Below, piece after piece: positions 1 to 64,000 of a stretch of DNA of 64,000 nucleotides (position 1 is the first letter of the stretch; every line of letters starts with the position of its first letter). The stretch is taken from contig NZ_QQTY01000002.1 of NCBI RefSeq assembly GCF_003670115.1, forward strand, positions 992,001 through 1,056,000. The letters are read 5' to 3'. Source of the DNA: Natronorubrum halophilum (GTDB lineage: Archaea > Halobacteriota > Halobacteria > Halobacteriales > Natrialbaceae). The translations under genes were made by a program, and so were the position numbers. The notes under the pieces were generated by a model. The model saw nothing but the letters and a program-made list of their open reading frames with translations. It searched no databases and was not told where the DNA came from.

Positions 1-2460
1 GCGCTCCAAATAGCGCGACACTACCTCGAGGCGACGGCTCGAGGCGACGCGTCCACCGCGTACCTGCTCTATCCGACGAAGGCGCTCTCGCGGGATCAAG
101 AGCGGAGTCTGAACGATCTCTACGACGATCTGGGGCTCGAGATCACGGTCCGAGTCTACGACGGCGATACCGAACGCGGCCGGAATCGCAAGCGGATCCG
201 CGAGGAGGCCGACGTCATCATCACGAACTTCGCGGGCGTGAACACCTACCTGCACGACCACGACCGCTGGGCGCGATTCCTCTCGAGGTGCGAACTCGTC
301 GTGCTCGACGAGTCCCACACGTACACGGGCGTCCACGGAATGCACGTCGCCTGGATCGTCCGTCGGCTCAAGCGCGTGCTCTCCTACTACGACGCCGATC
401 CGCAGTACGTCCTGACGAGCGCGACGATCGGCAACCCCGGCGAGCACTCGAGCGCCCTGATCGGCGACCCCGTCACCGTCGTCGACGAGGACGGTTCCCC
501 GGCGGGGCCGCGGGATCTGGTCCTCTGGAACCCGCCGCCGCAGGCGCACGACGATGGGGACGAACGCGACGGCTGGAACGACGGTCCGGGCGGCGAGGGC
601 GACCGGGGTGGCGACGGGATCGGAGCGGGCGACGACCTCGCGGACGACGCCGTCGTCGAGCGGCTCCCCGCTACCGTCGAGGCCCCGCGGCTGCTCTCGC
701 ACCTGACGTATCGGGACGCCCAAACGCTGCTGTTTACCCCCTCGAGAAAGCTCGCCGAGCTCTCGATCAAGCGGGCGTCGAAACACCGCCACGACAACCA
801 CTACTACACGAATCCTACCCGAGGGAGCGCGATCGAACCCTACCACGCCGGTCACTCGCGGAAGAAACGCCACGGCACCGAACACCAGCTCAAGACCGGC
901 GTTCTCGACGGCGTCGCCTCGACGAACGCCCTCGAGTTGGGGATCGATATCGGCGCGATGGACGCGACGGTCCAGCTCGGCTACCCCGGCCAACGGCAGT
1001 CGTTCTGGCAGCAGATCGGTCGCGCGGGCCGCGGTTCGAAGCGAGCCCTCTCGGTACTCGTCGCCGAACACCGCACGCTCGACCAGTACGTCGTGAACAA
1101 CCCCGACTACCTGCTCGAGAACGACGTCGAGGACGCCGTCGTCGATATCGAGAACGACGCCGTCTTCGCCCAGCACCTCCGCTGTGCGGCCGACGAACTC
1201 GCGCTCGACGAGTCGGATGCGGGGACGTTCGCCGAGCGCGACCGACTCGAGCGCGCCATCGAGATGTGGCGTCGCGCGGGTCGGTTAACGGGCGCGCTCG
1301 AGACCGGCGTCTCCTACGTCGGTCCACCGCGGCCGCAGGGGTCGATCTCGCTGTACGCGACGACGGGCGAGGAGTACGAGGTCGAACTCGCCGAGGGCGT
1401 CGACTCGTCGGAGAACCCGGAGATGGAACCGCTCGCGACGGAGCGCGTGCTGCGGGATTTCCACGAGGGCGCGGTGCGGCTCCACCAGGGTCGGCAGTAC
1501 GAGGTCACGGCCGTCGACCACCGCCCGTCGCGGCCCTCGGTGACGCTTCGCCCGACGAACGTGGAGTACTACACGCGAACGCGAACCGACGTGACCGTTC
1601 TCGACGCGGTTTCCGAGGAGTCTCGAGCGATCGGCGACTTCACGCTGCACTTCGGCCGCGGGCGAGTGCTCGTCTACCACGGCACCTACGACGAGGTCGC
1701 GATCCACGGCGGCAAGAAAAAGGCGCAGTCGATTCCGACCGAGAACCCGCCGCTGTCGATGGAGACGCAACTGTGCTGGCTCGAGGTGCCCCAGGACGTC
1801 GAGCGCGCGCTGATAGAGAAATACCGCTCTCACTCCGTGCCCGAACTTGAGGACGGGCTTGCGGAGACGGCCCATCTGGGCTACGCGGGCGGACTTCACG
1901 CCGCGGAGCACGCGACGATCGGCGTCGCACCCCTCGAGTTGATGGTTGACAAGCGCGATCTGGGCGGCCTCGCGACGCTGACGATCGACTCCCACCTCGA
2001 TCGAGCGGTTGTTTCGGACGACGGTGCCGAACCGGGTCCGGGGCCGGGGGCCGGACCCGATACCGGAGCGGGCGAGGACGCACCCCAAAATATCGCCGCC
2101 GCCGAGGCGACCGTCAGGGAGATCGCGATGGATCTCGAGCGCACCCCCGCGAGCGGCTGGTTCATCTACGACGGTATCGAGGGCGGGCTCGGCTTTGCGC
2201 GGGCGATCTACGAGAACTACGAGGCCGTCGCCCGGCGGGCGCGGGACCTCATCGCGGATTGCGACTGCGGCAACGTCGGCGGCTGTCCCGCCTGCGTGAT
2301 GGACGAGCAGTGTGGGAACGACAACCAGCCGTTGCACCGCGGCGCGGCCGTGGACGTGCTGGATCAGTTGCTCGGCGATGAGGACGTGGAGACACTCGAG
2401 GAACATCTCCCGGAGGACGAGTACGGTGGTGACCGGCGACCGCCGCTGTTCTACGCCTGA
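1..2460 (+). CDS. MrfA/YprA-type DEAD/DEAH helicase with C-terminal Zn-binding region (5' end missing)
   Basis: The reading frame is open from base 1, so the N-terminus with Walker A lies outside the window; 819 residues are visible. Seen in order: motif Ia-like PTKAL, the Walker B variant VVLDESH (codon 103 onward), motif III TSAT, then GIDIG and the motif VI signature QQIGRAGRG, which mark a complete RecA2 half. Two Gly/Asp/Pro-rich linkers follow motif III and precede the C-terminus. The end carries a CDCGNVGGCPACV cysteine cluster with a further Cys, as in the DUF1998/MZB region of Lhr-related YprA/MrfA helicases. MrfA is an ATP-dependent 3'-5' DNA helicase acting in mitomycin-type damage repair with the nuclease MrfB; a MrfB/YprB-like gene lies at 30992-31744. 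Family call is firm, the repair role inferred. Confidence 0.9.
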   Translation, partial: ALQIARHYLEATARGDASTAYLLYPTKALSRDQERSLNDLYDDLGLEITVRVYDGDTERGRNRKRIREEADVIITNFAGVNTYLHDHDRWARFLSRCELVVLDESHTYTGVHGMHVAWIVRRLKRVLSYYDADPQYVLTSATIGNPGEHSSALIGDPVTVVDEDGSPAGPRDLVLWNPPPQAHDDGDERDGWNDGPGGEGDRGGDGIGAGDDLADDAVVERLPATVEAPRLLSHLTYRDAQTLLFTPSRKLAELSIKRASKHRHDNHYYTNPTRGSAIEPYHAGHSRKKRHGTEHQLKTGVLDGVASTNALELGIDIGAMDATVQLGYPGQRQSFWQQIGRAGRGSKRALSVLVAEHRTLDQYVVNNPDYLLENDVEDAVVDIENDAVFAQHLRCAADELALDESDAGTFAERDRLERAIEMWRRAGRLTGALETGVSYVGPPRPQGSISLYATTGEEYEVELAEGVDSSENPEMEPLATERVLRDFHEGAVRLHQGRQYEVTAVDHRPSRPSVTLRPTNVEYYTRTRTDVTVLDAVSEESRAIGDFTLHFGRGRVLVYHGTYDEVAIHGGKKKAQSIPTENPPLSMETQLCWLEVPQDVERALIEKYRSHSVPELEDGLAETAHLGYAGGLHAAEHATIGVAPLELMVDKRDLGGLATLTIDSHLDRAVVSDDGAEPGPGPGAGPDTGAGEDAPQNIAAAEATVREIAMDLERTPASGWFIYDGIEGGLGFARAIYENYEAVARRARDLIADCDCGNVGGCPACVMDEQCGNDNQPLHRGAAVDVLDQLLGDEDVETLEEHLPEDEYGGDRRPPLFYA
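2431..2460 (+). repeat. Left copy of imperfect direct repeat (helicase 3' end)
   Basis: The last 30 bases of the helicase gene, including its stop codon, recur at 3292-3320 with about 25 matching positions and one missing base. The two copies frame the toxin-antitoxin module exactly. Confidence 0.6.
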
Positions 2461-2512
2461 GTCGCCCGCACGTTCTGACAGTACTCGGACACGTGCTCTC
2501 GATTCCTAGATG

Positions 2513-2932
2513 TTACGCGTTCGCTTTGTCCCGGCTCTCGTTCGAGATATTCAGCGGCAGATCGACCTCGATCGAGTCGTACCAGACGGTCGGCCGCTTG
2601 CGCCGACCGTCGTCTTCGAACTCGAGCAGATGGAGCGACTCGAGTTCCGCGAGATTCGTGTGCACCTGTCGAACGTCACGTCCGACGAGGCGGGCCGTCT
2701 CTCGAATACTCTCGGGTTCGTGCTGGACGACCGACCGGAGTAGCTCGAGATTCTTTGGACGGGTGACGCGGTGAACGTCGTCGGGATCGCCAAAGATCAC
2801 TTCGAAGTGCGGATCCGCCGTCTCACCGCGATCGAGGTCTCGGAGTGCATCGCGCAGTCCGTCCTCGTCACCGCACCGGAAGCGGATGTGCATCGTGCGA
2901 CCGTCGTCTGTCGAGTTACCAGTGTTCGCCAT
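2513..2932 (-). CDS. TumA-like antitoxin / HVO_A0114-type winged-helix DNA-binding protein
   Basis: A 139-residue protein with an N-terminal acidic region (about 1-60) and a C-terminal winged-helix domain (about 65-125): a PKNLELLRSVV helix, then ESIRETARLVGRDVRQVHTNL as helix-turn-helix, then a wing with RRKRPTVWYDSIEVDLP. This matches the putative DNA-binding family that follows TumE-type toxins. Its ATG overlaps the 3' end of the upstream toxin gene by 17 bases, so the two are co-translated, toxin first. By analogy it should neutralise the toxin and repress the shared promoter at 3255-3263. No other gene lies between it and the helicase stop. Confidence 0.75.
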   Translation of the reverse strand: MANTGNSTDDGRTMHIRFRCGDEDGLRDALRDLDRGETADPHFEVIFGDPDDVHRVTRPKNLELLRSVVQHEPESIRETARLVGRDVRQVHTNLAELESLHLLEFEDDGRRKRPTVWYDSIEVDLPLNISNESRDKANA

Positions 2933-3191
2933 GATTGCGTACCTCCTGTTTGAATCGATCGTACAGCGCTTCGAGACCGGTGAAGTCGGTGTCCTCGACG
3001 CCTCCGTTCGGCAGATGCTTGTGGTGCCGCGCAGCATCTGGATGATCCGGAAAGTTGTCGTATCGAACGATCGTCTCCCCGTCGCTCGTCCCGTATTGCA
3101 TCGAGTACTTCACTCCCTCCGGATATCGATCGGACGACGGGACCTCCCAGGCACGGATCTCGGCGAACGTCCCACCGAAATCCTTCGTCAC
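2916..3191 (-). CDS. TumE-like toxin (DUF6516 family)
   Basis: A 91-residue protein; the central GVKYSMQYG, the IVRYDNFPDHPDA stretch and the HHKHLPNG loop are the landmarks of the TumE/DUF6516 toxin family, which is paired with a winged-helix antitoxin. Only a GTG start (3191) is available in this frame, because a stop codon lies nine codons upstream (eight codons between them). The promoter-proximal ATG at 3235 is in another frame and terminates at TGA overlapping this GTG. Either a 15-codon leader peptide couples translation to the toxin, or one indel has broken a longer toxin N-terminus. The toxic activity and target are not visible from sequence. Confidence 0.7.
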   Translation of the reverse strand: MTKDFGGTFAEIRAWEVPSSDRYPEGVKYSMQYGTSDGETIVRYDNFPDHPDAARHHKHLPNGGVEDTDFTGLEALYDRFKQEVRNHGEHW

Positions 3192-3254
3192 GTGATGATT
3201 TCCACAGCCTTCTCGTCATCGCGATCCGACATCATCTGTTGTTTCTCGCCACAA

Positions 3255-3263
3255 CATAATAAA
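3255..3263 (-). promoter_or_regulatory. TATA box of the toxin-antitoxin operon
   Basis: On the minus strand this reads TTTATTATG and sits 20-28 bases upstream of the ATG at 3235 and 64-72 bases upstream of the toxin GTG. It lies inside the pair of direct repeats, so the module carries its own promoter. Confidence 0.5.
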
Positions 3264-3291
3264 TGATGTGCTCAACCACAACACGGGCGAG

Positions 3292-3320
3292 GACCGACGA
3301 CCGCCCAGTTCTACGCCCGA
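3292..3320 (+). repeat. Right copy of imperfect direct repeat (decayed helicase 3' end)
   Basis: Aligns with 2431-2460: gaccg-cgaccgcc and ttctacgcc are shared, with substitutions and a one-base gap between them, so the copy no longer reads in the helicase frame. No other gene explains it. Confidence 0.6.
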
Positions 3321-3330
3321 AATGAGAGTA

Positions 3331-3341
3331 TTAAGTTAATA
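3331..3341 (+). promoter_or_regulatory. TATA box for the small membrane protein at 3366
   Basis: ttaagttaata lies 25-35 bases upstream of the ATG, the spacing expected for a leaderless haloarchaeal transcript, and supports the 3366 start. Confidence 0.5.
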
Positions 3342-3365
3342 TCTCTGCAGGAACGAGTACGGGAT

Positions 3366-3572
3366 ATGTCCGCCCTTGGAACCGCGCTGCTCGAGTGGGA
3401 CGCGGACCGAATCGTCAGGATCCTCGTCGCTGGCGTGTCGGTCTTCCTCGCGGTGCGTGTGACTGACAGCGTTCTCGTCGGGCTCGGAGCCGCTGTCCTC
3501 TTCGTCGTCGCTTTCAACTGCCTGTGGGTGATCGCAACCCGAATCAGAGGTCGTTTGCGAGCGACATACTGA
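3366..3572 (+). CDS. Small two-helix membrane protein, function unknown
   Basis: A 68-residue protein that I do not recognise. Residues about 19-37 (ILVAGVSVFLAV) and 38-58 (VLVGLGAAVLFVVAFNCLWV) form two adjacent hydrophobic segments, with a basic tail RIRGRLRATY suggesting a cytoplasmic C-terminus. A TATA box is at leaderless distance and codon use is typical of the window. It converges on the lipoprotein gene at 3585, leaving only 12 bases between stop codons. Confidence 0.6.
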   Translation: MSALGTALLEWDADRIVRILVAGVSVFLAVRVTDSVLVGLGAAVLFVVAFNCLWVIATRIRGRLRATY

Positions 3573-3584
3573 TCGCCGACCGAC

Positions 3585-4415
3585 TCAGTTCCGCGTTCCA
3601 TCGCCGCCGTCACAGACGCCGACCTCGTGCCCGTCGAGTTCGGTCGACTCTCCCTCGAGACGGTACGTAAACCCGTAGGCTGCGCTGCCGCCGGAGGCGT
3701 GAACGACCGCGGTTTTTCCGGTGCGTTCGTCGCCGTCACAGTCGGTCGGAGTAGCGCCGTCGGGAAACGCGAACGGGGCGTACGTCGTCTCGAACGGTTT
3801 CGTCTCGCCCGCCGGGACGACGAGATCGGTTCTCGACGGTGAGAGCGGACGATTCTCCTCGATACCGATGATACCCGGCCCCTGATTGAAAGTCGAGGGG
3901 TCGAACGAGTCCGCCTGCGGATTGACTGTCGGGTTCGGAACGTCGCCGTAGATCGCAACGAAGCGCGCGAGAAGCGGCGCATCACCCTGGTTCTCGAGCG
4001 TGAATCTGGCGCGACCGTCCGGGAGCGGTTCGACGGCTCTCGTCGCGCCGTGGATCGGTTCCGAGACGGAGAGGCGCGCCGTCCCGTCCGGCGTCTCGGC
4101 TCGGACGCGAAGTCCCAAGTAATTGGTGAGAACCGTCTCGAGCCGATCCGGGAAGACCACGGGGAAGCGGACGGTTCCGACCGGTCCCTCGACGCGATCG
4201 AACTCCTCGTCGCCCGAGGAATCGAGGAGGATCGCCTGCTCCACGTCGACGTCATCGTGGAGCTGGACGAGGAGATCCGTCCCTTCGAACCAGTACTCCT
4301 CGAACACGTCGTCGGTCTCCAACTGCGTCGCGGTGAGCGGAAGCGACTCGGTACAGCCGGCCGCAAGGAGGGCCCCACCGGTGGTGAGGGCCTGAAGGAA
4401 CGGGCGACGGTTCAT
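3585..4415 (-). CDS. Tat-exported lipoprotein, function unknown
   Basis: A 276-residue protein beginning MNRRPFLQAL with twin Arg at 3-4 and the lipobox LLAAGC (Cys21), so it is probably Tat-exported and lipid-anchored outside the cell. The mature part is beta-rich and acidic without a domain I recognise; a PTDCDGDERTG stretch and a late Cys could form a disulfide. The start at 4415 is supported by the lipobox distance and a TATA box at 4440-4449. It diverges from purD. Confidence 0.75.
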   Translation of the reverse strand: MNRRPFLQALTTGGALLAAGCTESLPLTATQLETDDVFEEYWFEGTDLLVQLHDDVDVEQAILLDSSGDEEFDRVEGPVGTVRFPVVFPDRLETVLTNYLGLRVRAETPDGTARLSVSEPIHGATRAVEPLPDGRARFTLENQGDAPLLARFVAIYGDVPNPTVNPQADSFDPSTFNQGPGIIGIEENRPLSPSRTDLVVPAGETKPFETTYAPFAFPDGATPTDCDGDERTGKTAVVHASGGSAAYGFTYRLEGESTELDGHEVGVCDGGDGTRN

Positions 4416-4439
4416 GAACGAGATATTACAACCGAGACG

Positions 4440-4449
4440 TATATATTTT
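4440..4449 (-). promoter_or_regulatory. TATA box of lipoprotein gene
   Basis: Minus strand AAAATATATA, 25-34 bases upstream of the ATG at 4415, consistent with a leaderless transcript. Confidence 0.5.
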
Positions 4450-4554
4450 CCATCAATCCGATCGGTGCGTTCTCCGCCGTGTAGCCACGATCGTGCATAC
4501 GTTCGGCTCGAGGAAAGAGCAACGCTTACAGGTTCGTGCGTTCCGCTATCGAGC

Positions 4555-5892
4555 ATGCGAGAGAACGTGCTCCTGATCGGCGGCGGCGGCCGCGAACACG
4601 CCATCGCCCGCGCGCTCGAGGACAGTGAGGCGCTACGCGCCTCGGGTAGTCGGGCGCAGTCCGACGACGGCGAGGCCGACCTCTACGCCTGCGCCGGCAA
4701 CCGAAACCCGGGCATCGCCCGCATCGCGAGCGAGTTCGAAACGCTCGAGACGACCAACCCGAAGGCCGTGGTCGAGTACGCCGAGGAGGTCGACGCGACG
4801 ATCGCCGTTATCGGCCCCGAGGCTCCCCTCGAGGCCGGCATCGCGGACGAACTCGAGGATGCGGGCATCTACGCCTTCGGTCCGAAAAAGGAAGACGCCC
4901 GCATCGAGACGGACAAGGCGTTCCAGCGCCGGTTCATGCGAGAACACGACATTCCGGGCTGTCCGGCGTTCGAGACCTTCGACGACATGGACGCAGCCTG
5001 TGAGTACATCGACGAGTACGACGGCGATCTCGTGATCAAGCCCGCCGGACTGACGGGGGGCAAGGGCGTCAAGGTCATCGGCGACCAGGTCACCGCCGAG
5101 GAGGGCAAGGAGTACATCCGCGACTCCGACTACGACCGGATCGTACTCGAGGAGCGGCTGATCGGCGAGGAGGTTACCGTCCAGGCGTTCGTCGCCAACG
5201 GGGCGTTCGAGACCGCACCCGCGGTTCAGGACCACAAGCGTGCCTACGAGGGCGACGAGGGACCGAACACGGGCGGCATGGGAAGCTACTCCGACGCGAG
5301 CGACGAACTGCCGTTTATGACCGAGGCCGACTACGACGAGGCCGTCTCGATCATCGAGGCCACCGTCGACGCTCTCGACGATTATCGGGGTATCCTCTAC
5401 GGCCAGTTCATGCTCACCAGCGAGGGGCCGAAAGTCATCGAGTTCAACGCTCGCTTCGGCGATCCCGAGGCGATGAACACGCTGCCCGTCCTCGAGACCG
5501 ACTTCCTCGACGTGCTCACGGCTGCCCGGGACGGCGACGCGCCGCCGGCCCTCGAGTTCGCCGACAAGGCCACCGTCTGTAAGTACGCCGTGCCGGAAGG
5601 CTACCCGACGAATCCGGAAGCGGGAGCGAAAGTACAGGTTAGTGAAGAGAGCGCCGGTGACGCGCTCCTCTATTACGCCAGCGTGGACGAACGCGACGAC
5701 GGTATCTACACCACGACCTCCCGATCGTTCGCGCTCGTCGGCGTCGCCGACTCGATCGGCGAGGCCGAGGAGATCGCGGAGAACGCACTCGCGGTCGCGG
5801 GTGAAGAAGGTCTGCACGTGCGCCACGATATCGGCAAAGCCGACCTCGTCCAGCGGCGGATCGACCACATGAACGAACTGCGCGGCGAGTAG
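4555..5892 (+). CDS. purD: Phosphoribosylamine-glycine ligase (GARS)
   Basis: A 445-residue enzyme joining glycine to 5-phosphoribosylamine with ATP, the second step of purine synthesis. Seen: N-terminal VLLIGGGGREHAIA, then VIGPEAPLEAGI, the ATP-grasp region with VIKPAGLTGGKGVKV and EGPNTGGMGSYS, and the catalytic FNARFGDPEAMNTLP metal-binding segment, followed by the C-terminal domain. A short acidic insertion around residues 25-40 separates the REHAIA loop from the CAGNRNPGIA segment. Length is normal for the family. The start is set by the conserved N-terminus; an in-frame extension upstream has no family support. The gene stands alone, divergent from the lipoprotein gene. Confidence 0.97.
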   Translation: MRENVLLIGGGGREHAIARALEDSEALRASGSRAQSDDGEADLYACAGNRNPGIARIASEFETLETTNPKAVVEYAEEVDATIAVIGPEAPLEAGIADELEDAGIYAFGPKKEDARIETDKAFQRRFMREHDIPGCPAFETFDDMDAACEYIDEYDGDLVIKPAGLTGGKGVKVIGDQVTAEEGKEYIRDSDYDRIVLEERLIGEEVTVQAFVANGAFETAPAVQDHKRAYEGDEGPNTGGMGSYSDASDELPFMTEADYDEAVSIIEATVDALDDYRGILYGQFMLTSEGPKVIEFNARFGDPEAMNTLPVLETDFLDVLTAARDGDAPPALEFADKATVCKYAVPEGYPTNPEAGAKVQVSEESAGDALLYYASVDERDDGIYTTTSRSFALVGVADSIGEAEEIAENALAVAGEEGLHVRHDIGKADLVQRRIDHMNELRGE

Positions 5893-5934
5893 TTCGAACG
5901 GCTGTCGGTGTCGTCTCGGGGCCGTCGAGCCCGA

Positions 5935-6243
5935 CTATTCTGCGCTCGAGTCCGCCGGATCCGGCTCGGAGTCGTCGCTGAACCCGTCCGTATCCTCCGA
6001 CACCGACGACTGGACGTCGGTCACGGCCTGTAACCCCTCCCGATCGACCGCGTTCGTGATCGATTCGGCATCGATAGCCGAATCGAGCGTGGTACCGTCG
6101 GCGTTGGTCGCCGACTGCAGGGCTCGTCGAACCGCAACGTATCCTACGAGTGCGATGCCACCCGACGCTATCGCCCCCGGAATACCGTAGCGTTTGTAGC
6201 CGAATGTCACCGCTTTCTTGCCGACGGTGAGTGCGCCAATCAT
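5935..6243 (-). CDS. Small membrane-associated protein, function unknown
   Basis: A 102-residue protein with one predicted hydrophobic segment at about residues 22-40 (IPGAIASGGIALVGYVAV) after a basic N-terminus, followed by a long acidic, Ser/Asp-rich tail ending DPADSSAE. I know no function. The composition is typical of small haloarchaeal chromosomal proteins. It lies between purD (convergent) and the aminotransferase gene (same strand). Confidence 0.6.
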   Translation of the reverse strand: MIGALTVGKKAVTFGYKRYGIPGAIASGGIALVGYVAVRRALQSATNADGTTLDSAIDAESITNAVDREGLQAVTDVQSSVSEDTDGFSDDSEPDPADSSAE

Positions 6244-6307
6244 CGTACGTCGGCTTGACTAGGGAGTGGAAAGAGGCTGGGGCTTTCGTACGACGACCGC
6301 TGACGAA

Positions 6308-7642
6308 CTACGTCGTAACCGCTTCGATCGACTCGAGCAGCAGGTCTACGCCGAGATCGATCTCTCGTTCGGTGACGTCGAGAGGCGGCAACAGTCGCAG
6401 GGTCTTGTAGCCACAGCCGAGGGTGAGCAGTCCGCGCTCGAACGCCGCCTCGAGAACGGCCTCTCGGCGCGCTTTGGTGTCGAACTCCACCGCGAGCATC
6501 AACCCGCGCCCGCGGATGTCGACGATCGCCTCGAGATCGTGTTCCTCGAGTCGGCTCCGTAACTGCTCGCCGCGCTCACGGACGTTCGCGAGCAGGTTCT
6601 CCTCGTGGATGGCGTCGATCGTGAGGACGCCCTGCATCGCGGCGATGACGTCCCCCGCGCCCCAGGTCGAGGAGATTCGTCCCGTCCGTTCCGGGAACAC
6701 GTCCGATCGAGAGATGGTCGCACCCACGCGCAATCCCTTCCCCGCTGTGATGACGTCCGGCGTGAGATCGAGGTGGTCGACGGCCCACAGTTCGCCCGTG
6801 CGGCCGAGTCCCGACTGAATTTCGTCGGCGACGATCTTGAGATCGTAGCGCTCGCGCAGCGCCTCGAGATCCCGCGCGAACTCGGGGTACGCGGGTCGAT
6901 ATCCGCCTTCGCCCTGGATCGGCTCGAGGATGAGAAAGGCGACCTCGTCGGGATCGATCACGCCTCGTTCGGGGTGAAGGCTATCGGCGACGACGTTGCC
7001 GCCGGGACCGTCGGTCAGCCAGCGGCGCTCGTACGCGTCCCGGCTCGAGGGGAACGGGACGCTGACCACGCCGGGTATTTCTGGAAAGCCGCGGCGGTGG
7101 ACGGCTTTCGACCGGTTGAGCGAGAGCGCGCCGAGGGTGCGGCCGTGGAACCCGCCGTCGAAGGTGAACGCGCGGTGGCCGCCCGCGGCGTAGCAGATCT
7201 TGATCGCGTTCTCGACGGCTTCGGCTCCCGAATTCGAGAGAAAGACCCGATCCATGTCGTAGTGGTCGGTCATCGCGACCAGTCGGTCCATCAACTGTGT
7301 CGGGCCGGGAAGGTCGGGATCTTCGGGCGAGCCGCCGTTGCTCACGTAAAAGTCCTGTCCGGCGATCTTTAGCGGGTCGACGAGGTCGAACTCGCGGAGT
7401 TTCTCGCGGATCGCGGGATTGTTGTACCCCAGCGGGGCGGCGGCGACGTGGCTCGTGAAATCGAGCAAGACGTTGCCGTCGACGTCGATACAGAACGGTC
7501 CGATCGCGTCGGCGCTCGTATCCCAGACGAACTCGTAGACGTACGTACTCGGGGCGGCAAACTCATGATGGTACTTGGCCCACTGTCTGGCTCGTTCTCC
7601 GGGAATCGTCTCGACCTCGGGTTCGACCGTGGCGCGGTCCAT
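6308..7642 (-). CDS. PLP-dependent class III aminotransferase (4-aminobutyrate/acetylornithine type)
   Basis: A 444-residue fold-type I aminotransferase. The signature IVADEIQSGLGRTG carries the Asp that binds the PLP ring nitrogen, and ITAGKGLRVGA carries the Schiff-base Lys; FLSNSGAEAVENAIK and GFHGRTLGALSL are the usual phosphate and substrate regions. These enzymes move an omega- or alpha-amino group from 4-aminobutyrate, ornithine derivatives or similar donors to 2-oxoglutarate. Substrate specificity cannot be read from sequence and there is no pathway neighbour. Length and all key motifs are intact. Confidence 0.92.
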   Translation of the reverse strand: MDRATVEPEVETIPGERARQWAKYHHEFAAPSTYVYEFVWDTSADAIGPFCIDVDGNVLLDFTSHVAAAPLGYNNPAIREKLREFDLVDPLKIAGQDFYVSNGGSPEDPDLPGPTQLMDRLVAMTDHYDMDRVFLSNSGAEAVENAIKICYAAGGHRAFTFDGGFHGRTLGALSLNRSKAVHRRGFPEIPGVVSVPFPSSRDAYERRWLTDGPGGNVVADSLHPERGVIDPDEVAFLILEPIQGEGGYRPAYPEFARDLEALRERYDLKIVADEIQSGLGRTGELWAVDHLDLTPDVITAGKGLRVGATISRSDVFPERTGRISSTWGAGDVIAAMQGVLTIDAIHEENLLANVRERGEQLRSRLEEHDLEAIVDIRGRGLMLAVEFDTKARREAVLEAAFERGLLTLGCGYKTLRLLPPLDVTEREIDLGVDLLLESIEAVTT

Positions 7643-7709
7643 ACGACATTCATTGGTATGCTCGAGTGAAATACCCGCCGCCCGTCAAACGAATAGCCGC
7701 CGTTTCCGC

Positions 7710-9011
7710 CTAGATAACGATCACGACCGACGCCAACGCCCCGCCGAGCAACAACAGCCCGCTGTAGGCTGCGACCTGATTGCGAAAGCCGTGGTTCGGC
7801 GACGTCGACGCGAGCACGGCCTTGACGATGATGCTCGAGACCGTCGCGAGCAGGATGGCGATCGTCGCCTCGGCGGGACCGAGTTGGCCGCCGCGATAGA
7901 GCACGACCGCCGACGTGGTCGCGCCGGCGCTCGAGACGAAGCCGCTCGCGACCGCCGTCGCGTAGAATCCGAGGGTGCCGAACCACGTTTCGGCGACCGA
8001 TCCGAAGACGAGGACGACGAGGAAGACGCCCCCGAACGCGAGCGCGTTCTTCATCGAGAACGGGCTCTGGAGTTCGATCGGGCCGGATTCGCTCCAGTCG
8101 GCGGTTTTGGCGGCGACGGCGAACGCGACCAGAATAACGGCACCGAGCGGAACGATCGCCTCGAATAGAACTTCAGTGTCGCTCCCGAGCGTAAAGCCGA
8201 CTGCGATCGCGAGGTTCCGCGCGGCCATCGCCGCGTTGGCCAGCAAGATCGCCGCGACGGCGTAGGAAGCGGCCTCCGGTCGCTGGCGGACGTGATCGAG
8301 CATCGTCCCGACGACGGCCGTCGAAGACGCGAGTCCGCCGAAGAAGCCGGTGACGGCGATCCCTCGGCCGCCGTACGTCGAGACGATCGCGTAGTTAACG
8401 ATCCCGATTCCCGCGACGGCGACGACCATGAGCCAGATCACCTGTGGCTCGAGCGGGATCACGATGCCGGCGATTTCGGGGTTCCACTCGGCGGGTAACA
8501 GCGGATAAATGACGAACGCGAGGATGGCGAACTCGGTCGTCGAGCGCATTTCCTCGTGGGAGAGCCCCCACGCGAACTCGTGGAGCTCTCGTTTGAGGAC
8601 GAGCAACAGCGAGGAGAGGACGGCGACGGTCACGCCCTCGATGATGAAACCGGCGGCGACCAGCGCGCCGACGCCGTAGGCGACGAGCATCGAGACCGAG
8701 GTCGTCAGCGAGAGGCCGGCGTCGTCCTCGCTCAGTAGACCCTGGACCGCCAGCAACACGCCCTGGACGATGACGAGCAGCCCGCCGAGGACGAGGAGCG
8801 CTTCGCCGATCTCGGTCTCGAAGACCAGTATCGTAAAGACGGCTCCGAGGAGGCTGATCAACGAGAACGTCCGGATACCGGCGGACTTCTGTGACCACTC
8901 GCGCTCTAATCCGAGGAACATGCCGAGCGCTCCGGCGAGGGCAATTCGGACGACCGTTTCGTCTAGTGGTGCGTCGACGATCTGCAGCGTGACCCCGTTC
9001 ACTGTGGCCAC
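7710..9011 (-). CDS. MgtC/SapB N-terminal and DUF4010 C-terminal membrane protein
   Basis: A 433-residue polytopic membrane protein. The first ~140 residues are MgtC-like: GALGMFLGLEREW, AGIRTFSLISLLGA and the small-residue-rich helices of the SapB family. The remaining ~290 residues have many hydrophobic helices typical of DUF4010, including GFFGGLASSTAVVGTM and a SAGATTSAVVLY segment near the end. Function of the fused family is unsettled; MgtC is linked to Mg2+ and acid stress in bacteria. The start is ambiguous: GTG at 9011 or GTG at 9002; a TATA-like cttatgta around 9030 fits either. Confidence 0.85.
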   Translation of the reverse strand: MATVNGVTLQIVDAPLDETVVRIALAGALGMFLGLEREWSQKSAGIRTFSLISLLGAVFTILVFETEIGEALLVLGGLLVIVQGVLLAVQGLLSEDDAGLSLTTSVSMLVAYGVGALVAAGFIIEGVTVAVLSSLLLVLKRELHEFAWGLSHEEMRSTTEFAILAFVIYPLLPAEWNPEIAGIVIPLEPQVIWLMVVAVAGIGIVNYAIVSTYGGRGIAVTGFFGGLASSTAVVGTMLDHVRQRPEAASYAVAAILLANAAMAARNLAIAVGFTLGSDTEVLFEAIVPLGAVILVAFAVAAKTADWSESGPIELQSPFSMKNALAFGGVFLVVLVFGSVAETWFGTLGFYATAVASGFVSSAGATTSAVVLYRGGQLGPAEATIAILLATVSSIIVKAVLASTSPNHGFRNQVAAYSGLLLLGGALASVVIVI

Positions 9012-9492
9012 TTCATCGCGGCCCTACATAAGCGGCGTGCCGGAACCGACGATCTGAACTCTCTGGCGCTGCAGATCGCCGGTAGCTATATAACTCGCAG
9101 ATCGCCCGAAAACGGGCCGGAGACGTTCAGGCTATCGTGAACGACCCAGTCGCGACGCGCCGATGAGGTGTCCGTGCAGGCGGCGACCGTCGCGCGGACC
9201 GCACCCGCGCCGACTCTCCCGCTCGAGACGTACACCGCGAACTGTGCCTCCCTGACAGCTTCCGGGACTGCTCGTTCGACTCCGGTGACCGCTCCCAGCA
9301 GGCGGAAACCCGAAATGGGTGGGAGGAACGGAAACAGTACCGGGATACTGCCGGCTGTCTCCCCGTGGGATCCGCCGAAGCCGTCCGCGGGATTCGTCAC
9401 ACCGGCGTCCAACCGGCGGCGTCTCTTCGGTCGGCGACTCCTCGCGACGGGTCCGAAACGCAGTCCCGTGAGCGCGGTAGCCGAGCCGTGGC
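9012..9492. other. Gene-free stretch between MgtC-like gene and padR
   Basis: No convincing gene. Readings on both strands lack the acidic bias and conserved motifs of the neighbours. A TATA-like ctatataac occurs at about 9088-9096 without an obvious gene behind it. The stretch may be a decayed gene. Confidence 0.4.
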
Positions 9493-9768
9493 CTACAACT
9501 CGACGTACTGTTCTTCCCAGTCCCGGCGCGCCTCGAGTTCCCGGCGGCCGCGACGGGTGAGCGTATAGAAGTTCGTCCGACGGTCACGGCGCCCCTTCTC
9601 GACGAGCCCCTTGTCGACGAGCGTGTCGAGGTTGGGATAGAGCCGTCCGTGGTGGATCTCTTTTTCGTAGTACTGCTCGAGTTCTTCTTTAATTGCCAGT
9701 CCGTGAGGTTCCTCCTCGCCAGCGATGACGTACAGCAGGTCCCGCTGAAATCCTGTCAGGTCGTACAT
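9493..9768 (-). CDS. PadR-family transcriptional regulator
   Basis: A 91-residue winged-helix protein. The family pattern is clear: LTGFQRDLLYVIAG, EEEPHGLAIKEELEQYY, then HHGRLYPNLDTLVDKGLVEKG (recognition helix and start of the wing) and RTNFYTLTRRGRRELEAR, as in short PadR proteins of haloarchaea. PadR regulators bind palindromic operators as dimers, usually repressing a neighbour or themselves. A perfect inverted repeat (9774-9790) lies just upstream of the start codon, so autoregulation is likely. No obvious target gene is beside it; the downstream 480 bases hold no firm gene. Confidence 0.92.
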   Translation of the reverse strand: MYDLTGFQRDLLYVIAGEEEPHGLAIKEELEQYYEKEIHHGRLYPNLDTLVDKGLVEKGRRDRRTNFYTLTRRGRRELEARRDWEEQYVEL

Positions 9769-9773
9769 TGGGA

Positions 9774-9790
9774 AAGTACCACTCGTACTT
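9774..9790. promoter_or_regulatory. Candidate PadR operator (inverted repeat)
   Basis: AAGTAC-n5-GTACTT, perfect 6-base arms, centred 14 bases upstream of the padR start and downstream of the TATA-like cttattaaaat (about 9803-9815, minus strand). Binding here would block initiation. Confidence 0.5.
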
Positions 9791-10055
9791 ACTGTCGAAT
9801 TTTAATAAGGCTATCGGGTTGTTTCGATGGAAACAGGGATATTACCAACGAAGCGCGTCATTTGGCTTTCTGTCGAATGATAATAGCCATGAGGGTTCCG
9901 GGGTGGGTCATACATAATGAGGCGGTCATGTTTACAGTCCGTCTAAACCAGTTCGGCATTATTATATGAGGGAGTTACGGTAGTGTCGAGTCATTCGAAG
10001 ACAAACAGTCGAAAAGCCGCCGCTCGTAGTATTGTACGCGAAACAGGAAAGCAGA

Positions 10056-10081
10056 TCGCGTGACGGAAAAATGTCACGCGA
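10056..10081. repeat. Perfect 9-bp inverted repeat
   Basis: TCGCGTGAC and GTCACGCGA flank an 8-base spacer (ggaaaaat). On the minus strand the loop is T-rich. Confidence 0.55.
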
Positions 10082-10109
10082 ATGCTTGCCGCCCTGAATT
10101 GGTCCCCGC

Positions 10110-10139
10110 TGACGCTTCGGCCCTCCAAGCGAAGCGTCA
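10110..10139. repeat. Perfect 10-bp inverted repeat
   Basis: TGACGCTTCG and CGAAGCGTCA flank a 10-base spacer. It lies 29 bases from the first inverted repeat, and a TATA-like tttaag (minus strand, about 10163-10168) is placed so that a minus-strand transcript could begin just before it. Confidence 0.55.
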
Positions 10140-10210
10140 CCTGAAAGGTTCTGCCGAGTGTACTTAAAGGTAACGACACTGGTGAGACTCGTGAGACTGT
10201 TCAGGTGACC

Positions 10211-10357
10211 TCACATATGCTCTTCTTCGAGGACCCAGCCGATGGCGCGCTTGTAGTAGGTAAACATCTGTCTGACGCCGTCGTGTCGCATGTCCTCGCT
10301 CTCGAGATGCTCCTCGAGGAACTCGTACTGCTCGCGGATCTCTTCTTCGTCACGCAT
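10211..10357 (-). CDS. Small conserved acidic protein, function unknown
   Basis: A 48-residue protein starting MRDEEEIREQYEFLEEHL; nearly all predicted to be helical, with alternating charged and aromatic residues and a closing WVLEEEHM. Small proteins of this pattern are common in haloarchaeal genomes. The start is chosen at the ATG at 10357; the reading frame continues upstream but loses the acidic helical character. Function is unknown and no operon partner is close. Confidence 0.65.
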   Translation of the reverse strand: MRDEEEIREQYEFLEEHLESEDMRHDGVRQMFTYYKRAIGWVLEEEHM

Positions 10358-10664
10358 GCGTGGCGGTATGCGTCCCAACAGGAAAAAGGTCGCCGAGTCG
10401 CTAACCGGGGATTGGGACGTTCCGTTCACACCGTCTCGTCCGCTTCCAGCGATAAGCCACGAGTTTCGACCGACAACTATCCGTCCTGTTATGTTGAACC
10501 TCGGTTCGCTCGCTGCCGTGTGTCACTGACAGATCGCAGTCGATCCGGTGAATGCAGTTGCTACGGGATCATAGCAAAAAACCGATTGGAAAACGGTCAC
10601 AGCTTAGTTGTCCGTCTTTCGTACCGACACCGCGGGTCGCACTCGAGCGACGAGTACCGCTGAG
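10358..10664. other. Gene-free stretch
   Basis: Nothing coding is supported. The only signal is a T-tract on the minus strand (10576-10581) downstream of the sequon-rich lipoprotein gene. Confidence 0.4.
10576..10581 (-). terminator. Oligo-T terminator candidate
   Basis: Six consecutive T on the minus strand, 84 bases after the stop codon of the gene ending at 10665; a second T4 run follows. Archaeal transcription commonly ends at such T-tracts. Confidence 0.35.
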
Positions 10665-11369
10665 TTAGAGGTCGCTCTCGTTGGACTCGTTAGACTCGTT
10701 AGACTCGTTAGACTCGGTTTCGTTGCCGCTTCCGCCCTCCTCGCCGAGAGTCAGCGTGAGCTCTTCGTCGGCGCCGTCGATCTCGACGTCGTCTTCGGCC
10801 TCGTCGCCTTCGTATTCGGCCATGACGGTGTACTCGCCGTCCTCGAGTTCGTCGAACTCGACTTCGCCGTCCTCGTTCGTCTCGTCCTCGAGCGGGAACT
10901 CTTGGACGTCTTCGAGGCCGTTTTCGGTTTCGTTGCCGGTCTCGTTGGTCTCGTTGGTCTCGTTGGTCTCGTTCGTCTCGTTAGATTCGTTGTCCTGGAT
11001 GAAGGAGCCGGTTTCCGTCTCGTTGGTCTCGTTCGTCTCGTTGTCGGACTCGTTACCGTTCTCCTCCGTCATATTGCCGTCATCGCCCATCATGCCGCTA
11101 TCGGCCTCGTCGAGTTCGACGGTGGCTCCCTCGACGGGCTCTCCCTGGTCGTCCTCGACGGTGACTGTCAGCATGTACGTCTCGTCGCCGCCTTCGGTCT
11201 CGTTGTCTCCGGTCTCGTTGTCTCCAGTTTCGTTATCTCCGGTCTCATTGTCTCCGGTCTCGTTATCGTCACCGCCGGGGCCGCTGTCGGAACAGCCAGC
11301 CAGGACGAGTGCACTTGCAGTACCTGCGGTAACGACGAACTTGCGCCGGTTGAGTCTTGGTTCGGACAT
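10665..11369 (-). CDS. Tat lipoprotein with N-X-T/S sequon repeats and a carboxypeptidase-regulatory-like domain
   Basis: A 234-residue protein. Twin Arg in LNRRKF (8-9) and the lipobox LVLAGC (Cys26) predict Tat export and lipid anchoring. After the Cys come five GDNET-type repeats, then a beta-sandwich-like segment (YMLTVTVEDDQGEPVEGATVELDE) broken by two NET/NES-rich insertions, then DGEVEFDELEDGEYTVMAEYEGD, which resembles the end of a carboxypeptidase-regulatory/Big-like fold. A run of NES ends the protein. I count about 22 N-X-T/S sequons, an extreme density that suggests heavy N-glycosylation outside the cell. The DNA repeats are near-perfect ggtctcgtt units, so length may vary by slippage. 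Confidence 0.8.
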   Translation of the reverse strand: MSEPRLNRRKFVVTAGTASALVLAGCSDSGPGGDDNETGDNETGDNETGDNETGDNETEGGDETYMLTVTVEDDQGEPVEGATVELDEADSGMMGDDGNMTEENGNESDNETNETNETETGSFIQDNESNETNETNETNETNETGNETENGLEDVQEFPLEDETNEDGEVEFDELEDGEYTVMAEYEGDEAEDDVEIDGADEELTLTLGEEGGSGNETESNESNESNESNESDL

Positions 11370-11585
11370 ATACCTGGATAGGACGTTTCCGCTGGTTTCA
11401 GTGCGGCCTGCAACTGCCGTCCGTTAATCACCCGTTGAACGTCACCCCAAAATGCATGACCGTCACTGATTGCGCACTGTTCGACAGGTAAATTCGTTGT
11501 AGCACCTGTAACCGTCTACCCTCTGTGGGTTTTCCACTGACACCGACTCATAACATTGTTGGAATGTACACGTAATGATCAGCTC
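11370..11585. other. Gene-free upstream region of the sequon-rich lipoprotein gene
   Basis: No gene or clear promoter recognised; moderately AT-rich from 11540. Confidence 0.35.
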
Positions 11586-11705
11586 ATGATACGACCGGCT
11601 GCCTTCTGGTTCGCGTTCGTCGTCCCCCTCCTCGTCCTTCTGATAAGGGCCGTCGTCGCACTCGGAAAGATAGGCGCTATCGTCCCCAACCCGGTCATAC
11701 CGTGA
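11586..11705 (+). CDS. Candidate 39-residue membrane miniprotein
   Basis: MIRPAAFWFAFVVPLLVLL begins a 39-residue frame with one clear transmembrane segment (about residues 5-28) and a short C-terminal tail ending VPNPVIP. A weak AT-rich cataacatt occurs about 30 bases upstream. The next 213 bases to the zinc-ribbon gene hold nothing I can support. Small single-span proteins of this size are frequent in haloarchaea, but I do not recognise the family. Confidence 0.35.
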   Translation: MIRPAAFWFAFVVPLLVLLIRAVVALGKIGAIVPNPVIP

Positions 11706-11918
11706 CGTCGCGGTCGTTGTTATGATCGAACTCACTAGGCCCCGGTACCTCGAGCCAGCCGCCGCGTTGACCATCGCGCAGATCATCGCGCTCCTCCCCC
11801 GGGCCCGCGCGGACTGGTTCACGGTCTGCATCGGCACGTCTGGGCTGTGGGTTTGCTCGTCACGAACCTGTAGCCCGACTCCGGTGTGACTTTTGGGCTC
11901 CAACGCGTACCGTCTTCC

Positions 11919-12644
11919 ATGAAAATTCGGGGTGAGCGCGAGTGTACGGAGTGTGGGACCCGCTGGTCGTACTACGAAACCGGCAGCGTCGGCTGTCCGG
12001 CCTGCGGAAACCTTCGCAGCGTCGGTATCGACGACCGAACCGAACACACCGATCTGCAAGCGGAGTTCGACCTTACGTCGGTCCGAAACGCCATCGACGA
12101 GGTCCCGACCGACGATCTCGCCCAGCGGGCTAGCGAAGCGTGCCGCGAGTACGTTCGTCGCCGCGGCTTCGTCAACGCCGGCACGCTTCGAGAGCTCGAC
12201 GACACCTATCTGGCCGCCAGCGAACTGCGCCACGTCGCCGACATCGTCGGTCGGGATAGCCGCCTCGAGGAGCGCGAGGAGCTCTATTTCCTCTCCTTGC
12301 TTCGCGACGCCGACGACGGCGAGCGCCCGCCAGCCGCGGAGCTCCCACCCTCCCTGCGAGGGGCTCGCGGGATCGCCTCCGCCAACGCCGTCCGAGAATA
12401 CCGTCGGGACGTTCGCACCTGGGCTGCGGACCGCGAACTCACGGCCGCCGAGCGCGCCGCCTTGGAGACGCTCGGCGAACACGTCACGCGGATTCGAATG
12501 CTCGACGGCGACATCGAGCCGCAGTTGGCCGACCGTCTGATCGCGGCGACCCGCGATCTGGCGAACGGACTCCGCGGCGACGAACTGGCCTTTACGCGGG
12601 CACAGGACCGACTCGAGGAGCTCGAGTTCACCGGTTCGGAGTAG
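11919..12644 (+). CDS. Zinc-ribbon protein with long helical region, function unknown
   Basis: A 241-residue protein. The first 35 residues form a zinc ribbon: C9-x2-C12 and C26-x2-C29 around TRWSYYETGSVG, similar to TFIIB-type or rubredoxin-type knuckles. The rest is acidic and almost entirely helical (DLAQRASEACREYVRRRGF, LRELDDTYLAASELRHVADIV, EEREELYFLSLLRDAD), ending in a helix FTRAQDRLEELEF. The family is haloarchaeal and uncharacterised as far as I know. The start is the ATG immediately before the ribbon; nothing upstream is needed. Confidence 0.8.
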   Translation: MKIRGERECTECGTRWSYYETGSVGCPACGNLRSVGIDDRTEHTDLQAEFDLTSVRNAIDEVPTDDLAQRASEACREYVRRRGFVNAGTLRELDDTYLAASELRHVADIVGRDSRLEEREELYFLSLLRDADDGERPPAAELPPSLRGARGIASANAVREYRRDVRTWAADRELTAAERAALETLGEHVTRIRMLDGDIEPQLADRLIAATRDLANGLRGDELAFTRAQDRLEELEFTGSE

Positions 12645-12703
12645 AACGAACGGAACGTGGCGAAATCGGACGCGATGAGTGCGTCACAGATCCGGACTTC
12701 GTT

Positions 12704-13597
12704 TCAGGGGAGATCGACGTCGACGCCGTTTTGCAGGCTCGCGGCCTTGACCGTGTTGTACAGGAGCATCGCGCGCGTCATCGGGCCGACGCCGCCCGGA
12801 ACGGGCGTGATCGCGCTCGCTCGCTCTTTCGCGCTCTCGAATTCGACGTCGCCGACGAGTTCGTACCCCTTCTCGTTGTCGGCGTCCACGCGGTTGACGC
12901 CGACGTCGATCACGACCGCACCATCGCCGATCATCGAGCCGTCGATAAGTTCGGGCGCGCCGGCGGCCGCGACCACGACGTCCGCGCCGCGAGTTTTTGC
13001 CGCGAGATCCGTGGTTCGGGAGTGACAGACCGTCACCGTCGCGTTTCCGTCGTCGGCCTTCTGGATCAACAGGTTGGCCAGGGGTTTGCCGACGATGTCC
13101 GACCGACCGACGATGGTGACGTCCTTCCCCTCGAGGTCGATAGCAGCGTCCTCGAGCAGCTTCTGGACGCCGTGGGGAGTACACGGTCGGAAGCGGGCGT
13201 CGCCGGCGACGAGGCGGCCGACGTTCTCCGGGTGGAACCCGTCGACGTCCTTTGCGGGATCTACCCGTCGGATGACTTCGCGGTAGTCGACGTGGTCGGG
13301 GACGGGCGCCTGAACGATGTAGCCGTGGATCTCGGGATCGGCGTTGAGATCGGCGATGGTGTCGTACAGGGTCTCGGGCGGGGCGTCGCCGGCGACGTCG
13401 ACGTGGTGGCTCTCGATGCCGACCTCCTCGCAATCGCGCTGTTTCATGTTCACGTAGGTCTGGCTGGCGGGGTCGTCGCCCATCAACACGGTCGCCAGTC
13501 CCGGTCGCGAACCCGCGTCGGCCAGCGTCTCGATCGCGTCCGTCAGATTATCTCGGATTTCGCTCGCAACAGCGTTGCCATCGATGATCTCCGTCAT
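12704..13597 (-). CDS. folD: Bifunctional methylenetetrahydrofolate dehydrogenase / methenyl-THF cyclohydrolase
   Basis: A 297-residue enzyme interconverting 5,10-methylene-, methenyl- and 10-formyl-tetrahydrofolate in the cytoplasm. The catalytic pair Tyr48/Lys52 is in YVNMK; YIVQAPVPDHVD, the PCTPHGVQ segment and the Rossmann loop VGRSDIVGKPLANLL bind substrate and NADP; the late TPVPGGVGPMTRAML signature is intact. It works with GlyA (14906-16159), which supplies methylene-THF from serine. In many haloarchaea the two genes are adjacent; here a plus-strand lipoprotein gene separates them. Confidence 0.97.
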   Translation of the reverse strand: MTEIIDGNAVASEIRDNLTDAIETLADAGSRPGLATVLMGDDPASQTYVNMKQRDCEEVGIESHHVDVAGDAPPETLYDTIADLNADPEIHGYIVQAPVPDHVDYREVIRRVDPAKDVDGFHPENVGRLVAGDARFRPCTPHGVQKLLEDAAIDLEGKDVTIVGRSDIVGKPLANLLIQKADDGNATVTVCHSRTTDLAAKTRGADVVVAAAGAPELIDGSMIGDGAVVIDVGVNRVDADNEKGYELVGDVEFESAKERASAITPVPGGVGPMTRAMLLYNTVKAASLQNGVDVDLP

Positions 13598-13869
13598 TAC
13601 TCGAACGGGTGACCGCGAGGCTAATCAACCCTCGGGTTCGTGCTCAGAAATAGCGTTGAAACGCGGAAAAAACACATGTTTGTGCATACCCTCCGAGTGT
13701 ACTCGCTCGTCGAGGACCGTCTCGGCGACAGTGATACTCGAGAGTGATGCCGATCTCGAATACGGACTCAGTGGCGGGAGCGGCTGGGACAGCCGAACCA
13801 TGAAACCGATCTTGCGACGATATCCTTTTGTTGACGTAATTCGAACATGTAGGGTATCATAGTCCGCAG

Positions 13870-14859
13870 ATGGACTTCCAGATCACCCGACGGAACGCTA
13901 TCGTCGCGGGATGCGTGTTGGGAGGACTTGGCGGCTGTGCCTCCCTCCCTGCGTCCGACGAACGATCCCAGTCACCCGGCGCTGCTGGGTTCACCGCGGG
14001 AACCGTTCCTGCGGAGAGCGATCCACTTCTGGTGATCCATCCGGAGGAGACGCACCACAACCCCGCCACAACGGCACTCGCAAAGCGGCTACTCGGTGGT
14101 TCTTCCTTCGCTGGAATCGCGACAGCGATAGCCGATTTCTCGGATGGACCGTCGTCGGATGTCGTTTCCGCCGACGTCGGAAAGCTAGCTGTTATCGGGT
14201 CAAATACGGGTTATGGGAGCGGTGCCGTCGTTTGGGCTGAGTGGTCCGAAGACGACCTGCGTGAAATCCTCGAGCGGCCCGGCCGAGACGAGCCTGAGCC
14301 CGGGACGTACCACGGACGAGCCATCTACGAGACCGACGAACTCGGCGCAGCAACGCTGGCCGACCAGGCCGTCGCCATCGGTACCGCTCGCGTCGTTCGG
14401 TCCGTCGTCGACGTCTGGCACGGCGATACCGATCCCGTCGCCGACGCCGTCTTACGGCCGTTCGAACGTACCGATCGAGACGCGCCAGTTCGGTTCGCAA
14501 CGACCGGACTTGCGTTCCAGGCTGACTCGCCATCACCACGAACGGCGGAGTATGATCCGGTGGCCAACACGTCGGTGTCAATCGCTACAGAAGATCGCGA
14601 GGCGATCGTCGACGTCGCATACGAAGTCGAAGCGAGTGACGCCGCCGACCCGCTCGCCAAAGCGCTCGAGCGAGATCTCGGTATCGGTTCCGCGTCCGCG
14701 GCAGTCGAACCGGTTCTTCCTCGAGGGATCCGAGGTGACCTCGCGGTAGATCGAAATGCGACGGTCGTAACCGTCAGGTACCGAGGTTCGGTTGACGCGG
14801 TGGCTGAGCACGTCGGCGACGTCGTGACGACTTTCGGGACCGCGACCGGTCAGCAGTAA
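13870..14859 (+). CDS. Tat lipoprotein, function unknown
   Basis: A 329-residue protein beginning MDFQITRRNAIVAGC; twin Arg at 7-8 and the lipobox GLGGC (Cys23) predict Tat export and anchoring. The mature part has a mixed alpha/beta look with two similar halves (KLAVIGSNTG.. and ..AIVDVAYEVE), resembling other haloarchaeal proteins of unknown function that carry alternating beta strands. Codon use is less GC-biased than in folD and glyA on either side, and the gene runs opposite to both, suggesting a later insertion. A TATA-like atatccttttg lies upstream around 13822-13832. Confidence 0.7.
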   Translation: MDFQITRRNAIVAGCVLGGLGGCASLPASDERSQSPGAAGFTAGTVPAESDPLLVIHPEETHHNPATTALAKRLLGGSSFAGIATAIADFSDGPSSDVVSADVGKLAVIGSNTGYGSGAVVWAEWSEDDLREILERPGRDEPEPGTYHGRAIYETDELGAATLADQAVAIGTARVVRSVVDVWHGDTDPVADAVLRPFERTDRDAPVRFATTGLAFQADSPSPRTAEYDPVANTSVSIATEDREAIVDVAYEVEASDAADPLAKALERDLGIGSASAAVEPVLPRGIRGDLAVDRNATVVTVRYRGSVDAVAEHVGDVVTTFGTATGQQ

Positions 14860-14905
14860 GCCGTCGAAACCGAGCGAAACGGTGCGGTGATCGGGTCGGT
14901 TATCC

Positions 14906-16159
14906 TTACTCGTCCGCGTACAGCGGGTTCTCGTCACACAGCGACTGCACTTCCTCGCGGACGTCGGCGATAACGGCCTCGTCCTCGGGAGCGTCGATGA
15001 CGCGGGTGATCAGGTCGCCGACCGTCCGGCAGTCGTCCTCGTCGAAGCCGCGGGTCGTCAGCGCCGGCGTACCGGCGCGAATACCCGAGGGGTCGAACGC
15101 CGAGCGCGTCTCGCCGGGGACCGTGTTCCCGTTGAGGACGATGCCGGCCTCCTCGAGAGCCTCCTCCGCGTCCCCACCGGACGTGTCGGGGTGGCTCTCG
15201 CGCAGGTCGACGAGCACGAGGTGGTTGTCGGTACCCTCGGAGACCAGCGAGAAGCCGTTCTCGACGAGGCTCTCACCCAGGGCCTTCGCGTTTGCGACCG
15301 TCTGGGAGGCGTAGTCTTCGAACTCGGGCTCGAGGGCTTCTTTGAAGCCGACGGCCTTGCCGGCGATATTGTGCATGAGGGGGCCGCCCTGCCCGCCGGG
15401 GAAGACAGCCGAATCGATGTCGTCGGCGTACTCCTCGTCGCACATGACGATCCCACCGCGGCCGGAGCGGATCGTCTTGTGGGTCGAGCCGGTGACGAAG
15501 TCGGCGATGCCGACCGGCGACGAGTGAACGCCGGCGGCGACGAGGCCGGTGATGTGAGCGATGTCCGCGAGGTGGAGCGCGTCGACGTTGTCGGCGGTCT
15601 CCTGAATACGCTCCCACTCGATTTCGCGCGGGTAGGCAGAGTATCCCGAGACGATGACGTCCGGTTCGAACGCTTCGGCGTGCTCGGCGAGGCCCTCGTA
15701 GTCGAGGTAACCCGTCTCGGGATCGACCTCGTACTGCTCGACGTCGTAGAGCTGGCCGACGAAGTTCGCCGGGTGACCGTGGCTCAGGTGGCCGCCGTGG
15801 GTCAGATCCAGCGAAAGGATCTTGTCGCCGGGCTCGAGCATCGCGAAGTAGACGGCCTGATTGGCCTGCGTGCCCGAGTGGGGTTGGACGTTGACGTGCT
15901 CTGCGCCGAACAGCTCCTCGGCGCGGTCGATCGCGAGCTGTTCGACCTCGTCGGCGAACTCACAGCCGCCGTAGTAGCGCGAGCCGGGATACCCTTCGGC
16001 GTACTTGTTCGTCAGTGCGCTCCCCTGGGCGTCGATGACCGCCCGGCTGGCGTGGTTCTCGCTCGCGATCATCTGGAGCGAGTTCCGCTGGCGGTCTACC
16101 TCCCCCTCGAGTGCATCGGCGACGGCGGGATCGACGTCCCGAACGTGCTCGTGTTCCAT
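14906..16159 (-). CDS. glyA: Serine hydroxymethyltransferase
   Basis: A 417-residue PLP enzyme converting serine plus tetrahydrofolate to glycine plus 5,10-methylene-THF. Conserved pieces: QMIASENHAS, SRYYGGCEFAD, NVQPHSGTQAN, THGGHLSHGH, the PLP-binding HLADIAHITGLVA and STHKTIRSGRGG with Schiff-base Lys228, then RAGTPALTTRGF. The C-terminal part is normal. MEHEHV is taken as start because a TATA box sits 25-31 bases upstream, suggesting a leaderless transcript; an upstream in-frame ATG would add 16 residues without family support. Confidence 0.97.
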   Translation of the reverse strand: MEHEHVRDVDPAVADALEGEVDRQRNSLQMIASENHASRAVIDAQGSALTNKYAEGYPGSRYYGGCEFADEVEQLAIDRAEELFGAEHVNVQPHSGTQANQAVYFAMLEPGDKILSLDLTHGGHLSHGHPANFVGQLYDVEQYEVDPETGYLDYEGLAEHAEAFEPDVIVSGYSAYPREIEWERIQETADNVDALHLADIAHITGLVAAGVHSSPVGIADFVTGSTHKTIRSGRGGIVMCDEEYADDIDSAVFPGGQGGPLMHNIAGKAVGFKEALEPEFEDYASQTVANAKALGESLVENGFSLVSEGTDNHLVLVDLRESHPDTSGGDAEEALEEAGIVLNGNTVPGETRSAFDPSGIRAGTPALTTRGFDEDDCRTVGDLITRVIDAPEDEAVIADVREEVQSLCDENPLYADE

Positions 16160-16183
16160 GTTCGATGTGCGGTCTGGCGGCTG

Positions 16184-16190
16184 CATAAAT
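16184..16190 (-). promoter_or_regulatory. TATA box of glyA
   Basis: Minus strand ATTTATG, 25-31 bases upstream of the chosen ATG at 16159. Confidence 0.5.
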
Positions 16191-16377
16191 GTACCCGTCT
16201 TCGGCAAGTGGAGCCACTATCCGGTGCCGTCGAGGATACCGAGAACTGTCGACCACTCGCACGGTTGTGAGACCCGAACGATGTCGATTATCGGGTCGGT
16301 CCCCGGCAATTCACCACCCGTGTTCACACACCACACCCGATACAACTAACTTCACGGAGTGATATTCAGCGTACCGA

Positions 16378-18483
16378 ATGCTAGAGTGGGTAGTAGACGA
16401 CAATACGCTCCGTGTCACGGACGCCGATAACACCGCGTTGTCGGTTCACGGTGCCGATATCGTCGTCGAGGAGTCGGCTCCAGATATTCCCCGGCCGGTC
16501 GAGGAGACCCTCGTCGTCACGACGGACGAACTCGAGTTCCCACACGCGGTCGCCTACGCCTTTTCGCTCGCGGTGAACGAGCAGTACGAACTCGATCCGA
16601 ACGGCGAACCGCTTTCGCTGCCTCCCGACGAGTACATCCTCGATATCGATACGGATATCAAAACGTATCTGCAGTTTTCCGGCGCGGCGACGATCGAGAA
16701 AACCGACGACTACGAATCAATCGTCGTCTCCTTTCAGGACCGCGTTCGCGTGGTCGTCGGACTCAGGAGTCATCACGAACTCCCGACGGGGACGATCACC
16801 GTCCCCGACTCCCCCGAAGGAATCGCAACGGCCGTCAGTCACCTCTCCGCGTCCTACAAGACGGACACCTCGGACCGCACGTACCCCACCCTTCGTGGCC
16901 ATCCATCACTCGTCGAGCAAGGCGACAGCCTCGACATCCCCGATCACCTGCGGAACGAGGGCGACAGATCCGGAATCGAGATCGTCGTTCCGCCCGACTA
17001 CGAATCGCTGTTCGTTGCGTCGCCGCTGGCGTACTACCTGCAGGCCACCCTCAAAACCAGCGACTGTCGGCGAACTGGTCCAACGCGCCCGACGCTCCGC
17101 CTCCCCGCCCTCGACATCGAGACGCAACTGTCGCCAATGCCCGAGTTCGAGCGCGACGTCGAGCGACTGCTGCGCAAGTCGTTCTTCCTCGATTGCCTCG
17201 TTCGCAACGCGGGTCCCTATCGGACGAACCTGGCGGAACAAACCATACTCGAGACCCTCGGACTCGACGCCGGCGCCCTGTACGATGCCAGCCCGCAACG
17301 ACGACTCGCGACGTATCTCGACGTCAACTACGCCGCGATCGAACACCGGCTTCCGGACTGGCACCTCTCGACGTACGTCACGCCCGAGTACAACAGCATC
17401 GAGATGCTGCCCTTCTTGCTCGACCGGCTGAGCATGATCTACATGCCCCGAACCTCCGAACTCGAGGGCCGGGAACTGGTCGAGCGGTCCTTAGCGGACT
17501 TCTATCGCGGCGGGAGATCCGATAGCACCAGCCGCGACAGGGCGAGCACCGGGACGGTCGCCACGGTCGACATCGTCAAACCCGAACTCCGGAACGGACG
17601 GGCCCACGGCTGGCTCGCGGACGGCGTCCCGATCGACGTCTTCAAAACGACGCCCGAAGCCTACCACAACCGCCTCGACTACCTCGAGCGCTCGCGGGAC
17701 TCGACATCGATCTGCGTCGTGCTGAACGATCCCGAGATGGCCGGCGAACACGACGACGTCGCCGATATCTATCGCCGGCGCTCCGAGGAACTGGAAATGG
17801 ACGTGACCGTCGCCGAGTCGCTCACGACGGCCGACCTCGCGCGCGTCTTCGAGAGCGAGTACGAGTTCGTCCACTACATCGGCCACTGCGAAACCGGAGG
17901 ACTGCGCTGTTCGGACGGCTACCTCTCGACCTCGAGTTTGAGTCGCTGTAACGCCCAGACGTTCTTCCTCAACGCCTGTGGATCCTACTACGAGGGTATG
18001 GGACTGATCGAAAAAGGAAGCGTCGCTGGTGCGGTGACGTTTACCAAGGTGTTGAACGATCACGCCATCAAAGTCGGCTCGACGTTCGCCAAACTCCTCG
18101 TCCACGGGTTCAGCATCGAGCGTGCGCTGGGACTCGCACGCAGACGGATCATGATGGGAAAAGACTACGCGGTCGTCGGTGATGGCACGCACTCGCTCAT
18201 CCAGGGGGAGCATCGACTTCCGATCACCATCACGCTCGAGGAACTCGAGGATGCTGGCGACCGGTATCTGGTCTCGTTCGACTGTTATTCGACGCGGGTG
18301 ACCGGGTCGTACTACTTCCCGCACACCGAGGACAACGAGTTCGCCTACCTCTGTGGATCCGAATCGAGTTTTACGCTCACGGAATCGGGGCTCGTCTCCT
18401 TGCTAAACGAAACCGATGCGTCGGTCATCTACGACGGCGACCTGTACTGGTCGAAAGCGTTAGTCGACCAGTTCACGCGCTGA
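16378..18483 (+). CDS. CHAT-domain (caspase-like) cysteine protease protein
   Basis: A 701-residue cytoplasmic protein. Residues about 400-610 are a CHAT domain, a clan CD (caspase/separase-like) peptidase fold: beta strand EFVHYIGHC with His503 and FFLNACGS with Cys534 give the expected His-Cys dyad, followed by GAVTFTKVLND and the helical ERALGLARRRIMMGK end. The N-terminal ~400 residues are acidic alpha/beta without a fold I know (LVVTTDELEFPHAVAYAFSLAV near 45-66); about 90 residues of beta-rich sequence follow the peptidase part. No signal peptide or membrane span. CHAT proteases elsewhere act in regulated proteolysis and cell-death or phage-defence systems, usually fused to or beside sensor genes. 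Here there is no operon partner; glyA diverges and a TbsP-like regulator lies downstream. Confidence 0.85.
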   Translation: MLEWVVDDNTLRVTDADNTALSVHGADIVVEESAPDIPRPVEETLVVTTDELEFPHAVAYAFSLAVNEQYELDPNGEPLSLPPDEYILDIDTDIKTYLQFSGAATIEKTDDYESIVVSFQDRVRVVVGLRSHHELPTGTITVPDSPEGIATAVSHLSASYKTDTSDRTYPTLRGHPSLVEQGDSLDIPDHLRNEGDRSGIEIVVPPDYESLFVASPLAYYLQATLKTSDCRRTGPTRPTLRLPALDIETQLSPMPEFERDVERLLRKSFFLDCLVRNAGPYRTNLAEQTILETLGLDAGALYDASPQRRLATYLDVNYAAIEHRLPDWHLSTYVTPEYNSIEMLPFLLDRLSMIYMPRTSELEGRELVERSLADFYRGGRSDSTSRDRASTGTVATVDIVKPELRNGRAHGWLADGVPIDVFKTTPEAYHNRLDYLERSRDSTSICVVLNDPEMAGEHDDVADIYRRRSEELEMDVTVAESLTTADLARVFESEYEFVHYIGHCETGGLRCSDGYLSTSSLSRCNAQTFFLNACGSYYEGMGLIEKGSVAGAVTFTKVLNDHAIKVGSTFAKLLVHGFSIERALGLARRRIMMGKDYAVVGDGTHSLIQGEHRLPITITLEELEDAGDRYLVSFDCYSTRVTGSYYFPHTEDNEFAYLCGSESSFTLTESGLVSLLNETDASVIYDGDLYWSKALVDQFTR

Positions 18484-19210
18484 TCGGTCGAGTCCCGCCA
18501 ACAGTCCGTATTCGAATCAAAAAGTCCCTCCGAGTCGGTTGGCGTTCGCTGTAGGGTTTCGCCTGAGCGGGAGCTCCCATCGGCGCGTGCGGTGAGCAAA
18601 CGAAAGCGACCGTCGATTGATTTGTCGTAGTACTGCCAACCGGAACGAACGACTGATCGCCCTCCGGGATTCGTATTGCTAGTACAGTTCGATACATATA
18701 CCTACGTTATCATCAGTTATTTAAACGCAGCATCATTTTTAAATAGTATCGTGTAGATCATCTTGATGGATGGATCCAACATTCATCATCGAGGCTAGCA
18801 CCGCGCTCCAAGATGTAACCATGTTCGTTGCACAGTCCGTCGCTGACTTCAACATCCTCGATCGAGTTACCGAATACAGAGGACCCTAACCGAGTCAGCG
18901 CACCGCTGTTTTTATCGTAGCCACTAACCGCCACACTGCACACCCGACCGCATAGCGCTCGTACGAGCGGTGGCCACCGTGGTGCTCCGACGGTATCCGG
19001 TCGGTCGGCAACACGTGTCGTTTCTGGGGTTTGATACAGCTGTCGGTGACCCTACTATTGTTCTCGGAGTGTCAAATAATCTTGAAAAAGTACTAAAGAA
19101 TCGAGGGAGGACTTGACAAAAAACACCGGTATCCGCGCCAGAGTTCAAGTTGTAGCGTGAAAACGGCCAACAAAATTAAGTGCTTCGCAGCCGTTTACTT
19201 CTGTACAGAG
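18484..19210. other. 727-base stretch without a confident gene
   Basis: Lower GC than the flanks (AT-rich core 18690-18770 with tttaaata-type boxes on both strands). On the minus strand a TTTAAATA (about 18718-18725) is 21-28 bases upstream of an ATG at 18697, but the 74-codon frame behind it has a non-haloarchaeal composition. A second 61-codon minus frame (18758-18943) is also unconvincing. It could hold a small RNA or remnants of a lost gene. Confidence 0.4.
19172..19180 (+). promoter_or_regulatory. TATA-like box of the tbsP-like gene
   Basis: aaaattaag lies 31-39 bases upstream of the ATG at 19211. Confidence 0.4.
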
Positions 19211-20029
19211 ATGACCTCGAATTTACTCAACCACCAGATTGACGATATCCTCGAGTCCGTTCTCGAGGAGGCGACCGGGGACGTCTACATGGTTAATCCA
19301 TCGGCAGACGCCATCGAAGAGTTCGTATCCGTTGCAACCGAATTCGATGGCGAACGGCCGTCAGTGCACATGCTCGCCGATGAGCGCACGCTGAAAGACG
19401 TCATGGACGACTTTATCGTCGCCTCGAACGCCGCCGACCTCATTAGCGAGGGCGCACTCGCACTGCGAACGCTCGATGAGGCTCCCGAGAATTCGCTGTT
19501 GATCACCGACGATCGCGTTATTGCGATCGTGCACGCTGGCGACCGCGTCGGTGGCCTCATCACCGACGACGAGAGCTTCGTCGAGGACACCTACGACACC
19601 TACGCCGCCCGCTGGGAGGGCGCATCCGCGTTCAATCTCCGGACCCCGCCGATTACGGACGTCCGCGAGACCCTCTCCGAGGAGATCAGCCCCGAGGCCG
19701 AAGCCGACTTCACGTCGATTCTCAACTCGCTCGAGACCGCCCGCGGCGACGGAGACGGTCTCGACGAAGTGACGATTTCGCTGCTCGTCGCCGCCAAGAA
19801 CGAGGCCCTGCTGTACGACATCAGCAAGTGGGGCGAGGACGTCGGTATCGCCTCCAAAGCGACCTTCAGCCGGACGAAGACCAAACTCGAGGACATGGGT
19901 CTGATCGACACCGAGAAGGTCCCGATCGACGTCGGTCGCCCGCGTCTGCGCCTGAAGATCGGCGACGAGCGCCTCAGCGAGGCCGACAACGGCCAGCTCG
20001 CGACGGTCGCCCAGAGCATCCTCAACTGA
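19211..20029 (+). CDS. TbsP-like transcriptional regulator (DUF5821)
   Basis: A 272-residue acidic protein. The N-terminal ~190 residues form a sensor-like alpha/beta domain (MVNPSADAIEEFVSVATEFD, ENSLLITDDRVIAIVHAGDRVGGLI, TYDTYAARWEGASAF) and the C-terminal ~80 residues a winged helix (ISLLVAAKNEALLYDISKWGEDVGIASKATFSRTKTKLEDMGLI, wing GRPRLRLKIGD). This layout matches the haloarchaeal DUF5821/TbsP family; from memory, TbsP of Haloferax volcanii is a transcription factor that interacts genetically with TrmB in gluconeogenesis control. The start is the ATG after the TATA-like box; an upstream ATG would add 18 non-acidic residues. It stands alone. Confidence 0.8.
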   Translation: MTSNLLNHQIDDILESVLEEATGDVYMVNPSADAIEEFVSVATEFDGERPSVHMLADERTLKDVMDDFIVASNAADLISEGALALRTLDEAPENSLLITDDRVIAIVHAGDRVGGLITDDESFVEDTYDTYAARWEGASAFNLRTPPITDVRETLSEEISPEAEADFTSILNSLETARGDGDGLDEVTISLLVAAKNEALLYDISKWGEDVGIASKATFSRTKTKLEDMGLIDTEKVPIDVGRPRLRLKIGDERLSEADNGQLATVAQSILN

Positions 20030-20264
20030 ACCACCGTTGACTCTGCGGGCGCGGCTCCGCCGCGCCTCGACAAAGCGTCGCTGAAAAGCACCGAAAGACG
20101 TTCCGACTCGCTCACTTCGTTTGCGGTAAGTAACACAATCGCCCCCTTCCCCGTTGAGCGAACCCTATCGGTTCGCGATGCTCGGAAGAGCGTGCTCCCG
20201 GCCGCGGATTTTCGCACAGATGCATGGCGCAAACCCCAAGTCGCAGCCGTGAGACGATCTGGAT

Positions 20265-20969
20265 ATGTACGAAGCCGTCCACGCCCACCCCGACGGAGCG
20301 AGTACGGTCGCCAGATTCGCCAAAACGGCGGCCGACTACGGCTTCGAGGGCGTGGTCGTTCGCAATCACGCGGACTCGCGCGCGGAATACGACGCGGCGG
20401 AGATTCGCGAGGCGTACGGCATCGACGTCGTGGACGGCCTCGAGATCCGCGCCGACAGCCCGCAGCAGGCCGGTGGCTCGGTGGGAAACTACCGGACCTC
20501 GCAGACGATCGTCGCGGTTCACGGCGGCTCGAACGATCTGAACCGCTTTGCGGTCGAAAACGACAAGGTCGACGTGCTGGCGCATCCGATGGCCGACCGC
20601 GGCGATATCAACCACGTCCTCGTGAAAGCCGCCGTCGAGAACGGCGTCCGACTCGAGTTTAACCTCTCGGGAGTCTGCCGGACCAGCGGCGGTCGTCGCG
20701 TGCGAGTCATCCAGTCGCTTCGAAAGCTCGCGGAAATCGTCGACTACTACGACGCGCCCTACGTCGTCAGCGCGGACCCGACCTCACACCTCGAGTTGCG
20801 CGCGCCTCGCGAACTCGAAGCGATCGGCGAGCAACTGGGATTCTCGAGCGCGTTCATCGAGGACGGACTCGCGGAGTGGGGGCGACTCGCCGAGCGGAAT
20901 CGACACGTTCAGTCCGAGTCGTTCATTGAGCCGGGGGTCGAACGAGGGAGATATGAAGAAGACCCTTGA
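20265..20969 (+). CDS. rnp3: RNase P protein component 3 (Rpp30)
   Basis: A 234-residue TIM-barrel protein of the Rpp30 family, a subunit of archaeal RNase P that matures tRNA 5' ends. Visible: N-terminal YEAVHAHPDG, the strand GFEGVVVRNHAD, DVVDGLEIRADSP, KVDVLAHPMAD, and the family hallmark VRLEFNLSGVCRTSGGRRVRVIQSLRKLAEIVDYY. Its 3' end overlaps the methyltransferase gene by 17 bases and Rnp2 follows, so the two RNase P proteins are translated from one message. Confidence 0.95.
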   Translation: MYEAVHAHPDGASTVARFAKTAADYGFEGVVVRNHADSRAEYDAAEIREAYGIDVVDGLEIRADSPQQAGGSVGNYRTSQTIVAVHGGSNDLNRFAVENDKVDVLAHPMADRGDINHVLVKAAVENGVRLEFNLSGVCRTSGGRRVRVIQSLRKLAEIVDYYDAPYVVSADPTSHLELRAPRELEAIGEQLGFSSAFIEDGLAEWGRLAERNRHVQSESFIEPGVERGRYEEDP

Positions 20970-21612
20970 GGAGCACGCCGCCAGATTCGACACCAAAGCC
21001 GGCGAGTACGACGAGTCGAAATCCGACGAGTACCGCGCCTGTGCGAACCTCGTGATCGAACACGCCGCCCTCGAGAGCGATACCGTCGTCCTCGACCTCG
21101 GAACGGGGACGGGTGCCATCGCGCTCGCGCTCGCACCCGACGCAAAGCGGGTCGTGGGCCGCGACATCAGCGAGGGAATGATGGAAGAGGCGAAGGCGAA
21201 AGCCGACGAGAACGGGCTCGAGAACGTCGAATTCGGACGCGGCACGTTCCGCGAGCCCGACTACGACGGCGACGTCGACGTGGTCACCTCGAACTTCGCG
21301 CTTCACCACCTCTCGGACGACGAAAAGCGCGAGGCGATCGACGTCATCGCGGGTCTCGAGCCGCGGACGTTCGTGCTCGGGGACGTGATGTTCTTCGGCG
21401 AACCCGACCCCGACGAGCCGTTCTACTCGCCGGAGGTTGACGACCCGGCGACCGTCGGCACACTCGCCGACGCCTTCACCGATGCGGGCTTCTCGCTGAC
21501 CGCCGTCGAGCGCGTCCACGAGCAGGTCGGCGTGCTGGTCGCGGAACGGACGCCGACTGGGGCCGAGACATCCGCCGATGACGTGTCCGAGGGAACTGAA
21601 CCGGACGCATGA
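20953..21612 (+). CDS. Class I SAM-dependent methyltransferase
   Basis: A 219-residue Rossmann-fold methyltransferase. SAM-binding motif I is VVLDLGTGTGAIALALA; motif II acid end at RDISEGMMEEAK; motif IV VDVVTSNFALHHLSD; later GDVMFFGEPDPDEPF. It overlaps rnp3 (17 bases) and rnp2 (ATGA), so it is embedded in the RNase P operon, and an RNA substrate such as tRNA or rRNA is a reasonable inference; small-molecule substrates cannot be excluded. The C-terminal ~20 residues are a disordered acidic tail. Confidence 0.88.
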   Translation: MKKTLEEHAARFDTKAGEYDESKSDEYRACANLVIEHAALESDTVVLDLGTGTGAIALALAPDAKRVVGRDISEGMMEEAKAKADENGLENVEFGRGTFREPDYDGDVDVVTSNFALHHLSDDEKREAIDVIAGLEPRTFVLGDVMFFGEPDPDEPFYSPEVDDPATVGTLADAFTDAGFSLTAVERVHEQVGVLVAERTPTGAETSADDVSEGTEPDA

Positions 21613-22094
21613 AACACCTCCCGAAACACCTCCAGCCGCGCTGGCGCTATCTCGCCGTCGGCCTCGAGAGTTGGCCGGACGCCGCCGTCGATCGCCGGGC
21701 GTTCCAGCGCGAGTGCTGGTACGCGGCCCAGAATTTGCTCGGCGATCCGGGGAGCGCTCGAGCCGATCTGACGGTCATCAGGTTCGACTTTGCCGGCAAA
21801 ACCGGCGAGGCGATCGTTCGAGTCCGCCGCGGCGAATCGGAGCCGGCTCGAGCGGCACTCGCCTGTATCGACGAGATAGACGGCTCTCCCGTCGGTGTTC
21901 GGGTCCGCGGTATGAGTGGCACGATCCGTGCCGCTGAAGAAAACTATTTAGGACGCCGCGGGCAAGATTCGGAAGAGAGAAACGTCGTGTTCGGGAACGA
22001 GGAGCGAGTCGCCGTTGTGTGCGATGGATCTGCAGACGTGCGACTCGATGAGGCGTTCGCGGGCACGACAGACCTCGATTACGATTTAGCGTGA
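21609..22094 (+). CDS. rnp2: RNase P protein component 2 (Pop5/Rpp14)
   Basis: A 161-residue Pop5-family protein that pairs with Rnp3 and binds the RNase P RNA. The N-terminal MKHLPKHLQPRWRYLAVGLE and the core ECWYAAQNLLGDPGSARADLTVIRFD and GEAIVRVRRGESEPARAALACI are typical. Residues after about 115 form a haloarchaeal acidic tail. Overlap ATGA with the methyltransferase gene; psmA begins 5 bases after the stop. An internal ctatttagg at 21945-21953 could act as a promoter for psmA. Confidence 0.93.
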   Translation: MKHLPKHLQPRWRYLAVGLESWPDAAVDRRAFQRECWYAAQNLLGDPGSARADLTVIRFDFAGKTGEAIVRVRRGESEPARAALACIDEIDGSPVGVRVRGMSGTIRAAEENYLGRRGQDSEERNVVFGNEERVAVVCDGSADVRLDEAFAGTTDLDYDLA

Positions 22095-22098
22095 GACT

Positions 22099-22863
22099 AT
22101 GCAGGGACAACAACAACAGCAGGCATACGACCGAGGTATCACGATCTTCTCGCCGGACGGCCGACTCTACCAGGTCGAGTACGCCCGCGAGGCAGTCAAA
22201 CGTGGTACGGCGAGTATCGGTGTTCGAACGAGCGACGGCGTCGTACTAGCCGTCGACAAACGAGTCCCCTCCCCGCTGCTCGAGGACTCGAGCGTCGAGA
22301 AGATTCACAAGGCCGACAACCATGTCGGTATCGCAAGCGCCGGTCACGTCGCCGACGCTCGCCAGCTGATCGACTTCGCGCGCCGCCAGACGCAGGTCAA
22401 CCAGCTGCGTTACGGCGAGCCGATCGGCGTCGAGACGCTGACCAAGGAAGTCACCGACCACATCCAGCAGTACACGCAGGTCGGCGGTGCCCGTCCCTTC
22501 GGCGTCGCGCTGATCGTCGGCGGCATCGACAACGGCGAGCCGCGCCTGTTCGAGACCGACCCGTCGGGGACTCCGTACGAGTGGAAGGCCCTCGCCGTCG
22601 GCTCGGACCGCGGCGAGCTTCAGGAGTACTTGGAGGAGAACTACGACGAGGAAGCGGACCTCGACGGCGGCATCGCGCTCGCCCTCGACGCGCTCGCATC
22701 GGTCAACGAGGGCTCCTTGCTCCCCAACGAGGTCGGTCTCGCGACGATCGACGTCGAGAGCGAGTCCTTCGAGCAGTTCGATTACGACACGATCGAGTCC
22801 CACCTCGAGGAGAACGACCTCCTCGACGACGGCGAGGACGCGGACGAAGACGTCGACGAGTAA
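22099..22863 (+). CDS. psmA: 20S proteasome alpha subunit
   Basis: A 254-residue alpha-type subunit that builds the outer rings of the archaeal proteasome and gates substrate entry. The N-terminal gate/alpha signature YDRGITIFSPDGRLYQVEYAREAV is present, then GTASIGVRTSDGVVLAVDKR, IHKADNHVGIASAGHVADAR, and the VGGARPFGVALIVGG and SGTPYEWKALAVGS segments. The last ~20 residues are strongly acidic, as in haloarchaeal homologues. It follows rnp2 by 4 bases in the same operon; SBDS is next. Confidence 0.97.
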   Translation: MQGQQQQQAYDRGITIFSPDGRLYQVEYAREAVKRGTASIGVRTSDGVVLAVDKRVPSPLLEDSSVEKIHKADNHVGIASAGHVADARQLIDFARRQTQVNQLRYGEPIGVETLTKEVTDHIQQYTQVGGARPFGVALIVGGIDNGEPRLFETDPSGTPYEWKALAVGSDRGELQEYLEENYDEEADLDGGIALALDALASVNEGSLLPNEVGLATIDVESESFEQFDYDTIESHLEENDLLDDGEDADEDVDE

Positions 22864-22956
22864 TCGAATCGAGAGACCGACGATCGACATCGATACGGGA
22901 CGCCGCCGAAATACCCCGTGGACCGCGCCCGGCCCCGACGCGCTCGCAGGAAAAGC

Positions 22957-22965
22957 TCTTTTAGG
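22957..22965 (+). promoter_or_regulatory. TATA-like box before SBDS gene
   Basis: ctcttttag lies 22-30 bases upstream of the ATG at 22987; this spacing favours that start over any upstream start in the frame. Confidence 0.4.
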
Positions 22966-22986
22966 TGGCCGGGGGTATGCACCGGT

Positions 22987-23712
22987 ATGATATCACTCGA
23001 CGAGGCGGTGACGGCGCGACTCGAGTCACACGGGGCGCGCTTTGAAGTCTTGGTCGATCCGGACGCGGCACTGGCGATCAAACGCGACGAGTTCGACGGC
23101 GACCTCGAGGACGTGATCGCTGCCGAGGACGTCTTCGAGGACGCCTCTCGAGGGGATCGACCGGCGGAGGAGGACCTCGAGACCGTCTTCGACACGACGG
23201 ATCCGCTCGAGATCATTCCCGACGTGATCAAACAGGGAGAGATCCAGATCACGGCCGATCAGCGCCGCGAGATGCAAGAGCAAAAGCGCAAACAGCTGAT
23301 CGATACCATCGCGCGCAACGCGGTCAACCCGCAGATGGATAACGCGCCCCACCCGCCCGACCGCATCGAGAACGCGCTCGAGCAGGCCGGCTTCACGGTC
23401 GATCCGATGGAGCCCGTCGAGGGGCAGGTCGACGACGCGCTCGACGACCTTCGACCGGTGATTCCGATCCGGTTCGAAGAGGTGACGATCGCGGTACAGC
23501 TCCCCGCCGAATACGCCGGCAGCGCCCAGGCGAAGGTCCGCCAGTTCGGTGATCTTGAGCGCGAGGAGTGGCAACCCGACGGCTCGTGGATCGGTGTCAT
23601 CTCGTTTCCGGCGGGGATGCAAAACGAGTTCTACGACGTCGTCAACGAGCACACGAGCGGCACGGCCGAAACGGAGATCGTCAAGGACAAAGACGACCTG
23701 AACACGCGATAA
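22987..23712 (+). CDS. Ribosome maturation protein SBDS/Sdo1
   Basis: A 241-residue three-domain SBDS protein, which helps mature the large ribosomal subunit (release of the anti-association factor aIF6 in eukaryal terms). Seen: N-terminal MISLDEAVTARLESHGARFEV and EDVIAAEDVFEDAS, the central helical EIQITADQRREMQEQKRKQLIDTIARNAVNPQ (signature of the family), and the C-terminal ferredoxin-like domain with PIRFEEVTIAVQLPAEYAG. Residue-level match is high throughout. It follows psmA by 123 bases; in other archaea exosome genes follow SBDS, but here FUN14 and hflX do. Confidence 0.95.
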   Translation: MISLDEAVTARLESHGARFEVLVDPDAALAIKRDEFDGDLEDVIAAEDVFEDASRGDRPAEEDLETVFDTTDPLEIIPDVIKQGEIQITADQRREMQEQKRKQLIDTIARNAVNPQMDNAPHPPDRIENALEQAGFTVDPMEPVEGQVDDALDDLRPVIPIRFEEVTIAVQLPAEYAGSAQAKVRQFGDLEREEWQPDGSWIGVISFPAGMQNEFYDVVNEHTSGTAETEIVKDKDDLNTR

Positions 23713-23764
23713 CGGGAGACGGAACCCGCGTTCGAAACGCGGTCGATGCCCGGCCTCGATCGCG

Positions 23765-24076
23765 TCATCCCCGGTGAAAGCCGATCAGAAAGCCGCTGGT
23801 GAACCCGGACCCGACGGCCAGCATCGAGAGCACCGACTCGAGCCAGTGACTGTCCTGTGTGCGTTCTTGCGTTTCGACGAGTCCAGCGGAGAGTCGGTTC
23901 CAGTCGACGATGACGATCTCCTGTGACTCGAGATACCGGAACGCCATCAACTGGACGCCGATGATAATCGCGACGAGTTTCGCGACCTGCTTGGTCGCGA
24001 ATCCGAGCACCCCACCGACGACCGCGCCACCGCCGAACTCGAGACCGAGCGTCGTCAGATCGACGTCTATCATCAC
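23765..24076 (-). CDS. FUN14-family membrane protein
   Basis: A 103-residue protein with the FUN14 signature LEFGGGAVVGGVLGFATKQVAKL near the N-terminus, a hydrophobic helix VAIIIGVQLMAFRYL, a hydrophilic loop (ESQEIVIVDWNRLSAGLVETQ) and a last hydrophobic helix MLAVGSGFTSGFLIGF. In eukaryotes FUN14 proteins are mitochondrial outer-membrane mitophagy receptors; the archaeal role is unknown. It is convergent with SBDS and divergent from hflX. Two adjacent ATG codons are possible starts. Confidence 0.85.
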   Translation of the reverse strand: MMIDVDLTTLGLEFGGGAVVGGVLGFATKQVAKLVAIIIGVQLMAFRYLESQEIVIVDWNRLSAGLVETQERTQDSHWLESVLSMLAVGSGFTSGFLIGFHRG

Positions 24077-24411
24077 GGCTTCGTATTCGAGTCGTCGGCA
24101 ATGACTGTTGTGATACGCCGACTATCAGCCAACCATGACTATCTGTCCCGTTGGAACGAACACCGACGGAGACATCGGGCACGGGATTCAAGACGATCCG
24201 GCGCGTACGGTCGCGCATGACCCTCGTCCGTCCAGCGGAGGTGTTTGACCGGCATCCGTAGCGTAATCGGACACTCGCTGTCTCGATCGCAGCGCCGACG
24301 CGAGCAGCGTACGCGAGTGACGACTCACCGGTCCGCCCTGACTACCGGATCGCTCGTCTCGAGTCTTCACGAGCAACCGCGTCCGAGTTACCCACGCATC
24401 CTGCCACCCGC
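24077..24411. other. Gene-free stretch between FUN14 and hflX
   Basis: No coding frame of haloarchaeal character on either strand; no hairpin or TATA box of note. Confidence 0.4.
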
Positions 24412-25713
24412 ATGAGCGCAATTATCGCAAAGCGAGTCGATTCCGGAACGCCCGACACGAGTGAAATCCGCGACCTCGCCGAGGCAGCGGGATACACCGT
24501 CATCGGCGAGGTGACGCAGTCGCGGCGGGCGGATGCCGCCCTCCAACTCGGCGAAGGGAAGGCCGAAGAACTCGCCGCGGAAGCCGCCGCGACCGAGGCG
24601 ACGACCGTCATCTTCGACAATCGGCTCGGCCCCTACCAGATGTACAACCTCGGACGGCTCCTGCCCGACACCGTCGAGGTCATCGACCGGTTCACCCTGA
24701 TCCTCGAGATCTTCGGCCAGCGCGCCCAGACCAGAAAGGCGCAGCTACAGGTCGAGTTGGCCGAACTCCGATACGAACTGCCGCGCGCCGAGGCGAAGAC
24801 CAGTCTCGCCAAACGCGACGAACATCCCGGTTTCATGGGGTTGGGTGAGTACGACGAGAGCCGCGAGCGCGACATCAAGGCCCAGATCAGCCGGATCAAC
24901 GACGAACTCGAGCAGATCGAGCGGACCGAGGAACACCGGCGGGAGCGCCGCCGCGACTCCGGGTTCGATCTGGTCGCGTTAGCCGGCTATACGAACGCCG
25001 GCAAGTCGACCCTGCTGCGCCAGCTCGCGGACGATCTCACCGTCGAGGAAAACGAGGACCTCCATCCGGATCTCGACGCGACGGCCGAATCCCAGGACAA
25101 GCTGTTCACGACGCTGGGAACGACGACTCGACGCGCCGCCCTCGAGCCCCGGGACGTGCTGGTGACCGATACCGTCGGGTTCATCAGCGACCTGCCCCAC
25201 TGGCTGGTCGAATCGTTCAAGTCGACGCTCGATTCGGTCTACCGGGCGGATCTCGTCTTGCTCGTCGTCGACGTCAGCGAGGAGATCGACGAGATCCACG
25301 AGAAACTCGTCACCTGTCACGACACCCTCTACGAGCGCAACGAAGCGCCGATCGTGACCGTGTTGAACAAGATCGACAAAGTCGACGACGAGGAACTCGC
25401 GGAGAAACGGGAGGCGCTCTCGTCGCTCGCACCGAACCCGGTCACCGTAAGCGGCAGGGAGGGGACGAACGTCGACGACCTGCTCGATCGAATCGACGCG
25501 GAGCTTCCGGAGTGGGAGGACGAACGGCTGTTGTTGCCGATGACCGACGACACCATGAGCGTGGTGTCCTGGATCCACGACAACGCGAACGTCGAAGACG
25601 TCACCTACGGCGACGAGGACGTCACCGTCTCGTTCGAAGCGCGTCCCGCCGTAATCTCGCAGGCACGTTCGCGCGCGAGCGAGCTGCGAACGACCGCCGC
25701 GGAGTCCGCCTAA
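24412..25713 (+). CDS. hflX: GTPase HflX
   Basis: A 433-residue ribosome-associated GTPase of the HflX family. Residues 1-180 hold the GTP-binding N-terminal domain with the family pieces IFDNRLGPYQMYNLGR and LILEIFGQRAQTRKAQLQVELAELRY, and a coiled coil (ISRINDELEQIERTEEHRRERRR). The G domain has G1 GYTNAGKST, G2 TTLGTTTR, G3 DTVGF, G4 NKID and a G5-like segment. HflX rescues or splits ribosomes under stress in bacteria; the same role in archaea is inferred. It stands downstream of the RNase P/proteasome/SBDS cluster. Confidence 0.96.
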   Translation: MSAIIAKRVDSGTPDTSEIRDLAEAAGYTVIGEVTQSRRADAALQLGEGKAEELAAEAAATEATTVIFDNRLGPYQMYNLGRLLPDTVEVIDRFTLILEIFGQRAQTRKAQLQVELAELRYELPRAEAKTSLAKRDEHPGFMGLGEYDESRERDIKAQISRINDELEQIERTEEHRRERRRDSGFDLVALAGYTNAGKSTLLRQLADDLTVEENEDLHPDLDATAESQDKLFTTLGTTTRRAALEPRDVLVTDTVGFISDLPHWLVESFKSTLDSVYRADLVLLVVDVSEEIDEIHEKLVTCHDTLYERNEAPIVTVLNKIDKVDDEELAEKREALSSLAPNPVTVSGREGTNVDDLLDRIDAELPEWEDERLLLPMTDDTMSVVSWIHDNANVEDVTYGDEDVTVSFEARPAVISQARSRASELRTTAAESA

Positions 25714-25793
25714 TCCTTCGCGCTGACTCGAGCGGTGATCGACGCCTAAATCAGCGTACTGGCTCCGACGGTGCTCGTCGGGGCAACCACACC

Positions 25794-25801
25794 ATATAAA
25801 T
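25794..25801 (+). promoter_or_regulatory. TATA box of thiolase-DUF35 operon
   Basis: atataaat is 24-31 bases upstream of the ATG at 25825. Confidence 0.5.
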
Positions 25802-25824
25802 CACTGACTCGAGTGCAGTAGGAT

Positions 25825-26982
25825 ATGGAACGTGTTGCAATCATCGGTGCATCCATGACCCAGTTCGGGAAGCGGGAGGGCTGGATTCAGGACCTCCTCG
25901 CGGAGGCCGGGATCGAGTGTCTCGAGGATGCAGGGGTCGACGCCGCGGACGTCGAGCATCTGTACGTCTCGAACATGGCGAGCGGGGAGTTCGAGGGACA
26001 GACGGGCGTACCGAACGCGCTCGCACACGATCTCGACGCGATGCCGGCGTACACCCAGCGCGTCGACCAGACGAGTTCCAGCGGCGGGGCCGGAATCTAC
26101 GCCGCCTGGCAGTCGGTCGCCAGCGGGGCGAGCGACATGACGCTGCTCGTCGGCGGGGAGAAGATGACCCACCGGACGACCGGCGAAGCGACCGACGTCA
26201 TCGCGTCGCTGACCCATCCCGTCGAGTACAAAACCGGCGTGACGCTGCCGTCGTTCGCGGGCCTGACCGCGCGACACTACCTGGAACGATTCGACGCGCC
26301 TCGAGAGAGCCTCGGTAAGGTCGCAGTCAAAAACCACAAAAACGGCGTCGATAACCCGAAGGCGCAGTTCCAGAAGGAAGTCGACCTCGAGACCGTCCTC
26401 GAGTCACCGATCGTCGCGGACCCGCTTCGACTGTACGATTTCTGTCCGATCACGGACGGCTCGGCGGCGCTGATGTGCTGTCCCGAGTCCGTCGCGAAGG
26501 AGTACACCGACGACTACGTCGTCGTCTCGGGTATCGACGGCGCGACGGACACCCACGTCGTCCACGAGCGCGAGGACCCGACGATCATGGGCGGCGTCGT
26601 CGAGAGCGGGAAGGGGGCCTACGAGATGAGCGGCTACGGACCCGAGGACATCGACGTCGCCGAACTCCACGACATGTTCACCATCCTCGAGTTCCTCCAG
26701 ATGGAAGGGCTCGGCTTCGCCGAACAGGGAGAGGCGTGGAAACTCGTCGAGGAGGGCTACACCGAGCGAGATACGGGCGAACTGCCGATCAACACCTCCG
26801 GCGGGCTCAAATCGAAGGGCCATCCCCTCGGGGCGAGCGGCGTCGCACAGGGTGTCGAGATCTACGAACAACTCGTCGGCGAAGCCGGCCCGCGGCAGGT
26901 CGAGGCCGACGTCGGTCTCACCTGTAACGTCGGCGGCTTCGGAAACTGCGTTATCACTACGATCATGGAGGCAGCACAATGA
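25825..26982 (+). CDS. Thiolase-family protein (SCP2-thiolase type) with Ser at the acyl-Cys position
   Basis: A 385-residue thiolase-fold protein: N-terminal AIIGASMTQFGKREG, LYVSNMASGEF, then RVDQTSSSGGAG where classical members have NACASGG, so the acyl-accepting Cys is Ser84. The histidine region GGLKSKGHPLGASG and the C-terminal CNVGG are intact. Thiolases transfer acyl groups to CoA or condense two acyl-CoAs; without the nucleophilic Cys normal thiolase chemistry is doubtful, and a hydrolase, decarboxylase or scaffold role with the DUF35 partner is possible. It overlaps the DUF35 gene (ATGA), as thiolase/DUF35 pairs do elsewhere in archaea. Confidence 0.88.
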   Translation: MERVAIIGASMTQFGKREGWIQDLLAEAGIECLEDAGVDAADVEHLYVSNMASGEFEGQTGVPNALAHDLDAMPAYTQRVDQTSSSGGAGIYAAWQSVASGASDMTLLVGGEKMTHRTTGEATDVIASLTHPVEYKTGVTLPSFAGLTARHYLERFDAPRESLGKVAVKNHKNGVDNPKAQFQKEVDLETVLESPIVADPLRLYDFCPITDGSAALMCCPESVAKEYTDDYVVVSGIDGATDTHVVHEREDPTIMGGVVESGKGAYEMSGYGPEDIDVAELHDMFTILEFLQMEGLGFAEQGEAWKLVEEGYTERDTGELPINTSGGLKSKGHPLGASGVAQGVEIYEQLVGEAGPRQVEADVGLTCNVGGFGNCVITTIMEAAQ

Positions 26983-27380
26983 CCATGGAAGCCACGCGCT
27001 ACGACGACGGCTCGATCAGCTACCCCGGACACCCGCGCGGCCCCGACGGCGCGGAACCGGTCGAAACGATCGATCTGAGCGAGTACACCGCAGAGGTAAT
27101 CACGTGGACGACGAGCATGGCGACGCCACCCGGCGTCCGTCAGCCCAACACCCTCGCGATCGTCGAGTTCGACGTCAGCGAACAGAACGCCTCGGAAAGT
27201 CGGACGGAGTCCGACGACGACGGCGAGACGGTCCGGGCGATCGGACAGGTGACGACCGACGACGTCGAGACCGGAGACGAAGTCGAACTGGTCTACGTCG
27301 ACGAACTCCGCGAACCGGGTGCCGGCATCCGCGAACCTGAAAGTCAGGAGTGGGACGGCTACCGGTTCGAACCGATCTAA
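26979..27380 (+). CDS. DUF35-type OB-fold protein (no zinc cysteines)
   Basis: A 133-residue partner of the thiolase above; TGDEVELVYVDELREPGAG, YRFEPI and EFDVSEQNAS fit the OB-fold of DUF35, which in archaeal thiolase/HMG-CoA-synthase complexes bridges the two enzymes and binds CoA. There is no Cys at all, so the zinc knuckle usual at the N-terminus is lost. Translation is coupled to the thiolase by a four-base overlap. An acidic insertion (SESRTESDDDGE) sits in the middle. It shares its last bases with the stop of the convergent gene at 27377. Confidence 0.7.
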   Translation: MTMEATRYDDGSISYPGHPRGPDGAEPVETIDLSEYTAEVITWTTSMATPPGVRQPNTLAIVEFDVSEQNASESRTESDDDGETVRAIGQVTTDDVETGDEVELVYVDELREPGAGIREPESQEWDGYRFEPI

Positions 27381-28240
27381 CTTCCGCTATCGGTACCACG
27401 CCCGTCTGCGGGCCCGTCGGTCCCGTGGTCGTCGTCACCGTTTTCGGAATCGTCACCGTTCTCGAGCGCATCGACGTCCGTCTCATCGCTACCGTTCGTC
27501 GGACCGTCAGCATCGGCACCATCACCGGCAGTGCCGCTTTCGTCGGCTCCATCGGTGGTGTCCCGACCCTCCGCCTCGCTCGAGTCCTCGTCTTCGTCGG
27601 CCCCGTACTGATCCTTCAGCGTCTCGAGTTCGGCGTCGACGTCGACGCGCGATGCGGGTTCGTCGCGTTCGAGGGGGCTGTTCCCGTCGCGGGATTCGTC
27701 GATGTCCCCGTCTTCGACGTCGATCCGGACGGGGTCCGTCGATTCCGCCCGGCGCGTCTCGAGGTCGTCGTCGACGTCACGGAGTCTCCGATCCACGTTG
27801 TCGCGTAGCTCGCGTGCCTCGGAGAGCAACTCGCGCGCGCTGTCGTCCGTCGGGAGCCTGTCGTCCGACGCCGCCCGCTGGAGTTCCGACAGCACGGTAT
27901 CGAGCCGAGACAGCGTCGTCCGTTGGAGGTCCCTGGCCCGCTCGCTCGCAGTGTCCGTCGCGTCGGTCGTCCGATCGCGAACCTCCCGTTCGGTTCGCGC
28001 GATCGTGAGCGCCCGCTGGAACCCCTCGAGTGCGCGGACGCTGGTCTTGAGGATCGCTATCGCGGCGGGAATGGCGATCTCGTCGGTGAACGTGAGTAGT
28101 TCTCGGGGCGTCGGTGGTCGCGGTGCTGGCGGGCGAAATCGGGACCGAGACTGGGTCGACTCGAGTTCCTGTCGAAGGTCGTCGATCGTCCGCGTCAGTT
28201 CGCGGACGGCCTCGGCGAGTTCGTCGTCGGGATCGGCCAT
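27377..28240 (-). CDS. Acidic protein with central hydrophobic helix and coiled coil, function unknown
   Basis: A 287-residue protein beginning MADPDDELAEAVRELTRTIDDLRQELES, which is a coiled coil; then a Pro-rich stretch (RFRPPAPRPPTPRELLTFT), a short hydrophobic helix EIAIPAAIAILKTSVRALEG, a second coiled coil (ERARDLQRTTLSRLDTVLSELQRA to RRLRDVDDDLETRR), and a ~100-residue acidic, Gly/Asp/Ser-rich disordered tail. I do not recognise the family. The start at 28240 has a cttttcata box 22-30 bases upstream. The stop codon overlaps the convergent DUF35 gene. Confidence 0.7.
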   Translation of the reverse strand: MADPDDELAEAVRELTRTIDDLRQELESTQSRSRFRPPAPRPPTPRELLTFTDEIAIPAAIAILKTSVRALEGFQRALTIARTEREVRDRTTDATDTASERARDLQRTTLSRLDTVLSELQRAASDDRLPTDDSARELLSEARELRDNVDRRLRDVDDDLETRRAESTDPVRIDVEDGDIDESRDGNSPLERDEPASRVDVDAELETLKDQYGADEDEDSSEAEGRDTTDGADESGTAGDGADADGPTNGSDETDVDALENGDDSENGDDDHGTDGPADGRGTDSGS

Positions 28241-28341
28241 ACGCGGCCTACGGCGTCCGCTATGAAAAGCCGGACGGTCGAACGAACCCCATCGCATCAG
28301 TAGTATGCATCCGTTATCTTCGTAGATAGAATTCATGCACA

Positions 28342-28350
28342 ATATTTATT
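28342..28350 (+). promoter_or_regulatory. TATA box of DUF7504-like gene
   Basis: atatttatt, 30-38 bases upstream of the ATG at 28380, in a short AT-rich divergent region. Confidence 0.45.
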
Positions 28351-28379
28351 ATTACACAAAAATTCAGTTGATAGAACGG

Positions 28380-29036
28380 ATGGGAGACGACCGATGGAGC
28401 GGGACGCCGAATCGTGCCGGCTTCGCACGGACGCTCAAGGCGCTCAAACGGGACGGGAGCAACATCCTGTTCGTCGGGGCGGATACGGCCGGTACGCACG
28501 GACTTCTCTGTAACAGACTGCTGGGAAAGATGGGGCGGACGCGGCGGTATCTGTTGGTCGTCACCGACGATCGAGATCGTATCCCACTGGACGAACACGA
28601 GACCGGGGGAACGGATCGGGTACTCGACTACTCGGAACTCGAATGCAGTGACGGATCGGAGCGGACCGACGGCGGCGAGCAACCACCACTCGGGGCGCTC
28701 GGAACCGAAATTATCGACACCGTCGACGCCTTTGATGACCTCGCTGAGGGACTCGAACCCTCCGAACTTCGGGTCTGTGTCGATTCGCTCGTCCCGTTGC
28801 TTCGGGAACACCCGCCGGAGAAGGTGTTCCGACTGCTCCACGTGATGACGTCACGAGTCGGCCAGGTTCGCGGAATAGGACACTACCATCTGCCCCTCGA
28901 GCGCGGCCACGATGCCGTCGCGCTCCTCGAACCGTTGTTCGATGCGACCGTGGAAATTCGTACCCGTGGGGGATCCTACGAGCAACGGTGGCAGTTCCGT
29001 AACCGAGAAATCGCAACTGAGTGGGTCCCGTTTTAA
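28380..29036 (+). CDS. DUF7504-like protein (degenerate RecA/KaiC-like fold)
   Basis: A 218-residue protein. NILFVGADTAGTHGLLCNRLLGK occupies the place of a Walker A strand-loop-helix but lacks the GKT/S Lys; then RYLLVVTDDRD, RVCVDSLVPLLREHPPEKVFRLLHVMTSRVGQVRGIGHYHLPLE and VEIRTRGGSYEQRWQFR resemble the later strands of KaiC/RadA-like folds. Haloarchaea hold many such proteins near HalOD1 and bacteriorhodopsin-type regulators; a sensory or regulatory role without ATP hydrolysis is inferred. An upstream ATG would add 15 residues that cross the TATA box, so 28380 is preferred. Confidence 0.65.
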   Translation: MGDDRWSGTPNRAGFARTLKALKRDGSNILFVGADTAGTHGLLCNRLLGKMGRTRRYLLVVTDDRDRIPLDEHETGGTDRVLDYSELECSDGSERTDGGEQPPLGALGTEIIDTVDAFDDLAEGLEPSELRVCVDSLVPLLREHPPEKVFRLLHVMTSRVGQVRGIGHYHLPLERGHDAVALLEPLFDATVEIRTRGGSYEQRWQFRNREIATEWVPF

Positions 29037-29199
29037 TCAATATCTGATTGACAGGAACGGTGGTAGATGGCTGATAGTAGTAACCGGATTCGTTCAGAGA
29101 AAGCGCGTTCGGAAGACGGTTTCCGGACGATCGTAACCGCGTGAAGTATCCGTCTGTAGGTAATTCATCTCGAGCAATATTGCTGTTACGGCAGAAGGT

Positions 29200-29209
29200 C
29201 TATATATCG
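29200..29209 (+). promoter_or_regulatory. TATA box of the membrane-anchored acidic protein gene
   Basis: ctatatatcg, 31-40 bases upstream of the ATG at 29240; that start leaves a clean N-terminal membrane anchor. Confidence 0.45.
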
Positions 29210-29239
29210 AACAACCTATCGGATTACAGAGAACCATAT

Positions 29240-30892
29240 ATGGTTGAAGTTGATGCTCAGGTACTCGTTGGCGCCGCGATAACCGTTTTCCTCGCGCTCA
29301 TGTTTTTCGGGGTCGTCGTTCTCTGGGATGTTGCACTCGCACTCCGCAGCGTCGGCGACAAGATCGATAAACTAGAGGACAACGTCGACGACGATCTGAT
29401 GGATATCGCCTACTCGCTGGATAACATTTCGAACGCACCAGGCGGGAACGGAACGCAACTCCACTTGAATAGCGGATCGATCAGTTCCGGCCCGGCGACC
29501 GAACAGGCACCAGGAGAGCCCACCCAGCAGAGACGGGACGCACAGCCCGAAGCCGCCGATGGTGGGCCGCGGGCGTCACAACAGCGACAACAGCCCGTCC
29601 AGACCCCACAGGAGACAGCGTCCACCGGTGTCGCCGGGACGCCGGGCTCGAGCGGCGACGCTGCGGGCGGCGAGCCGGATCCGGATTCCGACGCTGTCGG
29701 AGCGGGTTCGGACGCCGGGACGACGGCTGCCGCCGAAAGAACCGAGGCTGTCGCTGCGGGCGGCGAGTCGGATCCGACACCGACCGAAGACGATCTCGAC
29801 GGCGAAGCCGAACGGACCCATCCACGGGCAGCGGCCAACCGGGGTCGATTCATTACGTCGCCCGATCGAACGGCGTGGTACGCGACACCGCTCGATCGCG
29901 AGGCGATCCGGACGGCGGAGCCGCTGATCGCCGGTGAACTGACGGACGGCACGGAGTCGCGCAGCGACGAGTCCGAGGTTATCGCCGTTGGGCCGATCGA
30001 TGCTACGGCGGCTGTCGAACCGACCGACCCGAACGAATCGACCGACGGTTTGTCCGGCGAGCCCGTCGAAGCCGCTGGGGCGGCGACGGAAGCGAGGGGA
30101 CCTCCTTCGGCAGCCGACGAACTCGCCGGCACCGATCTCGCAAATGACGGTGAGACCGAAGAGAGCGAACCCAAAGCGGCGGAATACGAACGCGAGGGGG
30201 ACTCAACAACGGTTGATGCTAACGCCGGCGGTCTCGCACTCGACGCATCCGCCGACGAACCCGGAGACGAACCGGACGAGCGGGTATCGACGACGGGAAC
30301 GGATCTCGAGCCCGCCGACGAACTCAACGGTGTCGACTCCGATACCGAAGCGGGCGACCGATCCGACGCCGAAGAGCGGCCCGATGCGGAGACCGACGCG
30401 GCCGAGCGGACGGGGACGGGCGGCGACGATCCACCGGCCGAGATCGAGGCGGGCCACCGGATCACCGACGGCAGTAATCCATTCGAGTTCGACGACGAGT
30501 TCGCAGACGACGTCACCGTCGAAGAGGCCGTCGACACGATCAACGAGAACGCGCCGGCACCGGAGCTCTCGAGTCACCGCTTCGATGTTACAGCCGAAGT
30601 GCACGCGACTGACGAGGGGGAAGCGGACGGCGACAGCGCCGTGCTGATCTTCAAGTTCGACGCGGACACCGTGGATCTCAGCGGGTCGACGAAGCGGTTG
30701 CTCCAGTACCAGATGCGGAGTTTCGCCGACCGCGACCCGACGCCCGATGGCGACGTAACGATCGGACGACAACGGATCGTCATCGAGATCCCGAACTCGG
30801 ACGGCAGCGCCGTACAACGCTGGGGAGAGGCCGCTGTAAGCATCATCGATCGGACGCTCTATCTCTCGGATAACAGCTCCGACGACAGCTGA
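29240..30892 (+). CDS. Membrane-anchored protein with long acidic linker and C-terminal domain, function unknown
   Basis: A 550-residue protein. Residues about 8-30 (VLVGAAITVFLALMFFGVVVLW) form one transmembrane helix, followed by a short coiled coil (LRSVGDKIDKLEDNVDDDLMDIAYSL). Residues about 60-430 are low-complexity and very acidic (Asp/Glu/Ala/Ser/Thr/Gly), probably disordered, with two similar AAGGE(P/S)DP units. The last ~110 residues look folded: SSHRFDVTAEVHATDE, AVLIFKFDADTVDLSGSTKRLLQYQMRSF, and a final helix WGEAAVSIIDRTLYL. The C-terminal domain is the part likely to carry a function; I cannot name it. Cytoplasmic orientation is plausible but not shown. Confidence 0.7.
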   Translation: MVEVDAQVLVGAAITVFLALMFFGVVVLWDVALALRSVGDKIDKLEDNVDDDLMDIAYSLDNISNAPGGNGTQLHLNSGSISSGPATEQAPGEPTQQRRDAQPEAADGGPRASQQRQQPVQTPQETASTGVAGTPGSSGDAAGGEPDPDSDAVGAGSDAGTTAAAERTEAVAAGGESDPTPTEDDLDGEAERTHPRAAANRGRFITSPDRTAWYATPLDREAIRTAEPLIAGELTDGTESRSDESEVIAVGPIDATAAVEPTDPNESTDGLSGEPVEAAGAATEARGPPSAADELAGTDLANDGETEESEPKAAEYEREGDSTTVDANAGGLALDASADEPGDEPDERVSTTGTDLEPADELNGVDSDTEAGDRSDAEERPDAETDAAERTGTGGDDPPAEIEAGHRITDGSNPFEFDDEFADDVTVEEAVDTINENAPAPELSSHRFDVTAEVHATDEGEADGDSAVLIFKFDADTVDLSGSTKRLLQYQMRSFADRDPTPDGDVTIGRQRIVIEIPNSDGSAVQRWGEAAVSIIDRTLYLSDNSSDDS

Positions 30893-30960
30893 GTATCGTC
30901 GAGTGCACCGCCGTTTTCGAGTAGTAACTGATCTGCTCATTCACTGTGCGAATCCAATCG

Positions 30961-30967
30961 CTTTTAG
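30961..30967 (+). promoter_or_regulatory. TATA-like box of the YprB-like gene
   Basis: cttttag, 25-31 bases upstream of the GTG at 30992; supports the GTG start. Confidence 0.4.
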
Positions 30968-30991
30968 TTCACTCGGCACCCCCCAACTGGT

Positions 30992-31744
30992 GTGCGAATC
31001 GAGAACAGTTTCATTCCCGTCCGCGGCGTCGGGGAGACCACGGAACGGCGACTCTGGCAACAGGGCATCACCCACTGGGACGAGTTCGACGGGAGCGTCG
31101 TCGGCGACACGTTGGCCGACCGCATCGAGTCGTTCATCGACGAGGGGCGGACCCACCTCGAGCGCGGCGACATCTCCGTTTTTACCGAGGCGCTGCCGGC
31201 TTCCAGCCGGTGGCGGTGCTACGAGAACGTCAGCGAGGAGACCTGCTTTCTGGACATCGAGACGACCGGACTCGACGCGACACGGAACGACGTTACGACC
31301 GTCAGCATCCACCGCGGCGGCGAGACGAAGACGTTCGTGAAGGATCGAGACCTGACGGGGCGGCGTCTCGAGCGGGAACTCGAGGCGTCGTCGCTGCTGG
31401 TAACCTTTAACGGACAGCGATTCGACGTCCCCTTCCTCGAGACGTGTTACGATATCGACGTCACGACGCCGCACGTCGATCTCATGTACCCCTGCAAAAA
31501 GATCGACCTCGATGGCGGGTTAAAAGCGATCGAACGCGACCTCGGTATCGAACGGGACAGGCCGGACCTCAGCGGTCGCGACGCCGTACGGCTCTGGCAC
31601 GAGTACGAGCGCGGTGACGAGAGCGCACTCGAGACGCTCGTCGAGTACAACCGTGCGGACACGCGAAACATGAAGCCGCTGATGGAGATCGTCGCGGATC
31701 GCCTCCACGAAACCGTCTTCGAGGCGGAATGTCCCACGGAGTAA
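30992..31744 (+). CDS. YprB/MrfB-like DEDD exonuclease (RNase H fold)
   Basis: A 250-residue protein. N-terminal FIPVRGVGETTERRLWQQGI looks like a helix-hairpin-helix DNA-binding motif. The nuclease core has the ExoI strand CFLDIETTG (Asp and Glu), ExoII TFNGQRFDVPFL and ExoIII YNRADTRNM (Tyr and Asp, three residues apart), so all four acidic residues of a DEDDy exonuclease are present. In Bacillus, MrfB (YprB) is the partner nuclease of MrfA (YprA), the helicase family found at 1-2460. Translation begins at a GTG right behind a TATA box, a leaderless arrangement. Known family role: removal of mitomycin-type lesions; transfer to this archaeon is inferred. Confidence 0.88.
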   Translation: MRIENSFIPVRGVGETTERRLWQQGITHWDEFDGSVVGDTLADRIESFIDEGRTHLERGDISVFTEALPASSRWRCYENVSEETCFLDIETTGLDATRNDVTTVSIHRGGETKTFVKDRDLTGRRLERELEASSLLVTFNGQRFDVPFLETCYDIDVTTPHVDLMYPCKKIDLDGGLKAIERDLGIERDRPDLSGRDAVRLWHEYERGDESALETLVEYNRADTRNMKPLMEIVADRLHETVFEAECPTE

Positions 31745-31772
31745 AGAGGGCGCAAGACCGGTCACCGACACG

Positions 31773-31780
31773 TACATATA
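31773..31780 (+). promoter_or_regulatory. TATA box of the thioesterase gene
   Basis: tacatata, 29-36 bases upstream of the ATG at 31809. Confidence 0.5.
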
Positions 31781-31808
31781 CGGCGATTGAGACCGTCGAC
31801 TGGCGATA

Positions 31809-32210
31809 ATGAGCGACGGTAGCTACGAGTACGAGGTCGGAATCGACAGTCGACTCCGGGATATCGATTTTATGGGACACGTCAACAACGCGATCTACGC
31901 GACGTTCCTCGAGGAAGCCAGGCAGGGGTACTTCACCGACGTTATCGGCGTCTCGTTGGTCGACGTCGGGACGGTTCTCGCGAACCTCGAAATCGATTAC
32001 GTTCGGCCGATCGAAGCCGATTCGGATATCACCGTCGCGGTTCAAGTCCCGGAACTCGGAACCTCGAGTCTCCCGATGGAGTACGAGATCCGAGCCGACG
32101 GAGAACGGGCGGCGACGGCGCGGACCGTACAGGTACTGATCGATCGAGAGACGGAACGATCCCAGCCCATTCCGAGCGAATGGCGGACGCGGATCACCGG
32201 CCGCCGGTGA
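31809..32210 (+). CDS. Acyl-CoA thioesterase, 4HBT hotdog family
   Basis: A 133-residue hotdog-fold enzyme. The start of the protein SRLRDIDFMGHVNNAIYATFLEEARQGYF carries the 4-hydroxybenzoyl-CoA thioesterase signature with the catalytic Asp and HVNNA; YVRPIEADSDITVAVQV and ARTVQVLIDRE are typical beta strands. These proteins hydrolyse acyl- or aroyl-CoA thioesters as dimers or tetramers; the substrate is not readable. The gene is monocistronic with its own TATA box. Confidence 0.92.
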   Translation: MSDGSYEYEVGIDSRLRDIDFMGHVNNAIYATFLEEARQGYFTDVIGVSLVDVGTVLANLEIDYVRPIEADSDITVAVQVPELGTSSLPMEYEIRADGERAATARTVQVLIDRETERSQPIPSEWRTRITGRR

Positions 32211-32300
32211 CTGAGGTCCAGTCGGTAGCGGAGACTGCTGGGACAGCGACCACGGCCGTTCGATAACAGCGACCGTCTGGATGATCTCGGCTAAATCGCC

Positions 32301-32591
32301 CTATCGGCCACCGTCTCGCTCGAGTACGTCGACCTCACCGGTACTGTTGACGACGACCTGATAACCACAGAACGGGAACTCGACGCGACCGCTCGCTCGT
32401 TTCGAACCGTCCTCCCGCGGCGCGAAGAGCGCGTCGAGGGCTTCCGGATTGATGACGTCGTACAGCGCCTCGTACTCCGGTGGTTCGATCTCCATGGGGT
32501 CGACACCTTCTCGGTCGGCAATTGCGGCAATGACGGCAAAGCTTACTGACTCGGGAGTGGCGGCGTCCGAACGATCGACTGAGAGTAGCAT
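32301..32591 (-). CDS. Free-standing HalOD1 output-domain protein
   Basis: A 96-residue protein consisting of little more than a HalOD1 domain: SVSFAVIAAIADREGVDPMEIEPPEYEALYDVINPEALDALFAP, then the strands SGRVEFPFCGYQVVVNSTGEVDV. HalOD1 is a haloarchaeal output domain normally attached to receiver or PAS domains; single-domain copies are frequent and their partners unknown. The ATG at 32591 is supported by a TATA box at 32617-32628; the upstream in-frame start would run into that box. Confidence 0.8.
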   Translation of the reverse strand: MLLSVDRSDAATPESVSFAVIAAIADREGVDPMEIEPPEYEALYDVINPEALDALFAPREDGSKRASGRVEFPFCGYQVVVNSTGEVDVLERDGGR

Positions 32592-32616
32592 TAAACGGAC
32601 TCTTACAGTCTTCGGA

Positions 32617-32628
32617 TATAAATCCTCT
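32617..32628 (-). promoter_or_regulatory. TATA box of HalOD1 gene
   Basis: GGATTTATATCC on the minus strand, 26-37 bases upstream of the ATG at 32591. Confidence 0.5.
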
Positions 32629-32721
32629 GTCCCCAATGAACGCTTGCTGAACAGATATGTTCACTAATGCGTTTAAAAGTCATTCAGCGTATATCTTTAT
32701 CGCCGAAACCGCCATAATATT

Positions 32722-32820
32722 ATGATATTGTGGCTATATTGGACTATTCGAGCGACACTGCTCACCGTACAGGCTTTCATTGTAACCGCTACACTCGCTC
32801 ACCACGAGGACATGCTGTGA
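32722..32820 (+). CDS. Candidate 32-residue hydrophobic miniprotein
   Basis: MILWLYWTIRATLL begins a 32-residue frame with one hydrophobic stretch and a hydrophilic end HHEDML. An atctttatcg box (32692-32701) is 21-30 bases upstream of its ATG, as for leaderless transcripts, and the ATG is the last part of the palindrome at 32713-32724. No family recognised; could equally be chance. Confidence 0.25.
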   Translation: MILWLYWTIRATLLTVQAFIVTATLAHHEDML

Positions 32821-32957
32821 TATTCGGTTCGAAAAGACCGATCCTGGAACATGTTCGGGTCGAACTACTGGAACGGCGCGGGCGTCTCGTCATCCGTGTT
32901 GAATCCGCTCTCGAGGGGGCGCCGTGTTCACGGGCAACGACGGAGTGCGATCAGCTA

Positions 32958-34223
32958 TCAGCCGCTGGACGCCTCGAGCCGGTTGACGACCGGAGTGGCG
33001 GTGATGCCGTGGACGACGATCGAGATGAGGACCACCGCGCCGACCAGCGCCCAGAGGAGGTCGGCGTCGGCGAACACCCCTTCGTTCAATCCGTGTGCGA
33101 GGTAGTAGAACGAGCCGATTCCTCGAATGCCGAAGAAAGCGATCGTCAGCCGTTCACCCCGCTCTCCGGCGAATCCGACGAACCCTGCGACGCCGGCGAG
33201 CGGTCGAACGAGGAAGACGATAGCCACGGCGGCGATCGCGGCCTCCGTCGTCAGCGGCGAGAGCAGTCCACCGGCGATCGCACCGCCGAAAAACATCATA
33301 ATGATCCCCATTACCGTCTGCTCGGCCAGTTCGCTGATTTCGTGTAGCGCCTCGTTGTAGTCGTGTGATCGCTCGTAGTTCCGGATCGCCAGCGCCGCGA
33401 TGAAGACGGCGATAAAGCCGTAGCCGCCGACGAGTTCGGTGAGCCCGAAAACGACGAGGGTTCCGGCGACGGCCTCGAGCCCCTGTACCGACTGGGCGAT
33501 CTGCGTTTCGGGGTCCGTCCAGAAAATCACGCGCGCGATGATCCAGCCGAGAACGCCGCCGGCGAGGACGCCGACGGTTATCCTGTACACGACGTCGATC
33601 AGCAGCCACTCGCCGATCCAGTTTCCGGGCGCGATACCCAGTAACGCGATCGCGATCGCCAGGTTCGTAAACGGGAAGGCGAACCCGTCGTTCAGGCCCG
33701 CTTCGGAGGTGAGCGCGAACCGGACTTCGTCCTCCCTGTCCGACTCGTCGGGTGTCGTTTCCTCGTCGTCATCTTCGCCGGGGTCGCCGACCTGTACTTC
33801 CGACGCCAGCACGGGATCGGTCGGAGCGATACACGCGCCTAACAGGACCGCCGTGGGAACGAACAGCCCGACGTACCACCAGCCGAGCACCGCAGCACCG
33901 GCGATCGATACCGGCATCGTGATCGCCAGCAATCGCCACGTCGATGCCCACTCCCGCAGTCCGGGGACGCGATCGATTTTCAGACCGACCCCCATCAGCG
34001 CGACGATCACACCGAACTCCGCGAGTCGTTCGGTCGCGTTCCCCTGCTCGAGCGGATCCGGCGGCGGCAACCCGATCGGGAGGCTAAAGACGATCAGTCC
34101 GAACGAGACGAAAAAGAGGGGGAGCGACACCGCCCGATTGGAGACGAATCGCGGCAGTACGGCCACGCCGAACAGCACGGTCCCGATCGCGACGAGACCG
34201 ATCTCGTACAACTCGAATACCAT
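32958..34223 (-). CDS. Cation:proton antiporter (CPA1 Na+/H+ type)
   Basis: A 421-residue membrane protein with about twelve hydrophobic segments. LLGACIAPTDPVLASEVQVG carries the CPA1 signature with the ion-binding Asp, and FALTSEAGLNDGFAFPFTNLAIAI matches the ND motif of helix 5. An acidic hydrophilic loop (GEDDDEETTPDESDREDEVR) sits between them. Function: Na+(or K+)/H+ exchange for ion and pH homeostasis. The start at 34223 (MVFELYE) directly precedes the first helix; the longer frame upstream runs through an unrelated region. It diverges from the lipoprotein gene at 34318. Confidence 0.92.
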   Translation of the reverse strand: MVFELYEIGLVAIGTVLFGVAVLPRFVSNRAVSLPLFFVSFGLIVFSLPIGLPPPDPLEQGNATERLAEFGVIVALMGVGLKIDRVPGLREWASTWRLLAITMPVSIAGAAVLGWWYVGLFVPTAVLLGACIAPTDPVLASEVQVGDPGEDDDEETTPDESDREDEVRFALTSEAGLNDGFAFPFTNLAIAIALLGIAPGNWIGEWLLIDVVYRITVGVLAGGVLGWIIARVIFWTDPETQIAQSVQGLEAVAGTLVVFGLTELVGGYGFIAVFIAALAIRNYERSHDYNEALHEISELAEQTVMGIIMMFFGGAIAGGLLSPLTTEAAIAAVAIVFLVRPLAGVAGFVGFAGERGERLTIAFFGIRGIGSFYYLAHGLNEGVFADADLLWALVGAVVLISIVVHGITATPVVNRLEASSG

Positions 34224-34317
34224 CGCTGTCTCATCCCTAACCACGACGTCCCGTTTGAGTTCGTTGCCGGCGTTTGCAAAACCAACGTTGATAGCCGGCG
34301 CGCCTAATCGGCCACGT

Positions 34318-34926
34318 ATGAATCCGGGTCCGTCCCCAGCGAGTGGAAAAGCGGAGACCTCCACGAGACGGCGACTGCTACGGATGAGCGGTGTCGTCGG
34401 TCTGTTCCTCCTGAGTGGCTGTACCGAAGACGTCGGGGAGGAACTCCCGAAGAACACGAAGTGGCCCAGCGCAGCGTTGAAACCCGAGTTGCCGGTCACC
34501 GAGCGGACGGACGTCCTCGAGGAACGGATCGAGGCGCTCGCCGACGCGGAGATCACGGACGAGGACGAGTTCGGGGCGACCTTCGACGACTACGCGCTCG
34601 AGGTCGAAGCCGTCGAACGCGAGCAGAACGTCCTCTCGATCGAATACGTCAACGCGAAGCAGTACTCGGAGGGGAACCTCCACGATATCGCGCCCATCGC
34701 CGGCGCGTTCGCGGCGTTGCTCGACTCCGGCTACGACGTCCTCGGACTCGGGATCACCGTCCTCGACGGCGCGCCAGCGTCGTTCGGGTCGGCGTCGATC
34801 GAAGCCGAGTGGGCGGAGGCCTACAACGACGGCGGCCTCTCCGCAAAGGAGTACGGCGAACTGGTCGCAACGACGGTCGAATCGACGCGTCGGCCCCCGG
34901 AAGTCGGCGTTTCTCCGCGCGAGTAA
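34318..34926 (+). CDS. Lipoprotein, function unknown
   Basis: A 202-residue protein with N-terminal TRRRLLRMSG, hydrophobic VVGLFLLSGC (Cys35) and a mature part EDVGEELPKNTKWPS. This looks like a Tat-type lipoprotein signal. The mature domain is helical and acidic (EERIEALADAEITDEDEF, IEAEWAEAYNDGGLSAKEYGELVATTVEST). I do not recognise the family. A hydrophobic stretch HDIAPIAGAFAALLDSGYDVLGLGITV may be buried. It diverges from the antiporter by 94 bases. Confidence 0.72.
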   Translation: MNPGPSPASGKAETSTRRRLLRMSGVVGLFLLSGCTEDVGEELPKNTKWPSAALKPELPVTERTDVLEERIEALADAEITDEDEFGATFDDYALEVEAVEREQNVLSIEYVNAKQYSEGNLHDIAPIAGAFAALLDSGYDVLGLGITVLDGAPASFGSASIEAEWAEAYNDGGLSAKEYGELVATTVESTRRPPEVGVSPRE

Positions 34927-35044
34927 CCGTTCGCGCCCGCTCGAAACCGGGTTCGGAGTCGTCAACCGCGGATCCACTACCCTCGACCCGTGACCGAACA
35001 AGTTCGGCCACGGACGCTTGCTCGTCGCGGTCGAAGGTTCGGAT

Positions 35045-35446
35045 ATGACGGCCGAGTTGATCCACCAAACCGCGCGAGAGCAGGAGCGAACGATCGTCAC
35101 CGTTCGCTGTACTGGCCACGTCCGCGACGCCGTGGGCACCCACGAACTCGAGTTCTCCTTCGCGGGAGACCGACTTCGAGCGTTCCTCGAGGCGTTTTTC
35201 GACGAGTACGACGTCGAGGAGATGCTGATCGCCGAAACCGAGGCGGAGGCGACCGCACATGGCTGGGCGCCCGCGCCGGACGAACTGCCCGGCACCTGGC
35301 GCAAGAACCCCGAAGGCGAACAGACCAGGGCCTACGCTCGCGTCTGCATCAACGGGCGGTTCAACGAGCACTACGACGGACTCGAGACGGAACTCGAGGA
35401 CGGGGACCGCGTGGCTCTCATCTACCCGTTCATGTTCTGTTGCTGA
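35045..35446 (+). CDS. MoaD/ThiS-like beta-grasp protein ending in Cys-Cys
   Basis: A 133-residue protein. The last ~40 residues, ARVCINGRFNEHYDGLETELEDGDRVALIYPF, follow the MoaD/ThiS beta-grasp pattern (strand, glycine turn, LEDGDRVALIYP). MoaD, ThiS and archaeal SAMP proteins end in Gly-Gly, which is activated as a thiocarboxylate or attached to lysines; this protein ends MFCC instead. The N-terminal ~90 residues (TAREQERTIVTVRCTGHVRDAVGTHELEFSFAGDRLRAFLEAFFDEYDVEEMLIAETEAEA) are a further alpha/beta portion. Start at the ATG at 35045. Role unknown; conjugation via Gly-Gly is excluded. Confidence 0.72.
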   Translation: MTAELIHQTAREQERTIVTVRCTGHVRDAVGTHELEFSFAGDRLRAFLEAFFDEYDVEEMLIAETEAEATAHGWAPAPDELPGTWRKNPEGEQTRAYARVCINGRFNEHYDGLETELEDGDRVALIYPFMFCC

Positions 35447-35533
35447 CGCGGCTTCCGAGCGAGCGGTGCTCTCGCAGACAGTCCGCGGCGGCGCACACCG
35501 AGGCGATTCGGGAACCTCGAGACCGAAACCTGC

Positions 35534-37372
<1,839 letters not shown>

Positions 37373-37705
37373 TCCTGTGAAAACACACGCGAGGCCACTA
37401 CCTTACTTTTTCGCAACGGGTCCATCACGGATGGATATCTCGACAGTGATAGCGCGGGGGGCCCTCTCGGAGCAGGGAACAGAAACCGGCGGTAGGGCAC
37501 GGCGTTCGTCTCGTCCGAAAGGGCGTGGACGAGGGTGGCCGAAGACGAGATGGCGGACGTGGATTGCTCGTTCCCGGGAGACGAGCAGTCGACGGGCCGG
37601 AGCGACGCGCAGTGCCGGTCGTGACGTGAAAAGCGCCGTAAACCGGCATCTCCACTTTGCCGTCACGCAATAAAAACACAGCGGTCGGCGATCCCCGTGC
37701 AGACG
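37373..37705. other. Gene-free stretch with two strong hairpins
   Basis: 333 bases between the pccA start and the nitrilase-family stop. Two inverted repeats: CTCGTCC (37510-37516) with GGACGAG (37527-37533), and a 10-bp stem at 37562-37571 with 37581-37590 (one G-U pair in plus-strand RNA). A T-rich stretch on the minus strand follows the upstream gene. No coding frame is supported. Confidence 0.4.
37668..37679 (-). terminator. Oligo-T terminator candidate after the nitrilase-family gene
   Basis: On the minus strand tgtttttattgc, 27-38 bases after the stop codon at 37706. Confidence 0.35.
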
Positions 37706-38542
37706 CTACAGTCGTCGGTCGCGAAGCGCCGGAAACTCCTCGCGAACCCGCTCGAGCGAGCCGAGATCGATCTCGGCCAGCACCAGCGACGGCTCGTCGC
37801 CGCTCGAGGCGAGCGTGGTCCCCCACGGGTCGTAGACGGTCGATCGGCCGAGCAGCGTCGCGTCGGCGCTCTCGAAGCGACCGGAGCCGTTGATCGTCGC
37901 CACGAAACACTGATTTTCGATCGCGCGCGCTCGAGAGAGCGTTTGCCAGTGTTCGATGCGCGGATAGGGCCACGCGCTCGGAACGAGCACCAGTTCCGCG
38001 CCGGCGTCGATCAGTTCGCGGTAGAGTTCCGGAAACCGCAGATCGTAACATGTCGTCGCGCCCACGGTGACGCCGCCGACGGTCGTCGTCTCGACGCGCT
38101 CGCCGGGAACGAGCAGTTCCGCCTCCGCGGACTGATAGCCAAAGAGGTGGTGTTTCCGGTACACGAGCTGTAACTCGCCGGTCGCATCGAACAGCGCGGC
38201 CGTGTTCGCGAGCCCCGCTTCGGCGGGCGTTGCGACGCTATCGGTGGCTGCGAGGTCTTCGACGATGCTCCCCGCGAGGACGGCGATATCGTGCTCGGCA
38301 GCCGCCGCTCGAATCCGGGAGAACGTTTCCCCCTCGAAGGGCTCGGCGTGGCGCTCGTAGCTGTCGAACGCGAAGTAGCCGACGTTAAACAGTTCGGGAA
38401 GGGCGACGAGATCCGCGCCGCGCGAGGCCGCACGCGTTATCGCCTCGAGTGCGCGCTCGACGTTCGCGTCGATTTCGGTGGCTTCGACCCGGATCTGGGC
38501 GAGCGCGAGCGCCAGCGTGTCGCCGGTTGGTGGTGGATGCAT
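37706..38542 (-). CDS. Carbon-nitrogen hydrolase (nitrilase superfamily)
   Basis: A 278-residue amidase/nitrilase-fold enzyme with the complete Glu-Lys-Cys triad: Glu in LVALPELFNVGY, Lys in LQLVYRKHHLFGY and Cys in GATTCYDLRFPELYR. The late VPSAWPYPRIEHWQTLSRARAIENQCFVATING region is typical of the Nit/omega-amidase branch. Substrate is unknown (omega-amides or N-carbamoyl compounds). It begins two bases after the SRPBCC gene stops and forms a pair with it. Between pccBX and pccA it may be co-transcribed with the carboxylase genes. Confidence 0.92.
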   Translation of the reverse strand: MHPPPTGDTLALALAQIRVEATEIDANVERALEAITRAASRGADLVALPELFNVGYFAFDSYERHAEPFEGETFSRIRAAAAEHDIAVLAGSIVEDLAATDSVATPAEAGLANTAALFDATGELQLVYRKHHLFGYQSAEAELLVPGERVETTTVGGVTVGATTCYDLRFPELYRELIDAGAELVLVPSAWPYPRIEHWQTLSRARAIENQCFVATINGSGRFESADATLLGRSTVYDPWGTTLASSGDEPSLVLAEIDLGSLERVREEFPALRDRRL

Positions 38543-38544
38543 GG

Positions 38545-38985
38545 TTACTCGGATCGGGTCGACTGCAAGTCGTCCTCGAGGGCGCGACGGAGGTTCTCGA
38601 GTTCCCCGTCTAGGTTGCGCTTGAAGAACTTTTCGACGCCGGGGAGTTTCCCGTCGACGAGAAAGTGATTCTCGAGACGCGTGCCGTCGTCGGTCTCGAC
38701 GATCGCGTGTTCGCCGGTGACCGTCATCACCTTCGATTTTCCGACGAATTTGACGAACTCCGGGGGCTCGCGCGTGACGTCCTCGGTTTCGACGGCGACC
38801 GTTTTGCGTACGAGCGGAATCGGCAGTTCGACGTGCCAGGTTACCCGCCGACCGTCCGGATCGTTGACGGTGTACTCCTGGACGACGCTGATTGCTCGCG
38901 CACGGTTCTCCGGATCGGCGATAAACTCCCAGACGCGTTCGGGTGGTGCCGACAGTTCGAACGACCGGTCGACCCGTACAGTCAT
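38545..38985 (-). CDS. SRPBCC (CoxG/polyketide cyclase-like) protein
   Basis: A 146-residue START-like protein: VRVDRSFELSAPPERVWEFIADPENRARAI at the N-terminus is the SRPBCC start, followed by beta strands (YTVNDPDGRRVTWHVELPIPL, VKFVGKSKVMTVTGEHAIVETDDGTRLENHF) and the long C-terminal helix LENLRRALEDDL. The cavity binds a hydrophobic or small organic ligand; function unknown. The next gene starts two bases after its stop, so both form one unit. Confidence 0.85.
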   Translation of the reverse strand: MTVRVDRSFELSAPPERVWEFIADPENRARAISVVQEYTVNDPDGRRVTWHVELPIPLVRKTVAVETEDVTREPPEFVKFVGKSKVMTVTGEHAIVETDDGTRLENHFLVDGKLPGVEKFFKRNLDGELENLRRALEDDLQSTRSE

Positions 38986-39058
38986 GGCCCTAACTGAGGG
39001 CGTCTGCGATAAAAAGACCGCGGCACGGATCCGGTCACCGAGGTCACGTTCGGCCGGA

Positions 39059-39283
39059 TTAGCTAACCGTGACTTTCCACGTGGTCGAGCGAGCGCGGCC
39101 CCACTTCTCGATATCGACCTCGTCCGATTTCTCCGCGAGATGGGGGAGCCGAGAGCCTACCTGTTTCGACGAGAGTCCGATCGCGTTCGCGATATTTTTC
39201 GCCCGAAAGTACTGTTCACCTCGGGCGGCACTCTCACGGAGGTACGAGAGAATTCGCTGCTCTTCGTCGGAATAGTCGGTCAT
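39059..39283 (-). CDS. Small winged-helix protein (DUF7123-like)
   Basis: A 74-residue protein: YSDEEQRILSYLRESAARGEQYFRAKNIANAIGLSSKQVGSRLPHLAEKS is a clear helix-turn-helix, and VDIEKWGRARSTTWKVTVS the wing. Small winged helices of this pattern are conserved in haloarchaea; I believe the family is DUF7123. Probably a DNA-binding regulator, with no target indicated. It is 73 bases upstream of the SRPBCC gene on the same strand. Confidence 0.82.
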   Translation of the reverse strand: MTDYSDEEQRILSYLRESAARGEQYFRAKNIANAIGLSSKQVGSRLPHLAEKSDEVDIEKWGRARSTTWKVTVS

Positions 39284-39397
39284 CGTCCGTACCTGTCCAT
39301 AGGGCGTCGTCGCTCTTAACTGTTAGCGGATACTCTCAGCCCGATCATCGGGTGTATTCGAACGGCTCGAGGTCGGCATCGCGGCTTTCGTCGTCTA

Positions 39398-39586
39398 TCA
39401 GTCCCAGTAGAGGTGGATGCTGACGACCGCCAGCGAGCTAAAGAGCATCGCTGCTGCAAAACCCCACGCAGCGGTCATATCCGGCGCGCCGGTGAACATC
39501 AACAGTGCACCGATCGCCGCGACTGCGCCGAGGGCAAGCGCTAGTCCAACACCCATATCCGTCGTCGACTCGGATTCCGTGGCCAT
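39398..39586 (-). CDS. Small membrane protein (possibly DUF7525)
   Basis: A 62-residue protein: an acidic/hydroxylated start (MATESESTTDMG), two hydrophobic helices [19 protein letters not shown] and MTAAWGFAAAMLFSSLAVVSIHLYW, then a single Asp. Function unknown. The frame continues upstream but MATESES fits the position of the first helix. Confidence 0.65.
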   Translation of the reverse strand: MATESESTTDMGVGLALALGAVAAIGALLMFTGAPDMTAAWGFAAAMLFSSLAVVSIHLYWD

Positions 39587-39708
39587 GCTCCGGGGTTGTG
39601 TATGGGGTCTCTTAATTGCATCCATTGACGGTCAAAACAGCGGGCTCGTCGGAGTCGAACGGAAGCGATTCGCGAAAATCGGTCGGCTGCGTAGCGCCGA
39701 GGATCGGC

Positions 39709-40080
39709 TTAAAACCGGTCCGTTCGCCCAGAAGCCGACCACGGATCGGTCGGACTCTCGCGTGGAACGCGAACGGTTCGGTGTTGTTGCGCCCGAACGC
39801 GGCCGGCGAACGACCAGCGCTTTCCGTCCCACGTCTCCTCGCCGCTTGCGGCCGCCGCGGCGACCGCGAGCGCGTGGTCGTGGAGGTGAGCGCCGATAGC
39901 CGTCACGATTGCGGCCGCCTCCTCGGCGTCGGCGTCGTCGGGAAGGGTGAGTTCGACATCCGAGAGGGCGTCGGCCTCGAGTACGATCGGGTCGTCGCGG
40001 TCCGACTGTGACTCTCGGTTCGACTCGCCGTCGTCACGACCGCCGCCGATATCGGCGTTCGACTGTTGCTGAGAGGTCAT
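39709..40080 (-). CDS. pccX: PccX-type third subunit of propionyl/acetyl-CoA carboxylase
   Basis: A 123-residue protein directly behind pccB. Acidic N-terminal part ([15 protein letters not shown]), then [39 protein letters not shown] and the conserved ending [15 protein letters not shown].., [13 protein letters not shown]. This matches the haloarchaeal PccX protein described as an essential third subunit of propionyl-CoA carboxylase in Haloferax mediterranei (from memory). A GTG at 40089, touching the pccB stop, or the ATG at 40080 may be the start. It is translationally coupled to pccB. Confidence 0.85.
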
Positions 40081-40089
40081 CTGGGTCAC

Positions 40090-41640
40090 TTACAGCGGGA
40101 TGTTCCCGTGTTTCTTGTCCGGGTTCTGTTTGCGCTTCGTCTCGAGCATCTCGAGGTCGTCGATCAGCCGCGGACGCGTCTCAGTCGGGACGATGACGTC
40201 GTCCAGGAACCCTTTGTCCGTTGCGGTGTAGGGGTTGGCGAACTCCTCGCGGTACTCCTCGATGAGTTCGTCCCGCAGTTCGTCGGGGTTGTCGGATTCG
40301 GCGAGTTCATTGCGATAGAGGATGTTGACCGCGCCCTGTGGCCCCATGACGGCGATTTCCGCGGTCGGCCACGCGTAGTTGACGTCCGCGCCGAGGTTCT
40401 TCGAGGCCATGACGCAGTAGGCACCGCCGTAGGCTTTCCGAGTGATGACCGTCAGCAGCGGAACGGTCGCTTCCGCGTACGCGTAGAGTAACTTCGCGCC
40501 GTGTCGAATAATGCCTCGGTGTTCCTGATCCGTCCCGGGCATGTAGCCGGGCACGTCGACGAACGTGACGATCGGGATGTTGAAGGAATCACAGAAGCGG
40601 ACGAATCGCGACCCCTTCATCGAAGCGTCGACGGTGAGCGTACCGGCGTTCACTCGAGGCTGGTTCGCGACGAGTCCGACCGAGCGGCCGTCCAGTCGGC
40701 CGAAGCCGACGACGACGTTTTTCGCGAAGTTGTCCGCGACCTCGAAAAAGGAGCCCTCGTCGACGACGCTGTCGATGACGTCGGTCATGTCGTAGGGTTT
40801 CTGCGGGCTCGGAGGAACGATGCTCTTGAGTTCCTCGTCCCGACGATCCGGATCGTCCCACGGCTCGACGCGCGGCGGGTCCTCGACGTTGTTCTGTGGA
40901 AGATACGAGAGCAGTCGCTTGATGTCGTCGAGGGCCTGTTCTTCGCTTTCACAGGCGAACTGGGCGACGCCGGTCTTGCCGGCGTGGGTCATTGCGCCGC
41001 CGAGTTCCTCGTGGGTGACCTCCTCACCGGTGACGGTCTTGGTGACGCCGGGGCCGGTGATGTACATGTGGCTGGTGTCTTTGACCATGAAGATGAAGTC
41101 CGTGATCGACGGCGAGTAGACCGCGCCACCCGCACACGGACCCATGATCGAGGAAATCTGCGGAACCACGCCGCTGGCTTCCTGATTTCGTCGAAAGATT
41201 TCGGTGAAACCGGCGAGGCTCTTGACGCCCTCCTGAATGCGGGCCCCGGCGGAGTCGTTGAGTCCGACGACGGGAGCGCCGACTTCCATCGCCATATCCA
41301 TGACCTTACAGATCTTCTCGGCGAAGACCTCGCCGAGCGAACCGCCGAAAACGGTGAAATCGTGTGCGAAAACGAAGACGGTACGGCCGTTGACCTCACC
41401 GTATCCCGTGACGACGCCGTCGCCCGGGACCTTCTTTTCTTCCATGCCGAACTGACTCGTCTGGTGGGTTCGAAGCTGATCGAACTCCGTGAAGGTTCCC
41501 TCGTCGAGGAAGTAGTCGATTCGCTCGCGGGCGGTCATCTTCCCCTTGTCGTGTTGCTTCTCGATTCGGTCCTCGCCGCCGCCGAGGCGGGCCTCCTCGC
41601 GCAACTCCTCGAGTTCGTTGATCCGATCTTCCATGGTCAT
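40090..41640 (-). CDS. pccB: Propionyl/acetyl-CoA carboxylase carboxyltransferase subunit
   Basis: A 516-residue carboxyltransferase of the crotonase fold. Seen: MTARERIDYFLDEGTFTEFDQL, FVFAHDFTVFGGSLGEVFAEKICKVMDMAM, VGLNDSAGARIQEGVKSLAGF, the oxyanion-hole segment SIMGPCAGGAVYSPSITDF and the second-half segment FCDSFNIPIVTFVDVPGYMPG and KAYGGAYCVM. It transfers carboxyl from carboxybiotin (on PccA) to propionyl- or acetyl-CoA. The first methionine of MTMEDRINELEELREEA is used as the start. pccX overlaps or abuts its stop. Confidence 0.96.
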   Translation of the reverse strand: MTMEDRINELEELREEARLGGGEDRIEKQHDKGKMTARERIDYFLDEGTFTEFDQLRTHQTSQFGMEEKKVPGDGVVTGYGEVNGRTVFVFAHDFTVFGGSLGEVFAEKICKVMDMAMEVGAPVVGLNDSAGARIQEGVKSLAGFTEIFRRNQEASGVVPQISSIMGPCAGGAVYSPSITDFIFMVKDTSHMYITGPGVTKTVTGEEVTHEELGGAMTHAGKTGVAQFACESEEQALDDIKRLLSYLPQNNVEDPPRVEPWDDPDRRDEELKSIVPPSPQKPYDMTDVIDSVVDEGSFFEVADNFAKNVVVGFGRLDGRSVGLVANQPRVNAGTLTVDASMKGSRFVRFCDSFNIPIVTFVDVPGYMPGTDQEHRGIIRHGAKLLYAYAEATVPLLTVITRKAYGGAYCVMASKNLGADVNYAWPTAEIAVMGPQGAVNILYRNELAESDNPDELRDELIEEYREEFANPYTATDKGFLDDVIVPTETRPRLIDDLEMLETKRKQNPDKKHGNIPL

Positions 41641-41818
41641 TGATGAACCCTCCCGTTCATTGCCCGAGGAAACGGTCACGTCCCTCAAAAACGTTCGGTA
41701 ACTCGTAGTATTCTCCCGACCCTGGGTATGCGTAACTATGCCACTATCACGCTGACTACGCAATTATGTGACCGGTTTTCGATGGTAATTTTCGTCCATA
41801 ACCCACTGTTCGAGCAAA

Positions 41819-41828
41819 CATATATATA
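41819..41828 (+). promoter_or_regulatory. TATA box of the substrate-binding protein gene
   Basis: catatatata, 23-32 bases upstream of the ATG at 41851. Confidence 0.55.
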
Positions 41829-41850
41829 GGAGTTCTAGCCACTGTCATTC

Positions 41851-43134
41851 ATGGTACGGCAACTCAACCGGCGGCGGGTGCTTGCTGGTATCGGTACGAC
41901 TGGTGCAATCGGTGTGGCGGGCTGTCTCGATAGTCTCGATCCGGGTGACGACGAAGAGTCGACCGACGAAGACATCGAACCGGCCGGCGTCGACGACGGC
42001 TACGAAGTCAAACTCGGGATCCTCGGTGCCGTGACGGGCGACCTCGGTTCGCTCGGTCCACCGATTCGAGACGCTGCTCAACTCCCCGTAACACAACTCG
42101 AGAGCGAAGGTGCACCGATCGAGTTAGACGTCCAGGCCGAGGACACGCAGACGGATCCGACGGCGGGGATCAGTGCCGCCGGAAGTCTCGTCAACGCCGG
42201 CTATCCGATGGTCAACGGTGCGCTCGCGTCGAACGTTACGAACCAGGTGATGACCAACGAGTTCATTCAGAACGAGGTCGTCGCCTGTTCACCCGCGAGT
42301 ACCGACGTCGGTCTCACCGATCTCGACGATAACGGCTACTTCTTCCGGACGGCACCGAGCGACCTGCTTCAGGGGGAAGTGCTCGCAGAGGTGGCGACCA
42401 GCGACCTCGGTGCCGAATCGACGTCGACGCTGTTCCTCAACGACGACTACGGGCAGGGGCTTGCAGAAGTCTACGTGGACGCGTTCGAGGATGCGGACGG
42501 AACCGTAGAAGCGGAGGTCTCGTTCGAACCCGCTCAGGCGTCGTACTCCTCGGTACTCGAGGAGGCGCTCTCCAACGACCCCGACACGCTGATGATCGTC
42601 GGCTTCCCCGAGAGCGGGATTCAGCTGTTCAACGATTACTACTCCGGCTGGGACGACAGCGACGTCGACATCCTCGTCACCGACGGACTGGCCGAGGGAA
42701 GCCTCCCCGGCGAAGTCGGCAACGACATGGAAAACGTCACCGCGACCGCGCCGAGCGCGGCCGGGCCGGCGGTGGACGCGTTTACCGACCTCTACGAATC
42801 CGAGTACGACGCGAGTCCGAGCGTGTTCAACTCGCACGCGTACGACGCGAGCGCAGTCCTGATCCTCGCGAACGTCTCCGCGGGCGAAAACACCGGCTCG
42901 GCGATCCGCGACCACATGCGGTCGGTGACCAGCGGCGACGGCGATACGTTCGGCCCCGCCGAACTGACCGAGGCCGTCGAGACGCTCGCCGACGGGGACC
43001 CGGTCGTCTACGAAGGCGCATCGAGTTCGGTCGTGTTCGACGACAACGGCGACGTGGAATCCGCAGCCTTCGATATCCTCGAGTTCAACGGCGGCGAGCT
43101 CGAGACGAGCGAGACGCGGGAGTTCGGTAACTGA
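41851..43134 (+). CDS. Branched-chain amino-acid type ABC transporter substrate-binding lipoprotein (LivK-like)
   Basis: A 427-residue binding protein. Twin Arg in NRRRVLAG and the lipobox IGVAGC (Cys25) indicate Tat export and anchoring; an acidic linker leads to the type I periplasmic-binding fold: VKLGILGAVTGDLGSLGPPIRDAAQL, GALASNVTNQVMTNEF, STLFLNDDYGQGLAEVYVDAF, DPDTLMIVGFPESG, FNSHAYDASAVLILAN. It collects the substrate outside the cell and delivers it to LivHM. It lies on the opposite strand, its 3' end facing the 3' end of livF. Confidence 0.93.
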   Translation: MVRQLNRRRVLAGIGTTGAIGVAGCLDSLDPGDDEESTDEDIEPAGVDDGYEVKLGILGAVTGDLGSLGPPIRDAAQLPVTQLESEGAPIELDVQAEDTQTDPTAGISAAGSLVNAGYPMVNGALASNVTNQVMTNEFIQNEVVACSPASTDVGLTDLDDNGYFFRTAPSDLLQGEVLAEVATSDLGAESTSTLFLNDDYGQGLAEVYVDAFEDADGTVEAEVSFEPAQASYSSVLEEALSNDPDTLMIVGFPESGIQLFNDYYSGWDDSDVDILVTDGLAEGSLPGEVGNDMENVTATAPSAAGPAVDAFTDLYESEYDASPSVFNSHAYDASAVLILANVSAGENTGSAIRDHMRSVTSGDGDTFGPAELTEAVETLADGDPVVYEGASSSVVFDDNGDVESAAFDILEFNGGELETSETREFGN

Positions 43135-43340
43135 CCGCGGCGTCGACGCGACAACTACGCGTTTTTCGAGGCGGATAACCGTGAGCGACGGGTCATCCGA
43201 ATGATCTCGCGCGTAACGGCCGGTTCCAACCACCGACTACCGACCGGTGTCGCGTCCGCGAGTCGATTCGATACGCCCCGCGCTCGATCGTCGAGAAAAT
43301 CGAACGAAAGAACAGCCGCGAGCCGACGCAGCGAGCGACG

Positions 43341-44045
43341 CTACCCGCCGAGGAAGTCCCGACGGACCTGTTCGTCCGCAAGCAACACGTCGCCACTGTC
43401 GACGTACCGGTTTTGTCCCTGGACGAGGACGTAGCCCCGATCACAGCGACGCAACGCCTCCTTCGCGTTCTGTTCGACCATCAAGACCGCCGTCCCGCCG
43501 CCGTTGATCTCGTCGATCCGATCGAACATGTCGTCGACCAGGTCCGGAGCGAGCCCCGCGCTCGGTTCGTCGAGCAACAACAGATCGGGCTCGAGCATCA
43601 GCGCCCGTCCCATCGCGAGCATCTGCTGTTGGCCACCCGAGAGCGTGCCGGCCTTCTGTTGCTGGCGCTCCTCGAGGATCGGGAACCGATCGAAGACGGA
43701 CTGGAGTCGCCGGTCGGGGACCTCGTCGAGGATGTACGCGCCCATCTCGAGGTTCTCCCGAACCGAGAGCGTCGAGAAGACGTTGTCATTCTGTGGCACG
43801 TAGCCCAGCCCGTGGTGGATGATCTCCTCGGGGCGCATGCCGGCGATCTCCCTCTCGGCGAACGCGACGTGGCCGCCCATGTACGTCGTCAGCCCGAACA
43901 CCGACTTCATCACGGTCGACTTCCCGGCCCCGTTCGGGCCGACGATCGTCACGTACTCGCCGTCCGCAACCTCGAGATCGACGTTCTCGAGGATCTGGAG
44001 GTCTCCGTAGCCGGCATCGAGTGAACTCACCTCGAGGAGCGCCAT
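43341..44045 (-). CDS. livF: ABC transporter ATP-binding protein LivF
   Basis: A 234-residue ATPase: Walker A VGPNGAGKST, Q-loop in GLGYVPQNDNVF, ABC signature LSGGQQQML, Walker B LLLLDEPSAGLAP, and a late H-like position replaced by QNAKEALRRCDRGYVLVQG as usual for LivF. Works as heterodimer with LivG to power LivHM. Its ATG overlaps the livG stop (TGATG), and it ends the operon livHMGF. Confidence 0.95.
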   Translation of the reverse strand: MALLEVSSLDAGYGDLQILENVDLEVADGEYVTIVGPNGAGKSTVMKSVFGLTTYMGGHVAFAEREIAGMRPEEIIHHGLGYVPQNDNVFSTLSVRENLEMGAYILDEVPDRRLQSVFDRFPILEERQQQKAGTLSGGQQQMLAMGRALMLEPDLLLLDEPSAGLAPDLVDDMFDRIDEINGGGTAVLMVEQNAKEALRRCDRGYVLVQGQNRYVDSGDVLLADEQVRRDFLGG

Positions 44046-44884
44046 CAGATCTCACCTCCGAGGTACGCTTCGATGACGCGTTCGTCCGACGTGACCTCCT
44101 CGGGCGTCCCCTGGGCCAGATTTTGGCCCTGATGCATGACGATGACGTGTTCGCAGTGTTCCATAATGATGTCCATGTCGTGTTCGACCAGCAGGAAGGT
44201 GTAGCCCTCCTCCCGGAGGTCGTGAATGCGCTCCATGAGTTTGACCTCGAGGGAGGGGTTGACGCCGGCCAGCGGCTCGTCGAGCAACACCATGTCGGGA
44301 TCTGTCATCAACGCCCGCGCCATCTCGAGTAACTTCCGCTGGCCGCCCGAGAGATTGCCTGCGTACTCGTGAGCGAGGTGGTCGATCTCGAAGAGATCGA
44401 GGGTCTCCCAGACGCGTTCGCGGAGTTCGTGTTCCTCCTCGATGATTTCGCGCCGAGCGATCGGTGCGACCGACCGCCAGAGCGTCTCCCCGCGTTGATC
44501 GAGCGGGGCGAGCATCAGGTTCTCGAGGACGGTCATCTCCTTGAGTTCGCGGGCGATCTGGAACGTTCGAACGAGGCCCCGGTGGGCGATCTGGTGCGGT
44601 TTGCGTCCGGTGATGTCCTCGCCGTTGAACTCGACGGAGCCGCCGTTTGGCCGGTGAACGCCGGCGATGCAGTTGAACGTCGTCGACTTCCCGGCACCGT
44701 TGGGACCGATCAGGCCGGTCAGCGATCCCGGCTCGACGGTGAACGAAACGCCGTCGACGGCGGTGATCCCGCCGAAGCGTTTCTCGAGATTCTCGACCCG
44801 GAGCGGCGGTGACGACTCGGACTCGGTATCCGTTCGTGCAGCCGTATTCGTAGCGGGGTTCGCTTTCGCCGATCCGTTACTCAT
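44045..44884 (-). CDS. livG: ABC transporter ATP-binding protein LivG
   Basis: A 279-residue ATPase with a Ser/Thr/Ala-rich N-terminal extension (about 30 residues) before LRVENLEKRFGGITAVDG. Walker A IGPNGAGKST, LAHEYAGNLSGGQRKLLEMARAL and LLDEPLAGVNP are intact; the C-terminal QGTPEEV..YLGGE is the LivG/BraF ending. The ATG at 44884 overlaps the livM stop by eight bases; a GTG nine bases upstream is the alternative. Confidence 0.95.
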   Translation of the reverse strand: MSNGSAKANPATNTAARTDTESESSPPLRVENLEKRFGGITAVDGVSFTVEPGSLTGLIGPNGAGKSTTFNCIAGVHRPNGGSVEFNGEDITGRKPHQIAHRGLVRTFQIARELKEMTVLENLMLAPLDQRGETLWRSVAPIARREIIEEEHELRERVWETLDLFEIDHLAHEYAGNLSGGQRKLLEMARALMTDPDMVLLDEPLAGVNPSLEVKLMERIHDLREEGYTFLLVEHDMDIIMEHCEHVIVMHQGQNLAQGTPEEVTSDERVIEAYLGGEI

Positions 44885-46187
44885 CGCGATCACCTCCGTC
44901 CGTCCGCGCCGGTCTGGCGAGATCGACGCTGGAAGCGGTTTCGACCCGGTGACCGAGGAGTCCGTCGGGGCGTCGCTGAATCACCAGAATGAGGACGACG
45001 CCCAGCAACACGAACCGAAGCGCATCGATGTTGCCGTCGACGTAGGCGAGCAGCGGGAGCGGATCGAGCGCGACCAGCGAGCCGAGTGCACCGGCGATCG
45101 TTCCCGGAGCGCTCGGCATCGAGTAGCCGACGTATCCCAGCCCCTGATCGATGATCCGTGGCACGTACGTCGGCCCCTCGTAGAGCAACATCGCGAAGAC
45201 GATGCCTCCCATCACGCTGCCCGTGTTCGAACCCGATCCGCCGATGATCAACGCGACGAAGACGTAGAACGTGACCAGCGGCATGTAATCGTCGGGACTC
45301 GTGTACCCGCGAGAGCCGTACCAGAGCATGCCCGCGAGGCCCATCAGCGCACAGCCGAGCATGAACACCTTGATCTTGAACAGCCGCGTGTTCTTTCCGA
45401 GCGAGTCGGCGACCAGTTCGTCCTCCCGAATCGCCTTGAGAACCCGCCCGAAGGGCGAGTTGCCGACGCGGTAGAGCAACCAGTAAAACAGGGCGACGAA
45501 CGCGACCAGCAAGAGCGTGTACGTCCAGTCGATAAACACCGTTCGCGGGATGTCGAACGTGTTCGCGACGTGGAACACGACGATCCCAATCGGCGTCAAC
45601 TCGCCCTCCCCCGAAAAGCCGTAGTACGGGATTTCCGCGAAATTCGAGAGGTTCTTCGGGACCCCGATACCGCTTCCGCCACCGGTCGCTACGCCGACGT
45701 TCTCCTCGAGCGCATTGCTCAGCCAACTCGACTGGACGGTGAGTCGGATGATCTCCGAGAGACCGAGCGTCACAATCGCGAGATAATCCGCCTTGAGCCT
45801 GAGTGCGGGCAGTGCGGCGAGCAAGCCGACGAGCGCTGCTGCCGCCATACCACCGATAACGCCCACCCACAGCGGGAGGCCGAAACCGGGCACGCTCGCG
45901 TCGGGCGCGGCCGTCAGGATCGCCATCGTGTACACGCCGACGGCCATGAAGCCGGCGACGCCGATGTTGAACAGCCCGGTGTACCCCCAGTGGAGGTTCA
46001 ACGCCAGGACGAGCATCGCGTAGGCGGCGGCGAGCAAGGTAAGCGACTGCAGCATGTTCAGTACGCCGCCGAGGTCGTAGCCGAGGAACACTCCGATAGC
46101 GATAAACAGGACGTAGATGGCGGCGGTCAGGCCGCCGATAAGCGCGATATCCCGTCGCCACCCGTGCGCGAACTCGAGATCGATCAT
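44877..46187 (-). CDS. livM: ABC transporter permease LivM
   Basis: A 436-residue permease with 8-10 hydrophobic segments. The LivM landmarks LNLHWGYTGLFNIGVAGFMAVGVY, LRLKADYLAIVTLGLSEIIRL and FGRVLKAIREDELVADSLGKNT (the cytoplasmic EAA-like coupling loop) are present, followed by GGSGSNTGSVMGGIV. Long loops and an acidic tail (ARPARTDGGDRDE) are typical for halophiles. ATGA overlap with livH shows coupled translation. Confidence 0.94.
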   Translation of the reverse strand: MIDLEFAHGWRRDIALIGGLTAAIYVLFIAIGVFLGYDLGGVLNMLQSLTLLAAAYAMLVLALNLHWGYTGLFNIGVAGFMAVGVYTMAILTAAPDASVPGFGLPLWVGVIGGMAAAALVGLLAALPALRLKADYLAIVTLGLSEIIRLTVQSSWLSNALEENVGVATGGGSGIGVPKNLSNFAEIPYYGFSGEGELTPIGIVVFHVANTFDIPRTVFIDWTYTLLLVAFVALFYWLLYRVGNSPFGRVLKAIREDELVADSLGKNTRLFKIKVFMLGCALMGLAGMLWYGSRGYTSPDDYMPLVTFYVFVALIIGGSGSNTGSVMGGIVFAMLLYEGPTYVPRIIDQGLGYVGYSMPSAPGTIAGALGSLVALDPLPLLAYVDGNIDALRFVLLGVVLILVIQRRPDGLLGHRVETASSVDLARPARTDGGDRDE

Positions 46188-47290
46188 GCCGTTTTCACCC
46201 CGCCGAAGAGCCCGGACGGTTTGACCACTAACACGAGAATCATCAGCACGAAGGCTGCTGCGGTGGTGAAATCGGAGGGAATCCAGATCCGCGACATCTC
46301 GCTCGTGAGTCCGATGACCAGCCCACCGCTGATCGCGCCGTAGATCGAGCCGATACCGCCGAGAATGACCGCGGCGAAGACGAACAGCAGGAGGCCCCAG
46401 CCGAGGTTGAAGTCGATCACGCCGCGCTCGAGCACGACGAGGAATCCCGCAGCCCCGGTGAGTCCAGCCCCGATGATCCACGTCCAGGTCACGACGCGTT
46501 CGGTCGGAATGCCGGTGACGAGTGCGAGGTCCTGGTTATCGGCCATCGCCCGCATCGCTTTTCCGAGTTTGGAGTATTGAAGGACCGCGTGAACGCCGAT
46601 CATCAGGCCGACGGCGACCACCATCAGCGTAAATTCGTGTGGATTGATCGATCCGTAATCCGAGAGAAACGGCAAGACGTCCCACCGCTGGACGCTTTCG
46701 GTCACGCCGCGGTTCCGGCCACCGTAGACGAACTGAATGAGGTATCGAAGCACCAGCGCGACACCGATACTCGCGATCAGCAACGCGATGCCGTTTTCGC
46801 TCCGCATCGGTTTGTAGACGAATCGGTCGATGACGAGTGCAACGAGGATCGTAAACGCGACGGCGACGAGCAACCCGACGAAGATCGAAAACGGCGTTCC
46901 AAGCACGCTTACGCCGAGTTCCGCCGGTTGAGAACCTCCACCGGCCCTGACCAGAATCCGACTCCCGAAGTCGGCGACCCCCAGCCCTGCGATGACGTAC
47001 GTTGCCGACCACCCGCCGAACGCACCGGCCGTCATCAGATCACCGTGTGAGAAGTTCGCGAAGTTCAGGATACTGTAGGTCATCGAGAGCCCCACCCCGG
47101 CGAGCCCGTAAATGAGTCCCACCAGAATCCCGCTCCAGAAGTACGAGGAAACCGTCGAAAGCGCGAGGTCACCGCGCAACAGGCTGTACCCCAGGTTTCC
47201 AAGTAGTACGATTGCCACGAACCCGAGTAATACTAAAATCCGATTACCCGAGAACATCTGTCCCCACCTTTGAACACTATTCTCGCTCAT
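46184..47290 (-). CDS. livH: ABC transporter permease LivH
   Basis: A 368-residue permease: LVGLIYGLAGVGLSMTYSILNFANFSHGDLMTAGAF is the LivH signature; LGKAMRAMADNQDLALVTGIPTERVVTWTWIIGAGL is the cytoplasmic coupling region, and GGIGSIYGAISGGLVIGL follows. It starts the operon at MSENSVQRW, with a TATA box at 47318-47326. Substrate of the whole importer (branched-chain amino acids, amides or urea) cannot be told from sequence. Confidence 0.94.
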   Translation of the reverse strand: MSENSVQRWGQMFSGNRILVLLGFVAIVLLGNLGYSLLRGDLALSTVSSYFWSGILVGLIYGLAGVGLSMTYSILNFANFSHGDLMTAGAFGGWSATYVIAGLGVADFGSRILVRAGGGSQPAELGVSVLGTPFSIFVGLLVAVAFTILVALVIDRFVYKPMRSENGIALLIASIGVALVLRYLIQFVYGGRNRGVTESVQRWDVLPFLSDYGSINPHEFTLMVVAVGLMIGVHAVLQYSKLGKAMRAMADNQDLALVTGIPTERVVTWTWIIGAGLTGAAGFLVVLERGVIDFNLGWGLLLFVFAAVILGGIGSIYGAISGGLVIGLTSEMSRIWIPSDFTTAAAFVLMILVLVVKPSGLFGGVKTA

Positions 47291-47317
47291 ACAGATAAGC
47301 GCTGATTGCGGTTCAGT

Positions 47318-47326
47318 GTATAAAAA
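47318..47326 (-). promoter_or_regulatory. TATA box of livHMGF operon
   Basis: TTTTTATAC on the minus strand, 28-36 bases upstream of the ATG at 47290. Confidence 0.5.
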
Positions 47327-47682
47327 TCGTGTGTATAGTCGACACTGTGAACGGGTAGTGTGACAGAATCGAAATAGGTCGGCGTACTGTACGGACTCAT
47401 CGACGAGATCGAGTGCAGGAATGAATATCGTCCAACACCGCCTCTGCAGGCGATTATGGCCCGCCGATCGGCTCATCTTTCAGACGTGCATCGTGACAGT
47501 TCCAGTAAGGAAACGGTGAAATAAAAATACGAACGTATTGTCGTTATCGGATACATTTATCATATATTATGTTTTCGGGCGTGTGAAAACACCAGCCATC
47601 GATCGGGTATCGGAGTTGAACGGGCCGGTCGAGCAACGGTGAGATGTGACAGAGTTCGCAGAGTACTGGTAATATCTAGTAA

Positions 47683-47690
47683 GATATTTA
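47683..47690 (+). promoter_or_regulatory. TATA box of the NSS transporter gene
   Basis: gatattta, 25-32 bases upstream of the ATG at 47715. Confidence 0.5.
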
Positions 47691-47714
47691 GAAGGGGATT
47701 GGTTTGTCTGCGCT

Positions 47715-49085
47715 ATGGTACAACGCGAAACCTGGGCGACGAGAACCGGATTTATCCTCGCCGCAGTCGGTAGCGCGGTCGGATTAGGGAACATCTGGCG
47801 GTTTCCGTTCGTAACGGGAGAAGGTGGTGGCGCAGCGTTTCTGCTCGTCTATTTGCTGTTCGTGGCGCTGGTCGGGTTCCCGGCGATTTTGGTCGAGTTC
47901 GTCGTCGGTCGCAAGACGGAACGGAACCCGGTCGGCGCGCTGATCGAGTTAGGCGGTGACGCCTGGAAGTACATCGGTGGCGTCTTCATCGTCACCGGGT
48001 TCGTCATCCTCTCGTACTACAGCGTCGTCGCCGGTTGGTTCATCCGATACTTCCTCGAGGGATTCCGGGGAAGCTACTCGAGCCACCTCGCCGACTACGG
48101 CGGGGAGGCGGGCGCGATGTTCGGCGACCTGTCGACCGGACTGGACGCGTTTTTCTTCCATACGATCTTCATGGCGCTGACGATCGGGATCGTCGCGCTC
48201 GGAATCCGGCGGGGGATCGAACTGGCGGTGAAGGTGATGGTGCCGGCGATCATCGTCTTGCTCGTCGGAATGGCCATCTGGGCGTTCACGCTCCCCGAGG
48301 CCAGCGCGGGATACGAGTACTACCTGTCCCCCGATTTCGGCATCATGGCCGACAACTGGGCGGAACTGCTTCCCGCAGCCGCTGGACAGGCCTTCTTTAC
48401 ACTCTCGCTCGGGATGGGTGTAATGATCACGTACGCTTCCTATCTCGGTGAGGATCGCAATCTGGCCAAAGACGGCCTCACCATCATCGGCTTCGACACC
48501 GGGATCGCGTTCCTGACCGGTCTGGTCGTCTTCCCCATCTTCTTCTCAGCGGGCGTCGAGCCGGGCGAGGGCGGTGCCGGTGCGGTCTTCATCTCGATGA
48601 CCCAGGCCTTTACGACCGTCACCGGCGGTCGTGTGCTCGGCCTCCTCTTTTTCGGGACCGTCGCCATCGCGGCGCTCTCGAGTGCGATTTCGCTACTCGA
48701 GGTCGTGACGGCCTACGTCATCGACGAGAAGGGTATCGAGCGGTGGAAGGCGGCGCTCGGCATGGGCGGCGTCATCTACTTACTCGGCGTGCCGGTCACC
48801 TACGACCTGATCTTCCTCGACCTGCTGGACGGCTTCGCCGACGGAATCCTCCTCGTGTTCGGCGCGCTCATGTTGGTGATCCTCGTCGGCTGGATCGTAC
48901 CACAGGCCGCCGTCAGGGAACTCGAGAAAGGCATCGGTGACCTCGGCAGCCGCGGCACGGTGTGGGTCTGGATGATTCGACTGCCGATCCTCCTCGTCCT
49001 CGTCGTCACACTGTACCTCGGCATCGTCGACTACGTCGACTTCCTCACCGGTTCGTTCACCGACTGGATCGGAGAGAACGCGTAA
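47715..49085 (+). CDS. Sodium-dependent transporter, NSS (SNF) family
   Basis: A 456-residue protein with about 11-12 transmembrane segments. The N-terminal signature WATRTGFILAAVGSAVGLGNIWRFPFVTGEGGGAAF is the unwound helix 1 and Na+ site of the neurotransmitter:sodium symporter fold; LSYYSVVAGW, FTLSLGMGVMITYASYL (helix 6) and ALSSAISLLEVVTAYVIDE (helix 8) are further hallmarks. Imports an amino acid or osmolyte with Na+. Starts within reach of a TATA box. Confidence 0.95.
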   Translation: MVQRETWATRTGFILAAVGSAVGLGNIWRFPFVTGEGGGAAFLLVYLLFVALVGFPAILVEFVVGRKTERNPVGALIELGGDAWKYIGGVFIVTGFVILSYYSVVAGWFIRYFLEGFRGSYSSHLADYGGEAGAMFGDLSTGLDAFFFHTIFMALTIGIVALGIRRGIELAVKVMVPAIIVLLVGMAIWAFTLPEASAGYEYYLSPDFGIMADNWAELLPAAAGQAFFTLSLGMGVMITYASYLGEDRNLAKDGLTIIGFDTGIAFLTGLVVFPIFFSAGVEPGEGGAGAVFISMTQAFTTVTGGRVLGLLFFGTVAIAALSSAISLLEVVTAYVIDEKGIERWKAALGMGGVIYLLGVPVTYDLIFLDLLDGFADGILLVFGALMLVILVGWIVPQAAVRELEKGIGDLGSRGTVWVWMIRLPILLVLVVTLYLGIVDYVDFLTGSFTDWIGENA

Positions 49086-49118
49086 TCGAACGCACGCGGT
49101 CGAGTTACGTTTTTGCCG

Positions 49119-49841
49119 TCAGGCCTCACCGTACACCGGCACCGCAGCACCGCTCGTCACCGCCGCGCCGTCGCTGCAGAGGAAGGTCATCACGTCCGCG
49201 ATTTCGGCGGGGTCGACCCACGAACCGTGATCCGCGTCGGGCATCATCTCGCGATTCATCGGCGTATCGATCACGCTCGGCATCACGCAGTTCGCGCGGA
49301 CGGCTCCCCGATTCTCCTCGGCGAGCGTCTCGGTCAACAGCCGAACGCCGGCCTTCGTGATTCGGTAGGGGCCGTCGCCCTCGCCGCCCTCGAGCGACGA
49401 GCGCGCGCTCACGCTGACGATCGAGCCGCCGGACTCCCGAAGGTGGGGGAGCGCGTGTTTCGACGCCAAAAACGCCGTCTTCAGATTGATATCGACGAGC
49501 ATCTCGAACTCCGCGAGGTCGGTCTCCTCGATGGGATCACCGCCGCGCCACGTGCCGGCGATATTACACAGGTGATCGATCCGTCCGTGATCGTCGACGA
49601 TCGCCGAAACGAGACGCACGACATCGTCCTCATCGGTCAGATCGGCCTCGTAGAAGTGCGTGTCCGCGTCGGGCTCGAGCGAACTGTCCTCGTCGTCGGG
49701 GGCGACGACGTCGACGGCACAGACGGTCGCGCCGGCCGCCCGGAACCGGTCGACAGTCGCGCTTCCGAGCGCGCCGCTCGCGCCCGTGACTACGGCGACG
49801 GTTCCATCGAAATCGACGGTGAAATCGGTCGTCGGTGGCAT
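49119..49841 (-). CDS. Short-chain dehydrogenase/reductase (SDR)
   Basis: A 240-residue classical SDR. Cofactor loop TGASGALG, LCNIAG, catalytic Ser in IVSVSARSSLEGG and the YRITK active-site Tyr/Lys, then RANCVMPSVIDTPM. Cofactor choice and substrate are unknown. A GTG upstream of the ATG at 49841 is an alternative start. It converges with the NSS gene 33 bases away. Confidence 0.92.
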   Translation of the reverse strand: MPPTTDFTVDFDGTVAVVTGASGALGSATVDRFRAAGATVCAVDVVAPDDEDSSLEPDADTHFYEADLTDEDDVVRLVSAIVDDHGRIDHLCNIAGTWRGGDPIEETDLAEFEMLVDINLKTAFLASKHALPHLRESGGSIVSVSARSSLEGGEGDGPYRITKAGVRLLTETLAEENRGAVRANCVMPSVIDTPMNREMMPDADHGSWVDPAEIADVMTFLCSDGAAVTSGAAVPVYGEA

Positions 49842-49929
49842 ACCGGTCACTCCGACGGCCTTCCAGATTAATTGCGGGGTGGCAGTGTACTACCGAACTG
49901 CACCGGTCGAACGAGGACGTCGATACCGT

Positions 49930-50379
49930 TTACGAGGGCATCGGCGGCAGTGCAGCGCGCTGGAACCAGAAATCCGCGACGGTTTCGACCATCGCGGCGT
50001 ACTCGTCGGGGTCGGTCGGTTTGGTAAGATAGGCGTTCGCCGCGAGTTCGTAGCTCTCGAGGACGTCCTCGATGGCGTTCGAACTGGTCAACACGAGAAT
50101 GGGAACTCGCGAGAGGTCCGGGTCGTCCTGAACCGTCTCGAGGAATTCGAGGCCGCCCATTCGCGGGAGATTCAGATCGAGGAGGACGAGGTCCGGAACG
50201 GGCTCGGAGTCGCTGTCGTAGCGACTCGAGAGGAAGTCGAACGCCTCGTCGCCGTCGATAGCGACGTGGATGGTCGTCTCGGTCGAAAGCTGCTTGAAGG
50301 CTTCCTGCGTGAGCCTGACGTCACCAGGATTGTCTTCGACGAGCAGTATTTCGATCGGGTCCTCGATCCGGTTGCTCAT
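49930..50379 (-). CDS. Single-domain response regulator
   Basis: A 149-residue receiver-only protein. The acidic pair is in IEILLVEDNPGD, the phospho-acceptor Asp68 in VLLDLNLPRMGG, Thr in LVLTSSNA and Lys in YLTKPTDPDEY; a Rcp1-like C-terminus follows. No output domain, so it acts by protein contact or as a phosphate relay. No histidine kinase is in the window. The second in-frame ATG is used as start. Confidence 0.93.
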   Translation of the reverse strand: MSNRIEDPIEILLVEDNPGDVRLTQEAFKQLSTETTIHVAIDGDEAFDFLSSRYDSDSEPVPDLVLLDLNLPRMGGLEFLETVQDDPDLSRVPILVLTSSNAIEDVLESYELAANAYLTKPTDPDEYAAMVETVADFWFQRAALPPMPS

Positions 50380-50637
50380 GAAAGGGTCACCACGCAAAGC
50401 CGCGAGATCGTCCTTGTGTCGAGTACATGAGAGAGAGTAATCACTCCCCTCTATATGCGGTACCGATTTAACGGTACTTACTAAAGGCTTTGGAACTCGC
50501 TCTCTGTTGTATCCAAAAACCCGAAGAGGGCGACGGGGTCGTACGCTCCCGATCGAATTCGATATCGCTTCCAGAACCGCAGCCGATCACCGGACTCGCG
50601 GCTGATCGCAGCGGGGCACTAAAGCCCCCCGCCGTCC

Positions 50638-51309
50638 ATGTTCCACCGAATGCGCCTGATCGCCCACCGCGGATTTGCCGCGACGGCTCCCGAAAACACG
50701 ATCGCAGCGATCCAGTCCGCAGCCGAGTACGCAGACGTAGTCGAGTTCGACGTTCGGCGCTGTGGCTCGGGCGAACTCGTCGTTATCCACGACGAGACGA
50801 TCGACCGCGTCACCGGCGGTATCGGGACGGTCGCCGATAGCACGCTCGAGGAACTCAAGACGCACACGATCCTGGAATCCGGAGAACGAGTACCCACGCT
50901 CGAGGAGATGCTCGAGGCCCTGCCGTCGACGGTCGAAGTCAACCTCGAGATGAAAGACCTCGGCATCGCTTCGGACGTCCTCGATGCGATCGAGGGCGTC
51001 GAGAACCGTATCGTGACGACCTCCTTTCTGCTGCCCGAACTGCGGACAATCCGTGAGATCGACCCCAGCCAGCCGACGGGGCTACTGGTCAGCCGTCACC
51101 TCGAGACGCCGATCACGACCGCCGTCGAACTCGACTGCGACGTCATCGGCGCGAACTACTGGCGCTGTCTGACGACGAGACTCGTTTCGCGCGCGAAGTC
51201 GGTCGATCTCGAGATTCACGTCTGGTCGCTCGAGCGACGGCTCACGGCGAAATTGCTCGAGTGCCGGGGGGTCGACTGCATCTCGGCGGATCGACCCATT
51301 CGGCTCTGA
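50638..51309 (+). CDS. Glycerophosphodiester phosphodiesterase
   Basis: A 223-residue GDPD TIM-barrel enzyme: LIAHRGFAATAPENTIAAI, VVEFDVRRCGSGELVVIHDETIDRVT carry the metal-binding Glu and Asp and the catalytic His pair; VDCISADRP ends the barrel. It hydrolyses glycerophosphodiesters to glycerol 3-phosphate and an alcohol. No signal peptide, so it is cytoplasmic. ATG at 50638 or 50650. Confidence 0.92.
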   Translation: MFHRMRLIAHRGFAATAPENTIAAIQSAAEYADVVEFDVRRCGSGELVVIHDETIDRVTGGIGTVADSTLEELKTHTILESGERVPTLEEMLEALPSTVEVNLEMKDLGIASDVLDAIEGVENRIVTTSFLLPELRTIREIDPSQPTGLLVSRHLETPITTAVELDCDVIGANYWRCLTTRLVSRAKSVDLEIHVWSLERRLTAKLLECRGVDCISADRPIRL

Positions 51310-51346
51310 TCTCGCGGAACCGGCCGTTTCGGACTCCCGACGCTCG

Positions 51347-52369
51347 TCACGACGAGAGCTGTCCCAGTGCCCAGCCGGCGCGATCGCGGACCCTCGGCTC
51401 CGGGTCTGCTCGCGCCAGCGTCGTCAGTCGGTCCGCGGCCGCCTCGACGCGTCCGTGTCCGAGCGCGACGCAGGCGTTCGCTCGAACGCGCTCGTGGTCG
51501 TCCTCGAGGAGTTCGAGCAGCGGCTCACGTGCGGGGTCGACAGCCGCCGTCGCCTCCGTCGCGACTCGAGCGATGGCGACCGCAGCGTTCGCACGCGTCT
51601 CCGGGTCGTCGTGCTCGAGTGCGGCGGTAAGGTCGGCCGAAGCCGGTTCGACTGCGAGCGGACTGTGGCGGGCCACGTCGGCGAGACAGCCGATGGCGTT
51701 GTTCCGCAGCGACGCCTCGTCGTGGTCGACGAGCGCCATCGCGTCCTCGACGAACTCGAGCGTCGGTAGCGATGCCTCCGAGCGCGCGACCCGGCCCAGC
51801 GCCGAGAGGGTCGGAACGCCGTTTGACTCCGGATCCGCTGCTAACGCGTCGGTAAGCACCGGTACGGCCGGTTCGATCGCGGCGGGCCGTTCCATCGACA
51901 ACGCGCGGAACAGGCACAGCCCATGGTGGTCGTACCCCGAACGGCGATCGATCACGTCGGCGATCGTCGCGGCGTGATCGGCGACGGCAGCCGATCGTTC
52001 CGCCGTGACGGTCGACAGGCAGCGAAGGAGTTCGTGCGTCGCCGGCCGTGACGCGTGCTCGTCGATAACCGAGACGAGCACGGCGACCGACGGCGCGACA
52101 TCCGCGGGCGACTCGTCCGCGAGTTCGGCCAGACAGTAGGCGACCGACTCGTGGCACTCGAGTTCGGGCGTCTCGAGCAGGGCGCGGAGTTTCGGGACGG
52201 TCGGAATACACGCTCTGGGGTGCTCCGTCAGGGCGTCGCGGATCGTCTCCACGGCCGCCCGCTGTTCGGTCGGTTCGCGTCTGTCGAGTTGTGCGAGGAC
52301 TGCCGGCAGATCGAACGAGTCGCTGTCGACCCGTTGCCGTTCGATCGCTTCGCCCCCTTCCCGATCCAT
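51347..52369 (-). CDS. HEAT-repeat protein, function unknown
   Basis: A 340-residue protein of repeated helix pairs with periodic motifs such as VAYCLAELADESPADV, AIGCLADVARHSPLAVEP, ANAAVAIARVATEA and NACVALGHGRVEAAADRL, about 7-8 HEAT or PBS-lyase-like repeats in a curved solenoid. Probably a scaffold for protein contacts; no partner is indicated. The start at 52369 (MDREGGEA) gives an acidic N-terminus; it is 76 bases from the SpoVR gene, on the same strand. Confidence 0.85.
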   Translation of the reverse strand: MDREGGEAIERQRVDSDSFDLPAVLAQLDRREPTEQRAAVETIRDALTEHPRACIPTVPKLRALLETPELECHESVAYCLAELADESPADVAPSVAVLVSVIDEHASRPATHELLRCLSTVTAERSAAVADHAATIADVIDRRSGYDHHGLCLFRALSMERPAAIEPAVPVLTDALAADPESNGVPTLSALGRVARSEASLPTLEFVEDAMALVDHDEASLRNNAIGCLADVARHSPLAVEPASADLTAALEHDDPETRANAAVAIARVATEATAAVDPAREPLLELLEDDHERVRANACVALGHGRVEAAADRLTTLARADPEPRVRDRAGWALGQLSS

Positions 52370-52445
52370 AACGTCTCGAGCATGTGCGATCGGCGCCAAA
52401 AGCCTTCCGAGTGTGTGATACGATCCGTCTCGAACAAAAGAACTA

Positions 52446-54482
52446 TCAGGCGAGCCACTCGTCGGGTTTCGTGTCGTAATCGACGTCGTCGGCCGAGAGG
52501 TGGTCGACCTCCTCCCACGGAACGTCTTCGATCGTCACGTCGGTCCCGTCGTATCGGAGCAGTTTGCCCCGTTCTTCGGGTTCGGGTTCGCGGTTGCGAC
52601 GCCTGGCCACTTCGATGTCGTGTTCGTCGACGTCCTTGACGATGGTCAGCAGGTTCACCGGCCGACCCCATAGTTCGAAGATCCGCTTGAGCGTCTCGCG
52701 GGCCTGCCCCAGGTCGAGCATCACGCCGTTGTACTGGTGGCCGAGCAGGAGTTCGTTGGCGTTGTTGTAGTTGCCGTCGTAGACCGCGATCGTCGGTTTC
52801 CCGAAGTTGGTAAACTGCAAGAGCAGCTTCTTCTTGACGTCCGCAGCCGCGTCGCTCGCGACGTGGAACTGCCCCGTCGCCTGCGAGTGTTCGTAGGTGA
52901 AGTAGTTGTTCTCCGTGATGAACTCCGTCGTGAGGAACTCGTCGAGGAAGGTCACGTCGTTGTGACTCTCCCGAATGTCGAACATGCGGTCCCAGCCCGC
53001 TGCGAAGTCCACGTCCGCGAGCGCCTCCTCGACGCTCGCGTAGCGCGCGTCGTCGAAGAGATAGCGACCGATCTGCTCGAGGTCGTTCTGGCTCACCCGG
53101 GTCAGAAAGCCGCGGTGTTGACGCTTGACCAGCGAGTAGTGGCGTCGAGCCAGCCCCTCGGTCGTCAGGACCTTCCAGGGATACTTCTCGACGTCGACGT
53201 CACCCGCTCGAGCCGCCTCGAGGGCCTCGCGGTCGACCCACTCGTCGGGAACTTCCTCGAGCGCGTCGAGCGTGTCCGGCGTGATGTTTCCGATCGCCTC
53301 CGGCGGCTTGAGCGTCGCGAGCACGTCGTCGAAGTCGACGACGTCCATCAGGTTGCGCCAGGAGACGTCGTCGACGCGCAGTAGCTGCTCTATCACCTCC
53401 TGACGGTTCGTCCGGTTCTCGACGTACTCCCAGAGCTCCATGCCGAGGCTGTAGGGGTTGAGTCCGCCGGAGGCGAGCACTTTCGCCATGTGGTCGGCGT
53501 AGTTCATGAACTCGTCGTCGCCGGCGAAGACCTCGTCGGTCATCATCGTCGACTCCCAGTAGGCGGCCCAGCCCTCGTTCATCACCTTCGTCATCTTCTG
53601 GGCGGCGAAGTAGTACGCCTCCGCGCGCATCATGTCGAGGATGTCGCGTTGCCACTCTTCCATCTCCACCGCTCGACCGGCCTCGTCGTCGTACCGTTTG
53701 CCGTGTTCGCGGACGAATGCGAGAATGTCCTTCTGTGGCTCCTCGGGGAAGGTGACCGCCTCGTCGCCTTCCTCGAGTTTCTCGAGCCACTCCTCGTCGA
53801 ACACCTCGCCTTTGATCTCGTCCGAGAGTCCGAGTTTGTCCAGCTTCTCGGCGAGGTCGTCGTCGAGTTCCTCGAGGTCACCGGCCGGGCCGTCGACGTC
53901 CAGTCGACGCTTGAACACCTGGTGTTGGTCGATGTTGTCCTCGAGGGAGAGACAGTGGTCGATCCACTTCTCGACCTCGGCGCGGTCGATATCGGGATCG
54001 GACATGTATTCGTCGATCGCCCGCGCGTGGCGCTCCAACATGGCCGCCGCGTTGACCTGGTCGTCGTCGGCGCGCCCGCTGGTGAACAGGCCGAACCACT
54101 CGTTTTTCGCGAAGAAGTCGGAGTGGGCCTCGACGTGGGTGATCACGGCTTTCTGGTCGGCGATCGTGTTCGACTCCTGGAGGAAGGCGTGGGCCGGATT
54201 GTCGTTGTTGACGATCTCGAAGGCCTTCCCGCCGCCGTACTGGCCCTGTTTCTGTTGCTTGTCGTACTGCATCCCCCAGCGCCAGTGGGGATAGCGGCTC
54301 TGGAAGCCGCCGTAGGCGATGAGTTCGTTCATCTCGTCGTAGTCGATGATCCAGTACTTCACCGGGTACGGCTCGAGGCCGAGCTTTTCGGCGAGGTTTC
54401 TGGCCTCCGTGACCGGTTCCTCGAGATCGCTGGCGATCGCCTGTTTGCGGAATCGATCCGCGTTGGAGTTCGTGTTACTCAT
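52446..54482 (-). CDS. SpoVR-family protein
   Basis: A 678-residue SpoVR protein. Seen: [38 protein letters not shown], the conserved start of the family; [27 protein letters not shown]; then [12 protein letters not shown] and [17 protein letters not shown] in the second half, and a C-terminal domain [25 protein letters not shown]. SpoVR proteins are widespread; in Bacillus SpoVR affects the spore cortex and its biochemical function is unsettled. It is the last gene of prkA-prkA'-yeaH-spoVR and overlaps the DUF444 gene by eight bases. Confidence 0.95.
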
Positions 54483-55800
54483 GTTCTTCACCCTCCGTCG
54501 AGAGGATCTCGTAGATCGCGTCGGTCACGTCGTTTTTGTTGTTGACGTACGCCACCGCGACGTCCTCGGCGTCGGTTCCGAAGTGACGCTCGAGTTCCTC
54601 GGCGTGGGTCGCGTTGATGGCGTTGCCGCTTGGCTGGGTCTCCACGTAGGCGTGAAGGTTCGCGGGGATCTCCTCCATCTTGGGAATGACGCGCTCTCCC
54701 GTGTCGTTCGAGGAGTTCTCGGAGTCGCCCGCGGCGAAGACGTACCGGTTCCAGTCGCTCCAGGGGTACTCCTCCAGCAGCTCGGCGGCGAGTTCGTACG
54801 CGCTCGAGATCTTGGTTCCGCCGCCGCTACGGATGCCGAAGAAGTCGTCGCGTTCGACCTCCCAGGCGTCGGCGTCGTGGGCGATGTAGACGAACTCGGC
54901 GTTGTCGTACTTGCCCTGGAGGTACCAATCCAGCGGCGTGAACGTCCGCTCGACGAGTTCGCGTTTCTTCTCGCGCATCGACCCCGAGACGTCGCGGATG
55001 TTGACGACCACGACGTTCTTCTCTTTCTCCTCGATGATCTCGGGGTGGCGGTATCGTTCGTCCTCGCGGCGGAACGGCACGTGTTTGATCCCCTCGCGGC
55101 GGATCTTCTGCTGGACGCTCTCGCGCTCGACGTTTTCCTCGACCTCCTCGATCGAGGCCCACGCGCCCCGTTCCTCGTCGGGGATCTCGTTGTAGGCCTC
55201 CTCGACCCACGCCATCGACACCGGGAGGCTCTCGCCGCGGGCCCACTCGAAGACCTCTCGCGGACTGATCCCCTCGACCTTGCACAGCTCCTTTAGGAAC
55301 TCCTCGTCGAAGTCCATCGCGAGCTTTCGCTTGAGCCCCTCTTTGAACATCCGCTCGAAGTCGAGCGTGCTGTTGGGACCGCTTCGAGTGAGATCCGTGA
55401 ACGGACCCTCCTTCTCCTCGATGACTTTCTTCCCCTTCGGATCGAGGTCGAGTCCCAGTTCCTCGTCGAGTTCTTCGGCGAACTCCTCTGGGTCCATCTC
55501 GTAGTACTCGTGTTCGCCGCCGTCCTCGCCGGGTTCGCCGTCCTCGCCGTCGTCGTCACCCGGCTGGGGCTGGGGTTGACCGACCGGCTGGCCGACGTCG
55601 GGCGTGCCACCGTCGCCCTGTCCGACGCCGCCCTTGTCGCGCTGGTCGTACTCGAACTCGGGCAATGAGACGATCTTGACCGGGATCTGTATCGATCCGC
55701 GACCGCCGCTCAAATCGCCGTACTGAATGAAGTCGGCGAGGTCCTCGCGGCGCTGTTCGCCCACTTCGCGGAATCGTTCGAGGTCGTCTCTCAGTCCCAT
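54475..55800 (-). CDS. DUF444/YeaH-type vWA protein
   Basis: A 441-residue YeaH-family protein: acidic, low-complexity first third (about 60-110: [22 protein letters not shown]), then [22 protein letters not shown], and the vWA-like domain with MIDAS-type [30 protein letters not shown] and [17 protein letters not shown]. In Escherichia coli YeaH interacts with the kinase YeaG (PrkA). Overlaps prkA' by ten bases and spoVR by eight, so translation is coupled. Confidence 0.94.
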
Positions 55801-58079
55801 CTGTAACTCACCTGTCCCATGACGTGTCGACTGGTTAGCTCGGCCGACGCCGCCGAGTAATCGAAGCGGTCGACCATCGTTTCGATCGTCCGTTCTTTGA
55901 CCGTCGCCGTCTCCGTTCCGCTCGGCGGGTCGTCCCACTGGCGCGGATCGAAGTCCTCGAAGGTCCGCTCGACATCGTCCCAGTCGTGGCTCTCGAGGAC
56001 CGACTTGATCACGGGAATCGCGGTGAGGTCGACGTCCTCGACGGCGAAATCCTCGTCGCGGTGTTCCCACGCGTGGCGATTCAGCGACGTGATCACCTTC
56101 TCCCGACGGAAGTTCCGGACGCTCTCCCGCGGGAGGTTCCCCTCGTACTCGGCCTCCGAAAAGCGGCCGAGGTGCTCGATCTCGAAGAGCTTCATCTTCA
56201 GCGGATCCGGCTCGACGCGTTCGCCGCGGTCGTTGTACAGCGGTTCGTCGGTTTCCCACGCGTAGACCTGTTCGACGTAGTCGGCGACGGTCTCCTCGTC
56301 GACGCGTTTGTCGTGCATGATCGCCTCGATGACGTCGCTCTCCTGTCGATCGAAGATGTAGTTTTTCACGGGCACGATCCGGTTTTCGAACTCCGAGCGC
56401 TCGCCCGTCGAGAAGACCGGTGCGTCGGCGAGCCCTTCGGCCATCGTGTTCAACACGTCTCGAGGCATCACGATGTCCTCGACCGGGAGGTCGGAGTGGT
56501 GGCGATCCCGGTCGGCCTGAAGCAGTTCCGCGAGGGTATCCCGCGTGTAGGTAACCGGAATCCCGTGTTCGCCGTCGTGGGCTTCGCCGTCGAAGTCGAA
56601 CTCGTCTTTCTCCCGGCGCGAGTCGCCCTCCTGGAGGTAGCCCTGGTCGAAGATCAGCGCCTTGTCGACCAGATCGAGGCCGTTGGGGAGGTTCTCCTCG
56701 TCGAGTCGGGTGGCGACCGCGTACAGCGCGGCCGCCTCGATCGCGTGTGGAGCGAACTCCTCCGTTCGCGTTTCGCCGTCCTGTCCTTTGACCGTCACCC
56801 GCACCGGTTCGCGGATCCGCGCCTCGAGTTCGTCGTAGCTGTCGGCCTCCCAGACCGATTTTTCGTTCGTCAGCTCGCGACGGATCAGTTCACACTCGAG
56901 GCTCAGGTTCGTCAGGTAGCCGAACTGGTGTTTGTCGAGGCGGCGCTTGAGCGCCTTCAGCGGGTCCATCCCGTTTCGGTCGGCGTGCTGGTTGAGCTGG
57001 GCCTCGAGGTCGGGGTTCGAGATGATCAGCATCTGGGTATCGACGTCCATCCCGATCCCCTTGTCCAGTTTGACGGACTGTTCGTCGGGGACGTTCAGCA
57101 GCTTCTGGAGGAGGTCGGCGTGCTGGGCCGCGTCCTCGACGATCGTGAGAACGCCGTTACCCTGCGAGAGCACGCCGTCGTAGGAAAACGCCTGCGGGTT
57201 CTTGCGCCCGCGGGAATCTAGCTCCTGGAGCATGCCGTGCATCCACGAGCCGACGAGCCGTTCCTTGGGCGGCCCGTCGTCCTCCGAGTGGAGGACGCCG
57301 ACGCCCTGGCCGATGTCGACGACGTAGTTTTTCACCCGGAGGTGGTCGTCGTCGGTGATCGCCGAGAACAGCGCTTCTTTGCCCTCCCGCCGGTATCGCT
57401 CCTCGAGGAAGTCGTACGCCTCCCGCGAGAACGGATCGAGTTTCGCGTCGACCCGGACCGGGACGTGGTCCGCGAGGTCGTCGTTGAGGTCCGCGAGCAC
57501 CCGTTTCCGAACGGCGTCCGGAAAGACGGACAGCGGGTGCGCCTGGACGGGGCTCTCGTACCAGTGTTGGTCGTCCATCGCGGCGGGGTCGTCGCCGCCG
57601 TAGCTCAGTCCTCGCTCGCCGGACTCGGCGGTCGTCACGTTCCACTCGACGGTGTAGCGTCGGCCCTCGGGCGTCTTCGAGTACTCGCGCAGCCCGTTGA
57701 CCAGACAGCGCTTGAGCTCCGACTTGCCCGTCGCGGTCGGCCCCTCGAACCAGATGATCTTCTCGTCTTTCGCCCGGCCCGCGGCGATCGATCGAAGGTC
57801 GTCGACGAACCCGTTCAACACTTCGGTGTTGCCGAGGATCGCGTGTTCGCCGTCGTTGTGCGGGTCGTCGAAGAAGCGGTAGCGCTCCTTCTCCTCGCCC
57901 TCCTCGACCACGGTGCGCGTGCCGGCGGCCTCGATCGCCTCGAGCAGGTACTTCGAGGCGTGGGACGCGATCGTCGGGTTTTCGAAGACCCGATCGACGT
58001 ACGCCGCGAGGCTCATCGGCTCCTCGTAGGTCTCCTCTAGCGTGCGGTCAGCCTCAGTGACGTAGTCGTTGTCGGTCAT
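55791..58079 (-). CDS. PrkA-family serine kinase/AAA+ ATPase, second copy
   Basis: A 762-residue PrkA-type protein. Walker [13 protein letters not shown] (about 112-123), later [16 protein letters not shown], Walker-B-like [10 protein letters not shown], and the C-terminal PrkA domain with [11 protein letters not shown] and [16 protein letters not shown]. Compared with the upstream copy (58081) it is more divergent but keeps the same architecture (AAA+ core plus C-terminal kinase-like region). It starts one base after the first prkA stop. Two PrkA proteins in one operon is unusual relative to the single yeaG of bacteria. Confidence 0.9.
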
Positions 58080-58080
58080 G

Positions 58081-60153
58081 TTAGTCTTCCATCTCTGTTT
58101 TGGCGACCTCCGCGCCGGCGAACTCGAGTACTTCCTTGGCTCCACCCTCGGAGTAGCCCTGTTCCATCAGCGCGTCGATCCACGAGGAGCGCTCGTCGTC
58201 GTCGAACTCGTTGGCGCTCACCAGCGCGGAGAAGTTGATGTTGTGCTTCTTGTCCTCCCAGAGCTTTCGCTCGAGTGCGCGACGCAGTCGCTCGTTGTCC
58301 TGCGGGTTGAACGCCTCGCCCTCGCGAGCGCGCCGGGAGACCCAGTTCGACACCTCCTGGCGGAAGTCTTCCTTTCGATCCTCGGGGATGTCGAGTTTCT
58401 CCTCGACCGACCGCAGGAAGGTCTCGTCGGGCTCTTGCTCGCGGCCCGTGAGTTCGTCCTCGATGGTGTCGTCGTCGATGTAGGCCATCACGTGGTCCAT
58501 GTACTTCTCGCCCTGGCGCTGGATCTCGTCGATGTCGTAGGCCAGCGCGTGGCGGACGTCCTCGATGGCTCGCTCCTTGTACTCCTCGCGCACGGTCTCG
58601 AGGTAGCGGTAGTACTTCTCGAAGTTGTCTTCGGGAATGGAGCCGTGGTGCTCTAGGTTCTCCTCGAAGAAGTTGAACACCGTAAGCGGCGAGAGGAAGC
58701 CGCGCTGACGGTGTTTGGAGTCCATGATCGCCTCGGCGATCTCGTCGCCGATGAAGCGGGGCGAGATGCCGACCATCCCTTCGCCGATCTCGGCTTTCCC
58801 TTCGGCCTCCTCGCGGAGCTTCTTGATATCGATATCGTCGCCCTCGTCGATCTCGCCGTTGTACGCCTTCGCCTTCGAGAGCAGATCGACGGTTTCGGTG
58901 TCGGGTTCTTCGATCCGCGTGAGGACGCCGAAGAGGCCCGCCATCTCGAGCGTGTGCGGCTCGACGTTGATGTCGGGGACGTCGGCGTTGGTGAGCATCT
59001 TGTTGTAGATGCTGGCCTCGTCCTCGTAGGAGAGGACGTACGGGAAGTCGATCCGCTTGGTGCGGTCGTTGAAGGCCTCCATCTTCTCGTCGCCCTTCTT
59101 GTCCTTGTACTCGGGCATGTTCGTCCGTCCGACGATCACCTGGTCGATGTCGATCCGGGGGTTGTTCTTGGGCTTGATCGTCTGCTCCTGGGTCGCGTGC
59201 AGGAAGTCATAGAGGAACTCGCGCTGGAGCTTCAGGAGCTCTTCCCCGCTGAAAATCCCCCTGTTCGCGTTACAGAACGCGCCGGAGTAGTCGAAGGCGC
59301 GCGGGTCGGACTCGCCGTAGATGGCGATCTTCGAGTAGTTGACGTCGCCCGTCAGCTCCGTCTCGTCCTGATTCTTCTTGTCCTTTGGCTCGAACGTCTC
59401 GAGGCCCTGGCGCTTGTTCTCGTCGGCGACGAGCCGGATGATCTCGACGTGGTTCTCGAGAACCTGCTGGAGGTCGTCGTCGTAGTGGGCGAGCAGCCGG
59501 TCCATGTAGAACTCGCTTTCGGGGTCGAGAGCCTGCTCGTTCTGGATCGTGTAGGGTGCATCGAGGCGCTCGTTCAGGTCGTCGATCACGCGCTGGCGCT
59601 GCTCCAGGGGCAGGAGGACGAGCGGGTCCTGGTTCATCGGGGACCGAACGGTGTCGTCGGCGGGATCCTGGTCCTTGACGACGTCACAGAGGTTGTTCCA
59701 GCGGAAGGTGTACATCCGTCCGTCCTCGCGGAGCGTGTAGTCCTCGAAGTATTTCCGGACCTGCTTGTCGAAGTGGGACTTCCCGGAGCCGACCGGCCCG
59801 AGCAGGAGCTTGATCCGCCGTTCCGGACCGAGCCGGCGGGCACCCGACTTGACCTTGTTGACGAACTCGTGAATCGACTGGTGGATCACCTTTCCGTAGA
59901 AGGTGTTCTCACCGTCGTTCAGCGGGTCCTCCGAGGCGATCTGGTACTCGACGACCCCTTCGGTCTCGTCGTAGTTCGTCCCGTAGTAGTCGAACATATC
60001 CGCGACCCGTTGGTGGGCGTTGCGGGTGATCTTCGGGTCCTCGTAGACTGCCTCTAGGTACCAGTCGAAGGACTTGGTTTCCCGCAGGTCCGCGGGCATC
60101 GATTCCTTGTAATCCGTACTAAGCTTCTCGAGTGTCTCGATATCACCGGTCAT
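58081..60153 (-). CDS. prkA: PrkA-family serine kinase/AAA+ ATPase, first copy
   Basis: A 690-residue PrkA protein: FDWYLEAVYEDPKITRNAHQRVADMFDYYG at the start, Walker A LGPVGSGKSHFDK (about 118-130), Walker-B/sensor stretch AFCNANRGIFSGEELLKL and DQVIVGRTNMPEYKDKK, then the helical C-terminus with VGISPRFIGDEIAEAIMDSKHRQRGFLSPL. PrkA/YeaG are AAA+ proteins reported to phosphorylate targets in stress and sporulation; archaeal targets unknown. The ATG at 60153 matches the usual MTGDIETL start; 60189 is an alternative. First gene of the operon with prkA', yeaH and spoVR. Confidence 0.93.
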   Translation of the reverse strand: MTGDIETLEKLSTDYKESMPADLRETKSFDWYLEAVYEDPKITRNAHQRVADMFDYYGTNYDETEGVVEYQIASEDPLNDGENTFYGKVIHQSIHEFVNKVKSGARRLGPERRIKLLLGPVGSGKSHFDKQVRKYFEDYTLREDGRMYTFRWNNLCDVVKDQDPADDTVRSPMNQDPLVLLPLEQRQRVIDDLNERLDAPYTIQNEQALDPESEFYMDRLLAHYDDDLQQVLENHVEIIRLVADENKRQGLETFEPKDKKNQDETELTGDVNYSKIAIYGESDPRAFDYSGAFCNANRGIFSGEELLKLQREFLYDFLHATQEQTIKPKNNPRIDIDQVIVGRTNMPEYKDKKGDEKMEAFNDRTKRIDFPYVLSYEDEASIYNKMLTNADVPDINVEPHTLEMAGLFGVLTRIEEPDTETVDLLSKAKAYNGEIDEGDDIDIKKLREEAEGKAEIGEGMVGISPRFIGDEIAEAIMDSKHRQRGFLSPLTVFNFFEENLEHHGSIPEDNFEKYYRYLETVREEYKERAIEDVRHALAYDIDEIQRQGEKYMDHVMAYIDDDTIEDELTGREQEPDETFLRSVEEKLDIPEDRKEDFRQEVSNWVSRRAREGEAFNPQDNERLRRALERKLWEDKKHNINFSALVSANEFDDDERSSWIDALMEQGYSEGGAKEVLEFAGAEVAKTEMED

Positions 60154-60744
60154 GGTATCATTGCCAGTTGTGGTCTCCCCCGTCTGCATCGTCCGTGCTC
60201 ACACGGACCGTGTTCGGAGCGGACGTCGTTCGACCAACCGTGGCATCGTGGCCGAACCGTCGGAATCCGTCGAACCGCGTCACCCGACAGACACACATCA
60301 CTGGTTCGGAGGACGCTGCGGGCGAGAGGCTCGCGAAACGTGCCGAACTGCAGCGGGCGGCGGTCTGTCGTGCCATATGTGATCGATCACCACGTACCGT
60401 TGTGCGACAACCGTATCACGGGTGTCGTGACACAACGCGCGCCGGGGACGGGCGCGAAGTGGGTCGGTCCGGCGAACGGATACCGATAGTATTTAATGAG
60501 TGAGTAATCCAGCTACTTAGCCTTGGCCCCAAAAGGTATTTATCAGAAGCTATTTACAGGAAAATGCTGCCAGAATCATAGACCGATATTCGATAACATG
60601 GCCCATTTTCGGAGGAAATTGGCATAAATTACCGGCCAGCAGTGGCCGGCATCGCTCGCGCGCGATCGACGCGCGGTTCGCACGAGGGCCGCGTTCGGTC
60701 GCCAGCCCGACGAGGATTTAGGGACACCGACCCTACCGGTTACC
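60154..60744. other. Long intergenic region with divergent promoter and palindrome
   Basis: 591 bases; no gene supported. AT-rich core 60484-60632: minus-strand ATTAAATAC (60489-60497) may serve the prkA operon with a ~300-base leader, and plus-strand gatttaggg (60714-60722) sits 23-31 bases before the ATG at 60745. A palindrome CCGGCCA-GCAG-TGGCCGG is at 60632-60649, next to cataaatta (60623-60631). Confidence 0.45.
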
Positions 60745-61197
60745 ATGACGAACTCGGACGCCGATCCCGACCCGCCGCTCTCGTCCCTCCAGAACGGGTG
60801 GGACGTCTGGAGTCACGGCGAGGACGGGAGACTCGTGCTCGCGTACCGGCCGGACGTCTTCAACGGCGATGACTTCCCAGCCCCCTGCTTGCCGACGCTC
60901 TATGTGACCCGCGGCAAGCGGACCCGCCGTCCCGGAACCAACCCGACCAGTCGGGGTGACGATGACGACTGGTACGTGACGTTCTATCTCGAGCCCGACG
61001 TTTCGGCCGAGAACGAACGGTTTTCGACGCGGAGTGACGCACTCGAGCGCGCGCTCGAACTCGCTCGAGCGTTCGCCGACGGTGAGATCGACTACCGGGG
61101 GCTCTACCAGGTTCCCCGCGAGATGTACTTCGAGCGACTGGACGAACTGACCGACTCCGGCGACGAAGACGAGGAATCGAGCGCCGAACCGGCGTGA
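60745..61197 (+). CDS. Small conserved haloarchaeal protein (DUF5820-like)
   Basis: A 150-residue acidic protein. SSLQNGWDVWSHGEDGRLVLAYRPDVFNGDDFPAPCLPTLYVTRGKRTRRP and WYVTFYLEPDVSAE look like a compact beta domain, followed by a helix STRSDALERALELARAFADGEIDYRGLYQVPREMYFERLDEL. I believe it belongs to DUF5820. Function unknown. A TATA-like box is 23-31 bases upstream of the ATG; UPF0179 follows 75 bases later on the same strand. Confidence 0.72.
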   Translation: MTNSDADPDPPLSSLQNGWDVWSHGEDGRLVLAYRPDVFNGDDFPAPCLPTLYVTRGKRTRRPGTNPTSRGDDDDWYVTFYLEPDVSAENERFSTRSDALERALELARAFADGEIDYRGLYQVPREMYFERLDELTDSGDEDEESSAEPA

Positions 61198-61272
61198 TCC
61201 CACCGGTCCCGCCTCGAGTGCCGTCGGCCGCCGGACGTGAGCCTTAACCGCGACCGGCAACTACCCGCTACC

Positions 61273-61719
61273 ATGTCGACCGTTACGCTCGTCGGGTCCC
61301 GTCTCGCCGATCCGGGGACCGAATTCGTCTACCAGGGAGAGGCCGACGGCTGTGCCGGCTGTCCCTACCGGAGCCAGTGTCTCAATCTGGAGACGGACAC
61401 CAAGTACCGCATCACCTCGGTTCGGGAGAACGCCCAGACCCTCGAGTGCGCCATGCACGACAACGGAGTCCGCGCCGTCGAGGTCGAACCCGTCTCCGTG
61501 CGCGCGAACATCACTTCCAAGGGTGCGTTCGCCGGCAGCAAGACGAGCCTCCCCGGCACCTGCCCCTACGTCGAGTGTCCGAGCCACGAGTACTGCGAAC
61601 CCGATGCCGTCGCGTTCGACAAGGAGTATCGCATTCGCGACATCCTCGGCGACCCGCCACACGAGGTCTGTCACCTCGATCGCGCGCTCGAGTTGGTCGA
61701 ACTCGACATCGACGAGTAG
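61273..61719 (+). CDS. UPF0179 family cysteine-rich protein
   Basis: A 148-residue protein with eight Cys grouped in GCAGCPYRSQC, LECAMHD, TCPYVECPSHEYC and VCHLDRA. The family pattern (KYRITSVRENAQTLECAMHDNGVRAVEV, SKTSLPGTCPYVECP) identifies UPF0179. The Cys count and spacing suggest a bound iron-sulfur cluster or zinc, but this is inference; the family has no confirmed function I know of. The start follows from the family N-terminus (VTLVGSRLADPGTEFVYQG). Confidence 0.85.
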   Translation: MSTVTLVGSRLADPGTEFVYQGEADGCAGCPYRSQCLNLETDTKYRITSVRENAQTLECAMHDNGVRAVEVEPVSVRANITSKGAFAGSKTSLPGTCPYVECPSHEYCEPDAVAFDKEYRIRDILGDPPHEVCHLDRALELVELDIDE

Positions 61720-61776
61720 CTCCGCGGGTGCCGTTCGAACACCGGATTCTTTTATTCTCGTTCCGAGACGGTGAGT

Positions 61777-62297
61777 ATGGTCGGTTTAGAGCGCGGGACC
61801 GTCCGACTCGCCGAACACTCCCCCGAGCGGGAGCGACTGTTCGAGGACGAAGCCGAGCGATTACGGTCAGCGCTGGACGATCAAGTGGTCGCGATCGAAC
61901 ACGTCGGAAGCACCGCGGTCGAAGGACTGATCGCGAAGCCGATCGTCGACATCCTGGTTGTGGTCGACGAGATCGGTAGCGCGGAAACCTGGTCCTCGCT
62001 GCTCGAGGGCCAAAGCTACACGTACCGATCCCCGACTCGGTTCCGGACAGACACTTCTTTGCCAAGGGTCCGCCGGCAACTCGAACCTGCTATCTCTCGA
62101 TAACCGAGCGCGGAAGCGATACCCATCGCGAGCAACTCCTGTTCCGCGATCACCTTCGCGCGAATCCAGACGCCGCGGCGGCCTACGAGCGGTTGAAGCG
62201 GACGCTGGCGGCGCAGTTCCCGGATGACCGGCAGTCCTACACCGAACGGAAGTCGCGGTTCGTACACCGGATTCTCGAGGACGCGAGGTGCGAATGA
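61777..62297 (+). pseudogene. GrpB-family protein, frameshifted
   Basis: The first half in the frame of the ATG at 61777 reads VGLERGTVRLAEHSPERERLFEDEAER and AIEHVGSTAVEGLIAKPIVDILVVVDE, the nucleotidyltransferase-like GrpB signature, and then breaks near 62036-62042. The frame that begins with codon 62040-62042 continues the family: PDRHFFAKGPPATRTCYLSITERG, REQLLFRDHLRANPDAAAAYERLKRTLAAQFPDDR and RKSRFVHRILEDA up to the TGA at 62295. A single missing base around 62040 restores one continuous protein of about 173 residues. Either a true pseudogene or an assembly error. Confidence 0.85.
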
Positions 62298-62433
62298 GCG
62301 TCCCCTCGGCCGCTCTCCCGCGGCGAACGCTCGGTCGAGAATCCGGTTCGCACATTCGAGCGATCGTGTGCGTTTCGTGAATGACGCGTATCGAGGCGTT
62401 TTTGATCGGTCCACACGAAGGGGGGATAGACCC

Positions 62434-63120
62434 GTGTTGTCGGTTGAACTCCACGCCCACTCGTCGCTGTCGTACGATGGCCGCGACCCGGTCGAACTGA
62501 TCTTAGAACAGGCCGAAGCCGTCGGTCTGGACGCGATCGCGGTGACCGACCACGACGAAATCGATGCCAGCCTCGCCGCCGCCGAACTGGCCCCCAAGTA
62601 CGGTCTGATCGGCATTCCGGCCATGGAAATCTCGAGCAAGGCCGGCCACATCCTCGGATTCGGACTGGAGGAGGCGGTCCCGCCCGGCCTCTCCTACGAA
62701 TCGACCCTCGAGGCGATCCACGAGCAGGGAGGATTGGCGGTGATTCCCCACCCGTTTCAGGAGTCCCGTCACGGCGTGATGGCCCGGATCACGCGCGAGG
62801 AACTCGCCGACGGTGACGCGATCGAGATCTACAACTCGCGGCTCCTTACCGGTCGGGCGAACCGACAGGCCGAACGCTTCGCGCAGTCTCGAGACCTTCC
62901 GATGACCGCGGGCAGCGACGCCCACATCAGCGAGATGGTCGGCCAGGCCGTCACCCGCGTTGACGCCGAGCAGCGTAGCGCCGACGCGATTCTCGAGGCC
63001 ATTCGCGAGGGTCGGACCTCCGTCGAGGGCAAGCGAACGCCGTGGCGAATCAGCTTCCGGCAGGCCGCCGGCGGCGTCTCCCGGCGCGTCAGGAACTCCG
63101 TCCTGGGGCTGTTTCAATGA
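62434..63120 (+). CDS. PHP-domain phosphoesterase
   Basis: A 228-residue protein. Metal-binding motifs of the PHP fold: HAHSSLSYDG (His-x-His), ITVTDHDEIDA (Asp/His), IPAMEISSKAGHIL (Glu), VIPHPFQESRHG and AGSDAHISE. The C-terminal tail is basic (RVRNSVLGLFQ). The family hydrolyses phosphoesters, sometimes in nucleotide or histidinol-phosphate metabolism; substrate here unknown. GTG start at 62434 gives MLSVELHAHSS; ATGA overlap with the next gene shows translational coupling. Confidence 0.88.
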   Translation: MLSVELHAHSSLSYDGRDPVELILEQAEAVGLDAIAVTDHDEIDASLAAAELAPKYGLIGIPAMEISSKAGHILGFGLEEAVPPGLSYESTLEAIHEQGGLAVIPHPFQESRHGVMARITREELADGDAIEIYNSRLLTGRANRQAERFAQSRDLPMTAGSDAHISEMVGQAVTRVDAEQRSADAILEAIREGRTSVEGKRTPWRISFRQAAGGVSRRVRNSVLGLFQ

Positions 63121-64000
63121 CGCTGCGCGGCGTCGACCCCGAGACCGTTCGAACGGCGCTCGAGCGCGCCGATCCGCTGCCGGGAACGGCCGGTTTCGCT
63201 GGCGAACTCGACGAAACCCTCGTTCGTGACGTCCTCGGTCGAGTCCCGCTCTACGTCGAGACCGACCGCGATTCGACGACCGAGCCGGGCTCACGATGGG
63301 CGTTCGAACCCGCCGTCCTCGACGATCCGGTGGCGCTTCCGCCGGGCGCAACGCTCGAATTGGTGGAGCCCGACGCCGAACCCGAGCGCCGCTGGACGCT
63401 CCCCGCGCCGGAGCCCGAACCGGATCGAGACGCCGCCCTCGAGCGGCTCTCGAGCGCGATCCGGACCGCGACGAGCGAGGCTCGAGCCGCCGACCGCGAT
63501 ATCGCCGTCGCCTTTTCGGGCGGCGTCGACTCGGCGCTGGTCGCCGAACTCCTCGACGCACCGCTGTACGTCGTCGGCTTCCCCGACAGCCACGACGTCG
63601 ACGCCGCCAAGACGGCCGCCGACGCGATGGGACGCGAACTGACCGTCGTCGACCTCGAGCCGGCCGACCTCGAGCGCGCCGTTCCGCAGGTCGCCCGCGC
63701 GACGGGGCGCACGAACGCGATGGACGTCCAGATCGCGCTGCCGCTGTACCTCGTCGGCGAACGCGTCGCTGCCGACGGCTTCGACGCGCTGGCGGTCGGC
63801 CAGGGCGCGGACGAACTGTTCGGCGGCTACGAGAAGGTCGTCCGCCTCGATCACCGCGTCGACGCCGAAACGACCCGCGGCGCGGTGCGCGAGCAGATCG
63901 AGAGCTTGTCCGAACAGCTTCCACGAGACGTCCACGCGATCGAAGCGACGGGGCTCGCGCCGGTTGCGCCCCTGTTACACGACGCCGTCGTCGACGCGGC
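63117..64000 (+). CDS. Asparagine-synthase-like (PP-loop) protein, 3' end outside the window
   Basis: 294 residues are visible. After an acidic N-terminal part (about 1-110) comes a PP-loop ATP pyrophosphatase motif IAVAFSGGVDSALVAELL, then VGFPDSHDVDAAKTAADAMGRELTVVDLE and AVGQGADELFGGYEKVVRLDH, all typical of the synthetase domain of AsnB-like enzymes. No N-terminal Cys2 glutaminase domain is visible, so it is the single-domain haloarchaeal type, with a tRNA/RNA-thiolation or amide-forming role possible. Translation is coupled to the PHP gene by ATGA. Confidence 0.88.
   Translation, partial: MTLRGVDPETVRTALERADPLPGTAGFAGELDETLVRDVLGRVPLYVETDRDSTTEPGSRWAFEPAVLDDPVALPPGATLELVEPDAEPERRWTLPAPEPEPDRDAALERLSSAIRTATSEARAADRDIAVAFSGGVDSALVAELLDAPLYVVGFPDSHDVDAAKTAADAMGRELTVVDLEPADLERAVPQVARATGRTNAMDVQIALPLYLVGERVAADGFDALAVGQGADELFGGYEKVVRLDHRVDAETTRGAVREQIESLSEQLPRDVHAIEATGLAPVAPLLHDAVVDA

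Follow-up and report, generated by a model that had tools for sequence, protein, structure and literature searches.

Sequence analysis pairs a CHAT-type protease family with neighbouring micro-peptide genes across most Halobacteria

Results

The stretch of DNA analysed here, a 64,000-nt window, carries a gene for a CHAT-type cysteine protease. In the low-GC stretch that follows it (GC 0.51-0.54, about 18250-19250) lies a gene for a micro-peptide (Table 1). Both the 701-residue ORF and the adjoining low-GC stretch had been named in an original prediction for this DNA, and both were borne out. The protease gene sits between glyA and tbsP, and other window neighbours identified by family match encode RNase P p30 and Pop5; together these genes mark the DNA as haloarchaeal. 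Coordinates are positions in the window unless a locus label (L… or G000) is stated.

Table 1. Positions of the protease gene, its domains, the micro-peptide gene and the flanking genes in the 64,000-nt window
Feature	Position	Strand	Basis
glyA (SHMT), conserved upstream neighbour, context only	14906..16207	-	family match, synteny
CHAT-type (clan CD) cysteine protease gene, 701 aa	16378..18483	+	ORF, ATG start; dyad, fold, PF12770 matches of relatives
N-terminal beta-sandwich codons (residues 1-136)	16378..16785	+	model; weak galactose-mutarotase-type likeness
Middle alpha/beta domain codons (about residues 140-361), with PTLRGHP motif	16795..17460	+	model, alignments
Caspase-fold domain codons (about residues 401-612)	17578..18213	+	AlphaFold2 model, structure matches
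Catalytic His503 codon (predicted)	17884..17886	+	invariant, 47/47 orthologues
Catalytic Cys534 codon (predicted)	17977..17979	+	invariant, 47/47 orthologues
TTTAAA (TATA-like) box, 32 bp before micro-peptide ATG	18738..18743	+	consistent with leaderless mRNA
Micro-peptide gene, 39 aa, MDPTFIIEASTALQDVTMFVAQSVADFNILDRVTEYRGP, tail Y-x-G-P	18770..18889	+	ORF in low-GC stretch; tail common to small genes adjoining CHAT orthologues
tbsP transcriptional regulator gene, conserved downstream neighbour, outside module	19211..20029	+	family match, synteny

The window protein matched no model in Pfam, NCBIfam or PADLOC (in PADLOC, 0 families at E<=1), and searching solved structures by sequence, with the single sequence or a profile, found none. 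Its assignment comes from relatives and from structure. The 26 diverse homologues, some of them paralogues at about 30-45% identity, include 6 that the CHAT model PF12770 matches (best E 1.9e-5), while the window protein itself is unmatched. The His503/Cys534 dyad is complete and invariant in all 47 orthologues, and both columns are also invariant in the wider 26-member alignment. An AlphaFold2 model built from the 47 orthologues has a mean pLDDT of 85 and a pTM of 0.86, with a poorly predicted linker at residues 364-399. Residues 440-611 match SAVED-CHAT (PDB 8TL0) best (VIA-align Z 17.2, rmsd 2.5, 169 aligned; Foldseek with the model, E 1.2e-7), followed by gingipain RgpB (Z 16.6), separase (15.9) and TPR-CHAT (12.7). 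The original prediction had staked itself on a conserved dyad and on a caspase-like fold between residues 400 and 610, and it stands on both counts. The ORF is a real gene and encodes a clan CD (CHAT-type) cysteine protease. Judging from sequence and model, its product looks like a catalytically competent endopeptidase.

The N-terminal half had been described as uncharacterised. By sequence it does fall outside known families, but the model resolves it into two folded domains (pLDDT 90 for residues 1-366 modelled separately). The beta-sandwich weakly resembles galactose-mutarotase sandwiches (Z 8.8, rmsd 3.4, 128 aligned) and the alpha/beta domain is best matched by Cwp6 (Z 7.6, 140 aligned), both near the tool's stated background level; we therefore claim no sensor function. 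With the N-terminal half alone, Foldseek returned nothing under E 0.001, and TPR or SAVED structures were absent among the matches listed. The suggestion that this half might be compared with known sensor folds thus yielded a folded pair of domains and, in the model, no recognisable sensor. The PTLRGHP motif (residues 170-176) of the alpha/beta domain is nearly unchanged family-wide.

Across 72 orthologue loci, the order divergent glyA, CHAT gene, codirectional tbsP is almost always kept. At least one CHAT homologue is present in 89 of the 100 relatives searched, which comprised Natrialbaceae and other Halobacteria, and in 77 of the 82 of good quality. No relatives were found in the viral contigs and phages searched, and haloarchaeal plasmids carry paralogues at 30-37% identity. 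The CHAT gene belongs to the core genome of Halobacteria and has been inherited vertically; its pattern is not that of a defence island. The fixed synteny, the near-constant presence, the empty PADLOC search and the absence from viral and phage sequences all speak against the defence or death context hinted at in the original prediction. Since the gene is a conserved core gene, a role in regulatory or housekeeping proteolysis is likelier than one in phage defence. Outside Halobacteria, distant methanogen-like CHAT relatives occur in one family of the same phylum (L172-L175), near dnaG-like and N-acetyltransferase-like genes, and no convincing peptide partner was seen at these loci.

By contrast with the claim that the protease stands alone with no partner gene, the gene neighbourhoods of its homologues point to a small-peptide partner. 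Most orthologues are followed, a few to a few hundred bp past the CHAT stop, by a gene of 20-60 codons that is usually convergent and ends in Tyr-x-Gly-Pro-stop. The 72 orthologue loci, together about 1 Mb, contain 46 of these ORFs; 2 overlap the CHAT stop, the other 44 lie no more than 700 bp from it, and none occurs away from the CHAT 3' end. The invariance of Y, G and P among the 46 follows by construction from the search pattern. However the tail is encoded with all four Gly codons (GGC 16, GGA 11, GGT 10, GGG 8), all four Pro codons (CCG 26, CCC 15, CCA 3, CCT 1) and all three stops (TAG 18, TAA 14, TGA 13), and because it varies synonymously it has been selected as protein. The residues before the tail, usually AKRVST, are conserved, and the N-terminal part of the peptide is variable. 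A genome-wide search of 11 genomes for S-T-Y-[GS]-G-P-stop gave 4 matches, all beside CHAT, compared with 0 for the reversed pattern.

The TTTAAA-type box of the window peptide gene recurs at equal spacing before several related peptide genes. TATA-like boxes precede 33 of 45 window-type genes vs. 45% in shuffles, a moderate enrichment only, and we dropped it as too weak to serve as proof of peptide genes. The window-type peptides have no signal-like segment (median best-15 hydropathy 0.22), and the peptide of this clade looks cytoplasmic. The window's own peptide gene is a codirectional variant. Two sister genomes have tbsP at a distance from CHAT, and there this variant was found with tbsP. 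These copies are MDPT...EYRGP variants upstream of tbsP (L179 2545-2664 (-) and L181 2559-2678 (-)). In Natronorubrum texcoconense, two Y-x-G-P genes lie between CHAT and tbsP, one convergent (L034 8119-8268 (-)) and one codirectional (L034 8554-8673 (+)). At the window locus, the link between protease and peptide would draw on the common tail and position, and is made less strongly than for the convergent copies.

A second kind of peptide accompanies the CHAT paralogues, which are ~35% identical and occupy unrelated loci where neither tbsP nor glyA is close by. These adjoin the Pfam family DUF7503 (PF24335), found within 2 kb of 65 of the 70 listed paralogues. Of the adjacent genes, 63 of 64 are convergent with CHAT, at gaps of 6-284 bp. 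The paralogue peptides score 71-75 bits against PF24335 (cut-off 27), whereas the window peptide has no DUF7503 match. Further DUF7503 loci, chosen because no CHAT was listed nearby, nearly all had a convergent CHAT gene, the exceptions being L136 (CHAT 4.5 kb off), L151 and the contig-edge L165. Of 100 genomes, CHAT and DUF7503 occur together in 85; 4 have CHAT only, none has DUF7503 only and 11 have neither (Fisher p = 1e-11, only a guide given that the genomes are related). DUF7503 was found in 250 of 292 Halobacteria. At each of three plasmid loci inspected later, an unannotated convergent GP-ending peptide lay at most 4 bp from the CHAT stop. Across most Halobacteria, then, sequence comparison pairs the CHAT family with a neighbouring micro-peptide gene. 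Halorussus orthologues of the window gene have DUF7503-like NPRA...GP peptides that fall below a Pfam DUF7503 match, suggesting that the two peptide kinds are linked and may derive from one ancestral arrangement with a fast-changing peptide.

The DUF7503-type peptides contain a strongly hydrophobic stretch (median best-15 hydropathy about 2), and in 40 of 48 it is followed, close to the C-terminus, by an A/V-x-A site. The tails past this site are mostly 4-9 residues long and usually end in Gly-Pro, and most members of the family have a peptide that seems to be exported or inserted into the membrane. In one CHAT clade (L117, L124, L138, L141, L142, L146, L153 and others) the tails are GGT-like, not Gly-Pro. 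Mapped on the CHAT tree, tail classes change 19 times, compared with 46.9 in shuffles (0/200 as low). Tail type thus follows protease clade, a clustering that may be plain co-inheritance.

The pairing has gaps. No recognisable peptide was seen beside the orthologues of the Halorientalis/Haloarcula/Halomicrobium group, in at least two Natronorubrum relatives, or beside second tandem CHAT copies. In the window's own genome, G000:C4:135751-140623 (L106 10713-15630) holds a tandem pair of CHAT paralogues separated by DUF7503 and preceded by DUF7504, flanked by EF-2/DUF5781 and a ribosomal protein S7-like gene. The second copy there is without a peptide, and second tandem copies like it form a single clade.

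Discussion

We put at about one in two the probability that the protease has the micro-peptide as its cognate ligand and recognises it through the free C-terminal tail. The tail is proposed as the recognition element because it is common to both peptide kinds. The CHAT protease, or its N-terminal half, would recognise this tail, and the bound peptide would gate the protease as ligand or pseudosubstrate, or would be clipped by it. We rejected an obligate toxin-antitoxin pair in which the peptide would be the antidote: some lineages keep a CHAT with an intact dyad and no recognisable peptide, and the peptide is therefore not an obligate antidote.

Among the alternatives, the peptide may simply be the substrate. 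CHAT would cleave DUF7503 behind the Arg of [HN]PR, or the window type behind the K/R that precedes VSTYGGP, freeing a membrane-active or signalling fragment. We think this unlikely, even though the Arg of [HN]PR is found in 43 of 48 DUF7503-type peptides, R stands at -8 in 30 of 45 window-type peptides, and the closest fold relatives include the Arg/Lys-specific gingipains and the Arg-specific separase. Gly occupies -8 in another 12 of the 45, no cut site is common to both kinds, and cleavage specificity is not readable from a fold.

Slightly less probable, in our estimate, is peptide signalling. DUF7503 would be a signal peptide with a mature tail of 4-9 residues. After export and release by signal peptidase, this tail would be taken up again and sensed by cytoplasmic CHAT. 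The A/V-x-A sites, tail lengths and clade-specific tails described above fit this scheme, but the window-type peptides have no signal-like segment and there is no linked importer. Functionally it would resemble arbitrium/RRNPP peptide systems, whose receptors are TPR proteins, usually DNA-binding. Those systems likewise have a tiny gene beside the receptor, with a signal-like N-terminus and a short conserved C-terminal tail, whereas the receptor proposed here is a protease.

It is doubtful that the protease acts without a partner and that the small genes just happen to share its intergenic region, perhaps tied to tbsP regulation or 3' antisense control. The codirectional peptide does stay upstream of tbsP without CHAT in the two sister genomes, and some CHAT genes have no peptide. 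Still, the paralogues have an equal arrangement at loci free of tbsP and glyA, and the tail is conserved at the protein level. Finally, CHAT proteases often act in defence or abortive-infection systems and plasmids also carry paralogues, but a defence effector whose antidote or trigger is the peptide is very improbable here given the core synteny and near-universal occurrence of the window type, the lack of a PADLOC match or of copies in the phages and viral contigs searched, and the retention of intact-dyad CHAT where no peptide was found.

The window protein shares with known CHAT peptidases (PF12770; clan CD) the caspase fold, the His/Cys dyad and family-level PF12770 matches. It differs in lying below Pfam detection, in having no recognised TPR or SAVED domain, and in its beta-sandwich plus alpha/beta N-terminal half and micro-peptide neighbour. 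The nearest solved protease folds, SAVED-CHAT and TPR-CHAT/Csx29 of Craspase (Z 17.2 and about 12), belong to CRISPR effectors whose gating depends on cyclic nucleotides or RNA. Their N-terminal domains look unlike that of the window protein, for which no CRISPR link was seen. The pairing ties DUF7503 to a protease and would be a new mode of CHAT protease control.

The family may also bear on an older observation. Caspase-like activity is strong in haloarchaeal extracts and dominant in those of Haloferax volcanii, where it has no known gene, yet archaea had been described as having no homologues of caspases (PMC3615174). Like the proposed CHAT role, that activity is haloarchaeal, caspase-like and was given a proposed housekeeping role; its specificity was reported as resembling caspase-4 (PMC3615174). 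Haloferax volcanii has DUF7504 as well as DUF7503, and so, by the pairing of DUF7503 with CHAT, probably a CHAT relative too. A PF12770 search gave no match in this species, which could explain why the protease was missed. Hypothetically, then, the CHAT family is a candidate for this orphan activity, and, present in 89 of the 100 relatives searched and with an intact dyad, it is a testable candidate for haloarchaeal caspase-like activity generally. It strikes us as quite improbable that a caspase-fold protease both acts inside the cell as the receptor for short gene-encoded peptides whose C-terminal tails are clade-specific, in an archaeal peptide-signalling or self-recognition system with the protease itself as sensor, and is the source of that activity.

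Searches of the open-licence literature for DUF7503, for DUF7504 and for haloarchaea with "CHAT domain" found no papers, and a wider search had no haloarchaeal paper with "CHAT domain" among its ten best matches. The pairing thus appears undescribed in the open-licence literature searched, although absence is not proof.

Function hypotheses are gained for two curated families of unknown function, DUF7503 and DUF7504. DUF7503 (PF24335) supplies the adjacent convergent micro-peptide of the paralogues, with its short, usually Gly-Pro tail; the window-type peptides differ in being unmatched by its model and in lacking the hydrophobic segment. DUF7504 (PF24336), sometimes with HalOD1, lies directly upstream of many CHAT paralogues, and is a larger, multi-copy family that is not CHAT-specific and does not adjoin the window gene. 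A DUF7504 gene also occurs in the window at 28335-29036 (+), 10 kb from the CHAT gene, and in several relatives a copy likewise lies about 10-12 kb from the CHAT orthologue, a spacing that seems conserved.
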